Below, in pieces: positions 1 through 48,510 of a stretch of 48,510 nucleotides of DNA. Origin of the DNA: an uncultured Metabacillus sp. (GTDB taxonomy: Bacteria; Bacillota; Bacilli; Bacillales; Bacillaceae). The notes under the pieces are model-generated. The model did no database searches, was not told where the DNA came from, and was given only the letters and a program-made list of their open reading frames with translations. The stretch lies in the NCBI RefSeq assembly GCF_947503125.1, contig NZ_CANNCR010000032.1, positions 1 through 48,510 on the forward strand, read 5' to 3'. Numbering within the stretch: the first letter of the stretch is position 1; each line of letters opens with the position of its first letter. The position numbers and the translations under genes are program-made.

Positions 1-71
1 TCGAGAGGTGGATCGCTGGCCTTCCTAGTTATATCAAGGCTTATTTGCCGATCTCACTCTGCGAAAGTTGA
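1..71. other. Non-glgC sequence abutting truncated glgC
   Basis: The glgC reading frame is recognisable only from base 72 (residues [12 protein letters not shown]). The 71 bases before it do not encode the expected upstream GlgC residues in any frame, and the in-frame triplet at 69-71 is a TGA stop. The stretch is too short to identify. It could be the end of an insertion sequence, a deletion junction, or an assembly join at a contig end. Confidence 0.5.
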
Positions 72-881
72 GTTAATTATATAAAACAATATGAGCCGGA
101 GTATGTGCTTATTCTATCAGGGGATCACATTTATAAGATGGATTACAGTGAAATGCTTGCTTACCATATTGAAAAAGAGGCAGATGTCACAATTTCAGTT
201 ATCGAAGTACCTTGGGAAGAAGCAAGCCGTTTCGGTATTATGAGTACAAATGAAAGTTTGGAAATTTTGGAGTTTCAGGAAAAACCGGATCACCCAAAGA
301 ATAATTTAGCCTCAATGGGCATTTATATTTTTAAATGGTCTATTTTAAACAAGTATCTCGAAATAGATGCGCACGTCCCAAATTCGAATCACGACTTTGG
401 AAATGACGTCATTCCTTTGCTTTTAGAACAAAAGAGAAAGCTTTTTGCATATCCGTTTAAAGGATACTGGAAAGATGTAGGGACTGTGAAGAGTTTGTGG
501 GAGGCAAATATGGATTTACTATCGGTGAATTCACAGCTGAACTTATTTGAACAATCTTGGCGCATTTACTCTGTTAATCCAAATCAGCCTCCCCAATATA
601 TCGCCCCTGCTGCTGAGGTCGTTGAGTCCTTAATTAACGAGGGTTGTATTGTAGAAGGAAATATTTATCATTCCGTACTGTTCCAGGGAGCCCAGGTTGG
701 AGAGCATTCGGTTGTCAATAAGTCTGTCGTAATGACGGATGCTAAAATAGGAGCTGATGTTTATATTGAAAATGTAATTATTCCTCCAGAGATGCATGTT
801 CCAGACGGTACAATCATTCGTGCTGATTCAGAAAAGGATGAGGTTATTTTAGTTTCCGAAGAATTGCTTTCTGCGTTATAA
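72..881 (+). pseudogene. glgC: Glucose-1-phosphate adenylyltransferase GlgC, 5'-truncated
   Basis: ADP-glucose pyrophosphorylase catalytic subunit, which makes ADP-glucose from glucose-1-phosphate and ATP for glycogen synthesis. About 270 residues remain of roughly 380. The [10 protein letters not shown] motif, the FGIM and FEEKP-like (FQEKP) segments, GYWKDVGT, and the C-terminal hexapeptide-repeat (left-handed beta-helix) half are intact. The N-terminal nucleotide-binding region with the glycine-rich GGxGxRL loop is absent because homology stops at base 72. A GTG at 105 could start a protein, but it would lack the ATP site. glgD follows after 36 bp, as in Bacillus glg operons. The remaining part has no internal stop, so the break is recent or is an assembly artefact. 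Confidence 0.8.
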
Positions 882-917
882 GACGAGACAATTAAGCAAA
901 CGAAGGAGATGAACGCA

Positions 918-1940
918 ATGAATAAGCAAATGTTGGGAATTATTGATGCATCACCATACACAGATGAATTAAAACCTTTAACAACTCACCGTACATTCTC
1001 TGCAATTCCGATTGCGGGAAGATACCGTTTAGTTGATTTTATGTTATCTAATCTGGTTAACTCCGGCATCTATAGCGTTGCGCTTTTTCCGAAAATTAAC
1101 TCCCGTTCGTTATTAGACCATCTTGGTTCAGGCAAGCAATGGGATTTGGCTCGGAAAAGAGACGGTCTCTTTGTTTTCCCCCCAAGGGCAGATTACCCAT
1201 TAGATCAATCTTCCATCGTTTCCCTATTGCGTTACCATATTGATTACTTTTTGCGAAGCAAGCAAAAATATGCGGTCATTACCAATAGTTGCACGATTTG
1301 CAATATTGATTTTAAGGATGTTCTGGATCATCATATTCGCTCAAATGCTCATATTACAGAAGTTTATCACAAAGAACAATCGCTTCATCTGTACGTTTTA
1401 GAAACAGCTTTATTGATTGATTTAATTCATCAAGAAAGTTTCCATGTGAAAACATTAAGTGAGTTCCTTCAATCTTTTTCTTCGAAATATAGCTTTTCCC
1501 GTTATGAACATGAAGGCTATACAATGGTTATATCCGACATTTCTTCCTACTTCAACAGCAGCATGGATATGTTGAATCGGCCAATCTGGGACCAGCTATT
1601 CGCAAAGGATAGACCCGTCTACACAAAAGCAAAAGATGAGCCTCCAACGCGCTATACGAAAACAGCTGTTGTAAAAAATTCCATGATTGCCAATGGGTGT
1701 GTCATTGAAGGATATGTAGAAAACTGTATTATCTTCCGCGGGGTAAAAATTGAAAAAGGTGCAATCGTTAAAAATAGCATTGTCATGCAAAAAAGCTGCG
1801 TTGGAGAGAAGGGCTTATTAAACTACGTTATTTTAGATAAAGACGTAAAGATAGAAAGAAATATACAATTAGTTGGTGATATTGAGAATCCTAATGTAAT
1901 CCCAAAAGGAACCGTACAAGGCTCTTTGATGAATTTGTAA
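918..1940 (+). CDS. glgD: Glycogen biosynthesis protein GlgD
   Basis: GlgD is the non-catalytic or regulatory partner of GlgC in Bacillus ADP-glucose pyrophosphorylase. The protein (340 aa, family-typical) has the nucleotidyltransferase-like N-terminus with AGRYRLVDFMLSN and DHLGSGKQWDL, the YAVITN core, and a C-terminal beta-helix with the MIANGCVIEG and IVMQKS hexapeptide segments. Two in-frame ATGs exist. AAGGAG at 903-908 touches the first (909) but is correctly spaced for the second (918), which is chosen. It lies 36 bp after glgC and is followed directly by a glgA relic, so it is probably a stranded subunit without a working pathway here. The ORF itself shows no damage. Confidence 0.9.
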   Translation: MNKQMLGIIDASPYTDELKPLTTHRTFSAIPIAGRYRLVDFMLSNLVNSGIYSVALFPKINSRSLLDHLGSGKQWDLARKRDGLFVFPPRADYPLDQSSIVSLLRYHIDYFLRSKQKYAVITNSCTICNIDFKDVLDHHIRSNAHITEVYHKEQSLHLYVLETALLIDLIHQESFHVKTLSEFLQSFSSKYSFSRYEHEGYTMVISDISSYFNSSMDMLNRPIWDQLFAKDRPVYTKAKDEPPTRYTKTAVVKNSMIANGCVIEGYVENCIIFRGVKIEKGAIVKNSIVMQKSCVGEKGLLNYVILDKDVKIERNIQLVGDIENPNVIPKGTVQGSLMNL

Positions 1941-2025
1941 TTGCGGCATTTGTCGCATCAGGATGAAAGCCGTTTGTAAAACAGGAAGTTTAGCGAATGT
2001 TCTAGGAGCTCAAAGATATGAATGA
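1941..2025 (+). pseudogene. glgA: Relic of glycogen synthase glgA (N-terminus only)
   Basis: Directly after the glgD stop, where glgA sits in Bacillus glg operons, one frame reads AAFVASG-stop-KPFVK, and the next frame continues KTGSLANVLGA from the same bases. Joined, they match the start of bacterial glycogen synthase (pattern LFVASExxPFVKTGGLADVxGALP), including the KTGGL ADP-glucose-binding loop. One nonsense change and one frameshift separate the halves, and homology ends around base 2015. No further glgA and no glgP follow before the terminator at 2093. The match is short, so the call rests on the motif and the position together. Confidence 0.6.
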
Positions 2026-2092
2026 ATTTAACTCCATTTTAGGCAGGTTTCACTTCATGATAGGTTACCGACCTAAGGTAATTCAACGAAAA

Positions 2093-2136
2093 AACGCTAT
2101 CCTTTGTAATAGAATAAAAAGGATAGTGTTTTTTTA
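2093..2136 (+). terminator. Rho-independent terminator of the glg remnant
   Basis: The arms AACGCTATCCTTT and AAAGGATAGTGTT pair with one G-U, have a 12-nt loop, and are followed by seven T. It ends the glgC-glgD transcript after the glgA relic. Confidence 0.8.
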
Positions 2137-2181
2137 TAAGTTTAAGATAATATTAATGCATTACCATTAATATTTATCCAC

Positions 2182-2197
2182 TTGAAAGCGTTTTACA
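2182..2197 (+). promoter_or_regulatory. cre-like CcpA site upstream of the YitT-family gene
   Basis: TTGAAAGCGTTTTACA is close to the catabolite-responsive element consensus WTGAAARCGYTTTCAW, deviating only at the 3' end. It lies about 180 bp before the gene. A TATAAT-like element sits near 2322 without a convincing -35. The rest of 1941-2372 is AT-rich with no other feature seen. Confidence 0.4.
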
Positions 2198-2372
2198 AAA
2201 GTGCTTATTTTTTCTTGATACATATTATTATCCTTTTGATAATGTTTATATCAATAGCTTTTGAATGTATTTTCAGAATAAACTTTTAAATTTTCGTTTT
2301 CTTTAAAATCGATTATAATTCTCTCATAATGAATAAATATTAGTCTTGTCTTTATTTGAAAGGATGAGGGAT

Positions 2373-3215
2373 TTGACTAGACCAATCGTCATTTTTATTG
2401 GTTCTCTATTAATAGCAATAGCCTATAATCAATTTCTGATCCCACACGAAGTGTTAAGTGCTGGAATTAGTGGGATTGCCATAATTGTTGGCTTATTAAC
2501 ACCTTTTGATACTGGGGTAATGAATTTATTATTGAATTTGCCACTGCTTATTTTAGGGATGATGAAGCTTGGAAAACGATTTATCTCCTATACAATTTTG
2601 AGTGTTATTGTTCTTTCGGCAGCCCTTTACTACTTACCGGTGTATGCGGTTAGCTCAGACCCAATTCTTTCATCCATTTTTGGCGGAGTATTGTCTGGCA
2701 TTGGAATCGGCTTAATATTGAGATACTCAGGATCCACAGGCGGTTTTGACATAATTGGAATGATACTAGCTAAGAAAATGGATTTCCCAATAGGAGCTAT
2801 TTTGACAGGATTAAACGGAATTGTTATTTTGGTTTCAGGATTCCTTCTAAATTGGGATTCTGCTCTTTATACATTAGTGTCAATTTTTATTACAGGGAAA
2901 GTAATTGATTCCATTCATACTCACCACATGAAATTAACAGTCACTATTATTACGGACAAAGGCGAAGAAGTTCGTAACAAACTTTTAAGTCAGCTTTACC
3001 GCGGAATTACGATTATGGACGGAGAGGGCGGCTATACACAAATTAAGCGCAAGATATTGATGACTGTTATTTCCCGATACGAACTTGCTGATATGAAGCA
3101 ATGTATTCGTGATGTTGACCCGAACGCATTTGTAAATATTACACAGACTGTTGATGTGATGGGTTTATTTAATCGCGATCAATCGAAAACAGCATTGCAA
3201 ATGGAGAATTTGTAA
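2373..3215 (+). CDS. YitT family membrane protein (DUF161/DUF2179)
   Basis: About 280 residues. The N-terminal half has five to six hydrophobic segments (for example IVIFIGSLLIAIAYN and ILSSIFGGVLSGIGIG) with the family motifs SAGISGIA and YSGSTGGFDIIG. The C-terminal cytosolic domain (DUF2179), from about residue 200, contains RGITIMDGEGGYT and ends with the VDPNAFVNITQT motif. Starts are possible at TTG 2346, ATG 2364 and TTG 2373. AAGG at 2360-2363 abuts ATG 2364 and better serves TTG 2373, so that start is preferred but unsure. The molecular function of the family is unknown. A second paralogue lies at 25276. It stands alone between two terminators. Confidence 0.85.
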   Translation: MTRPIVIFIGSLLIAIAYNQFLIPHEVLSAGISGIAIIVGLLTPFDTGVMNLLLNLPLLILGMMKLGKRFISYTILSVIVLSAALYYLPVYAVSSDPILSSIFGGVLSGIGIGLILRYSGSTGGFDIIGMILAKKMDFPIGAILTGLNGIVILVSGFLLNWDSALYTLVSIFITGKVIDSIHTHHMKLTVTIITDKGEEVRNKLLSQLYRGITIMDGEGGYTQIKRKILMTVISRYELADMKQCIRDVDPNAFVNITQTVDVMGLFNRDQSKTALQMENL

Positions 3216-3271
3216 ACTGGGAGTGGTAATCACATTCCATAAGTTGAATAAAATTTTTTGTTGATTTTGAA

Positions 3272-3296
3272 AGGAGCTATTGGCTCTTTTTTTTTA
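3272..3296 (+). terminator. Weak terminator after the YitT-family gene
   Basis: A short GAGC/GCTC stem is followed by nine T. The stem is weak but the position and T run fit. In the remaining gene-free stretch (3216-3535) only the palindrome at 3407 stands out. Confidence 0.45.
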
Positions 3297-3387
3297 TACC
3301 ATTAACTTCTTGTATCTAAATATAAATTGTCTATTCCAAAAATTTATCTTATCGAATTTTAGATGAAGTTGTTGAATACTTACTGGT

Positions 3388-3425
3388 GATAACATTTCCT
3401 TATCGCAACTTATAAATAAGTTATC
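3388..3425. promoter_or_regulatory. Nested palindrome upstream of methyltransferase gene
   Basis: AACTTAT-AA-ATAAGTT (3407-3422) is a perfect 7-bp inverted repeat, and GATAAC at 3388 has its complement GTTATC at 3420. This could be a regulator binding site about 110 bp before the methyltransferase start. No regulator is assigned. Confidence 0.3.
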
Positions 3426-3535
3426 ATTTTCTTATTTTTATTTTCGAATATAGTAATAGTATAAGAGTAAAATCACCATGAATTGGAAACTGATATAGAA
3501 CAAATTCACTAGCATTTAAGTGAAGGAGGAAAACG

Positions 3536-4306
3536 ATGGATATTAAAAAGGATGTTCAACAGCAATTTGGTCGCAGTGCAAATCATTATGTAATAAGCAA
3601 AGGACACCGTAAAGGCGGAGATTTGAAAAAGCTCGTCGAAATGGCTCATGTGACGGGAAGCGAGGAGGTTCTTGACGTAGCCACAGGGGGTGGACATACA
3701 GCAAATGCTCTTGCTCCGCATGTTCAAAAGGTAACGGCCTTGGATCTAACACCTGAAATGTTATCAGCTGCTGAAAGGTTTATAAAAGAAAACGGACATG
3801 ATAATGTTGTGTTTGTTGAAGGTGATGCTGAAAAATTGCCTTTTCCTGACGAAACGTTTGATCTCGTTACGTGTCGTATTGCCCCGCATCATTTCCCAAA
3901 CATTGAACAATTTATTAGCGAGGTTTATCGTGTGTTAAAACACGGAGGAACATTCTTATTGGATGATAATGTCGCTCCCGAGGATGAGGGATTCGATCAA
4001 TTCTATAATACTCTTGAAAAAATGAGGGACTATAGCCATTACCGGGCTTGGAAAAAATCAGAGTGGCTGCAAAAGCTAGAATTAAATGGGTTTGAAATAC
4101 AAGAATGGCATCGTTTCGAAAAACGATTTGAATTTGAGAACTGGTGTGATCGGATGCATTTATCAGATTCGCAGAAAGCCGATTTAAACGAATTTATCCT
4201 CAAGACTACAGAAAAGGTAAAACGAAAATTTCGGATTCAAATAAATGATACTCAAATTACTTCATTCATTGGGGAGGCAATTCTGGTAAGTGCAACGAAA
4301 GAATAA
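3536..4306 (+). CDS. Class I SAM-dependent methyltransferase (YcgJ-like)
   Basis: 256 aa. The SAM-binding fold is clear: motif I VLDVATGGGHTANAL (about residues 46-60), the acidic end of beta-2 at ALDLTPEML, motif for adenine contact VEGDAEKLPFP, then FDLVTCRIAPHHF and the post-motif VYRVLKHGGTFLL. The N-terminus resembles UbiE/YcgJ-type methyltransferases of Bacillus. The substrate cannot be told from sequence. A strong GAAGGAGG precedes the ATG by 7 nt. It is a single-gene unit on the plus strand; no clear terminator follows. Confidence 0.85.
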   Translation: MDIKKDVQQQFGRSANHYVISKGHRKGGDLKKLVEMAHVTGSEEVLDVATGGGHTANALAPHVQKVTALDLTPEMLSAAERFIKENGHDNVVFVEGDAEKLPFPDETFDLVTCRIAPHHFPNIEQFISEVYRVLKHGGTFLLDDNVAPEDEGFDQFYNTLEKMRDYSHYRAWKKSEWLQKLELNGFEIQEWHRFEKRFEFENWCDRMHLSDSQKADLNEFILKTTEKVKRKFRIQINDTQITSFIGEAILVSATKE

Positions 4307-4492
4307 AACAAATGAAAGTGGCAAGAGGAATAAACATTAATATTTATAGGTTCATACGGCTTGTTTGAAATTATTGTTGGAGCAATTTATTAGATTTATC
4401 TTTTTAAGATTAATTGTGGGAGCACTTTTCATAAAAGGAAATATAGATAAAATGCCTATGCAATACGTTTAAATATTGTGCTGCAAAAGAAC

Positions 4493-4639
4493 TTAATTAC
4501 GATCTTCCAGTATAGAACGTAAATGGTGTATTTCTAGTTTTATAAGTTTTTTAACAGATGGATCATTACATCGTTTAAAATCGCTCATTAAGCGTTCGAG
4601 TTCTCTAGAAAAAAGGAAGTAGTCATTTTTATCAAGCAT
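4493..4639 (-). CDS. Small hypothetical protein, 48 aa
   Basis: A 48-codon minus-strand ORF starting ATG with AGGGGG 5 nt upstream. The product is rich in charged residues (MLDKNDYFLFSRELERLM at the start, HHLRSILEDRN at the end) and is predicted helical, with no membrane segment. I do not recognise a family; it lacks the SQELD signature of Spo0E-type phosphatases. It sits downstream of, and on the same strand as, the DUF2777-like gene, beyond a hairpin, so it probably has its own transcript. Confidence 0.55.
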   Translation of the reverse strand: MLDKNDYFLFSRELERLMSDFKRCNDPSVKKLIKLEIHHLRSILEDRN

Positions 4640-4797
4640 ATCCAACCCCCTATTCTTGGTGTTTAGTAGTAAATACCCGTTTATAAACGATTTAAAACCT
4701 CATTCAGCAATCCGTTTGTAACAAAAGAAATATTAATTTAATGATTGTGAAAAATAGAGGTTCAACTGAGGGATGAAGACTCTTTTTCAATGAAATA

Positions 4798-4825
4798 GGG
4801 CGCCTTCTCATTGATCATGGCGCCC
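4798..4825 (-). terminator. GC-rich hairpin after the DUF2777-like gene
   Basis: GGGCGCC and GGCGCCC form a perfect 7-bp stem with a 14-nt loop, about 80 bp after the stop at 4905 on the minus strand. The following tract (TATTTCATT) is only moderately T-rich, so termination is likely but not certain. Confidence 0.5.
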
Positions 4826-4904
4826 GAAAATAGATCTTATCTTCATTTTTTAGTTGGATTTTCCCTTTTTAATCAATCCTAGTCATCGCGAGGAGCTTCT
4901 ATGA

Positions 4905-5465
4905 CTAATACTTAGAACTTATAAGCCCTCTTTCTCCAAGACTGGTCGTAAATTCAAATCGGTCTGAGCAATGAACACCCCGCTCAAAATGATGCTGTAG
5001 ACCGCAAATATTATTTTCATTATCAAATTGATAAAAGGAAACACCCTTTTTATGTACTTTATTTTTTAAAAAATAGAGATGGTTATAGGAATATATACAA
5101 TCAAAAGGCGAGAATGATAAGCTGTTAAGCTGTCTAATCAGGCGCATAAAGGTTTCATCGCGAAGCTCCTTTAGCATTTCATCAAGTGCAATAGGCAGCC
5201 TTTTTCTGATACGAACGGTATCCCCGCAATTCAATGATGTTAAGCCAAGCTCTGTTTTCACCTTCCCTAACCCCAGCCATTTTCCGGGTTTCCACCCGTG
5301 TGGACTTAAAATTTCTAAATAATTATCTTGAATCTCTTCTAATAAATGAAGTTCATCATTCATATCATCATATATGACATATTGTTCGTTCGTTACTTCG
5401 ATTAAGCCAATAACGTACGAACGTTTTTGATTTAATAATAAGTCTGCTCGTTTAGAAGAATACAT
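4905..5465 (-). CDS. Uncharacterised protein, resembles Bacillus DUF2777 family
   Basis: 186 aa, soluble, no signal peptide or membrane segment. The N-terminal part (about 15-90) reads as a small beta-rich domain (YVIGLIEVTNEQYVIYDD). The second half has the conserved-looking stretches LRDETFMRLIRQLN and FDCIYSYNHLYFL, then GVSFYQFDNE and CGLQHHFERG. By length and motif layout it recalls the DUF2777 proteins of Bacillus, an assignment from memory that was not searched. The function is unknown. It is transcribed away from asnB. The intervening 200 bp carry a broken plus-strand coding remnant. Confidence 0.7.
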   Translation of the reverse strand: MYSSKRADLLLNQKRSYVIGLIEVTNEQYVIYDDMNDELHLLEEIQDNYLEILSPHGWKPGKWLGLGKVKTELGLTSLNCGDTVRIRKRLPIALDEMLKELRDETFMRLIRQLNSLSFSPFDCIYSYNHLYFLKNKVHKKGVSFYQFDNENNICGLQHHFERGVHCSDRFEFTTSLGERGLISSKY

Positions 5466-5479
5466 TCATTAAACCCTCC

Positions 5480-5668
5480 AGTGATTGTGAAACATGTAAC
5501 GATAGTTATGGAAATACTGTTATCAACGTTTTAGACAAAAGTGATCAGGTTTATGCATGAACAGAATTTTCTGGGACAATTCAACAATTGATTAAGATGG
5601 GCATACAATACAATCTGCCAGAAGTAATGGGACGTGATGTGTTTAACAAACATGATAATTTACCCTAG
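5480..5668 (+). pseudogene. Possible broken coding remnant upstream of asnB
   Basis: One plus-strand frame reads coherently as SSDCETCNDSYGNTVINVL to VYA, meets a TGA at 5558-5560, then continues TEFSGTIQQLIKMGIQYN and LPEVMGRDVFNKHDN to a TAG at 5666. No start codon precedes it in frame. The composition of the second block looks like real protein rather than chance. I do not recognise the family. It could equally be non-coding leader sequence. Confidence 0.3.
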
Positions 5669-5683
5669 GGAGATGATGCATCA

Positions 5684-7534
5684 ATGTGTGGGATCACCGG
5701 ATGGATAAACTTTAGAGAAAATATCCTTCATAAACAGGATACTGTTAAAAAGATGACAGAAACCTTGGCGAAAAGGGGGCCAGATGACACAAACATATGG
5801 GGAGAAGGAAACGTCTTATTTGGTCACAAACGATTAATTGTTGTTGACCCGGAATGCGGCATTCAGCCGATGACCCGGACAAAGGAAGGGAATTCTTATA
5901 CGATTTGTTATAACGGTGAACTATATAACACAGAGGATATTAGAAAGGTCCTGTTAGCAAGAGGATACACCTTTAAAGGTCATTCAGATACTGAAGTTTT
6001 GCTGCAATCCTATATTGAGTGGGAAGAGGAATGTGTTCACCATTTAAATGGGATTTTTGCCTTTGCGGTTTGGGATTCTGCAAAGGAGAAGTTATTCATA
6101 GGCAGGGACCGTTTAGGGGTTAAACCGTTATTTTACAAGGAAGCTAACGGATCGCTTATTTTTGGTTCAGAATTAAAAGCGATTTTAGCCCATCCATCTG
6201 TTTCAGCAGTGTTAGATAAAACAGGCTTGTCAGAAATATTTGGTGTCGGCCCTTCCAGAACTCCGGGAAATGGCGTTTTTAAAGGAATCGATGAACTTCG
6301 CCCTGCTCATGCCCTTACCTTTACAAAAAATGGGTTAAAGAAATGGCGCTATTGGAATGTCGAAAGCAAGCCGCATGAGGATTCATTGGATGAGACAGCT
6401 GAAAAGGTCCGCTTCCTATTTACAGATGCCGTGAAACGGCAGCTTGTATCAGATGTGCCTTTATGTACGTTTCTTTCCGGTGGGGTCGATTCAAGCGCGA
6501 TTACAGCGGTAGCCGCGGAGCATTACAAGCAGGAAGGAAAAGGCAGACTCCATACGTACTCGATTGACTATGAGGACAATGATAAATTCTTTAAAGCAAA
6601 TGAGTTTCAGCCAAATTCCGATGCTCCATGGATTAATAAGATGAGTGAAACATTCAATACAGTACATCATCGCTGTGTGATTGCCCAGCAGGAATTAGTG
6701 GATAACTTAATCGAAGCGACCATTGTACGTGATTTACCAGGTATGGCTGATGTTGATTCTTCGCTGCTTTGGTTTTGCCGGGAGATCAAGAAGGAATTTG
6801 TCGTTAGCTTGTCTGGGGAGTGTGCAGACGAAATTTTTGGAGGATATCCATGGTTTCACCGCCCAGATGATTTAGCAAGATCGGCATTTCCTTGGATGCG
6901 TTCAACCGATGAGAGAATAAAGCTGTTAAAACCAGAATGGCAGGAAAAGCTAAAGTTACATGAATATGTGCAAGCACGTTATCAAGAAACGGTTAATGAA
7001 ACCCCGCTTCTTGATGGAGAATCGGAATTAGAAGCTCAGCGGCGCCAGCTCTTTTATTTAAATATGCATTGGTTTATGACGAATTTATTAGACCGTAAAG
7101 ATCGGATGAGCATGGGAGCGAGCTTAGAAGTTCGCGTTCCATTTGCGGATCATCGCCTTGTTGAGTATGTATGGAATATCCCTTGGGAAGTAAAGATGTA
7201 TGGTGATCGTGAAAAAGGCATCTTGCGTAAAGCATTAGAGGGAATTCTTCCGAATGAAGTATTGTATCGAAAAAAGAGTCCATATCCTAAGACACATAAC
7301 CCGGAATATACAAGGCTGGTGAAAAATTGGCTTTCTTCACTTATTGCCAGAAAAGATTCAATCTTACATGTATTATTAAATAAACAGGCACTACAAGATA
7401 TTATTGAATCAGAAGGAAAAGCATTCCAGGTTCCTTGGTTTGGCCAGCTAATGTCCGGACCGCAGCTATTAGCACACTTAGCACAAATTCATGTATGGTT
7501 TGAAACCTATAAGATTAATATTGATGAACGGTAA
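5684..7534 (+). CDS. asnB: Asparagine synthase (glutamine-hydrolysing)
   Basis: Converts aspartate, glutamine and ATP to asparagine and glutamate. 616 aa, full length. Cys2 after Met is the glutaminase nucleophile (MCGITGW), followed by KRGPDD, YNGELYN and HSDTEVLL of the class II amidotransferase domain (1-200). The synthetase domain carries the PP-loop SGGVDSS (265-271), with SGECADEIFGGYPWF and the C-terminal RKKSPYPKTHNPEY segment. AGGGAG lies 8 nt before the ATG. It is monocistronic with a hairpin 23 bp downstream. The sequence resembles the AsnB type of Bacillus cereus and clostridia more than B. subtilis AsnB/AsnO/AsnH. Confidence 0.93.
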   Translation: MCGITGWINFRENILHKQDTVKKMTETLAKRGPDDTNIWGEGNVLFGHKRLIVVDPECGIQPMTRTKEGNSYTICYNGELYNTEDIRKVLLARGYTFKGHSDTEVLLQSYIEWEEECVHHLNGIFAFAVWDSAKEKLFIGRDRLGVKPLFYKEANGSLIFGSELKAILAHPSVSAVLDKTGLSEIFGVGPSRTPGNGVFKGIDELRPAHALTFTKNGLKKWRYWNVESKPHEDSLDETAEKVRFLFTDAVKRQLVSDVPLCTFLSGGVDSSAITAVAAEHYKQEGKGRLHTYSIDYEDNDKFFKANEFQPNSDAPWINKMSETFNTVHHRCVIAQQELVDNLIEATIVRDLPGMADVDSSLLWFCREIKKEFVVSLSGECADEIFGGYPWFHRPDDLARSAFPWMRSTDERIKLLKPEWQEKLKLHEYVQARYQETVNETPLLDGESELEAQRRQLFYLNMHWFMTNLLDRKDRMSMGASLEVRVPFADHRLVEYVWNIPWEVKMYGDREKGILRKALEGILPNEVLYRKKSPYPKTHNPEYTRLVKNWLSSLIARKDSILHVLLNKQALQDIIESEGKAFQVPWFGQLMSGPQLLAHLAQIHVWFETYKINIDER

Positions 7535-7557
7535 AAAATGTAAGATTAAAGTAGCGA

Positions 7558-7579
7558 GGGACTGCAAATATGCAGTCCC
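7558..7579. terminator. Hairpin between convergent asnB and MATE gene
   Basis: GGGACTGCA-AATA-TGCAGTCCC is a perfect 9-bp stem between two convergent genes. T runs are poor on both sides (TTAGTCT on plus), so it may act in both directions with moderate efficiency. Confidence 0.55.
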
Positions 7580-7595
7580 TTAGTCTATCCTTCAA

Positions 7596-8954
7596 TTATT
7601 GTGTGACGGGTCTCTGAGCAAAACTTTTTGTCATCCAAGCCCGTGATTTCCAACGATGCAGCATAATAATTCCTCGAAGCCATTCATCTGCTATAAATGC
7701 AATCCAAACGCCGATAAGTCCTAAATCAAAGTGAATGCCTAATAGATAGGCAACCGGTACACTTACACCCCACATGGACAGCATCCCCATATAAGTTGGA
7801 AAACGGATATCTCCGGCAGCGCGGAGTGATCCAATTAAAACCATATTAAAAGCTCTGCCAGGCTCAAGTAATATCGTTAGAAGAACAAGAATACCTCCAA
7901 TTTCTAAAATATTTTCATTGGTTGTAAAAATGCCAAGGAGGGGATCAGAAAATATACTAAAGATGATGGCCATTAGCGTAGAAATAAGAATCCCTGAATA
8001 GAGACTTTTTAATCCCCTCGAATAAGCGGCATCATAATCCTTCGCTCCTATTAAATAACCAATTAATATTTGTGTCCCTTGGCTGACTGCTAAGCTAAAC
8101 AACATCATAAACATCATGAGATTTTGTGTGTAAATTTTTGTTGTTAATGCCTCTGTTCCTAACATGGTGATAAAAAATGTTATTACCATCTGGGAAGTGT
8201 TATAAGAAAGTTGTTCACCTGCAGTAGGTACACCGATATGCAAAAGGTTTTTAATATGGTGTCCTGGCAGCTTAAATAGCTCTTTAAGATTGATCGTAAA
8301 GTGAACACGTTTCTTCAATACATAAACGATGACAATTAAACCTATTATACGTGATACAACTGTTGATATCGCAACACCTGGAACTCCGAGTACAGGTAAG
8401 CCGAATGGACCGAAAATAAAAAAGTAATTCCCTATAATATGGATAATATTCATCCCAATTGTGATATACATCGTATCCTTCGTATAGCCATAGCTTTTAA
8501 GAATGGCACTTGCTGTCATAAACAATGCTTGAATAAAGGAGAAGCCCCCTACAAGCTGTAAATAAATAGTTGCTTCCGGCAATAGTTCTCTAGGAAGATT
8601 CATCAGTAATAGAATCTCTTCACTTGCTATGACAATGGCTACACTAATAATCATGCTTATTAAAAAGTTTGCTGAAAGAGATACAGATGAAATCTCTTTC
8701 GCTTCTCTAAAATTATTCGCACCTAAATACCTAGCAACAAGAATTGTCGTACCTGTTGCAATGAAACCAAACATGACAATGATCAGAAATAAAATTTGAT
8801 TTGATACACCAACAGCTGCTACTGCATTATCTGAATATTGACTTAGCATCAGTGTATCAGCACTCCCTAATAACATATGGAGCATTACTTCTATAAAAAT
8901 TGGCCATGTTAGAGCAAATAATGTCATTTTACGATCTGGTTTTCTTAATGACAT
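7596..8954 (-). CDS. MATE family efflux transporter
   Basis: 452 aa with about twelve hydrophobic helices, the size of MATE (multidrug and toxic compound extrusion) cation-drug antiporters. Features include the TM1 segment LTWPIFIEVMLHMLLGSADTLML, the AAVGVSNQ stretch typical of the family, VPGVAISTVVSRI, and RAAGDIRFPTYMG late in the chain. An AGGAG lies 10 nt before the ATG. It is divergent from the AraC-type regulator at 9077, with 122 bp shared between them, so that regulator could act on it, though nothing shows this. The substrate is unknown; transport probably uses Na+ or H+. Confidence 0.9.
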   Translation of the reverse strand: MSLRKPDRKMTLFALTWPIFIEVMLHMLLGSADTLMLSQYSDNAVAAVGVSNQILFLIIVMFGFIATGTTILVARYLGANNFREAKEISSVSLSANFLISMIISVAIVIASEEILLLMNLPRELLPEATIYLQLVGGFSFIQALFMTASAILKSYGYTKDTMYITIGMNIIHIIGNYFFIFGPFGLPVLGVPGVAISTVVSRIIGLIVIVYVLKKRVHFTINLKELFKLPGHHIKNLLHIGVPTAGEQLSYNTSQMVITFFITMLGTEALTTKIYTQNLMMFMMLFSLAVSQGTQILIGYLIGAKDYDAAYSRGLKSLYSGILISTLMAIIFSIFSDPLLGIFTTNENILEIGGILVLLTILLEPGRAFNMVLIGSLRAAGDIRFPTYMGMLSMWGVSVPVAYLLGIHFDLGLIGVWIAFIADEWLRGIIMLHRWKSRAWMTKSFAQRPVTQ

Positions 8955-9076
8955 TTTCTCTCAACTCCTTCGATTATGCGTTAACAATTCTTACTTAGTT
9001 TACAGACGTTGTAGTATAATAGAAAGAGAGGATAACGACAACTTTTGGAGAAATACGACTATAAGGGAGATGCCGG

Positions 9077-9949
9077 ATGGCTTACATTGCATTTAGAGTT
9101 CCGCCATTTCCGACCTTAATAAAAGGCGGGTATGCGGTATTTGAAAAGGGAGCCAAACACTTTAAAAGGGTATTTACAGTGTTTGATTTGATCTATGTGA
9201 AGTCAGGAGAATTATATATAACCGAGGATCAAACTCCTTATACTGTTGGTGAGGGGCAATACATCATTTTAGTGCCGGGGTTTGAACATTTTGGCCATAA
9301 GGAATGCCAAGTAAAGACGGAATATTATTGGTTACATTTTTTAATTCCTTTAGATCACGAGCTTGTAGAGGAAGGGATTGAGAATTGGGCGGATATCCAA
9401 GAATCAGAGGGAGACTTTGTGACTCCGGCATCGTATCGTTTTTGCCTTCCAAGTTTTGGAGAAACCCAGAATATGAAGTTTGTAGAAAATATTTTTGATA
9501 ACTTAATGAGTATAGATCATCAAGCACCTGATTATCAATTAAGGCAGCAGCTGTATTTTCAAGAATTTCTTCTCCATTTGCAAAAGGAGGCCTGCAAAAT
9601 CCCTTCTGCTGCAGAGCGTGTTGTTGAAGAAACGGTTAAATATATTCAGGAGAAATTTAAAGAGGAGATCAAGATGGAGGATATCGCGAATACCCTTCAT
9701 TTTCATCCTGATTATATCACACGTTGTATGCAAAAAGTCATCGGTGTCACACCAAATATGTATTTAAATCAATATCGAATGAATCAAGCGAAAAAACTGC
9801 TGGCCACTACTGATGATAAAGTGGCAAACATCTCACAGGAAGTAGGGATTATTGATTCAACCTATTTCTCAAAGCTCTTTAAAAGAATTGAGGGCATAAG
9901 CCCTCTTGAGTATCGGAAAGTGATTCATAGGAGACAGCAAAGAAGTTGA
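9077..9949 (+). CDS. AraC family transcriptional regulator
   Basis: 290 aa. The N-terminal cupin-like sensing domain runs over about residues 10-160 (FDLIYVKSGELYI, GEGQYIILVPG). The C-terminal AraC double helix-turn-helix runs from about 190: IKMEDIANTLHFHPDYITRCMQ, then MNQAKKLLATTDDKVANISQ and YFSKLFKRIEGISPLEYRK. It ends 2 bp from the convergent glycosidase stop. A TATAAT lies at 9015. Its position beside alpha-glucan enzymes suggests control of sugar genes, which is an inference; the divergent MATE gene is another possible target. Confidence 0.9.
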   Translation: MAYIAFRVPPFPTLIKGGYAVFEKGAKHFKRVFTVFDLIYVKSGELYITEDQTPYTVGEGQYIILVPGFEHFGHKECQVKTEYYWLHFLIPLDHELVEEGIENWADIQESEGDFVTPASYRFCLPSFGETQNMKFVENIFDNLMSIDHQAPDYQLRQQLYFQEFLLHLQKEACKIPSAAERVVEETVKYIQEKFKEEIKMEDIANTLHFHPDYITRCMQKVIGVTPNMYLNQYRMNQAKKLLATTDDKVANISQEVGIIDSTYFSKLFKRIEGISPLEYRKVIHRRQQRS

Positions 9950-9951
9950 AC

Positions 9952-11709
9952 TTATTTAGTGATCAGCAAAAAAGTAAAATCATAGGGCTCTAATGTGACG
10001 GAAAGCTCGTTGGCATGTGCTGCAAACTCTTCCATCCTCCATAGATCAAGGATGGTTTTATCATGTAAGTCTAGAGGCAAGGGAAGAGTTTGTGTTGAAG
10101 GATGATTATTCATGACAGCAATGAAAAGCTGATGCTCATTTTCTTTGCTATAGCAGAGATAATTCCGTTCATTCTCAGCCGCCAAGATGTTAAATGTTCC
10201 TTCATTTGCTAAGATAGGGTAGCTCTTCCGCAAGTTGATCAGCTTTTTAAAAAAGTTCATCATGTCATGGTCCTGGTGCTCCATCTCCCACACCATACAT
10301 TTTCTGCAGCCGGGATCCTGCTCGCCGGTCAGTCCGATTTCATCTCCATAGTAAATAGAGGGGGAGCCAAGAAAGCTGAGCTGAAAAGCTGTCAACAGCT
10401 TTACCTTTTGTCGATTCATTCTTGCTAGATTTAATAATCGGGGTGTATCATGGCTTCCAACTAAATTAAATGCAGCCTCATGTACAGGTTTTGGGTATTG
10501 ATGAAGGCAGTTTTGCAGGTCGTGACTAAATTGTTCGGCACCTATAGCATCGTAAGCAAAAAAGCGGAGAAGATGGTTTGCTAACGGATAATTCATGACT
10601 GCATCGAATTGATCACCCGCAAGCCATGGCAAAGCATCATGCCAAACCTCGCCAACAAGATAAACATCCTTATTAATGGCTTTCACTGCTTGCCTAAAAT
10701 CCCGCCAAAATTGATGATCAATTTCGTTTGCCACATCCAATCTCCACCCATCGATTTCAAACTCCCGAACCCAATATTGTCCAACCTCCAGCAAATACTT
10801 TTTGACATCAGGATGCTGGGTATTTAATTTTGGCATTTTCTTTTCGAATGCAAAGGTATGATAGTGCGGTTCACCTTCATGAGTTAAGGAAGAAAAGTGA
10901 AACCATTTCTTATATTGAGAGGCATCACGATTTTTTAAAGCATCCTGAAAAGCTGGAAACTCCTCACCGCAGTGATTAAACACAGCGTCAAGCATAACCC
11001 TTATCCCGCGTTTATGACATTCGGACACCAATCGTTTAAATGTGTTCTTATCGCCAAATTGCGGATCGATTTCCATATAATCAATTGAATCATACTTATG
11101 ATTGGAACGAGCTTTGAAAATAGGTGTAAAGTAAATTCCATTGATTCCTAAATCAACTAAATAATCAAGCCGCTCGATAACCCCGTCAAAATCCCCGCCA
11201 AAGATTGTGGAAGCTGTTGGTTCCGTGCTATTCCATGGCAGTGTCCCATGCGGATCATTTTCTGGATTTCCATTTGCAAACCGATCAGGGAAAATTTGAT
11301 ACCAAATCGTGTTTTTCACCCATTCTGGAGCAGAAAAACAATCTGACGGGTGATGAAACGGAAAACAAAAATAAGCTGAAAAATCATCATGAACCGTGTC
11401 ACTAAAGCCTTTTTCCGTGTAAAACAGCTCTTGTTCATGATTTTTTAATTGAAAGGCATAACGTATACGGCGCTGAGGCGGAATGACTTCAACAGCCCAG
11501 TAATCAAATAAATCATCATTTCCGCTCTTTTGCATATCGACAGTAGAATGCTTCCAACGGTGGTCTTCAAATTCAAACGGGTCCCCATAATAAAGGGTAA
11601 TAGAATGTATGTCGTTTCGTTTTGCCTTTAACTGAATATGTAAGGCATGTTCATTAATGGCATAGGCAAATTGATTTTTTGGTCGATGGTAAATAGCCTC
11701 TTTAAACAT
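9952..11709 (-). CDS. GH13 neopullulanase / maltogenic amylase-type glycosidase
   Basis: 585 aa. An N-terminal beta-sandwich (about 1-125) is typical of cyclomaltodextrinase/neopullulanase (GH13_20), followed by the catalytic barrel with all hallmark regions: DAVFNH (241-246), DGWRLDVANE with nucleophile Asp325, GEVW with acid/base Glu354, and GSHDTP with Asp421. There is no signal peptide, so it acts in the cytosol on imported maltodextrins or cyclodextrins. A GGAGGA site precedes the ATG. It is divergent from the anchored amylase-like gene at 11869 and convergent, 2 bp apart, with the AraC regulator. This is the functional member of the local GH13 pair. Confidence 0.92.
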   Translation of the reverse strand: MFKEAIYHRPKNQFAYAINEHALHIQLKAKRNDIHSITLYYGDPFEFEDHRWKHSTVDMQKSGNDDLFDYWAVEVIPPQRRIRYAFQLKNHEQELFYTEKGFSDTVHDDFSAYFCFPFHHPSDCFSAPEWVKNTIWYQIFPDRFANGNPENDPHGTLPWNSTEPTASTIFGGDFDGVIERLDYLVDLGINGIYFTPIFKARSNHKYDSIDYMEIDPQFGDKNTFKRLVSECHKRGIRVMLDAVFNHCGEEFPAFQDALKNRDASQYKKWFHFSSLTHEGEPHYHTFAFEKKMPKLNTQHPDVKKYLLEVGQYWVREFEIDGWRLDVANEIDHQFWRDFRQAVKAINKDVYLVGEVWHDALPWLAGDQFDAVMNYPLANHLLRFFAYDAIGAEQFSHDLQNCLHQYPKPVHEAAFNLVGSHDTPRLLNLARMNRQKVKLLTAFQLSFLGSPSIYYGDEIGLTGEQDPGCRKCMVWEMEHQDHDMMNFFKKLINLRKSYPILANEGTFNILAAENERNYLCYSKENEHQLFIAVMNNHPSTQTLPLPLDLHDKTILDLWRMEEFAAHANELSVTLEPYDFTFLLITK

Positions 11710-11790
11710 AGATTCCTCCTTTATGAGCCTTTCATAGATTTTAAACTATCAATATAATTGACACATATTAAGAAAAATAACCAATTTCCG

Positions 11791-11821
11791 TTTGACGTGC
11801 GATAAGTGAAAGCGCTACTCT
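11791..11821 (+). promoter_or_regulatory. Promoter with cre-like site for the amylase-like gene
   Basis: TTGACG at 11792-11797 is followed at an 18-bp spacing by TACTCT. Overlapping it, GTGAAAGCGCTACTCT (11806-11821) matches the left two-thirds of the CcpA cre consensus. If it works, glucose would repress the gene through CcpA. Confidence 0.4.
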
Positions 11822-11868
11822 TAACAATAGAGTGAAAAAACCTTGAGTTTAGGAGGAACGGAAATTAA

Positions 11869-13368
11869 ATGGTTAGAAAGGCTTTCATACGATTACTCAT
11901 TCCGTTTCTTCTTTTTTACGCCTTACCAGTAAGTGCAGCTGAAAAAGAAGAACATCCATGGCAGGAGGAAATCGTTTATTACATAGTTGTTGATCGTTTT
12001 AATAACGGTAATCCACATAATGACGGGAAAGATCGAAATCCACAGGATCCCGCTGCCTATCATGGCGGAGACTTAGAAGGGGTTATAAAAAAGCTCGATT
12101 ATCTGAAAGAAATGGGCTTTACCGCAATCGCTTTATCATCCGTTATGGCTAGTGAAGATTATACTGGAAATCTTGTTGAAAACCATAAACAGGTAGAAGA
12201 ACATTTTGGAAGCATGGCAGATCTCCAGCGGTTGGTTGAAGAGGCACATAAACGGGAGATGAAAGTCATCTTAGAGTTTGTCGCAAACCATGTTGGACCG
12301 AATCATCCTTGGATCGAGGAAAAGCAGCAATGGTTCCATCAAAAAGTTGACTTAACAGATGTCCAAGATCAAGAAAACCGCTTAAACGGTTGGGTTAACG
12401 GATTACCTGATCTCGCGACTGAAAACGAAGAAACGAGAGATTTTTTAATTGAAACAGCTGCATGGTGGCTTGAGGAAACAAACGCAGACGGTTTTTACAT
12501 CAATCATCCTGATACGATTGAAACAGAATTTTGGCAGCTATTTCAAAGTGAGATAAAAAAGGTAAACAACAATGCTTATTTAATAGGTTCCTTGCTAGAC
12601 TCTAGCAATGAATCGAAGTATCTTGAGTCAGGATTTGATTCCATTCTAAATGAACGATTTTTTCAAGAAGCATCAGACATGTTTGCAAAGGTTGATCTGC
12701 CTTTTGCGGCTATGACAGACGTTGTGGAGAATTCATCACCTGCACTGATAACCTATCTTGATAGTGATAATGATGTCCGCTTTACGAGAAAATCAGTTGA
12801 AAATAACCAGCATCCAGGCATTCGCTTGAAAATGGCATTATCCTATATGTACACGATTCCTGGAACACCTTTCGTTTATTATGGAACAGAAATTGCCTTG
12901 AATGGGGGAGAGCCTCCTGAAAATCGCCCGCTTATGAATTTTCAATCTGATGAGGAATTGATTGATTATATTGGTAAGCTGGCAAAGATTCGCAACAGTC
13001 TGCCAGCCCTGACTAAAGGGGATTATCATGTCTTGTATGAAAAAGATGGTATGATCATTTTTACACGGACACTTGAGGACGAAACAGTTATTGTAGCGAT
13101 CAACAATACATCTGCTTCACAAAAGGTCGTGATCCCTGAGGCTGATATTGCTGAAAATAAAGAGCTTCAAGGATTATTAACGGGTGATACATTTGAAGAA
13201 GAAAATGGAGAATATGAGTTTATCCTTGATCGCGAAATTGCTGAGATTTATGAAGTGAACGAAAAAAAGGGCTTGAATCTGCCGTTTATTAGTGTGTTTA
13301 TTTTTGTACCCGTTTTGTTTATTGTGTTTTTAGTGCTGGCAAAAAAGCGAGGGAAAAGAAAAGAGTAA
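11869..13368 (+). CDS. Secreted, membrane-anchored GH13 amylase-like pseudoenzyme
   Basis: 499 aa. A signal peptide (about 1-23, ending VSAA), an alpha-amylase barrel, a C-terminal beta domain, and a C-terminal membrane anchor (about 471-492) followed by the basic tail KKRGKRKE. The fold is unmistakable (YYIVVDRFNNGN, HGGDLEG, VANHVGPNHPW, FVYYGTEIALNGG). The catalytic residues are not: the region II motif GFRLD is GFYIN (Asp to Asn212), region III GE is GS (Glu to Ser241), and region IV DNHD is DSDN (Asp to Asn301, His to Asp300). The substrate-site WLTP segment is also ALSS. It is therefore predicted to be inactive as a hydrolase. The frame is intact, with a good ribosome site (AGGAGG) and terminator, so it is probably a retained binding or structural protein on the cell surface. 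Confidence 0.9.
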   Translation: MVRKAFIRLLIPFLLFYALPVSAAEKEEHPWQEEIVYYIVVDRFNNGNPHNDGKDRNPQDPAAYHGGDLEGVIKKLDYLKEMGFTAIALSSVMASEDYTGNLVENHKQVEEHFGSMADLQRLVEEAHKREMKVILEFVANHVGPNHPWIEEKQQWFHQKVDLTDVQDQENRLNGWVNGLPDLATENEETRDFLIETAAWWLEETNADGFYINHPDTIETEFWQLFQSEIKKVNNNAYLIGSLLDSSNESKYLESGFDSILNERFFQEASDMFAKVDLPFAAMTDVVENSSPALITYLDSDNDVRFTRKSVENNQHPGIRLKMALSYMYTIPGTPFVYYGTEIALNGGEPPENRPLMNFQSDEELIDYIGKLAKIRNSLPALTKGDYHVLYEKDGMIIFTRTLEDETVIVAINNTSASQKVVIPEADIAENKELQGLLTGDTFEEENGEYEFILDREIAEIYEVNEKKGLNLPFISVFIFVPVLFIVFLVLAKKRGKRKE

Positions 13369-13372
13369 TGGA

Positions 13373-13403
13373 AAAGAGCTGATCAGGTTGGTCAGCTCTT
13401 TTT
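13373..13403 (+). terminator. Terminator after the amylase-like gene
   Basis: AAAGAGCTGA and TCAGCTCTTT form a 10-bp stem with a 9-nt loop, followed by T. It lies just past the stop and before the convergent marR-type gene. Confidence 0.85.
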
Positions 13404-13442
13404 GACGATCACTTAAGTATTAAAAATGGCGAACAAGAACAT

Positions 13443-13868
13443 TCATTTTAAATTTTCTCTCATCTTTGAGAGAATGCTTCGTAGCTGCAGCAACTCTTCC
13501 TCGGAGATATTTTTACAAAGCGTTTCATGAAATTCTTCAGCGATCGGAATAACGTGCTGACTTAATTGCCGTCCAGCTTCAGTTAAATATAATCGCTGAA
13601 TTCGGCGGTCATTTGGACAGCTGACCCTGTTGATAAATCCTTTTTGTTCGAGGCAGTGAGCCATTCTGGCAATATTTGTTTTATCCTTGTCGAGCTTTTC
13701 CGCAACCTCATTTTGACTTAGGCCATCTTGTTTCCAAAGCAGCATCATAATTAAATTTTGTTCTGGTGCAATATTAAGCGGGGCTAGTTTACTTTTAATG
13801 TAGCTTGTAAAAATTAAGTCGGATTGATGGATATAAATACTGATATAGTCATCTAATGCTAGGTTCAT
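13443..13868 (-). CDS. MarR family transcriptional regulator
   Basis: 141 aa with a winged helix-turn-helix: LSQNEVAEKLDKDKTNIARM (recognition helix) and the wing SCPNDRRIQRLYLTEAG, flanked by dimerisation helices. It has no conserved N-terminal Cys of the OhrR type. It lies downstream of the azoreductase gene on the same strand but beyond that gene's terminator, so it has its own promoter, next to the inverted repeat at 13873-13909. It is a likely regulator of azoR and of itself (inference from adjacency). Confidence 0.88.
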   Translation of the reverse strand: MNLALDDYISIYIHQSDLIFTSYIKSKLAPLNIAPEQNLIMMLLWKQDGLSQNEVAEKLDKDKTNIARMAHCLEQKGFINRVSCPNDRRIQRLYLTEAGRQLSQHVIPIAEEFHETLCKNISEEELLQLRSILSKMRENLK

Positions 13869-13872
13869 TTCA

Positions 13873-13909
13873 TCTAAACTCCCAATTATTGTCTTAAAAT
13901 AAGTTTAGA
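13873..13909 (-). promoter_or_regulatory. Inverted repeat at the MarR-gene promoter
   Basis: TCTAAACT and AGTTTAGA form an 8-bp perfect inverted repeat with 21 bp between, starting 4 bp before the MarR start codon. Possibly an autoregulatory operator. Confidence 0.35.
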
Positions 13910-13945
13910 TTGAAGCTATCTTAATGTCAATTTGCCTGATGAAAA

Positions 13946-13974
13946 TGAAAAAAGGCTAACCATTTGATTAGCCT
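13946..13974 (-). terminator. Terminator of the azoreductase gene
   Basis: On the minus strand AGGCTAA and TTAGCCT pair with an 8-nt loop, and a run of T follows. It lies 13 bp after the azoR stop. Confidence 0.8.
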
Positions 13975-13987
13975 ATAGAAACGAACA

Positions 13988-14614
13988 TTAAAATGTATTT
14001 GCCGCAGTTGCTGCTTCTCTAAGTCCGTTTTCAATGATTTCATTTGCTTTGTCCGGGTTTTGATTATGCCCTTCAATAATGATGCTGGTCACATCTTTAA
14101 TACCAAAGAAATCTAGAATCGTAGTTACATAGTTAACAGCCATTTCTTTTGAAGCAGCAGGCCCTTCAGAATAGACGCCACCTCGAGCATTAAGGAGAGC
14201 AACTTTTTTATCAGAAAGTAACCCGACTGGCCCTTCCGGCGTATATTTGAACGAAGTACCAGCTTGAGCAAGATAATCCATGTAGGTATGCAGTACAGCA
14301 GGAACAGTAAAGTTCCAAAGCGGGAAGGCAATGACAATTTTATCTGCTGCAAGAAACTGATCCAAATATTTTTTAACCGTTTTTGTTGCGGCTTGTTCCT
14401 CTGGAGTCAACTCGAGCCCCTTTCCTAACTTAAACATGCCGTTAATCATATCCGTGCTGTAATATGGTAAATTCTCTTCGAATAAATCAAGCTCCATGAT
14501 TGTATCTTCAGCATGTGACTCTTTGTAGCTTTGCAAGAAAGCATCATATAATTGGACACTAACCGCCTGTGCCGCAGGGCGTGAATTTGCTTTAATAAAT
14601 AATACGTTTGACAT
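13988..14614 (-). CDS. azoR: FMN-dependent NADH-azoreductase
   Basis: 208 aa flavodoxin-fold quinone/azo reductase. It shows the AzoR-type flavin-binding N-terminus VLFIKANSRP, the FMN-contacting loop FPLWNFTVPA with PAVLHTYMDYL (around 96-113), and the LNARGGVYSEGP loop (about 145). Such enzymes use NADH to reduce quinones and azo dyes in two-electron steps and protect against electrophiles. A GGAGGAAG site lies 6 nt before the ATG. The upstream region holds a palindrome and a half-site consistent with control by a MarR-type repressor, and a marR gene follows directly. Confidence 0.9.
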   Translation of the reverse strand: MSNVLFIKANSRPAAQAVSVQLYDAFLQSYKESHAEDTIMELDLFEENLPYYSTDMINGMFKLGKGLELTPEEQAATKTVKKYLDQFLAADKIVIAFPLWNFTVPAVLHTYMDYLAQAGTSFKYTPEGPVGLLSDKKVALLNARGGVYSEGPAASKEMAVNYVTTILDFFGIKDVTSIIIEGHNQNPDKANEIIENGLREAATAANTF

Positions 14615-14634
14615 ACATCTTCCTCCAGTTTTTA

Positions 14635-14701
14635 GTTGTTATAGCAACTTTGATTTCCCTCTACACGATTTTTTTAAAAATCTAACAAAAAGGTTGCTAT
14701 A
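14635..14701 (-). promoter_or_regulatory. Paired operator-like repeats upstream of azoR
   Basis: GTTGTTATAGCAAC (14635-14648) is a near-palindrome, and GTTGCTATA (14693-14701) is the exact inverse of TATAGCAAC within it, 44 bp away. Two sites of this kind flanking a promoter fit a dimeric winged-helix repressor. No other feature is seen in 14615-14870. Confidence 0.45.
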
Positions 14702-14870
14702 CATACTATTTAAATTTAAAAAATATCATTCCTAAAGTCAAATGATTAAACTTAGGTGTTTCTAACGTATAGTTTATTTGAAAAGCGAAGGGACGTAATC
14801 ATTTTAATGGAGGATGTTTTTTCCTGATATTGTCGTAAGTCTTTTGGTGTAGTTTTATTTAAGAGGGGAA

Positions 14871-14909
14871 AGGCTGTTTCAAAATGATTATCTCTTTTTG
14901 AAACAGCCT
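14871..14909 (-). terminator. Long hairpin after the short-chain dehydrogenase gene
   Basis: AGGCTGTTTCAAAA and TTTTGAAACAGCCT form a 14-bp perfect stem with an 11-nt loop, 14 bp after the stop at 14924. The trailing T run is short (CCTTTCC). Confidence 0.65.
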
Positions 14910-14923
14910 CTTGTCATCTTTCT

Positions 14924-15796
14924 CTACCCGTTAATAACCTTCCCGCCATTTACATGAAGGGTTTGTCCAGACATATATGAGGAGTCATCACTTGCTAAAA
15001 ATACATATGCTGGTGCTAATTCTTCTGGTTGCCCAGGTCGTTTCATCGGTGTATCAGCTCCAAACGTGGCAACTTGATCTGCCGGGAAGGTTGACGGAAT
15101 TAATGGAGTCCAAATTGGACCTGGTGCAACAGCATTTACACGGATCCCTTTGCCCGCTAAAGAAAGGGATAAGGATCTAGTAAAGGTTGTAATCGCTCCT
15201 TTAGTTGCTGAATAATCAATTAGCTGCTCATTTCCAGCATAGGCAGTAATCGATGATGTGTTAATAATTGCACTGCCGCCCTTTAAATGGGGAAGAGCAG
15301 CTTTTGTTAAATAGAAGAAAGAGAAAATATTTGTTCGGAATGTTCGTTCAAGCTGCTCGCTTGTGATATCTTCAATGCCTTTTTGTGGATGCTGTTCAGC
15401 AGCATTGTTTACTAAAATATCGATTTTTCCAAAAGCATTGACTGCCTCTGACACAATTTGCTGGCAAACTAATTCATCTCCAATATCCCCTGAAACGAGT
15501 AAGCATTTTTGTCCATGTTCCTCGACATGTTGTTTTGTTTCCTCTGCATCCTTTTGTTCATTTAAATAGGAAATCACAACATCTGCGCCTTCTTTTGCGA
15601 AAAAGACGGCAACAGCACGTCCGATTCCGCTGTCTCCTCCTGTAATGACCGCGACCTTGTTTTTCAGCTTTCCGCTGCCAATATAGGTTTTATCCTCAAA
15701 TGCAGGTGCTGGATTCATAATATCCTCATGACCTGGCTGCACATTTTGATGCTGTGGCGGCATCGTTTGTTTTGGTTGATTTTGATTGTTGCTCAA
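14924..15796 (-). CDS. SDR family oxidoreductase (general stress GS39/YhdF type)
   Basis: 290 aa classical short-chain dehydrogenase with the Bacillus-type hydrophilic N-terminal extension rich in Gln/Pro (about 1-40). The NAD(P) loop TGGDSGIG is near 53-60, followed by NNAAEQHP, active-site Ser in TSSITAY, YSATK with catalytic Tyr and Lys, VNAVAPGPIWTPL, and a C-terminal SGQTLHVNGG. The closest remembered relatives are the B. subtilis SigB-dependent proteins YdaD (GS39) and YhdF. An AGGAGG site precedes the start and a SigB-type promoter lies about 85 bp upstream, supporting a stress role. The substrate is unknown. Confidence 0.9.
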   Translation of the reverse strand: MSNNQNQPKQTMPPQHQNVQPGHEDIMNPAPAFEDKTYIGSGKLKNKVAVITGGDSGIGRAVAVFFAKEGADVVISYLNEQKDAEETKQHVEEHGQKCLLVSGDIGDELVCQQIVSEAVNAFGKIDILVNNAAEQHPQKGIEDITSEQLERTFRTNIFSFFYLTKAALPHLKGGSAIINTSSITAYAGNEQLIDYSATKGAITTFTRSLSLSLAGKGIRVNAVAPGPIWTPLIPSTFPADQVATFGADTPMKRPGQPEELAPAYVFLASDDSSYMSGQTLHVNGGKVING

Positions 15797-15879
15797 ATTG
15801 ATTACCTCCTAAATGGAATTCGATTTTTGTAGTATGTGAAAAAATGGATGAAAGTATGTTTTTCTGGAGTGGTTTTGAT

Positions 15880-15905
15880 ATTCCCGTATGGCTAGGAGGT
15901 TAAAC
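15880..15905 (-). promoter_or_regulatory. SigB-type promoter of the stress dehydrogenase gene
   Basis: On the minus strand GTTTAA, 14 nt, then GGGAAT. This matches the general-stress SigB consensus (GTTTAA, 12-15 nt, GGGWAW). It is the expected class for GS39-like genes. The rest of 15906-16064 shows nothing further. Confidence 0.7.
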
Positions 15906-16064
15906 CTGAATTTTCCATTTAAATGAGGAAGGCTATCATTCCGGGTATGAAGGACAAGAAGGGGAAGAGAGTCAAGGAAAAGTCCCTTCATCAGCTCTTA
16001 GTTAGGATGTAAAGAAAAAATCCTTCTTCTCGTATGAGCACAGTTCCTCCGTAATTCGTACCTC

Positions 16065-16102
16065 AAAAAAAGAGCTCTGAAGCAACAGGCTTCAGGGCTC
16101 TT
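16065..16102 (-). terminator. Terminator of the yitJ-metH operon
   Basis: On the minus strand AGAGCCCTGAAG pairs with CTTCAGAGCTCT (one mismatch), with a 7-nt loop, followed by seven T. Confidence 0.88.
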
Positions 16103-16111
16103 CATCATGAA

Positions 16112-19100
16112 TTACATAACATTAAAATATTTCGCGTCTGGATGTGAAACAACTATCGCTGTAACAGAGGCTTCAGGCTCCATCATAAAGCCTTCTGTTA
16201 ATTGAATGCCGATATCTTCTGGGCGCAATAGGTTAAAGAGTTTTTCTTGATCCTCTAGGTCCGGACATGCAGGGTAACCGAATGAATATCGTTGTCCCTG
16301 GTATTTTGCGGAGAATCGTTGATCCATTGTGAAGTCAGGTGCGTCAGGGAAGCCCCAACGGTCACGAATGAGTTGATGCGTTCTCTCTGCTAATCCTTCA
16401 GCAAGCTCCAAGGCAAGGGCTTGAACGGCATGGCTCTTTAGATAATCACCTTGTTCTTTAAAGCCTTGTGCCAGCTCGCGAATTTGGCTTCCAGCTGTAA
16501 CAGCAAACATTGCAACATAATCAAAACCATCGTCCTGTTTAGGGCGAACATAGTCTGAAATACAACGATATGGCATCTTTTCCTGTCTAGGAAAATCAAA
16601 TGTTTGCAGTATGGTCGTCGTATCATTTGGATCAAGTATATGCAATTTGTTCCCTTCGCTATAGGATGGGAAAAATTGATAAGCAGCAGCTGGTTTAAAC
16701 CACTGCTTTTTTGCACCATCCTTCAGCAGCTCCTTAACTAGCTCGAATAGTTCCATCGCTTTTGGATCCTTCTTTTTCACCAATTCCTTGACCTTTCCTT
16801 TTAATCCAAGGTGGTGGCCAATTAACATTTGCATGTTCACATACGGGATAATTTGCGTTAGGTCAATATCCTTCAAAATGTGACGCTTCGTATCAACAGG
16901 CGTGAAGATTGGTGCTTCGCTTAGGTTTCCGCGTTTTTCAAAGAGCTCGGTAACAGCTTTTGTCGGTGCAGCCTTTGGTTTGGCTTCTTCCGTTACCGCT
17001 GCTTCTTTTTCAGCGAATAGCTCTGGTGTCGTTCGTAATTGATTCGCTAACGATAAACCATCCATCGCATCCTTCGCATATACAACAGGCCCCTTATATT
17101 GTGGTGCTATTTTCATTTTTGTAAATTTCCTTGAAAGGGCAGCACCGCCGACTAAAATTGGCAGATTGCAATTTGCTTCTTGCAAGTCTTGAGCGGTAAT
17201 CACCATTTGCTGGGCGGATTTTACTAAAAGACCTGATAATCCAATTAAATCAGGCTTTTCATCCTTTACTGCTTGGATTAGGGTTTGAGGTGTAACCTTA
17301 ATGCCAAGGTCGATAACCTTATAGCCGTTATTGCTTAAAATAATATCTACAAGGTTTTTTCCGATATCGTGAACATCACCTTTTACGGTTGCAAGAAGTA
17401 TTTTCCCTTTTCCGCTGTCATCTTTTTTCTCCATATATTGCTCTAAAAAGGACACCGATGCTTTCATGACCTCTGCACTTTGAAGTACTTCGGCAACAAT
17501 TAATTGATTGTCATTAAATAAGGCACCAACCTCAGCCATTCCGGCCATAAGTGGTCCATTAATGATCGATAGAGGATCAGGATACTTTTTAAGTGCCAAT
17601 TCTAAATCGGGAATAAGTCCTTCTTTCGTTCCTTCTACGATATAATTGGCAAGCCGTTCTTCTAAATTAAGATTTTGAACAGGCTTTTTGTCCTCTTTTT
17701 TCTTGCCGCGATAGAAGTTCGTAAACGTTGCTAATGTTTCATCTGTTGTTTTAAACAATAGATCTTCAGCCATCTGAATTTCCTCTTTAGGAATGGAGGC
17801 AAATCGTTCTAGTTTTTCTGTGTTAACAATCGCATAGTCAAGACCTGCTTGTGTACAGTGGTATAAATAAACGGCATTTAATACCTCGCGTCCAACAGGC
17901 GGAAGACCGAAGGATACGTTACTAACTCCTAGGATGGTTAAGCATTCCGGCAAGCGTTCCTTAATAAGCTGAATGCCGCGCACCGTTTCATTTGCAGAAC
18001 CAATATACTGTTCATCACCAGTTCCGACCGGAAATACGAGCGGGTCGAATATTAAATCACTAGCTTTTAAGCCATGTTTTTTAACAAGAAGGTCATGTGA
18101 GCGAATCGCCACTTCAAGCTTCTTTTCAGCAGTTAAGGCCATGCCGTCTTCATCAATCGTCCCAACAACTAATGCACCGCCATATTTTTTAACAAGCGGG
18201 ACAATTGCATCAAACCGTTCTTCTCCATCTTCAAGGTTAATCGAGTTGATAATCGCTTTTCCTTGCGAGTACTTTAAAGCTTGTTCGATTACTTTTTCAT
18301 CTGTTGAGTCAATCACAAGCGGTGCCTTTACTTTTTTTACAACCTCTTTAATGAATGCTTCCATGTCTTCCATTTCATCGCGATCTGGGTCTGCCAAGCA
18401 GATATCGATAACATGTGCTCCATTTTTTACCTGTGCTCTAGCAATCTCTGAAGCTTCTTCAAATTTTTGTTCAGCAATTAATCGTTTGAATTTACGAGAG
18501 CCGATGACATTTGTCCGTTCTCCAACAAATAATGGACGCATTCCTTCTTCATAAAGAAGCGCATCAATACCTGACACAGTATGACCGTTTGAAACCTCCT
18601 CAATTCTGCGTGGAGGAATAGCAGAAACGGCTTCTGAAATAGCTTTAATGTGCTCAGGTGTTGTACCACAGCAGCCGCCAACAAGATTCAACCAGCCTTG
18701 TTCAGCAAAGCCAACAAGCTTTTTCGCAAGTGATTCAGGTGATTCATGGTAGTTGCCTTCTTCATCAGGCAGCCCTGCATTTGGATAGCAGCTTACAGCT
18801 GTGCTAGCCAATCCAGAAAGCGTTCGAATATGGTCTGTCATAAATTCAGGACCTGTTGCACAGTTTAGACCAACAGAAATTGGCTTCATATGCTCTAAGG
18901 AGATATAAAATGCTTCAATATCTTGACCGGCTAATGTTGTTCCCATCGGTTCAATTGTTCCAGATACCATAAGCGGAAGTTCTTTCCCTGTTTGTTCAAA
19001 AGCCTTTTGGATCCCGATAAAACCAGCTTTTACATTTAGCATATCCTGGCTTGTTTCAAGGAGAAGAACATCTGCTCCGCCAATGATTAATCCTCTGGCT

Positions 19101-19534
19101 TGTTCCTCGTAGTTATCGACCAATGTATCAAAGGTTGTACCACCTGTAACAGATAATGTTTTTGTTGTTGGACCCATTGCACCGGCAACAAATCTCGGTT
19201 TCTCGGGTGTTGAGTATTTTTCAGCGGCTTTTTTTGCAAGTTTCGCTGATTCAATATTAAGCTCGAGAGCCAGTGAGCCCAATTCATATTCGTCTAAGAC
19301 TAAACCGGTAGCACCGAATGTGTTTGTGGAAATAATATCTGAGCCTGCTTCGAGGTAGGCTTCATGGATTTTTTCGATTGTTGTTGGAGCTGTTAATGTT
19401 AAATATTCATTACAGCCTTCATATTCTTCCCCGCCAAAATCAGCCGGTGTGAGATTTGCAGCTTGAATCATTGTACCCATTGCACCGTCAAGTACAAGGA
19501 TTCGTTTCTTTAGTTCATCCCTGATGCTACACAT
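16112..19534 (-). CDS. metH: Cobalamin-dependent methionine synthase MetH
   Basis: Transfers the methyl group of 5-methyl-THF to homocysteine through cobalamin. 1140 aa, four modules in order: homocysteine/zinc domain (about 1-310) with zinc ligands Cys225 (GLNCATGP) and Cys288/Cys289 (GGCCGTTP); pterin-binding barrel (about 335-600, [27 protein letters not shown]); B12 module (about 640-860) with the cobalt-ligating DVHDIGKN; and the SAM reactivation domain (about 890-1140, [22 protein letters not shown]). The preferred start is the ATG at 19534, preceded by AAAGGAAG and overlapping the yitJ stop by 8 bp. An in-frame ATG 13 codons upstream lies inside yitJ without a ribosome site. It is cotranscribed with yitJ behind the S-box leader, so it is SAM-repressed. 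Confidence 0.95.
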
Positions 19535-21380
19535 GTGTAATCTTCCTTTCAGCCAGTTGTTTTTCCTTTTCATGGATGTAATTTGTAAGCTCCACTGTAA
19601 GGTCGTATTGTAGGAATGGAGTAATTAAATAAATGCCATTGAATAAATCAAATGCTGTATCAATCAAATCCTTGGCAATGGCAAGGCCTTCTTGACGTGC
19701 TTTTTCTTTATCCGTTCCTGCAGCAGCCATTTTTTCGCGAATGGAATCTGATAATTTAATGCCCGGAATTTCATTATGAATAAATTCAGCGTTACGACTT
19801 GAAGTTAACGGCATGATGCCAATATAGATCGGTGCCTTCAGCTCGCGTGTCGCTTCATAAACATCAATGATTTGCTGATTTGAATATAGCGGCTGTGAGA
19901 TAAAATAATCTGCACCATGGGCAATTTTCTTTTCAAGCCTTACAACTGCTTTGTCTAAGTGGCGTACATTTGGATTAAAAGCAGCGGCAACTGAGAAATT
20001 TGTTTTCGCTCCTAATGGTTTTCCAGAATAAGATACACCCTCATTAAATTGTTTAATTAAACTGATTAAATCAAATGATGATAAATCATAAACAGATGTT
20101 GCTCCAGGGAAATCGCCGATTTTCGAAGGGTCCCCGGTTATTGCTAATACGTCTGTTAATCCTAAAGAATGCAAGCCCATTAAATGAGATTGTAGTCCAA
20201 TTAGGTTGCGGTCACGACATGTAATATGAATTAGCATTCTTCCACCGGTTTTTTCTTTTGCTAGTATTCCAGCAGCCAAATTGCTTATCCGCGGAGAGGC
20301 AAGCGAGTTATCCGCAAGGGTTAAGGCATCGATACCAGCATTTTGCAATGCTTGTGCGCCTTCAAGGAATACATTCATCCCAAGCTTTTTCGGAGGATCA
20401 AGCTCAACAATGACAGAACGTTTTTGCTTAACCATTTCTTGCAGAGGCGGAAGAGTTTCATTATTTTTTGTAACAATCGTTTCTTGCTGTTGCTTAGGAG
20501 CTTTCACCTTTTTTTCAGTAACAGGAGCTAAATGGGAAACTGCCTTAGCCATTGCTTGAATATGCTTTGGGGTTGTACCGCAGCATCCGCCTATTAAACG
20601 AACTCCTTGCTCTCTAAACTTTTGTGCACTCTCTCTAAAATAACCTTCATCAGATTCATAGACTAGACGTCCTTCATTAAAGGCAGGCAGGCTGCTGTTT
20701 GGAAACACTGATAAATAGGCATGACCCAGAAGCGGTACTTCTTCAAGAGATTGAATCATATGATATGGCCCTAAATGACAGTTTAAGCCAATGACATTTG
20801 CACCAAGCTCCTCTAGAAGGGAAAAGGCATTTGTTACGGTTGTTCCATCTTGAAGGACACCCGCTTCATGAAGGGATACATTGGCAATGATCGGTTTGTT
20901 TGTTTCCTTTTTTGCGATTTGCAGGACCGTTTTCATTTCTTCTAAATCATAGTAGGTTTCTAATAAAATCCCGTCGACATCCTCATTTAAGAGAATAAAA
21001 AGCTGTTCTCTGAAGTTTCGCTTAATTTCTTCTAGAGTATGTGCGCTCTTCTTAAAGGTACGAACACCGCCGATTGTGCCAAAGACATATGTTGAAGGTG
21101 CTGCTGCCCGTTTTGCGATTTGTACTGCTTGCTTGTTAATTTGTCTAATGTCATCTTCTAAGCCGTAACGTGAGAGTTTAATATCATTTGCTCCATATGT
21201 GTTCGTTTGAATGACATCTGCACCAGCTTGAATATAGGCTTGATGAACACGCAGCACGTCCTCAGGCTTTGAAAGATTTAATTCCTCAAAGCAGCGATCG
21301 ACACCGTGGGTATAAAGCATTGTTCCCATTGCTCCATCTCCAATTAAAATCTTTTTCTGTAAGTCTTCCAAAAAGCTCAT
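19527..21380 (-). CDS. yitJ: Bifunctional homocysteine S-methyltransferase / methylene-THF reductase YitJ
   Basis: 617 aa. The N-terminal homocysteine methyltransferase domain (about 1-300) has DGAMGTML, the zinc ligands Cys201 (LNCHLGP) and Cys266/Cys267 (GGCCGTTP). A linker (300-325) leads to a methylene-tetrahydrofolate reductase barrel (about 330-610) with [15 protein letters not shown] and the YFISQPLYS segment. The reductase makes 5-methyl-THF, the methyl donor used by MetH encoded immediately downstream. AGGCTTTTC lies before the ATG. It is preceded by a SAM-I riboswitch with its terminator about 65 bp upstream of the start. Stop and metH start overlap (ATGTGTAG), suggesting translational coupling. 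Confidence 0.95.
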
Positions 21381-21440
21381 TGAAAAGCCTCCGATCTATT
21401 TAATAAAGTGGCGAGGAAATAGATTGAATCGATCTCTAAT

Positions 21441-21866
21441 AAAAAAAGCCTTCTTAAGCAGAAGACTGAATGATTCAAAGCTTCCCCTTATCTTTCAAGC
21501 ATTTTACATGCTTAGCTGGAATTAGCACCTTGGCACTCGGAAGATCTTAGGAGGGTGAAAAGTTGATTGTTTTGAAAAGTTGAAAGAAATGACCCAATCT
21601 TAGTTTTGTTTGTTTTCTTTCAGCACCGGCAAGCTTACGCTTGCCAGCGGCTTGGTTAGCAAGCCTTGTGAAAAATAATAAAAAATGCTTCGAACAAACA
21701 AGTGCGTTTTGTTCGATTCATTTTTTATTATTTTTCGGTGCTGAAAGAAAACAACTTAGGGTTATTTTCGAACTTTGAGACAATCACCGAATCCTGAGAT
21801 CTTCACTCGTTGTTGACCGGTTGCTGAAGCTTCATTGGGCCAGTCCCTCAGCTTCTCTTGATAAGA
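21441..21866 (-). promoter_or_regulatory. SAM-I (S-box) riboswitch with a giant P3 arm, plus terminator
   Basis: Read on the minus strand. P1 5' strand CTTATC (21865-21860), then the conserved P2 segment GAGGGACTGGCCCAATGAAGC and AGCAACC. The 3' core resumes only at 21529 with AAGGTGCTAATTCCAGC, the P4 hairpin AAGCATGTAAAATGCTT, GAAAGATAAG closing P1 (21492-21487), and the expression-platform terminator GTCTTCT/AGAAGGC with seven T (21466-21441). All diagnostic S-box elements are present. SAM binding should terminate transcription ahead of yitJ-metH. The unusual part is P3: between AGCAACC and AAGGTGC lie nearly 290 nt, where ordinary S-box aptamers are about 110-125 nt in total. The extra sequence is itself base-paired (GAAGATCT with AGATCTTC at the base). 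Confidence 0.92.
21611..21753. repeat. Cloverleaf-like nested palindrome inside the riboswitch P3 arm
   Basis: The outer arms 21611-21628 and 21736-21753 are an 18-bp perfect inverted repeat (TGTTTTCTTTCAGCACCG). Inside are three independent hairpins: GCAAGC-TTAC-GCTTGC (21629-21644), GGCTTG-GTTAG-CAAGCC (21649-21665), and an 18-bp perfect stem 21670-21687 / 21719-21736 that contains a further 8-bp stem CGAACAAA/TTTGTTCG (21691-21698 / 21708-21715). The arms keep imperfect complementarity outward for another 50-70 nt on each side. No coding capacity. It could be a MITE-like mobile element or an RNA structural extension. Confidence 0.85.
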
Positions 21867-21913
21867 TATGAAATTAACATATTTACTTTAATATCTTGAA
21901 AAGTGTTACAACT

Positions 21914-21942
21914 AATTTATCTAATATTGCGAAAAATATCAA
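21914..21942 (-). promoter_or_regulatory. SigA-type promoter for yitJ-metH
   Basis: TTGATA, 17 bp, TAAATT on the minus strand, about 50 bp upstream of the S-box aptamer. The fit is moderate; other AT-rich hexamers are nearby. Confidence 0.4.
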
Positions 21943-22006
21943 TAGTTAAATGATTTTTTATTGAAAAATACAGATGGGAAAAGGTGGAATAGTAGTATTT
22001 GTGTTA

Positions 22007-22038
22007 GAAAAAGGCAGCTCACATGCTGTGATACTGCC
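22007..22038 (-). terminator. Terminator of yajQ
   Basis: GGCAG and CTGCC with an inner TCACA/TGTGA stem, then five T on the minus strand, about 20 bp after the yajQ stop. Confidence 0.8.
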
Positions 22039-22059
22039 ATTGTAAAAATCAGTCTTTAC

Positions 22060-22551
22060 TTATCGGTAATTAATAAACTGTACATCAATTGGCAGGTCGG
22101 CTCCTTTGATTGCGGCAATGACTTGCTGGAGGTCGTCTCTGCTTTTTCCGGTCACACGGATTTGATCATCCTGGATTTGTGATTTGACTTTTAATCCTGT
22201 ATTTTTAATGATAGTATTGATTTTTTTCGCGTTTTCTTTGTCAATGCCGGAAACTAGTTCAGCTCTTTGACGAACAGTTCCGCCTGATGCATTCTCGATT
22301 TTTTTGTATGAAATGTTTTTTATTGGGACATTTCGCTTGATTAGCTTTGAGATCAAAACATCTTTTAATTGCTCAAGCTTGTACTCATCATCAGAAACTA
22401 AAATAAGTTCTTCTTTCTCTAATGTAATATTGCTTTTACTTCTTTTAAAATCATAGCGCGTGGCAATTTCTTTCATAGCAATATTGATTGCATTTGAAAC
22501 TTCAGGAAATTCGACTTTGGATACAATATCAAATGAACTATCTTTCGCCAT
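22060..22551 (-). CDS. yajQ: YajQ family nucleotide-binding protein (YitK)
   Basis: 163 aa, the exact size of B. subtilis YitK. Two ferredoxin-like repeats make up the YajQ fold. Family stretches are [31 protein letters not shown] and [20 protein letters not shown]. YajQ proteins bind nucleotides and nucleic acids, and some bind cyclic di-GMP; the role in Bacillus is not settled. GGAGG abuts an ATG at 22557 but is spaced 6 nt from the ATG at 22551, so the latter is taken. Divergent from cvfB. Confidence 0.92.
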
Positions 22552-22584
22552 ATTCATCCTCCATTATGTATATAATATGGTTAG

Positions 22585-22613
22585 ATTATAGTAAAATAAG
22601 ACAATGATCACAA
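22585..22613 (-). promoter_or_regulatory. SigA-type promoter of yajQ
   Basis: TTGTGA, 17 bp, TATAAT on the minus strand, 34 bp before the start codon. Confidence 0.55.
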
Positions 22614-22636
22614 CTTTTTACAATCCAAAACGAGAC

Positions 22637-22665
22637 TTGTGTTCTGTAATGGATATGATTAAGAT
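22637..22665 (+). promoter_or_regulatory. SigA-type promoter of cvfB
   Basis: TTGTGT, 17 bp, TAAGAT, about 50 bp before the cvfB start. The -10 is moderate. Confidence 0.4.
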
Positions 22666-22713
22666 GAGAGATTAGGTTACGTTTTACTTAAAGATGAAAG
22701 GATCGATATAAAG

Positions 22714-23574
22714 ATGATGCCAGGTACTTTTGCAACATTAACAATAGATGAGAAGGTCGACTTTGGTTATTTTTTAACGGATGGAAAAGAGCGTGTACTT
22801 TTACATCATAATGAAGTGGTCGGGGAAATTGAAGTAGGTGAAGAGGTTGAGGTCTTTTTCGTATTAGATGCACAGGACCGCTTAGCTGCCACGATGAAAA
22901 AGCCGCTTATAACAGAGGATACATATGCTTGGGTAACGGTAGTCGATGTTGTCGAGGAATTCGGGGCATTTGTCGATATTGGCTTAAGCAAGGATGCCCT
23001 TGTGGCCAAAGATCATCTCCCTTATTTACGTGAGGTATGGCCAAAGCCAGGTGATAAACTTTACTGTACATTGAAGGTTTCAGGAAATGGCCGCTTTTTT
23101 GCACGACTTGCAACTGAGGAGATTGTCGTCCCGCTAAGTAAAAAAGCTGATCGTTCAATATTTAATAAAGAAGTAACAGGCACGGTCTACCGTATGATTG
23201 TTGCAGGTTCATTTATTTTAACAGAAGAAGGATATAAAGGGTTTATCCATTCATCACAAAGGACAATTGAACCTCGTTTAGGCGAGACAGTTACGGGACG
23301 AGTGATCGATGTGAAAGAGGATGGAACGGTTAATGTTAGCTTACTTCCACGTAAGCATGAAGCGTTAAGCGGTGATGCTGAAAGAATCTATGGATATATG
23401 CAGGAAAGAGGCGGTGCCATGCCTTATACAGATAAAAGTGATCCAGACGATATTAAGGAACGATTTGGACTAAGTAAGGGAGCATTTAAACGTGCTTTAG
23501 GCCACTTAATGAAACATGGCAGAGTCTATCAGCAGGATGGCTGGACATACTTTAAAGAAAACAACGACCAATAA
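22714..23574 (+). CDS. cvfB: S1-domain RNA-binding protein CvfB (YitL)
   Basis: 286 aa. An N-terminal S1-like domain, then tandem S1 domains (about 60-140 with AWVTVVDVVEEFGAFVDIGL, and 145-215 with VTGTVYRMIVAGSFIL and GRVIDVKEDGTVNVSL), and a C-terminal winged helix (FGLSKGAFKRALGHLMKHG). This is the architecture of CvfB, an RNA-binding regulator that affects virulence and toxin expression in Staphylococcus. ATG 22714 and 22717 are both possible; AAAGGA at 22697 serves either. B. subtilis keeps the same neighbour order (yitK-yitL). Confidence 0.92.
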   Translation: MMPGTFATLTIDEKVDFGYFLTDGKERVLLHHNEVVGEIEVGEEVEVFFVLDAQDRLAATMKKPLITEDTYAWVTVVDVVEEFGAFVDIGLSKDALVAKDHLPYLREVWPKPGDKLYCTLKVSGNGRFFARLATEEIVVPLSKKADRSIFNKEVTGTVYRMIVAGSFILTEEGYKGFIHSSQRTIEPRLGETVTGRVIDVKEDGTVNVSLLPRKHEALSGDAERIYGYMQERGGAMPYTDKSDPDDIKERFGLSKGAFKRALGHLMKHGRVYQQDGWTYFKENNDQ

Positions 23575-23735
23575 GGTTGTGACGTGGGTTGAGGCTAAGC
23601 GGGGGACCGTTACCAATTGTGGATATAGAAAAGACTTTAATCATAGATCTTGCGATTTTATGTCCTACAAAATATACTATTTTTAAAAGAATGAATAGGT
23701 TAAAAGTACCGATATAACAGGTAAAAGGATTTGGT

Positions 23736-23921
23736 ATGGGGATGGAAATAAAGGTTCTGGCAGTCGAAAATGGTGTACATAACGAATTAGTCTTAACTAG
23801 GGAACAATATAAAAATTTAAAAGATCAAAACTATTTTTTGCACGGTAATCAGGTTTATCATTATGGCAGGATGGATCTGCAAATGAATTGCCTAACCATT
23901 TATGTGAGTCCAGAAAAATAA
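23736..23921 (+). CDS. Small hypothetical protein, 61 aa
   Basis: Starts ATG with AAAAGGA about 8 nt upstream and ends just before a strong terminator. The product is mostly beta/alpha mixed and soluble (MGMEIKVLAVENG at the start, NYFLHGNQVYHYGRMDL in the middle). No family recognised. Its own terminator and ribosome site support a real gene. Confidence 0.55.
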   Translation: MGMEIKVLAVENGVHNELVLTREQYKNLKDQNYFLHGNQVYHYGRMDLQMNCLTIYVSPEK

Positions 23922-23932
23922 TGCAGGATTAA

Positions 23933-23985
23933 AAAGAGGATGTCTCAAAACTCCACTGAAGAGTTCAGAGTGAGACATCCTCTTT
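23933..23985. terminator. Bidirectional terminator
   Basis: AAAGAGGATGTCTCA and TGAGACATCCTCTTT form a 15-bp perfect stem between two convergent small genes. T-rich on the minus-strand exit (five T), weaker on plus. Confidence 0.85.
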
Positions 23986-23989
23986 ACTA

Positions 23990-24121
23990 TTATTTATGAT
24001 CCGTTCTCTTAGAATATTGATGTTCGCCTGCTTGGCGGTTTTTTTCGCGCATCATATTTTTTTCGTGACGTTTCGCATTATTATCTTTTGCCTTTTTGTC
24101 GTTGTCACTAGTGTGTGGCAT
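23990..24121 (-). CDS. DUF3941-like small protein, 43 aa
   Basis: A 43-residue, highly hydrophilic and basic product (MPHTSDNDKKAKDNNAKRHE at the start, QYSKRTDHK at the end), resembling the tiny DUF3941 proteins of Bacillus as I remember them. AAAGGAG lies 8 nt before the ATG and a terminator follows directly. The function is unknown. Confidence 0.7.
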   Translation of the reverse strand: MPHTSDNDKKAKDNNAKRHEKNMMREKNRQAGEHQYSKRTDHK

Positions 24122-24181
24122 GATAAAGCTCCTTTCAAACGAATGTAGCCTTATCATGCCCATATAAGGAAGAACTATGTA

Positions 24182-25039
24182 TTATAGTTCATCATTTAAG
24201 AAGAAGACCGCTAGCGTGCCGGGACCTGCATGTGCACCAACAACTGCTCCAACGTAATTGATATAGATTTCCTTTGGTGAGAATGCTTCTTCAATCATTT
24301 CCTTCAATTCATTTGCTGCTTTTTCGTCATCACCATGGCTAATTGCTATTGTTTGATTTTTTAGGTTCACGCCCCGTTCTCTCATGATTTCAATCATCCG
24401 CTTGAATACCTTTTTGCGGCCGCGAATTTTTTCAAGCGGAACAAGCTTTCCGTTCTCCACATGAAGCAACGGCTTTATATTTAAAAGACCTCCAACAAAG
24501 GCAGATGTTTTGCTGATTCTTCCTCCGCGTGCTAAATATTCTAAATCATCAACTGTAAAGATATGCTCCATTTTTGAACAGTAGCTTGTAACGGCTGTTT
24601 CGATTTCGCTTAAAGATTGCCCTTTTTCAGATAACTCTTTTGCATATTTAACAGCAAGACCATGTCCAAGTGAAGCACACTTTGAATCAACAATTGATAA
24701 ATGGAAGTCAGGATATTCTTCCAGCACCTCATTGCGCATCATCATCGCCGTTTGATATGTGCCAGAAAGCTCTGAGGAAAATGCCACATAAAGGCTTGGA
24801 ATTCCTTTGGTTGCTAAGCTGGTAAATAGTTCCTTTAAACTAAGCGGGGATGCCTGTGATGTTTTGACAACTGTTCCTTCTCTCATAGCATCATAAAGCT
24901 GCTTAGGTTTTATTTCTTTTTGATCTGCGAGCTGTTCTCCATTCATTTCTACACTGAGTGGAAAAAATGAAATGGAATGTTCTTCAAAATAGTTGATCGG
25001 TAAATCACACGCACTATCGGCTATGATGTGTACATTCAT
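24182..25039 (-). CDS. DegV family fatty-acid-binding protein (YitS)
   Basis: 285 aa. The DegV fold has the N-terminal signature IIADSACDLP, SQASP (residues near 61-65), AFSSELSGTYQTA, IVDSKCASLG and YLARGGRISK. C-terminal GAVVGAHAGPGTLAVFF completes the lipid-binding pocket. DegV/FakB proteins hold a fatty acid for the FakA kinase in several Firmicutes; no FakA gene is seen here. Position matches B. subtilis yitS. Divergent from yitT with about 235 bp between. Confidence 0.9.
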   Translation of the reverse strand: MNVHIIADSACDLPINYFEEHSISFFPLSVEMNGEQLADQKEIKPKQLYDAMREGTVVKTSQASPLSLKELFTSLATKGIPSLYVAFSSELSGTYQTAMMMRNEVLEEYPDFHLSIVDSKCASLGHGLAVKYAKELSEKGQSLSEIETAVTSYCSKMEHIFTVDDLEYLARGGRISKTSAFVGGLLNIKPLLHVENGKLVPLEKIRGRKKVFKRMIEIMRERGVNLKNQTIAISHGDDEKAANELKEMIEEAFSPKEIYINYVGAVVGAHAGPGTLAVFFLNDEL

Positions 25040-25149
25040 TCAAACACCTCATTTGAGTAGATTTTTGTTCTCATAATTGTGAAAAAATTTATAGTATGTA
25101 AGGTTTCATTTTAATTTTATGCATTTTTGTCGCTTTTATTGTGTTCTTC

Positions 25150-25167
25150 AAGGCGCTTGCGCTTTTC
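25150..25167 (+). repeat. End fragment of the dispersed CTAGCTCCAG/GCGCTTGCGC repeat
   Basis: AAGGCGCTTGCGCTTTTC is the same terminal sequence found at 28105-28121 and, in variant form, at 39444 and 47433. The remainder of the repeat is absent here. Confidence 0.5.
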
Positions 25168-25275
25168 TTTTTAGTTTATCATGCCCCGCCTAAAATACAA
25201 TCTTTGTATTCATTTCTTATAAAAATGGGAACAACAAGGGTAAGGCATTTTGAATGCAAGGAGGGAAATTTATTC

Positions 25276-26118
25276 ATGGTAAAAGGTGAAGTCAAAAAAA
25301 TAATTGTTGTCCTTATTGGAGCATTATTAAATGCAATTGCGTTGAATTTGTTTTTAATTCCGGCAAATGTATATTCAAGCGGTTTTACAGGAGTCTCTCA
25401 ACTTTTGTCCAGCGTAATTGAGCAATATACTCCTTTTTATCTTTCCACAGGTATTCTATTATTACTATTGAATATTCCGGTTGCCTTTTTAGGGTGGAAA
25501 AAGGTAGGGAAATCCTTTACCCTATATAGCTTTTTAAGCGTAGCAGCGACAACTGTATTTTTAGAGTTTATTCCAATTGCATCTTTATCTGAAGACATCA
25601 TCCTTAATGCTGTGTTTGGGGGTGTCATTCTTGCAATTGGTGTGGGGATTACCTTGAAATTTGGTGCTTCCACTGGTGGACTGGATATTATCGCAATGAT
25701 TCTTTCCAGAATGAAGGATAAGCCTGTAGGTACTTACTTTTTTATATTAAATGCCATCATTATTTTAACAGCCGGTTTGTTGTATGGGTGGGAAAAAGCC
25801 TTATATACCCTTGTGACCCTTTATGTAACAACAAGAGTTATTGATACAATCCATACGAGACATGTTAAGCTTACTGCGATGATTGTAACAAAAAAAGCGG
25901 ATGAGCTTAAAAAGGCAATCCATGCCAAGTTAGTTAGAGGGATTACCACCCTTCCTGCTAAAGGAGGCTTTACAAACGAACCAAAGGATATGTTAATTAT
26001 TGTCATAACTCGTTATGAATTGTATGATTTAGAGAGAATTATTAAGCAAGTAGATCCAAATGCGTTTACAAATATTATTCAAACAACAGGAATAATGGGC
26101 TTCTTCAGAAAGGATTAA
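25276..26118 (+). CDS. yitT: YitT family membrane protein YitT
   Basis: 280 aa, identical in length to B. subtilis YitT and in the same place. Hydrophobic helices fill the first 175 residues (VVLIGALLNAIALNLFLIPA, LLLLLNIPVAFLGW), with the GASTGGLDIIAM motif. The C-terminal DUF2179 domain carries RGITTLPAKGGFT and VDPNAFTNIIQT. The start is ATG 25276, preceded by AAGGAGGG; an upstream open frame runs through the repeat fragment and has no ribosome site. Function unknown. Paralogue of the gene at 2373. Confidence 0.9.
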   Translation: MVKGEVKKIIVVLIGALLNAIALNLFLIPANVYSSGFTGVSQLLSSVIEQYTPFYLSTGILLLLLNIPVAFLGWKKVGKSFTLYSFLSVAATTVFLEFIPIASLSEDIILNAVFGGVILAIGVGITLKFGASTGGLDIIAMILSRMKDKPVGTYFFILNAIIILTAGLLYGWEKALYTLVTLYVTTRVIDTIHTRHVKLTAMIVTKKADELKKAIHAKLVRGITTLPAKGGFTNEPKDMLIIVITRYELYDLERIIKQVDPNAFTNIIQTTGIMGFFRKD

Positions 26119-26131
26119 TGAGGTGAATGGA

Positions 26132-26605
26132 ATGGGAAGGTCGTTTTTGGCTTTCGGTATGATGCTTTTGTTATTACTAGGCTGTGCAAATGGAAATGAA
26201 AATCCTGCAAATACCATTGTTGAAGAAGGGGCGGAAGATGTGGAGAAAAAAGAGCTCGATTTTGAAGTTGACGTAAATCCTTTTTCAGATCAAGTCGAAT
26301 TTTTGCTGACGATCACAAATCATACAACAGAGACGAAAAAACTTGAATTTTCTACAAGCCAAAAGTATGAAATCATCGTCAGGGATGCAAATCAACAAGA
26401 AGTGTATCGTTATTCTCAAGGGAAAATGTTTGCTCAGGTGATGGAGTATGCTCTTATAAAACCGGAAGAGAGCATGAAATGGAATGAAGCATGGAATTTT
26501 ACAGGTCAAGGGATAAAACCTGGTGAATACGAGGCTGAAATAACTATTTTAGCTCGCAATGAAGAAAAACTTGTTGAAAAAGTATCATTTCAAATACCTG
26601 AATAA
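26132..26605 (+). CDS. BsuPI-domain lipoprotein
   Basis: 157 aa with a short lipoprotein signal (lipobox LLLG-Cys near residue 18) followed by an acidic linker and a BsuPI-type beta-sandwich (VEFLLTITNHTTETKKLEFS, YRYSQGKMFAQ, LIKPEESMKWNEAWNF, GEYEAEITI). BsuPI is the intracellular proteinase inhibitor fold of B. subtilis, but the lipobox here puts the domain on the outer face of the membrane. It begins 13 bp after yitT, so it is probably cotranscribed. ATG 26132 is preferred over GTG 26123 because GAGGTG is spaced for it. The target is unknown. Confidence 0.8.
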   Translation: MGRSFLAFGMMLLLLLGCANGNENPANTIVEEGAEDVEKKELDFEVDVNPFSDQVEFLLTITNHTTETKKLEFSTSQKYEIIVRDANQQEVYRYSQGKMFAQVMEYALIKPEESMKWNEAWNFTGQGIKPGEYEAEITILARNEEKLVEKVSFQIPE

Positions 26606-26607
26606 AC

Positions 26608-26650
26608 CTAAAGGTCTGCTCCTTTCATTTAAGAAGGGTCAGACCTTTAG
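26608..26650. terminator. Bidirectional terminator
   Basis: CTAAAGGTCTG and CAGACCTTTAG form an 11-bp perfect stem with an inner CCTTTC/GAAGG pairing. It separates the convergent lipoprotein and DUF3813 genes. Confidence 0.75.
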
Positions 26651-26654
26651 TGAT

Positions 26655-26849
26655 CTAAATAGAATCAATTGTTTTTTGAAACTCTCGCAATTGGGCTCGT
26701 TCTGCGTCTGTGCAATTCATATACGCGGAGGATAACGCATTTTTTGCTTTTAAGATCGCTTCGTATTTATCACCTTGAGCGGCTCCACTTGCAATAGAAG
26801 CTGCATGTGCAACAGATTCTCGAGCTTGTTGAAACAATTGGTTGCCCAT
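26655..26849 (-). CDS. DUF3813 family small protein
   Basis: 64 aa, helical and soluble: MGNQLFQQARESVAHAA, then AKNALSSAYMNCTDAERAQL, as in the small Bacillus DUF3813 proteins. Function unknown. Its ribosome site (GGAGGG) lies within the last codons of the preceding small gene, whose stop TAA directly abuts its ATG, so the pair is translated from one message. Confidence 0.75.
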   Translation of the reverse strand: MGNQLFQQARESVAHAASIASGAAQGDKYEAILKAKNALSSAYMNCTDAERAQLREFQKTIDSI

Positions 26850-26999
26850 TTATATCCCTCCAAGGGTATCAATCGCTTTATTTGCATTACGTGCTTCAGC
26901 TTCTGATAAAGTTGTATGGTAAGGGAACCTCTCATCGTGCTTAGTAACTGTATCTTTGCCTTGTTGAACAAAACGTCTAGACTTGTTACGGTTACCCAT
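26850..26999 (-). CDS. Small hypothetical protein, 49 aa
   Basis: A 49-codon gene with AAAGGGGGG 8 nt upstream of the ATG. The product starts MGNRNKSRRFVQQGKDTVTK and ends ARNANKAIDTLGGI. It is basic at the N-terminus with no membrane segment. No family recognised with confidence. It is directly coupled to the DUF3813 gene (stop and start codons adjacent), which supports it as real. Confidence 0.7.
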   Translation of the reverse strand: MGNRNKSRRFVQQGKDTVTKHDERFPYHTTLSEAEARNANKAIDTLGGI

Positions 27000-27108
27000 T
27001 GATAAAGCCCCCCTTTATAAATGGTGACGTTGATTCAACGTCCATATTATTTTGTACGAAATGAAAGGATATATAAATGGCAAATTGTATCTGCGTTGAC
27101 ACCGCTGT

Positions 27109-27921
27109 TTAAAGGGATAAAACACCTTTTAAATAATGGGCAATTCCATCCTCTTCATTTGACTTAGTAACATGGTTAGCAATCGCTTTAAGCTCATCTA
27201 TTGCATTTCCCATAGCCACCCCATGTCCGGCATATTGAATCATTTCAAAGTCATTATCCTCGTCTCCGAAAGCAATAATTCTCTCTGCCGGAATGTCATA
27301 ATAGGCTGCAATCTTTTGTAAGCCGACCGCTTTATTAATTCCTGCCTTTATGATTTCTATAACATGCCATGGTGCTGCCCATCTTCTATGATCAACAATT
27401 TCAGCATGCACATCTGATAAATAGGTTCTAATTTTTTCAACATCCTTTTCATCAGCATGAATAAGGATGCTTGTCACATCATCTCCAAGGCTTTCTCGCA
27501 AGTCCCCAATTTTAACCTTAGGATTTCCCATGCTAAAGATATCTAAAAGCTTTTCATCATGATAATGGAAATACACATCATCCACTATTTCAGCGAGCAT
27601 ATTATGTATACGATGCTTTTCTGCTGCCTCAATGATTTCTTTTACAACCTTCAGTTCAAGTGTTGTATGATAGGTTCCCCACTCATCGTTTTGAGGGTGA
27701 TGGACAAATGCCCCATTAAAATTAACAATCGGGGTTGTAAGTTGTAATTCATCGTAATAAATGGAGCTTGATCGAAAGGGTCTTCCTGTCGCAATACAGA
27801 CAATATGCCCAGCTGCCATCGCCTTTTGAATGACTTCCTTTGAATTCGGTGAAATCGTCTTATCGTCCTTTAAAAGAGTGCCGTCTAAGTCTAAAGCAAT
27901 TAAGAAGGGTTTCGTTTCCAT
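27109..27921 (-). CDS. yitU: Cof-type HAD-IIB phosphatase YitU
   Basis: 270 aa. HAD motif I DLDGTLLKDD with catalytic aspartates (about 10-14), motif II ATGRP, the C2B cap domain (about 85-190), motif III Lys in the GINKAVGL segment, and motif IV GDEDNDFEM. Cof-like phosphatases act on small phosphorylated metabolites; B. subtilis YitU has been linked to FMN/riboflavin-precursor dephosphorylation, which I infer only by orthology. In the same position as in B. subtilis. Confidence 0.9.
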   Translation of the reverse strand: METKPFLIALDLDGTLLKDDKTISPNSKEVIQKAMAAGHIVCIATGRPFRSSSIYYDELQLTTPIVNFNGAFVHHPQNDEWGTYHTTLELKVVKEIIEAAEKHRIHNMLAEIVDDVYFHYHDEKLLDIFSMGNPKVKIGDLRESLGDDVTSILIHADEKDVEKIRTYLSDVHAEIVDHRRWAAPWHVIEIIKAGINKAVGLQKIAAYYDIPAERIIAFGDEDNDFEMIQYAGHGVAMGNAIDELKAIANHVTKSNEEDGIAHYLKGVLSL

Positions 27922-28000
27922 ACAGTCTCCTTTTTATCTTCGACAGATTTTGTTTTTTCTTTTGCGAAATCAAACTGTTATTGTAAATTGTTTAAGTTTT

Positions 28001-28122
28001 TGACATCCAGCTCCAGCGCCTAGCCCCTCTAGGGTCTAGTCACTCATGAATTGAAGGTAAAGTACACCTTCTATTCATGAGTGGCTTATTTGCCCGAGGC
28101 TGATCAAGGCGCTTGCGCTTTA
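28001..28122 (+). repeat. Dispersed palindromic repeat, copy A
   Basis: Runs from GACATCCAGCTCCAGCGCC to AAGGCGCTTGCGCTTT. The centre is an excellent hairpin: CACTCATGAAT (28041-28051) with ATTCATGAGTG (28073-28083), a T-T mismatch, then GAAGGT/ACCTTC. Shares ends and the CTCTAGGGTCTAGTC block with copy C (47271) and ends with copy B (39444). Non-coding; lies between divergent yitU and yitV. Confidence 0.8.
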
Positions 28123-28205
28123 GTAATAGTGTATCTTTTTTCCAAGTTTCATGTCTACATGTTACAATGAATTAGAGGCAAAATAGTAGGGAGGCGCGTT
28201 TTAGC

Positions 28206-28973
28206 TTGGTAATTATTGAAAAAATGAATGTAGCAGACATTCCACTACTACATATTGTAAATCATTCAGATAAGGATAAAAAAACTCCTTTTGTTATTTT
28301 TGTCCATGGCTTTACGAGTGCGAAGGAAAACAATTTGCATTATGCTTATTATTTAGCTGAAAAAGGAGTTAGAGTGGTACTTCCTGAAGCAATATATCAT
28401 GGTGAACGAAGCAAACAGCATGATACAAAGGAATTAAGCATGAGGTTTTGGAAAATCGTTTTAAATGAAATAAAAGAAATTAACATACTTAAAGAGCATT
28501 TTGAGGAATGCGGGTTGATTGACAATCAACGAATTGGGGTAGCGGGTACCTCTATGGGAGGAATTACTACCTTAGGTGCTTTAACTCAATATGATTGGAT
28601 CAAAGCAGCAGTAAGTCTTATGGGCAGCCCTTGTTTTACATTTCTTTTAAAGGACCAGTTAGCGACTTTAGAGAAAAACGGAGTGGAATTGCCTTTATCA
28701 AAGGAAGAAATTGCAGAACAGCTTTCGCTTTTAGAACCATATGATTTAAGCCTTCATAAAGAAAAGCTGCAAAACCGGCCATTATTATTTTGGCATGGGG
28801 AACGAGATCAAGTTGTTCCATTTGCGCCTACCTTTCAATTTTACAAGGATATCATTCCGATGTATGAAAAAACACCTGAAAATTTAAAGTTTATTGCCGA
28901 TCCGTTAGCAGATCATAAGGTTTCTCGCGAAGGGGTTTTAGCGTTGGTGGAATGGTTTGACCGTTATTTGTAG
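28206..28973 (+). CDS. yitV: Alpha/beta hydrolase (esterase) YitV
   Basis: 255 aa prolyl-oligopeptidase-like hydrolase. The HGFTS oxyanion segment is near 36-40; nucleophile elbow GTSMGG (Ser near 117); Asp in WHGERDQVVPF (about 200); His in ADHKVSREG (near 239). Cytosolic, no signal peptide. Start TTG 28206 with GGGAGG about 10 nt upstream. An extended -10 (TGTTACAAT) lies at 28160. The substrate is unknown. Same position as in B. subtilis. Confidence 0.88.
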   Translation: MVIIEKMNVADIPLLHIVNHSDKDKKTPFVIFVHGFTSAKENNLHYAYYLAEKGVRVVLPEAIYHGERSKQHDTKELSMRFWKIVLNEIKEINILKEHFEECGLIDNQRIGVAGTSMGGITTLGALTQYDWIKAAVSLMGSPCFTFLLKDQLATLEKNGVELPLSKEEIAEQLSLLEPYDLSLHKEKLQNRPLLFWHGERDQVVPFAPTFQFYKDIIPMYEKTPENLKFIADPLADHKVSREGVLALVEWFDRYL

Positions 28974-29067
28974 TTTCATCAAATCAGGATTCAAGAGGCA
29001 TTTACCTTTTAATTATAAGGTTTCTTTACTATACTTGATGTACGATCTTAAGAGAGGAGCGGTAAAC

Positions 29068-29376
29068 ATGGATGAAGCATTAAAGGAAAATATACTTGGA
29101 GCACTTGAAACAGTTGTCGATCCGGAGCTAGGTGTTGATATCGTCAATCTTGGACTTGTATACGACGTTGATATGGATGAACAAGGGAAAACAGAGGTTA
29201 CGATGACCTTGACATCAATGGGCTGTCCTTTGGCAGGCACGATTGTTGAGCAAGTGAAAAATGCTCTTTATGATATCCCGGAAGTAAAGGAAGTTGAAGT
29301 CAATATCGTTTGGAGTCCTCCATGGACAAAGGATAAAATGTCCAGAATTGCAAAAATTGCTTTAGGCATTCAATAA
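29068..29376 (+). CDS. yitW: MIP18/SufT-type iron-sulphur assembly factor YitW
   Basis: 102 aa DUF59 protein. Signature ETVVDPELGVDIVNLGLVYD, then TLTSMGCPLAG with the conserved Cys, and VNIVWSPPWTKDKMS. The family helps mature Fe-S proteins. ATG 29068 is preceded by GAGAGGAG; the frame is open further upstream but without a start signal. A TATACT element lies at 29031. Own terminator follows. Confidence 0.9.
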   Translation: MDEALKENILGALETVVDPELGVDIVNLGLVYDVDMDEQGKTEVTMTLTSMGCPLAGTIVEQVKNALYDIPEVKEVEVNIVWSPPWTKDKMSRIAKIALGIQ

Positions 29377-29383
29377 GATAATA

Positions 29384-29422
29384 AAAAACATCAGTGGAAA
29401 CATACTTCACTGGTGTTTTTTA
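29384..29422 (+). terminator. Terminator of yitW
   Basis: AAAAACATCAGTG pairs with CACTGGTGTTTTT (one G-U), 11-nt loop, then T run. Confidence 0.85.
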
Positions 29423-29530
29423 TTTAAATTCGAATAGAATGATCTTCTTTTATGCAAATCAATGCATATATATAAATTGGCATACAGAGAGAAAAAATTG
29501 TTCTTTATCCTATCTTTAAAGGATTTTTTT

Positions 29531-29589
29531 GAAAAATTCATAAAAATATTTTTTATACGCTTGATTTTATTTTTATACATATTTATAAT
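29531..29589 (+). promoter_or_regulatory. argC promoter with ARG-box-like operators
   Basis: TTGATT (29561), 17 bp, TATAAT (29584) is a strong SigA promoter. Overlapping and just upstream lie AAATTCATAAAAATATTT and the inverted-sense TTTTTATACAT, matching the AT-rich ARG box (TGAATAAAAATTCA-like) bound by AhrC/ArgR with arginine. This arrangement fits arginine repression of the whole operon. Confidence 0.7.
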
Positions 29590-29636
29590 GAGAAATAATT
29601 TAGAAGATATCGAACTTAACAAGAGAAGGTGATTTG

Positions 29637-30674
29637 GTGAAAGTCGGAATTGTCGGGGCTACCGGTTATGGTGGAGTCGAACTATATCGTATCTTGTCTA
29701 ATCATCCATATGTAGAGGAGTGTATATTATATTCATCCTCTGAAATGGATGTTCCATATATTCATTCGTTTCCGCATTTAACGGATTTAAGCAGCCATAT
29801 ACTAAATAATATTGACGTGGATGAAATAAAAAACAACGTAAAGGTTTTATTTCTTGCGACCCCGCCAGGTGTATCCAGAACCTTATCACCGCAATTTATT
29901 GGATCAGATGTAAAGATCATCGATTTGTCTGGGGACTTAAGGTTAAAAAATAAGAGCGAATATGAAAAGTGGTATAAACGTGAATGTGTAGCTGAAGATG
30001 TTCTAGAGAAAGCTGTATACGGTCTTTCCGAATTAAATAAAGCGGACATAACAAAGGCTGATTTACTCGCAAATCCAGGATGTTTTCCAACTGCAACGAT
30101 ATTAGGTCTAGCACCAGTTGTCCGGGAAAAACGAATTCATGAGCAGTCCATTATAGTTGATGCAAAAACAGGCGTTTCAGGTGCAGGACGTAATGCATCA
30201 CAAGCAACTCATTTTTCTGAAGTAAACGAAAATGTAAAGATCTATAAAGTTCATGAGCATCAGCATGTACCGGAAATTGAACAAGCGCTTCACGCATTAA
30301 ATGACGCGGTTTCTTATATTTCCTTTAGCACACACTTAATTCCGATGACACGCGGAATTATGTCAACGATTTATGCTAGTTTAACAGATACGCATACGAC
30401 GGAAAAATTACTAGATTTATATAAAGAATTTTATGCGGACTCTCCTTTTGTCCGCATTCGGAAGCAAAACGAGTTTCCATCAACAAAAGAAGTTTACGGT
30501 TCAAACTTTTGCGATATAGGTATAAAAATAGATGAGCGTACCAACCGAGTTACGATTGTATCGGTCATTGATAATTTAATGAAGGGTGCGGCAGGTCAGG
30601 CGGTACAAAACTTCAATCTTATGAACGGATTTGACGAAACAACCGGATTATTCCATGCACCAATTTATCCATAA
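29637..30674 (+). CDS. argC: N-acetyl-gamma-glutamyl-phosphate reductase
   Basis: Third step of arginine synthesis, NADPH-dependent reduction of N-acetylglutamyl phosphate. 345 aa, as in B. subtilis. Rossmann loop [13 protein letters not shown] at the N-terminus, LSGDLRLKN, the catalytic Cys in ANPGCFPTA (near 148), and [11 protein letters not shown]. Start GTG 29637 is favoured (AAGGTG 7 nt upstream) over TTG 29634. Its stop overlaps the short lead into argJ. First gene of argCJBD-carAB-argF. Confidence 0.95.
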
Positions 30675-30697
30675 TGACAACCAGGGAGGAAAAAGCA

Positions 30698-31930
30698 GTG
30701 TTACAAACAGAGGAAACCCCTTGCTATACAAAAATTGAAGATGGATCTGTCGTTACACCGAAAGGATTTTCAGCCGATGGTGTTCACGCGGGATTAAGAT
30801 ATTCTAAAAATGATATAGGCGTTATTTATAGTGAAGTTCCTGCTAATTGTGCGGCAGTTTATACTCAAAGTCACTTTCAGGCAGCACCATTAAAGGTAAC
30901 ACAAGAAAGTATTGCAAAGGAAGGTCTCCTGCAAGCCATTATCGTGAACAGTGCGAATGCCAATGCATGTACAGGTGAACAAGGTCTTCAAGATGCATAC
31001 GAGATGAGAGACCGAACAGCGAAGTTGTTTCAGATTGAAAATCACTATGTAGCTGTTGCTTCAACGGGTGTTATCGGCGAATTTTTAAAAATGGATAAAA
31101 TTCGCCAAGGGATCGACCAATTAAAGCCAGAGGCGACAAAGGAAGCGGCTGTTGAATTCCAACAAGCGATTCTTACAACAGATTTAGTCATGAAAACATC
31201 ATGCTATGAGGTGATGATTGACGGGAAAAAGGTGACGATCGGCGGAGCTGCAAAGGGTTCGGGCATGATTCACCCAAACATGGCGACAATGCTTGCCTTT
31301 GTGACAACTGATGCGAATATCGATTCAGCATCTTTGCAAGGTGCCTTAAAAGAAATTACTGATAAAACATATAACCAAATTACAGTGGACGGCGATACTT
31401 CAACAAATGACATGGTGCTTGTACTCGCAAATGGTCAAGCAGGAAATGAGCAATTAAATGAAAACCATCCGCAGTGGAATGATTTTAAAGCTGCCTTTCA
31501 AATGGTTAGTGAAGAGCTTGCCAAACAGATTGCCAAAGATGGCGAAGGGGCAACAAAGCTGATTGAGGTTGAAGTGACAGGAGCGAAAACGAAGCAGGAA
31601 GCAAATCTTGTTGCGAAGAAAATCGTTGGCTCAAGCTTGGTAAAAACAGCTGTGTATGGTGCTGATGCAAACTGGGGAAGAATTATTTGCGCAGTCGGCT
31701 ATAGTGAAGCAGCAGTCGAGCCGGAAAACATCGATATTTATCTAGGTGATCTTTGCTTATTTACAAATAATAGCCCACAACTCTTTTCAGAGGAAGAAGC
31801 AAGTGATTACTTAAAAAAGGATCAAGTGAAAATTTCAGTTAACCTGGGCGTTGGAGAGGAAGCGGGCAAAGCTTGGGGCTGTGATTTAACCTATGATTAC
31901 GTGAAAATAAACGCAAGTTACAGAACATAA
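30698..31930 (+). CDS. argJ: Bifunctional ornithine acetyltransferase / N-acetylglutamate synthase
   Basis: Recycles the acetyl group from N-acetylornithine to glutamate and also uses acetyl-CoA. 410 aa. The self-processing site HPNMATMLAF places cleavage before Thr197, giving alpha and beta chains; GGAAKGSGM precedes it. Oxyanion residues TGVIGE are present. GTG 30698 is chosen as start because GGGAGG lies 8 nt upstream and falls inside the coding stretch if ATG 30674 is used; that ATG remains a possibility. Confidence 0.95.
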   Translation: MLQTEETPCYTKIEDGSVVTPKGFSADGVHAGLRYSKNDIGVIYSEVPANCAAVYTQSHFQAAPLKVTQESIAKEGLLQAIIVNSANANACTGEQGLQDAYEMRDRTAKLFQIENHYVAVASTGVIGEFLKMDKIRQGIDQLKPEATKEAAVEFQQAILTTDLVMKTSCYEVMIDGKKVTIGGAAKGSGMIHPNMATMLAFVTTDANIDSASLQGALKEITDKTYNQITVDGDTSTNDMVLVLANGQAGNEQLNENHPQWNDFKAAFQMVSEELAKQIAKDGEGATKLIEVEVTGAKTKQEANLVAKKIVGSSLVKTAVYGADANWGRIICAVGYSEAAVEPENIDIYLGDLCLFTNNSPQLFSEEEASDYLKKDQVKISVNLGVGEEAGKAWGCDLTYDYVKINASYRT

Positions 31931-31940
31931 GGAGATCAAA

Positions 31941-32720
31941 ATGTCAAAAACAGTCGTATTAAAATGTGGCGGAAGCACAGTAAACCAATTGTCAGAATCA
32001 TTTTTTCAAAGTTTACATGCATTAGTTGAGAACAACTGGAAGGTCATGATTGTCCATGGCGGCGGACCAGATATCACAAATATGCTGAAAGCTTTAAATA
32101 TTGAGACAGAGTTCGTAGGCGGGCAACGTAAAACAACAGAAGCTGTTTTGGAAGTTGCTGAAATGGTTTTAGCAGGCAAGATTAATAAACAGCTGACAAA
32201 CCTGTTACAACAAAAAGAACTTAAAGCAATTGGAATATCAGGTAGTGATGGGAGGACTTTACAAGCTGATTATTTAAATAAAGAAACATTAGGCTTAGTT
32301 GGTAAAGTGAGAACTGTCGATACCTCCATTGTTTCATTGCTAATGGAAAATGGGTATATACCTGTGATGGCGCCACTTGCACGTACTGTGACAAATGAGA
32401 CTCTAAATGTCAATGCAGACTTAGCTGCAGCAGCAATTGCCCATGCTATAGGAGCTGAAAAGTTTTTATTCGTAACAGATGTACCTGGAATTTTGGACGG
32501 AGAGAAGCAGTTGATTGATAAAATTACGCCATCTGAAATCGAAACACTGATTAACAACGAAGTCATTACTGGCGGCATGATCCCAAAGGTGCAATCTGCT
32601 GTTGCAACCTTATCAGATGTATGTAAAGAGGTCATGATTGTCAGTGGACAGCAAGCATTTATCGAGGATGACCAATTTAAGGGAACTAAAATTGTAAACG
32701 AGAAGGAGGTTTTGTCATGA
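31941..32720 (+). CDS. argB: Acetylglutamate kinase
   Basis: Phosphorylates N-acetylglutamate. 259 aa amino-acid kinase fold: VLKCGGSTV (N-terminal Lys/Gly-rich phosphate loop), [35 protein letters not shown] and GGMIPKV. It lacks the long N-terminal helix of arginine-inhibited kinases, so feedback inhibition is unlikely and control is probably transcriptional. AAGGAG 7 nt upstream; 10 bp after argJ. Confidence 0.95.
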
Positions 32721-33871
32721 GTTATTTATTTCCAACCTATGCAAGATGGAATGTTACCGTAAAAGAAGCAAAAGGCACATGGGTTACTGATGAAAATGGC
32801 ACTAAATATTTAGATTTTGTCTCAGGGATTGCTGTATGTAATTTAGGTCATGCAAATGAGGAAATTATCCAGGCTGTTCATGATCAGCTCGCAAAATACT
32901 GGCATACGTCCAATATGTTTCATCAGCCGATTCAAGAGGATGTTGCGAAGGTTCTCGTTGAGAATAGTGATGGAGATGCTGTTTTCTTTTGTAATAGTGG
33001 TGCAGAAGCAAACGAAGCTGCGATAAAACTTGCCAGAAAGCATACAGGCAAATCGAAAATCGTGACGTTCCTTCAATCCTTCCATGGCCGAACATTTGCA
33101 ACGATGTCTGCAACAGGTCAGGAAAAAATTCAGCAAGGCTTTGGACCGCTTCTTCAAACATTTACCTATTTTCCTTACAATGATGCAGCTGCACTAGAGG
33201 AGTTAGAGGATGATGTGGCAGCCATTATGCTTGAGGTTGTTCAGGGAGAAGGCGGAGTTATCCCAGCACAACAGGAATTTATTGGAAAAGTTACGGAAAC
33301 ATGCAAGCGTATTGGTGCTTTACTCATCATCGATGAAATCCAAACAGGAATTGGCCGAACAGGCAAGGCTTTTGGCTACCAACATTACGGGATTTCCCCT
33401 GATATCATAACATCTGCTAAGGGGTTGGGAAATGGATTGCCTGTTGGAGCCATGATTGGTAAAGCATCGCTTATCGAAGCCTTTCAAGCAGGGAGCCATG
33501 GTTCCACTTTTGGCGGAAATCCAATTGCAATGGCAGCAGCAAAGGCAACTCTAGCAAAAATTTTCAATGATGATTTTCTAAAAGAAGTGAATGAAAAAAG
33601 TGACTATCTAGTGAATAAGCTGAATAGAATAATAGGAAATCATCCACTTGTAAAAGAAATACGTGGAAAAGGGCTATTAATTGGGATAGAATGTAAGAAA
33701 CAGGCTGGAGCTATGATTGATCAGTTAAGAGAACAGCATTTGCTCGTCATTGCTGCAGGTCCAAATGTCATCCGTCTGATCCCGCCTTTAACCGTTTCAT
33801 ATGAAGAAATTGATAAGGCAATTGAAATCATTGATAAAGCTTTTTCTCAGCAAACAGCTATCGCTCATTAA
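32717..33871 (+). CDS. argD: Acetylornithine aminotransferase
   Basis: PLP-dependent transamination of N-acetylglutamate semialdehyde with glutamate. 384 aa class III aminotransferase: [45 protein letters not shown] and the Schiff-base Lys in [15 protein letters not shown]. Start overlaps the argB stop by 4 bp (ATGA), a standard coupling. Confidence 0.95.
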
Positions 33872-33888
33872 CTTGAGCATTTTTTTTA
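33863..33888 (+). terminator. Weak hairpin with T run between argD and carA
   Basis: GCTCA/TGAGC 5-bp stem, overlapping the argD stop, followed by a run of T. Possibly a partial terminator or attenuator that lowers readthrough into carAB-argF. Confidence 0.4.
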
Positions 33889-33894
33889 CAGGTG

Positions 33895-33912
33895 ATTGAA
33901 TAAAAATACTTA
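33895..33912 (+). promoter_or_regulatory. ARG-box-like site before carA
   Basis: ATTGAATAAAAATACTTA is close to the Bacillus ARG box. It suggests a second AhrC/ArgR site within the operon. No clear SigA promoter accompanies it. Confidence 0.5.
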
Positions 33913-33999
33913 GTGTTTAATAAATATCCAAATAGGTTTACATCTATGAGGAGCATACGTTTAGAAGGATCATTTAAGACAAACGAGAGGTGCAAACAG

Positions 34000-35070
34000 A
34001 TGAAAGGATATCTCCATTTAGAAGATGGTTCAGTATATACCGGTGAGCTGGAACATGGTTCTTCTCAGGATATAAACGGAGAAATTGTATTTTTTACAGG
34101 GATGACAGGGTATCAGGAAGTGTTAACAGACCCTTCTTATAAAAATCAAATTGTGGTCTTTACGTATCCGCTAATTGGAAACTACGGGATAAACATCAGT
34201 GATGATGAAAGTAAACAACCGCAGGTAAAAGCAGTGGTCATGTATGAATGTACAGACAATTATTCTCACTTTGAAGCAAAGTATAGTTTCAAGGAATATT
34301 TGCAAAAGTGGAATATTCCAATCATTCATCACATTGATACACGGGCGATTGTGAAAAAGATCCGCAACCACGGTTCAATGGCTGCAACAATTTCTCAGGT
34401 GCAAAACAAAGAAAGCAAGCCTTGTGAAATCTACGAAGATGGTGTGTTTGAAGTAGCGTCAACACAGATGCAAACCTATGGAAATGGTGAAAAGCATATT
34501 GCATTAATTGATTTTGGCTATAAAAAATCGATCCTTACTTCATTGCTTAATAGAGGCTGTAAGGTAACAACCGTTCCATTTAAAATGATGGATCAAGTCA
34601 CAAAATTAAAGCCAGATGGTGTCCTATTATCAAATGGACCAGGGGACCCGGAGCAGCTTTCAAACTATTTTTCACAAATTAAAGAAGTTGTTTCTGCATA
34701 CCCAACTCTCGGAATTTGTTTGGGCCATCAATTGATCGCTCTTTCTTTTGGGGCAAAAACAAAAAAACTATTGTTCGGTCATAGAGGGGCAAACCAGCCG
34801 GTTTATGATACGAAAACGAAAAAAGTATTTATCACCTCACAAAATCACAGCTATGTTGTGGTCGGTGAGAGTTTAAAAGACACAAATTTAACAAAGCGTT
34901 TTTATCATATTAATGATGATTCAATCGAAGGATTATCGCATTCTACATTACCAATTTTAACAGCACAATTTCATCCAGAAGCACATCCAGGACCTTCGGA
35001 TAGTGAATGGATTTTTGATGAATTTTTAGATTTAGTCGCTGCAGCAAAAGGAGAAATACTTTATGTCTAA
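34000..35070 (+). CDS. carA: Carbamoyl-phosphate synthase small subunit (arginine-type)
   Basis: Glutamine amidotransferase subunit feeding ammonia to CarB. 356 aa. N-terminal domain with GYLHLEDGSVYTGE and FTGMTGYQEVLTDPSY; C-terminal class I GATase with LSNGPGDPE, nucleophile Cys in LGICLGHQL, and HPEAHPGP (His-Glu). Within the arg operon, so this is the arginine-specific isozyme rather than the pyrimidine one. ATG 34000 with GAGAGGTG upstream; the frame is open to 33913 but without start signals. Confidence 0.95.
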   Translation: MKGYLHLEDGSVYTGELEHGSSQDINGEIVFFTGMTGYQEVLTDPSYKNQIVVFTYPLIGNYGINISDDESKQPQVKAVVMYECTDNYSHFEAKYSFKEYLQKWNIPIIHHIDTRAIVKKIRNHGSMAATISQVQNKESKPCEIYEDGVFEVASTQMQTYGNGEKHIALIDFGYKKSILTSLLNRGCKVTTVPFKMMDQVTKLKPDGVLLSNGPGDPEQLSNYFSQIKEVVSAYPTLGICLGHQLIALSFGAKTKKLLFGHRGANQPVYDTKTKKVFITSQNHSYVVVGESLKDTNLTKRFYHINDDSIEGLSHSTLPILTAQFHPEAHPGPSDSEWIFDEFLDLVAAAKGEILYV

Positions 35071-38000
35071 AAACAAATCAATTAAAAAAATCGTTGTCAT
35101 TGGTTCTGGGCCAATTGTTATTGGCCAGGCGGCAGAATTTGATTATGCCGGAACACAGGGCTGCTTAGCCTTAAAAGAAGAAGGCTATACAGTTGTTTTA
35201 GTTAACAACAATCCTGCAACCATTATGACAGATGAAGAATTTTCAGATGTTCTATACTTTGAACCTTTAACGGTTGAAAGTGTTACAAAGATAATTGAAA
35301 AAGAAAGACCTGATGGCTTACTTGCATCATTAGGCGGCCAAACAGGACTTAACTTAGCGATGGAGCTTCATGAAGCAGGAGTGCTGGAAAAATACGGAGT
35401 CAAACTGCTCGGTACCTCGATTGAATCGATTCGCAAAGGGGAAGACCGAAACGAGTTCCGCCAGTTAATGTATGATTTAAATGAACCAATACCAGAAAGC
35501 TCAATTGTGACTACATTAGAGGAAGCTTTGGAATTTTCCAATAAAATTGGATTTCCGATCATCATTCGCCCAGCCTACACATTAGGCGGTAAAGGCGGCG
35601 GGATCGCTAATAATCCCGAGGAATTCAAAAAATTAGTAAAAAGCGGCTTGCAGGCAAGTCCGATTACCCAATGTTTAATCGAGAAAAGTATTGCAGGCTT
35701 TAAAGAAGTTGAATATGAGATGATCCGTGATTATAAGGGAACATGTATTTCTGTATGTAACATGGAAAACATTGATCCAGTTGGTGTGCATACAGGGGAT
35801 TCGATTGTTGTTGCACCATCTCAAACCTTGACTGATCAAGATTATCATATGCTCAGAACGGCTGCAGTAAAAATCGTTTCAGCTCTTGGTGTGGTCGGTG
35901 GATGTAACATTCAATTAGCTTTGGACACTAAAAGCAAGCAATACTATGTTATTGAAGTTAATCCACGGGTCAGCAGGTCTTCTGCTCTAGCATCAAAAGC
36001 TACAGGCTATCCGATTGCGAAAATTGCTGCAAAGCTGGCAGTTGGCTATACATTGGATGAATTGAAAAATCCATTAACAATGAGTACGTATGCGAGCTTT
36101 GAGCCGGCACTTGACTATGTTGTCGTAAAATTCCCAAGATGGCCGTTTGATAAATTCAATAAAGCTGATCGCAAGCTTGGTACGAAAATGAAAGCAACCG
36201 GTGAAGTAATGGCGATTGAGCGCAATTTAGAGGCTGCGCTGCAAAAGGCTTGTGATTCTCTTGAGCTAGATAATATTGGGACACATTTACCAGAGTTCAA
36301 GGACTTATCAATCGATGAACTTACAGCGGTAATGAATAAAACAGATGACCGCAGATTCTTTGCTGTAATGGAATTGATTAGAAAAGGAATGGCGATTGAA
36401 GAAATACATGCAATGACTGAAATGGATCTATATTTCTTGTCTTGCTTTAAAAAGATTGTCGACCTTGAGCAGCAATTGAAACAGCAAACGATTGCTACGT
36501 TAGATGCTGATTTAATAACTAAAGTAAAAGAAAAAGGCTTTTCTGATCGAACAATCGCATCTTTGATTCAAGCACCTGAAGCAAAGGTAAGAGCGCTTCG
36601 ACTAGAGAGTGGAGTAACCGCTGCTTATAAATATGTAGATACATGTGCTGCTGAATTTGAAGCTCGTACAAACTATTTTTATTCTACTTACTTTGGGGAA
36701 AATGAACAGCCTTCCCTGTCAGATAAGAAACGAATTTTAATTATCGGCTCTGGTCCGATTCGAATCGGTCAAGGGATTGAATTTGACTATAGTGCAGTTC
36801 ACGGAATCAAAGCTTTAAGGCAGTTAGGCTATGAAGCAATCATGATCAACAATAACCCTGAAACCGTTAGTACCGATTTTGAAACGGCAGACCGCTTATA
36901 TTTTGAACCGATCACCCTTGAGCATGTTTTAAATATTGTTGAATCTGAACAAATCGATTCAGTCATTGTTCAATACGGTGGTCAAACAGCGATCAATCTT
37001 GCAGAGCAACTAGAAGCAGCAGGTGTGAAATTACTCGGAACAGATACTGAAACACTTGACTGGCTTGAAGACCGTGATAAGTTCTATCAATTATTAGATG
37101 AGCTTTCTATTCCACATGCTGCAGGCTTAACGGCAAACAATGCCGAGGAAGCGATCAAAGGTGCAAGTGAAATCGGCTATCCGATTCTGTTAAGACCATC
37201 TTATGTAATCGGTGGTAAAGGAATGGTCGTTGTTCATAATGAAGAAACATTAACAAAAATGCTTGCTGAAAGTACAACGATGATCTATCCTGTTTTAATC
37301 GATCAGTTTGTTCAAGGGGTTGAAGGTGAAATTGACCTTATTTCAGATGGGAAAGAAGCGTTTATCCCAACCTATATTGAACATGTTGAGCCTGCAGGTG
37401 TTCACTCAGGTGATAGCTTAGCGATTCTTCCTTCACAGAGCTTCACAGAACAACATAAGCAGGTCATTGCTGGGTATGCAAATGCACTTGTGAAAAAATT
37501 GAATTACCGTGGGATCATGAATATTCAATTTTTGGTGAAGGATGAGCAAATTTATGTGCTTGAGGTAAATCCTCGTGCAAGCCGAACAGCACCAATTATC
37601 AGTAAGGTGACAAGTATCCCGATTATTAAGCATGCTACGTATTTATTATGTGGAAAAACATTAAGTGAGCTTGCGATTAAGCCTTCAGAAATAAACGATT
37701 GGGTTGCTGTTAAATATCCAGTATTCTCAAGCCACGCCCTTCATGATGTCGATCTGACACTTGGACCGGAAATGAAGGCAACGGGAGAAGGCATGTGTGT
37801 CGGTCAAAATGTAGAAAAAGTCTATCGAAAGATTTTTTATAAAGATTTGCAACAAGTAACAAGTGTTTATTTTGATACAATAAATGAGGAAGCAATTGAA
37901 GCGACTAAGAAAGCTGGTCTTCAGGCGATTACAAGTGATTATGCTGCATGGGTTGAAGGGGAGAAAGGAATTTTTGTTTCATTAGATGATAGTGAAGCGG

Positions 38001-38152
38001 CAAAATTAGACCGACAAGCTGCTTTAGAAAAAGGAATGATCCTATTTACAAACCTTTCAACGTATTATGCAAGCATACAAGCACTTACTGCGGACGATGA
38101 ACATGTATTATCGATTCAGGAGCTAACCAAAAAGGAAGTGGTTAAACAATGA
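35063..38152 (+). CDS. carB: Carbamoyl-phosphate synthase large subunit (arginine-type)
   Basis: Makes carbamoyl phosphate from bicarbonate, ammonia and two ATP. 1029 aa with two ATP-grasp halves: [20 protein letters not shown] near the N-terminus and its duplicate [20 protein letters not shown] near 565; [12 protein letters not shown] and [11 protein letters not shown] loops; [15 protein letters not shown] and [11 protein letters not shown]. The C-terminal allosteric segment is shorter and divergent, as in arginine-specific CarB. Overlaps carA by 8 bp. Confidence 0.95.
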
Positions 38153-39093
38153 GCAATGTAAATTTAAAAGAAAAAACAGCAGTTGGCAAAAGAGATTTTC
38201 TGACCCTGCTTGACTATAGCAAAGAAGAGATTCTTCATCTTATTGACGAGGCATTTAAATTAGAAGAAAATCCCCTGCAGCCGGTTTTAGCGGGCAAGAC
38301 ACTTGCTATGATTTTTGAAAAATCATCAACGCGGACACGTGTATCGTTTGAGACAGGCATGCTTCAATTAGGAGGCCATGCCCTGTTTTTAAGCAGCCAG
38401 GACCTTCAATTAGGCAGAGGGGAACCTGTATCTGATACAGCAAAGGTTTTATCAGGGTATGTTGATGCGATTATGATTCGTACGTTTGGTCATGATAAAA
38501 TTGAAGAGCTTGCAAAGCATGCGAGCATTCCGGTTATTAACGGATTAACAGATTTATTCCACCCATGTCAAGCCCTTGCTGATTTAAAAACAATCTATCG
38601 TTTAAAAGGTCAGTTTGCTGGTGTGAAAACAGCGTATTTAGGTGACGGAAACAATGTGGCACACTCATTAATGATTGCCGCAGCAAAGGTTGGCATGGAC
38701 TTTTCATTAGGATGTCCTAAAGGCTATGAACCAAATCAAGAGATTGTTGAAAAAGCACAAAAAATTGCTGAGGAAACTGGAGCGAAAATTGTGATTACAA
38801 ATGATCCAGTCGAAGCGGTTCAAGATGCGGACATCGTATACACAGATGTATGGGCAAGCATGGGTCAGGAAAGTGAACAACAAGAGCGTTTAATCGCATT
38901 TAAAGATTTCCAGGTAAATGATGAACTTGTGAAGCATGCAAAAGAAGATTACCATTTCCTTCACTGCCTGCCAGCACATCGCGAAGAGGAAGTTACAGCA
39001 TCCATCATTGATGGTGAGCATTCAGCCGTATTTGAGCAAGCAGAAAATCGTCTGCATGTTCAAAAGGCGTTGTTGAAGGAATTGCTTGCTTAA
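38149..39093 (+). CDS. argF: Ornithine carbamoyltransferase
   Basis: Joins ornithine and carbamoyl phosphate to citrulline. 314 aa. Carbamoyl-phosphate loop [13 protein letters not shown] (about 53-65), [12 protein letters not shown], and the ornithine-binding [11 protein letters not shown] with the catalytic Cys. It overlaps carB by 4 bp and ends the operon before a strong terminator. argG and argH are not in the window. Confidence 0.95.
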
Positions 39094-39105
39094 TAATAAA
39101 GAGAA

Positions 39106-39142
39106 AAGAAGGCGTGTAATCATAATTACGCCTTCTTTTTTT
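39106..39142 (+). terminator. Terminator of the arg-car operon
   Basis: AAGAAGGCGT and ACGCCTTCTT, 10-bp perfect stem, 12-nt loop, then seven T. Confidence 0.9.
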
Positions 39143-39259
39143 GTTATAACAGAAAATCCAATTTTCTACAGAACAGGAAATAAGTAGCGCCCTAATGGGT
39201 GCTCATGAAATATATGAGTCAGGAGATACTATACACAAACAAGAGAGGAGGGGGATAGA

Positions 39260-39439
39260 ATGGGCCAACAGCATCGTTTTCGCACAGGTCAGAAGGCACC
39301 TAATAATGGGACTTATGTAGAAATAGGTGAAACAGGGGACAATGTGAAAAATCCTGCTCAAATCAAATTAAAGGCGGGAGATCGATTCCCTGAAACGGCT
39401 AACCATAACCGACAATGGACATATAAAAGAAAACCTTAA
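39260..39439 (+). CDS. yjzC: YjzC family small protein
   Basis: 59 aa, the same length as B. subtilis YjzC and in the same place. Recognisable by RFRTGQKAPNNGTYVEIGETG and the ending HNRQWTYKRKP. Soluble, basic, function unknown. GAGGAGGGGG lies upstream of the ATG. Confidence 0.88.
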   Translation: MGQQHRFRTGQKAPNNGTYVEIGETGDNVKNPAQIKLKAGDRFPETANHNRQWTYKRKP

Positions 39440-39443
39440 TACG

Positions 39444-39592
39444 AAAAGCGGAAGCGCCTTGCTCAGCGACGTATGAACTGGAGCACTCCGTATGAGATAA
39501 AGGAAACACGAAGAGCGTAAGCGATTCGATGTTGACTTATCGTAAGGAGGAGGGGGAAGTTCATTAGTCGCTAGGCGCTGGAGCTAGACACC
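39444..39592 (-). repeat. Dispersed palindromic repeat, copy B (inverted)
   Basis: On the minus strand begins GGTGTCTAGCTCCAGCGCC and ends GGCGCTTCCGCTTTT, as copies A and C. The internal stem is GCGAC-N2-ATGAACT (39466-39479) with AGTTCAT-N2-GTCGC (39558-39571), different in sequence from the stems of the other copies. Non-coding, directly after yjzC. Confidence 0.75.
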
Positions 39593-39647
39593 AAAACTAA
39601 GTATAAAAACCATACAATTGTGTACTTACTTTATTTTTCATTAATTG

Positions 39648-39677
39648 AAAAAACCCTACAACGATGTAGGGTTTTTT
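39648..39677. terminator. Bidirectional terminator between yjzC and yjzD
   Basis: AAAAAACCCTACA-ACGA-TGTAGGGTTTTTT, a 13-bp perfect stem with A and T runs on both sides. Confidence 0.88.
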
Positions 39678-39699
39678 GATTGTGAAGTCGAACAATCAT

Positions 39700-39888
39700 T
39701 TAATGATGATCATTTGCTGCTGGCTCGTTAGGGATGACTTCCGCAATAATAAAGATGACAACGATTGCAATAACAGAAAGAATGGTTGAAGTCATGAAGT
39801 CATAATGACCGCCTGTCATTGAATTAACAACATATGATGCCATATGTATTAATAAAAACCCCCAGAAAAATGTCCAAAAGAAACGCAC
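39700..39888 (-). CDS. yjzD: YjzD (DUF2929) membrane protein
   Basis: 62 aa with two membrane helices (FFWTFFWGFLLIHMASYV and TSTILSVIAIVVIFIIAEVI) and the polar tail PNEPAANDHH. The DUF2929 pattern and position match B. subtilis YjzD. Function unknown. Confidence 0.87.
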   Translation of the reverse strand: MRFFWTFFWGFLLIHMASYVVNSMTGGHYDFMTSTILSVIAIVVIFIIAEVIPNEPAANDHH

Positions 39889-40137
39889 TGCTATTCACCT
39901 CTATTTCCAGACGAATTCTGATTCTATCTTATCACAGATTTAATGAATAGTAAAAGCACCTTTTAAAACGTTCATAAACTATTCAATGTGATATTCGTCT
40001 ATATTTTGGATAATAGTGATAACGTCCCATTCTTTTTAAATCGGTATACATACATTATATAGAATGTAAAGGAATATGATGTTTTCACAACCTCTTTTCC
40101 GCATTCAAAATTTGCAAATGAGAAAGGTGGTGGGCAA

Positions 40138-40875
40138 GTGATGACAATTACGGAGCGCTTTTTTCAAATTGAAACAGAATGGAATGTTGTTCATTTACCA
40201 ACAAGACCGAATGGGTTTGGAATTTTAATAATTGGTGACCGTTCAGACTTTGTAGATGAAAACTCAAGCTTTTGGCATCAACATTACGGAAGAAACCAGC
40301 TAATTAAAGAGCTTATGAACGAAGGGTATACATTATTTCATTCAAATTTATATGGTAGTAATTGGGGTAGTCCTCGTGCTGTGACAATGGCGAAGCAGCT
40401 ATACCATTTAATCATGAAAAAGGAAATATTAAATCAGCGTATTCATGTGCTAACAGAAGGTATGGGTGGATTAACAGCATTGCAATTAATGGAAACTATG
40501 CCTGATAAGATCCGCTCTGTCGCGATGATGAATCCTTGCCTTGACCTCCAAGCCCATCTCGAAAAGGAAAAAGAGCATAAGTTTTTTTATAAGCGTTTAA
40601 TGAGGGAAATTTCTGTCGCTTATGAAATAGAAGAAAAAAAGATTAAATCAGTACATCTGCCATCGATGTATGATTGTACGTCTAATCAACCAGTTCGGAT
40701 TTGGCAAAGAATGAATCTCGCGACTTATTCACCAAAAGATCATTGCAAAAAATATGAAGAAATACGAAAAAAAAGTGGCAGCCCAATTCGACTTATTTAT
40801 CATTTAGGAGAAAATCCTTACCGAATCAACCAATCCATCATAAAATTTTATAAAGAGAATGAGAGGGTTTTGTAA
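40138..40875 (+). CDS. yjaU: Alpha/beta-hydrolase-like protein YjaU
   Basis: 245 aa. Position and length match B. subtilis YjaU. The alpha/beta-hydrolase core is visible (GFGILIIGDRSD, the ILNQRIHVLTEGMGGLTALQ strand-turn-helix), but the nucleophile elbow reads TEGMGG, so the expected Ser of GxSxG appears to be Gly. It may therefore be non-catalytic. Start GTG 40138 or ATG 40141, both served by AAAGGTGG. Confidence 0.82.
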   Translation: MMTITERFFQIETEWNVVHLPTRPNGFGILIIGDRSDFVDENSSFWHQHYGRNQLIKELMNEGYTLFHSNLYGSNWGSPRAVTMAKQLYHLIMKKEILNQRIHVLTEGMGGLTALQLMETMPDKIRSVAMMNPCLDLQAHLEKEKEHKFFYKRLMREISVAYEIEEKKIKSVHLPSMYDCTSNQPVRIWQRMNLATYSPKDHCKKYEEIRKKSGSPIRLIYHLGENPYRINQSIIKFYKENERVL

Positions 40876-40908
40876 TAAAGTGAGACTTACAGTTTTACTG
40901 CTCGTTTA

Positions 40909-40957
40909 AACACGCCAACTGGAGAATAGCTCCTTCAAAGTTGGCGTGTTCTTTTTT
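40909..40957 (+). terminator. Terminator of yjaU
   Basis: AACACGCCAACT and AGTTGGCGTGTT, 12-bp perfect stem with an inner GGAG/CTCC, then a T-rich run. Confidence 0.87.
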
Positions 40958-41086
40958 CTGCACAAGAAAGCATAAAAATTTTAGGTTTTCTCCATTAGGA
41001 TTTGGTACAAGTCGAGTTTTTCTAAACGGACTAATTTTATCAGGCAATGCATACGATACAATATCTTTCTATTTAGGAGGAACGGA

Positions 41087-41881
41087 ATGTTAAACCACGT
41101 TATTGTTTTTGGAACACACACATATGTTGGCTTTGCCCTTTGTGAACGGTTGATTAATGAAGGAATAGAGGTAAAGGGGATTTATTCATCCCCAACCAAT
41201 CCTATAAATAAACATCTATTAAATGAGCGGTTTATGATGATCGGAAGAAATGCTTTATTTCGAAAGGTGGAAGGATATGAAGCATCTGAGGAAGAAAAAT
41301 CGGCTGACATGATCATCCATTGCTGTGATGACGGAATTGAAGCACCATTGATCGCTGAAGATCGTAAGCAACTAGCCATTTCGGTGAATTTAGCAAAAAA
41401 ATTAAAGATTCCATATGTTTTTATTACCTCTGATAATAATGGTCAGGATGGATTACGAAAAGAGCATATGGAGTTTTGTGAGCAATATGTTTCAAGTCAT
41501 TTAGAGAGCTGCACGACGTTTCGTCTTCCTGTTTTATTTGGACCATATCAACCAATAACAGAAGAAATTCATCAATTTTTAATGAAAGACCAACGTGAAG
41601 CTGTATTGCATATTAATGAACCGATTCTTTTCATTGAAGATGCCGTTGATACAATATGGGAGTTATTAGAAGTCAGTGTTCAAGGAAAAGATTATGTTTT
41701 ACAAAGTGAAATGAAACAAGAGAAGGTATCGCTAGCTTCTATGGAAATCCAACTTAATGCCAGCAAGCGACATAATAAAGGTTCTGAAACCTATTTGATT
41801 AAAGAAATAACAAGCATGGATGAGGGTTTAAAAGCACAGTTGGAATTTATTAAAAAATACCGTAATATTCTTAGTCCTTAG
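41087..41881 (+). CDS. yjaV: NAD(P)-binding SDR-like protein YjaV
   Basis: 264 aa extended-SDR (epimerase) fold without a full active site: the nucleotide loop reads GTHTYVG (the middle Gly of GxxGxxG is Thr), and the usual YxxxK is not evident near FITSDNNGQDGLRKEHMEF. FRLPVLFGPYQP is epimerase-like. AGGAGG precedes the ATG. Same position as B. subtilis yjaV. Role unknown, possibly non-enzymatic. Confidence 0.82.
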   Translation: MLNHVIVFGTHTYVGFALCERLINEGIEVKGIYSSPTNPINKHLLNERFMMIGRNALFRKVEGYEASEEEKSADMIIHCCDDGIEAPLIAEDRKQLAISVNLAKKLKIPYVFITSDNNGQDGLRKEHMEFCEQYVSSHLESCTTFRLPVLFGPYQPITEEIHQFLMKDQREAVLHINEPILFIEDAVDTIWELLEVSVQGKDYVLQSEMKQEKVSLASMEIQLNASKRHNKGSETYLIKEITSMDEGLKAQLEFIKKYRNILSP

Positions 41882-41935
41882 TCAGATAATACTTGTGTAA
41901 TCTAACGACGAGATAGTAAGGAAAGAAGGGTGTCT

Positions 41936-42100
41936 ATGTCCAAAAAACTTGGACTTATCTTTCTTTTACTATTTTCGCTTTTGGTTGTGGACAACCATTT
42001 AATAAGGAAACAAGGCATGCTCGTTCCTGAAAGGAATGATATTTAAGTTTAGGGAACAAAAGGGTATAAAGGTCTTCAAAAAAATACAAACTGAAACGAG
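41936..42100 (+). pseudogene. med: Remnant of med, competence activator lipoprotein
   Basis: Between yjaV and comZ, where B. subtilis has med. An ATG with GAAGGG upstream opens MSKKLGLIFLLLFSLL. The next frame gives the lipobox region AFGCGQPFNKETRHA, the first frame resumes with GMLVPE, and GTKGYKGL follows, then IQTE in yet another frame. These are the expected successive parts of a Med/BMP-type lipoprotein N-terminus (about 317 aa in B. subtilis). At least three frameshifts and loss of everything after about residue 55 show it is dead. Confidence 0.75.
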
Positions 42101-42190
42101 ATACTTTCTAAATCAATTGCAATCAGTCTATACAATTTCAATTAGTCATTATAAGATAGAAATGATAAAAAAATAGCTGGAGTGAGAATA

Positions 42191-42373
42191 ATGGAACAAC
42201 ATCCTAAAGCGATGGAATTTATGCAAATCGCAATGAAATACTTACCTGAAGCGAAGCAAAAGCTTGAAGGATCGGGAATTGAATTGTCAATGGAAACAAT
42301 TCAACCGATGATGGAATTATTTACGAAAGTAATGGGAGAAGCATACGAATTAGGAAAGAAAGACGCACAATAA
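42191..42373 (+). CDS. comZ: Competence protein ComZ
   Basis: 60 aa; closely matches B. subtilis ComZ (FMQIAMKYLPEAKQKLEGSG, IELSMETIQPMMELFTKVMG, AYELGKKDA). ComZ represses comG transcription in B. subtilis. ATG 42191 with GGAGTGAG 5 nt upstream is preferred to GTG 42182. In B. subtilis it is cotranscribed with med; here med is a remnant, so comZ needs the local AT-rich promoter region (TATACA near 42130). Confidence 0.9.
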   Translation: MEQHPKAMEFMQIAMKYLPEAKQKLEGSGIELSMETIQPMMELFTKVMGEAYELGKKDAQ

Positions 42374-42379
42374 ATAATG

Positions 42380-42424
42380 GGGGCTGCTTAAAAAGGATCT
42401 GCTCCTTTGTTTTAAAACAGCCCC
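42380..42424 (+). terminator. Hairpin after comZ
   Basis: GGGGCTG/CAGCCCC stem with inner A/T pairing and an AAGGA/TCCTT arm. T run weak. Confidence 0.5.
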
Positions 42425-42505
42425 TTCCCTACATTCCTGAGCAGAAGGCAAAGAACACCTTCAAATCTGGAATGTTTTTTAATTTTCTGAGTCTAGAAGG
42501 CGCTA

Positions 42506-42835
42506 TTATTTTTTTATTTTGGTTTTAATAAAGTTAATGACTGGAGTAATCTCCTCAAGCATTGGTTTTAGATTATTAATTGATGTCATAATATCATCTA
42601 ATTGTTCAAATAGAGTAAAATAGTTGACCTCATCTGTTTGATTCAAGTTCTTGTGGGAAGATTGTTGTGAAGGGTTTCGTCTCTGTCTTCCATTTATAGA
42701 TCTTGACCCGAATAAAAAGGCATTAAAACGGTCGGCTTCTGACATTTCTTCAACTTTTTCAGTTTTTTCAACCTCTTCAAATTCAATTTCTGCCTCATGG
42801 GCATTCTTTTCCTCAAATTGATCACCTTGATCCAC
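42506..42835 (-). CDS. Hypothetical acidic protein, 109 aa
   Basis: From GTG 42835 (GGGGGTGAT upstream) the product is strongly acidic in its first 40 residues (EEKNAHEAEIEFEEVEK), then MSEADRFNAFLFGSRS, a polar Q/S/N-rich middle, and a C-terminal amphipathic helix region (LFEQLDDIMTSINNLKPMLE). The frame continues upstream to 43000, but those residues overlap the fabH control region and have no ribosome site. It resembles uncharacterised Bacillus proteins found between comZ and fabH (yjzB position), without a recognised domain. Confidence 0.65.
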   Translation of the reverse strand: MDQGDQFEEKNAHEAEIEFEEVEKTEKVEEMSEADRFNAFLFGSRSINGRQRRNPSQQSSHKNLNQTDEVNYFTLFEQLDDIMTSINNLKPMLEEITPVINFIKTKIKK

Positions 42836-42932
42836 CGATATCACCCCCATTAAGATGAAATATCTTTCATTTACTATTAAATTATGACTAAGTACTGTAC
42901 TTGTTCTAGTCGGTTGTCCTAAAACATTATGA

Positions 42933-42978
42933 TTGAAAAAGAAAGGCCAATAAGATAAAATTAGTACCAAGTCATAAT
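42933..42978 (+). promoter_or_regulatory. fabH promoter with FapR operator
   Basis: TTGAAA (42933), 17 bp, TAAAAT (42956), then TTAGTACCAAGTCATAAT (42961-42978), which fits the FapR box (TTAGTACC centre with flanking TTAA/TAAT) overlapping the start point. FapR represses fatty-acid genes and is released by malonyl-CoA, so this should control fabH and possibly fabF. Confidence 0.75.
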
Positions 42979-43040
42979 AATTGATGATAAAGTCTTGCAA
43001 AATAAAACGATACCTAACTTTATATTAAGGGGTTGTACAT

Positions 43041-43973
43041 ATGAACGCTGGATTTATAGGCATTGGACGTTACACACCAGAAAAGGTTCTAACAAATGCC
43101 GATTTAGAAAAAATGGTGGATACTTCTGATGAATGGATTCGAACAAGAACAGGAATTGAAGAACGCAGGATTGCTGATGATTCTATGAATACATCGGATA
43201 TGGGATTATTGGCTGCTGAAAAGGCTCTCGAAAATGCTGGGATTGCCGCTGAGGACTTGGATTTAATCCTTGTTGCAACGGTAACCCCTGATCAGCCTTT
43301 TCCAACTGTTGCATGTATGCTTCAAGAAAGATTAGGGGCTAAAAAAGCTGCTGCAATGGATATTAGTGCTGCCTGTGCCGGTTTTATGTATGGTGTCATC
43401 ACAGCCAAGCAGTTTATCGAAACAGGTGCTTATAAGCATGTATTAGTAGTAGGTGTTGAAAAGCTTTCAAAAATCACGGATTGGGAAGACCGTAATACCG
43501 CTGTGTTATTTGGCGATGGGGCTGGTGCTGCCGTTATTGGGCCGGTTAGTGAAGGCAAGGGCATTTTATCCTTTGAGCTTGGTGCAGATGGGACAGGAGC
43601 TAAGCATCTATACCAAGATGAATACATTATTATGAATGGCAGAGAAGTATTTAAATTTGCTGTTAGACAAATGGGTGAATCAAGTGTAAATGTTCTTGAA
43701 AAAGTCGGTCTAAGTAAAGAAGATGTTGATTTCCTCATTCCACATCAAGCAAATATTCGCATCATGGAAGCGGCAAGAGAACGTCTTGAGCTTCCAGTTG
43801 AAAAAATGTCAAAAACGGTGCATAAATATGGAAACACATCTGCAGCTTCGATCCCTATTTCGTTAGTGGAGGAAGTAGAAGCAGGCAAAATCAAGGATGG
43901 CGATGTTATCGTTATGGTTGGTTTCGGCGGCGGTTTAACCTGGGGGGCCATTGCCCTGCGTTGGGGTCGTTAA
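43041..43973 (+). CDS. fabH: Beta-ketoacyl-ACP synthase III
   Basis: Starts fatty-acid synthesis by condensing acyl-CoA with malonyl-ACP. 310 aa thiolase fold; catalytic triad Cys112 (SAACAGF), His235 (PHQANIR) and Asn265 (GNTSAAS). Orthologue of B. subtilis FabHA, which prefers branched primers. Own promoter with FapR site. Confidence 0.95.
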
Positions 43974-44119
43974 GAAATAACTTTTTAAGAAGATTCTTTT
44001 ATGTTCATACTAAAGAGCAATTACAATACGTCAATCATAAATAAAAACTGATTACGATTAGGCTTTTTAGCAACAGTGGTAAAGTCTAAAACGATCAAAA
44101 AAGGTGAGGTGCAATCATC

Positions 44120-45361
44120 ATGGAAAAGAAACGAGTTGTCGTAACGGGTTTAGGAGCGGTTACTCCAATTGGAAATGATGTACAAACTACTTGGGAAAAT
44201 GCGATAAAGGGTGTTTCAGGAATTGGACCAATTACTCGTGTAAACCCAGATGATTATCCAGCTAAAGTAGCTGCAGAGTTAAAAGATTTTGATGTCGAAC
44301 AGTTTATGGATAAAAAAGATGCAAGAAAAATGGACCGTTTTACACAATATGCGGTTGCTGCTTCGTTGATGGCTGTGAAAGATGCGGATTTAGAAATTAC
44401 GGATGAAAATGCTCCGCGTGTTGGAGTATGGATTGGTTCAGGTATTGGCGGAATGGAAACATTCGAACAGCAATACAGAACGCTACTCGAAAAAGGCCCG
44501 CGTCGTGTCAGCCCATTTTTCGTTCCAATGCTTATCCCTGACATGGCTACAGGTCAAGTTTCAATTGCTTTAGGGGCAAGAGGGTTTAACTCATGTACAG
44601 TGACAGCTTGTGCAACAGGGACAAACTCAATCGGTGATGCGTTTCGAGTCATTGAGCGAGGAGAAGCTGATGTTATGGTAACAGGCGGTGCAGAGGCTCC
44701 TCTGACAGAGATGTCTTTTGCAGGCTTTACAGCAAATAAGGCTTTATCAACAAATCCTGATCCAAATACAGCAAGCAGACCATTTGATAAGGATCGGGAC
44801 GGTTTTGTCATGGGTGAAGGTGCAGGTATCATCGTACTTGAAGAATTAGAACATGCACTAGCTCGCGGTGCAAAAATTTATGCTGAAATCGTTGGCTACG
44901 GTGCAACAGGTGATGCCTATCATATTACTGCGCCGGCTCCTAATGGCGAGGGCGGGGCAAGAGCAATGAAACAAGCGGTTGAAGGCAGCGGACTTGCGAT
45001 CACAGATATTGACTACATCAATGCCCATGGTACAAGTACTCCTTACAATGATAAATTCGAAACATTAGCGATTAAAGAGGTTTTTGGAGATCATGCTTAT
45101 AAGCTAGCAATTAGCTCAACAAAATCAATGACAGGTCATTTATTAGGTGCTGCAGGTGGAGTAGAAGCTATATTAAGTATTTTAGCTATTAAAGAAGGCA
45201 TTATTCCTCCAACGATTAATTATCAAACACCTGATCCGGAATGTGACCTTGACTATGTTCCGAACGAAGCCAGAAAGATAGAGGTCAAAGCTGCCCTTAG
45301 TAACTCTTTAGGCTTTGGCGGACATAACGCTACGATTATTTTTAAAAAATATGAAAACTAG
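44120..45361 (+). CDS. fabF: Beta-ketoacyl-ACP synthase II
   Basis: Elongating condensing enzyme of fatty-acid synthesis. 413 aa; active-site Cys164 ([10 protein letters not shown]), His303 (NAHGTSTP), His340 ([12 protein letters not shown]). The gap to fabH is 146 bp, with AAGGTGAGG before the ATG. No separate FapR box is seen in the gap, so cotranscription with fabH is likely. Confidence 0.95.
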
Positions 45362-45375
45362 ATGAAGCAATGATA

Positions 45376-45421
45376 GAGACTGTCTCAGGTGGGGTTTACC
45401 TATTTAAGACAGTTTCTTTTT
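45376..45421 (+). terminator. Terminator of fabH-fabF
   Basis: GAGACTGTCT with AGACAGTTTC (one G-U), loop about 21 nt, then T run. Confidence 0.75.
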
Positions 45422-45485
45422 TACATTTCTAAAAGAACACCTCTTCAAAGCTTTTCATAAGCTAGGTAAGGAAGGGGTGTTAAAA

Positions 45486-46259
45486 ATGAGCGTTATTGAC
45501 ACAAAAAAATGGTTAAAGGAAACACCTGATCAGCTTGACATCTGCAGAAAATTAAAGGCTTATTTCCCGCATTTAAAAACAGGTGAGATCACTAAGCATT
45601 TGAATTCGTTTGGCATGTATAAAAGAACCGGCAAACTAGATGAATGGCTTGAAAAAATGGAAAAGGAAAGCATCTATGAATTTGTGAAAGAAGAAGAGCA
45701 AAAGCTGAAAGAGGAATGGAATGGTCCAAACATACCGATTTTTATCTTTCCAAGTGACATGAATAATCGAAAAATCGAAACAGAATATAAAGGAAGAGCA
45801 GGTTTGGCTTTTCACGATAAATTGTTTTTGTTTTTATCACTAAATATAGTAAAAAGTAATATTAAGTCTGTTTTGATTCATGAATATCATCATGTTTGCC
45901 GCATAAGCTCTGTAAGTAAGAAAGAACAAGATTTTACCATCATCGATACCGTTATTTTGGAGGGCTTGGCGGAAAATGCTGTTAGAGAAAAAATGGGTGA
46001 TCATCATGTTGCTGCATGGACTACCTTTTATACAGATGCCCACTGTGAACGTTTTTTTGAAAGAATTATTTATCCGCAAAGGGATGTATCGATTGAAAGT
46101 CGTAGCTATTCCCAATTAATGTATGGCACAGGACTGTATCCAAACATGCTGGGTTATGCAGTTGGCTATTACATCGTGAAAAACTATATGAACCAAACCG
46201 GAAAAAAAACGATCGATCTGCTAGGTACACCAGCTGAAGAAATAATAAATAGAAACTAA
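45486..46259 (+). CDS. yjaZ: DUF2268 putative zinc protease YjaZ
   Basis: 257 aa. HEYHH at 132-136 gives the HExxH zinc motif, followed by a Glu in the VILEGLAENAV segment (typical third ligand of DUF2268). No signal peptide, so cytosolic. ATG 45486 is favoured over GTG 45477 because GAAGGGGTG is correctly spaced. Same place as B. subtilis yjaZ. The appDFABC transporter that follows in B. subtilis is absent here. Confidence 0.87.
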   Translation: MSVIDTKKWLKETPDQLDICRKLKAYFPHLKTGEITKHLNSFGMYKRTGKLDEWLEKMEKESIYEFVKEEEQKLKEEWNGPNIPIFIFPSDMNNRKIETEYKGRAGLAFHDKLFLFLSLNIVKSNIKSVLIHEYHHVCRISSVSKKEQDFTIIDTVILEGLAENAVREKMGDHHVAAWTTFYTDAHCERFFERIIYPQRDVSIESRSYSQLMYGTGLYPNMLGYAVGYYIVKNYMNQTGKKTIDLLGTPAEEIINRN

Positions 46260-46414
46260 CCATTTTTATTCATATCCTTCCACCTTCAAACATAGTGATG
46301 ACTAAAGACAAGTTTTTGGGAAATAAATTTATGTATATTCTGTATAGATTGGAATAAATTCTCTTTTTATTGCCAATACTGTTTGACAAATGGTACTGAA
46401 GTGAGGGATTTTAA

Positions 46415-47170
46415 ATGTTATTTCTTCATGATGTTTGGGTAAATTGGTTTGAAGGTGAAGAGAACGGGTACAATGTCTGTCATTTCCATGAATGGAGAAA
46501 GGATGATAGTGTTGAACTCCTTGATCAGGTCCCCCTTTTAAAGGTTAATTCCTTACTTTTTGACTACATAGAAAATAACTTATCGGAGTTACCGCCTGGT
46601 CTATTAAAAGATATTTTTCAGAAGGCTTATATTCGTAAAAACCATGAAAGAATTCAATTAGACTACTGTTTTGTTGTTACAGATGGTATTGGGATTTTAG
46701 CGGTTGATACGATCGGCTACACGATACCAATTCGTAAAAGCCGGATCATTCCGCGGCAAGAGCAGCTTGTCTTTGAAATGGTAAAGGATGTTGAGCCAGA
46801 AGAGTATTCGACTGAATTCATTCAAAATGGATCAGAGGAAAAAGAATATCATATTTTATCATTAGCACCAGAGCATGTACGTGGGTTGACAAGAAAAGAG
46901 CGTCAATTAAAACAGCTATTATTTATGGCACTTGACCAATTACAAGCAACGAAAAATGCTGCTGAGGTTAAGTACTGGTACACAGAATGGAATCCAACCA
47001 TGTATCACGACATTCAACAAAGAGAATTTCATGAAGTGTGGCAAAGGCTTTATGAGGAAACATTGCACGGATGGTCACCTAAACATGCTCAACTATGTGA
47101 GAACTTAATTAAAGGACAACCATTCTTTGAAAAGCTCTGGGATATGGAGCAAGAGTCAAAGGTAAACTAG
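46415..47170 (+). CDS. yjbA: YjbA family protein (DUF3603 / UPF0736)
   Basis: 251 aa, soluble, matching B. subtilis YjbA in length and position. Landmarks: [38 protein letters not shown], and [20 protein letters not shown]. Function unknown. GAGGG precedes the ATG. Ends before a strong terminator. Confidence 0.88.
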
Positions 47171-47193
47171 CTTGGACAAGCATAGGAAAAATC

Positions 47194-47245
47194 AAAAAAC
47201 GATGTGATCTAAATGTTCGATAAGCATTTAGAGCGCATCGTTTTT
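47194..47245 (+). terminator. Terminator of yjbA
   Basis: AAAAAACGATG pairs with CATCGTTTTT; an inner CTAAATG/CATTTAG extends the stem. T run follows. Confidence 0.87.
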
Positions 47246-47270
47246 GAATTTTAATTTATACCTAGTTTAG

Positions 47271-47449
47271 GTGTCTAGCTCCAGGCGCCATCGGCGAAGC
47301 ACAGGACGTGCAAGTGCAGTTATGAGATAAGGCCGCCCTAGTTTTTAACTGCCTCTAGGGTCTAGTCAAATAGGAATTGAAGATAAAGAACACCTTCTAT
47401 TCCTATTCGCCTTATACTTGTCGCCAAATGCTAAGCGCCTTGCGTTTTT
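47271..47449 (+). repeat. Dispersed palindromic repeat, copy C
   Basis: Starts GTGTCTAGCTCCAGGCGCC and ends AAGCGCCTTGCGTTTTT. Contains the block CTCTAGGGTCTAGTC shared with copy A and a central hairpin AATAGGAAT (47369-47377) / ATTCCTATT (47399-47407). About 60 extra bases lie between the left end and the shared block. It runs up to the trpS stop codon. Confidence 0.78.
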
Positions 47450-47450
47450 C

Positions 47451-48509
<1,059 letters not shown>

Positions 48510-48510
48510 A

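Follow-up and report, generated by a model that had tools for sequence, protein, structure and literature searches.

SAM-I (S-box) riboswitches are among the best-studied riboswitches, and their P3 is usually a small peripheral stem. Larger arms are not without precedent in riboswitches, as long, nonconserved stem-loop inserts can be tolerated in them, according to the excerpted text of Barrick and Breaker (2007; PMC2258182). In Bacillus subtilis, S-box leaders, including that of yitJ, are turned over by RNase Y (excerpt of PMC3542257). In the leader described here, P3 carries a giant arm with a conserved design. Long nonconserved inserts being already known, it is this conserved giant P3 domain that constitutes a new form of the SAM-I riboswitch. 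A literature search on long or conserved P3 domains in SAM-I returned none in titles and abstract openings, subscription journals being thinly covered.

The yitJ-metH leader

The window, i.e., the whole stretch of DNA that was analysed, comprises 48,510 nucleotides from an uncultured Metabacillus sp. By sequence inspection, an intact SAM-I leader was recognised on its minus strand (21438-21865), in front of two genes which we take to be yitJ and metH, names that stem from the preliminary description. The S-box elements which that description had listed on this strand were all confirmed at their place. SAM-I membership is indicated by P1, P2 (with kink-turn and GGCC loop), the GCAACC/GGTGC base of P3, J3/4 and P4, all of which are present, and by the terminator and the methionine/SAM gene downstream, which are both present as well. 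The two halves of the aptamer had been said to lie nearly 290 nt apart, and the P3 interior, from GCAACC to GGTGC, indeed measures 289 nt; the value of about 250 nt in the title of the same description was too low. The features are the following.

21855..21865, minus strand: P1 5′ strand and J1/2, CTTATCAAGAG; the P1 strand CTTATC is 21860-21865
21825..21855, minus strand: P2 with kink-turn and pseudoknot loop, GAAGCTGAGGGACTGGCCCAATGAAGCTTCA, containing GAGGGACTGGCCC..ATGAAGC
21815..21824, minus strand: P3 5′ base, GCAACCGGTC; GCAACC is 21819-21824
21797..21811, minus strand: basal motif, 5′ half, AACGAGTGAAGATCT, of the AACGAG type; candidate second kink-turn
21755..21796, minus strand: proximal part of the giant P3, 5′ side, from minimum free energy (MFE) pairing; aligns poorly between species
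21736..21754, minus strand: outer stem of the four-way junction, 5′ strand; pairs with 21610-21628 as a perfect inverted repeat of 19 bp, with covariation
21670..21736, minus strand: hairpin A (67 nt), whose internal loop and apex are conserved (fold and alignment)
21649..21665, minus strand: hairpin B, GGCTTGCTAACCAAGCC (fold and alignment)
21628..21645, minus strand: hairpin C, GGCAAGCGTAAGCTTGCC (fold and alignment)
21610..21628, minus strand: outer stem of the four-way junction, 3′ strand (inverted repeat, covariation)
21548..21609, minus strand: proximal part of the giant P3, 3′ side (MFE pairing)
21532..21547, minus strand: basal motif, 3′ half, AGATCTTCCGAGTGCC (motif count and fold)
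21518..21531, minus strand: P3 3′ base and J3/4, AAGGTGCTAATTCC (sequence and fold)
21496..21516, minus strand: P4 (fold)
21487..21492, minus strand: P1 3′ strand, GATAAG (sequence)
21438..21467, minus strand: intrinsic terminator of the expression platform; hairpin 21447-21467 and T tract
19527..21380, minus strand: yitJ-type gene, 617 aa, the first regulated gene (open reading frame)
16112..19573, minus strand: metH-type gene, 1153 aa (open reading frame)

As the preliminary description had anticipated, the insert pairs with itself, and GAAGATCT and AGATCTTC are found paired near its base. Folding of the full leader, an analysis it had proposed, yields P1, P2, the giant P3, P4 and the terminator together in the MFE structure of the 441-nt leader (z = -8.9; none of 100 shuffles equally good). 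The terminator is the single terminator-like site detected in this leader, shuffled versions having a mean of 0.5. A partition function that takes neither SAM nor tertiary contacts into account gives pairing probabilities of 0.98-1.0 for the outer stem and for hairpins B and C; the apical stem of hairpin A drops from 1.0 to 0.27 toward its loop end, the P3 base has 0.32-0.65 and P1 0.49.

In the covariance search that had likewise been proposed, the Rfam model RF00162 matches the 5′ half of the leader, at 43.0 bits against a gathering score of 44.4, and the whole window gave no match at the gathering threshold. The score stays just below the cut-off because the model fits its 3′ half into the insert and does not span the 289-nt P3. 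In the same genome, the metK leader (40.8 bits) also falls below the cut-off and the metI leader (53.1 bits) above it. Shorter-P3 yitJ leaders of other genomes exceed it (81 bits in G018, over a P3 of 36 nt; 69.7 bits in G009, over one of 177 nt). As the giant P3 puts the yitJ and metK leaders of this genome below the cut-off, such leaders may be under-annotated.

Long P3 arms in Metabacillus

A search with the YitJ protein led to 18 named loci, mostly from Metabacillus, which we accordingly take as the genus of the window, the nearest being that of Bacillus sp. SA1-12 (96% identity in the best segment). The S-box leaders of yitJ, metI and metK were compared in 21 Metabacillus genomes, 61 leaders altogether: 21 for yitJ, 20 for metI, which was not located in G017, and 20 for metK, with G010 left out. 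Their P3 interiors range from 36 to 366 nt for yitJ, from 21 to 287 nt for metI and from 48 to 247 nt for metK. When an interior of at least 170 nt is called long, 41 of the 61 leaders have a long P3 (yitJ 14/21, metI 17/20, metK 10/20). By genome, 12 of the 21 have a long P3 in two or all three leaders, seven in one leader and two in none. The genome of the window (G000) has a giant P3 in all three leaders (289, 275 and 247 nt), and its six remaining S-box matches span just 92-159 nt each. The preliminary description had named an assembly chimera, to be recognised by comparison with relatives, as one of the outcomes that would undo its reading. Since the long P3 recurs in 19 of the 21 genomes, and in multiple leaders of many of them, it is no assembly artefact.

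Both sides of P1, GAGGGAC, GGCCC, J3/4 and the terminator are retained in all 41 long-P3 leaders, and in the 20 shorter ones as well, except for one undetected terminator (metI of G018); the leaders were located via loose forms of some of these motifs, so that the fully independent elements are the P1 strands and the terminator, and P4 lies outside the tally. This retention supports the earlier proposal that a SAM-I riboswitch with a huge, self-folding P3 can still fold.

The yitJ leader entered as L035 and L057 (G006; L057 is from Metabacillus niabensis EaN21-8) has a P3 of 366 nt, in which hairpins of 46 and 38 nt nested within hairpin A represent further growth of the arm. A different length change is seen downstream of the metI aptamer: the metI start, as picked automatically, lies 329 nt past GGTGC in the genome of the window (L002, G000:C51) versus 158 nt in its sister G011. 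The additional DNA, situated downstream of the metI terminator and ahead of the gene, resembles an inserted repeat, with GCGCC close to one of its ends and GGCGC close to the opposite one.

A conserved four-way junction

The arm starts at its base with a G.A/A.G motif, continues as a long, imperfectly paired stem and then the outer stem, and ends in a four-way junction of about 130 nt. In the MFE folds of 28 of the 41 long arms (yitJ 9/14, including the one of G006 with extra hairpins inside A; metI 12/17; metK 7/10), the junction has a long hairpin A followed by the short hairpins B and C, and the other 13 fold without this A-B-C junction. The metK arm L126, with a differing junction, is not among the 28.

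The yitJ/metI junction alignment (n = 20) contains 45 pairs, 16 of them with double changes, and 98.3% of its cells are paired. In 75 cells both sides are changed, compared to 22.3±3.8 after shuffling, with none of 500 shuffles as high, and sliding the partners brings pairing down to 43-51%. In the metK junctions (n = 7), 57 pairs include six with double changes, a count made without shuffle control. As read from these alignments, the junction is common to the yitJ, metI and metK leaders of Metabacillus, and compensatory changes keep its yitJ/metI form. To judge from the occurrence of such a junction in the P3 of three leaders across the genus, a conserved RNA domain may be accommodated within an aptamer arm.

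To compare the loci, one covariance model was made from the yitJ/metI junctions alone (R1) and another from the metK junctions alone (R2). R1 matches seven metK arms at 44-66 bits; R2, in turn, matches arms of yitJ and metI with scores reaching 68 bits. However, since the arms are palindromes, R1 also matches their antisense strands, at 24.6-53.3 bits; this range overlaps with the weaker metK matches, so that bits alone are no proof of homology. With structure-preserving shuffles (60 each; metK compared with seven of the 20 yitJ/metI domains), six of the seven metK domains tested against yitJ/metI score 13.3-19.1, with shuffled means of 5.0-5.7 and 0/60 as high in each case; as these shuffles ignore neighbour composition, the likeness is just suggestive of common descent.

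The apical half of hairpin A includes an internal loop rich in purines and, at its apex, CGAA-N17-TTCG. When yitJ and metI loci are compared, this half shows 87% identity, about the level within loci (90% and 85%), against 61% for lower A and 71% for the outer stem, and for this reason the apex looks sequence-constrained.

The basal motif

At the base of the arm, an AACGAG-type motif is found in 28/31 long and 3/10 shorter P3s of yitJ and metI. It occurs on both strands, with AACGAG opposite CGAGT, in 26/31 long and 3/10 shorter arms of these genes. None of the 10 long metK arms has the both-strand motif, the 5′ half being absent there. Outside the genus, the basal AACGAG was seen in one of the 107 leaders examined, which is the single giant (L216) described below.

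A kink-turn consists of a three-nucleotide bulge followed by G.A and A.G pairs, as given in an excerpt of PMC4316175, and the arm base resembles it in having a bulge AAC, then GA, opposite GA (AAC-GA-G / C-GA-GUG). Energy folding, however, sets the bulge two pairs off the tandem G.A. The basal motif can be read as a putative kink-turn, which would be the second in the leader, besides that of P2. The structure of the kink-turn-binding protein YbxF with a SAM riboswitch kink-turn is tabulated in the same excerpt (PMC4316175).

P3 outside the genus

For an unbiased view of P3 length, the S-box 5′ half alone was searched in 61 genomes of the order, and the 127 listed matches outside the genome of the window were read. 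In the 105 occurrences parsed from other genera, the median P3 is 21 nt and all but two measure at most 89 nt; one of these two (L211) is a parsing error and has a short P3. In 23 unparsed occurrences, P3 is short by eye in the printed stretch. One true giant was encountered among the 127 leaders, a metI leader from another family (L216, G098:C19), whose P3 measures 349 nt. This arm, too, comprises an outer stem followed by the long hairpin A and the short B and C, and it has an extra hairpin near its base. With the structure-preserving shuffles and the limit noted for them above, its junction scores 13.9 against yitJ/metI (shuffled 6.2±1.0; 0/60 as high) and 7.9 against metK (shuffled 6.8±0.9; 10 of 60 shuffles as high). 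The extra hairpin, next to the junction arm, has 18 bp (GTTGTGAATAAAATG.../...CATTTTATTCACAAC).

A moderately long P3 from another genus is that of the yitJ leader of Anoxybacillus calidus (L068; 125 nt, two-hairpin fold). For metK, P3 measures 37-46 nt in ten leaders of two other genera of the family, drawn from 59 other-genus genomes with a metK match, most of which were left out. An order-wide search with R1 gave a match in one of 397 genomes, that of the window itself; with its stricter filters and eight candidates scored per genome, in a set that may or may not include G098, this is weak evidence of absence.

Function of the arm

We consider it probable (roughly 0.6) that the leader is a working SAM-I transcription-attenuation riboswitch in which P3 has turned into an accessory domain of about 290 nt with a role of its own. 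SAM would still bind the core formed by the P3 base, P1 and P4, and the closing of P1 would lead to formation of the terminator, while the arm would be present in both switch states. With less certainty, the basal motif would be a kink-turn that orients the arm, and a protein may dock on, or cleave, hairpin A, whose apex is conserved in sequence. Candidate partners are a kink-turn-binding L7Ae-type protein, RNase III or another RNase, which might tune the lifetime or the readthrough of these leaders. A platform for an RNase or RNA-binding protein is the most likely role of the arm; a part in timing is possible too. Docking or processing is favoured because the arm should exist in both states and has no pocket-like conserved loops. 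To such a partner the arm offers about 25-29 bp of double-stranded RNA in a hairpin whose apex is conserved.

The main rival is a neutral one, which we hold to be possible but clearly less likely: P3 tolerates growth and the arm is functionless, palindromes growing, being corrected by template switching, and persisting as they fold by themselves and leave the aptamer undisturbed. It finds a precedent in the tolerated inserts of other riboswitches, and the wide spread of lengths within the genus (36-366 nt for yitJ), with its repeated gain or loss, and the two extra hairpins inside A in G006 are in line with it. On the YitJ tree, the long state requires a minimum of four changes for yitJ, two for metI and three for metK, counts that cannot separate gain from loss. 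Within each of two sister pairs, G000/G011 and G013/G009, one member lacks the greater part of the metK arm that the other has (metK P3 is 247 nt in G000 versus 48 nt in G011). The arm thus appears to be old in the genus and dispensable over time. These natural long- and short-arm versions of one leader in sister species make its role directly testable.

The neutral explanation is also compatible with a strand test, in which G.U and A.C interruptions were counted within Watson-Crick-defined helices. Over whole P3 arms (n = 41), there are 32 G.U v 25 A.C (p = 0.43), divided into 9 v 11 for yitJ (a group of 15 arms, one being the metI arm of G014), 17 v 5 for metI and 6 v 9 for metK. Restricted to the junction, the count of column events is 9 v 3 in yitJ/metI (p = 0.15) and 3 v 2 in metK. 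As to folding energy, sense is superior to antisense in 23/41 whole arms (p = 0.14), and for the window's own arm the antisense folds better by 12 kcal/mol; in the junctions alone, sense folds better in 12/20 for yitJ/metI (p = 0.057) and 6/7 for metK (p = 0.047). As G.U does not clearly exceed A.C and the sense bias is weak, selection on RNA rather than on a DNA palindrome is unproven, and it is by inference that we assign the arm a function. Neutral growth, on the other hand, does not readily explain why other genera have short arms while the lone giant among 127 leaders has the same junction, why one architecture stands at three loci, why the apex sequence is kept between loci where the flanking stem has diverged, or why the basal motif accompanies mostly giant arms.

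The accessory role may be taken further, to a version we regard as speculative. A 'crown' domain, made of basal kink-turn, rod, junction and sequence-specific apex, would recruit a protein or RNase to P3 as a second regulatory module, such that each leader would respond to a further signal besides SAM and the methionine-cycle genes would be tuned jointly. The domain would be older than the divergence of Metabacillus and at least one further Bacillales family, or would have moved between them. The recurrence of one arm design on three methionine-gene switches across the genus suggests an unrecognised add-on part of SAM-I.

A very improbable explanation is that a mobile palindromic element (a MITE or bcr-like repeat) landed in P3. 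The inverted-repeat ends of the arm, with a direct repeat CGAGTG at both ends, resembled what an insertion leaves when it duplicates its target. Relatives, however, keep the CGAGTG repeat, and CGAG recurs in three shorter yitJ arms, in keeping with the tandem G.A motif; a target-site duplication was therefore rejected. Moreover, the several dispersed copies expected of a MITE or bcr-like family were found neither by BLAST in the genome of the window, where the only match of the arm besides itself is the metI leader, nor by the models in the 21 genomes, with at most 150 candidates scored per genome: all matches listed for R1 fall in the yitJ, metI and metK leaders, as do those for R2 bar one (E = 0.017). 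Absence elsewhere is not watertight, as genome-wide R1 missed the metK arm of G003, which reaches 56 bits in a local search, and other copies could be missed likewise. The one match beyond the three leaders (G004:C6:220929-220980, plus strand) is a weak one, to hairpin A of the metK model. Repeats of the bcr1 type are mobile, structured elements of Bacillaceae (the Bacillus cereus group), and the P3 arm is like them in size, structure and host family; unlike them, it shows no dispersal, its matches lying in S-box P3 among at most 150 candidates per genome.

We give equally little credence to the apex of hairpin A as a DNA operator with PurR-type double-box spacing, which would couple purine and methionine one-carbon flow. 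In PurR operators, the CGAA cores of a pair of inverted boxes are separated by 16-17 nt, and a spacing of 17 nt is common to the yitJ and metI arms and to a PurR-like palindrome before a purine permease gene. Beyond CGAAC, the fit to the PurR consensus is poor by eye; the core is altered in the metI arms of G002 and G016 (L155, L166) and absent in the metK arms, and the apex lies deep in the transcribed leader. With fitting cores and spacing and poor flanks, an operator is unlikely. The palindrome mentioned (L094, G000:C92:1822-1846) is perfect, CGAACATTATTTAAAATAATGTTCG, lies between a guaA-like and a purine permease-like gene, and is possibly a PurR operator. Finally, the second small-molecule sensor suggested in the preliminary description, which could appeal to a four-way junction inside a riboswitch and to the conserved internal loop of hairpin A, is the least credible reading, since the linkers between the junction helices are variable, as are the loops of hairpins B and C, and no conserved unpaired pocket was seen in the yitJ/metI junction alignment.

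Comparison with known systems

The leader shares with SAM-I riboswitches (RF00162) such as that of B. subtilis yitJ the same P1, P2, P3 base, P4, terminator and gene context, as well as the Rfam match of its 5′ half. It differs from SAM-I elsewhere by a P3 of 289 nt, compared to a median of 21 nt in 105 leaders of other genera, and by the conserved four-way junction. Like the 'variable insertions' of riboswitches, it has a long stem-loop at a tolerant site with the core left intact; unlike those insertions, which are nonconserved in the excerpted text (PMC2258182), the P3 arm combines a shared architecture with covariation and an apex that is conserved across loci.
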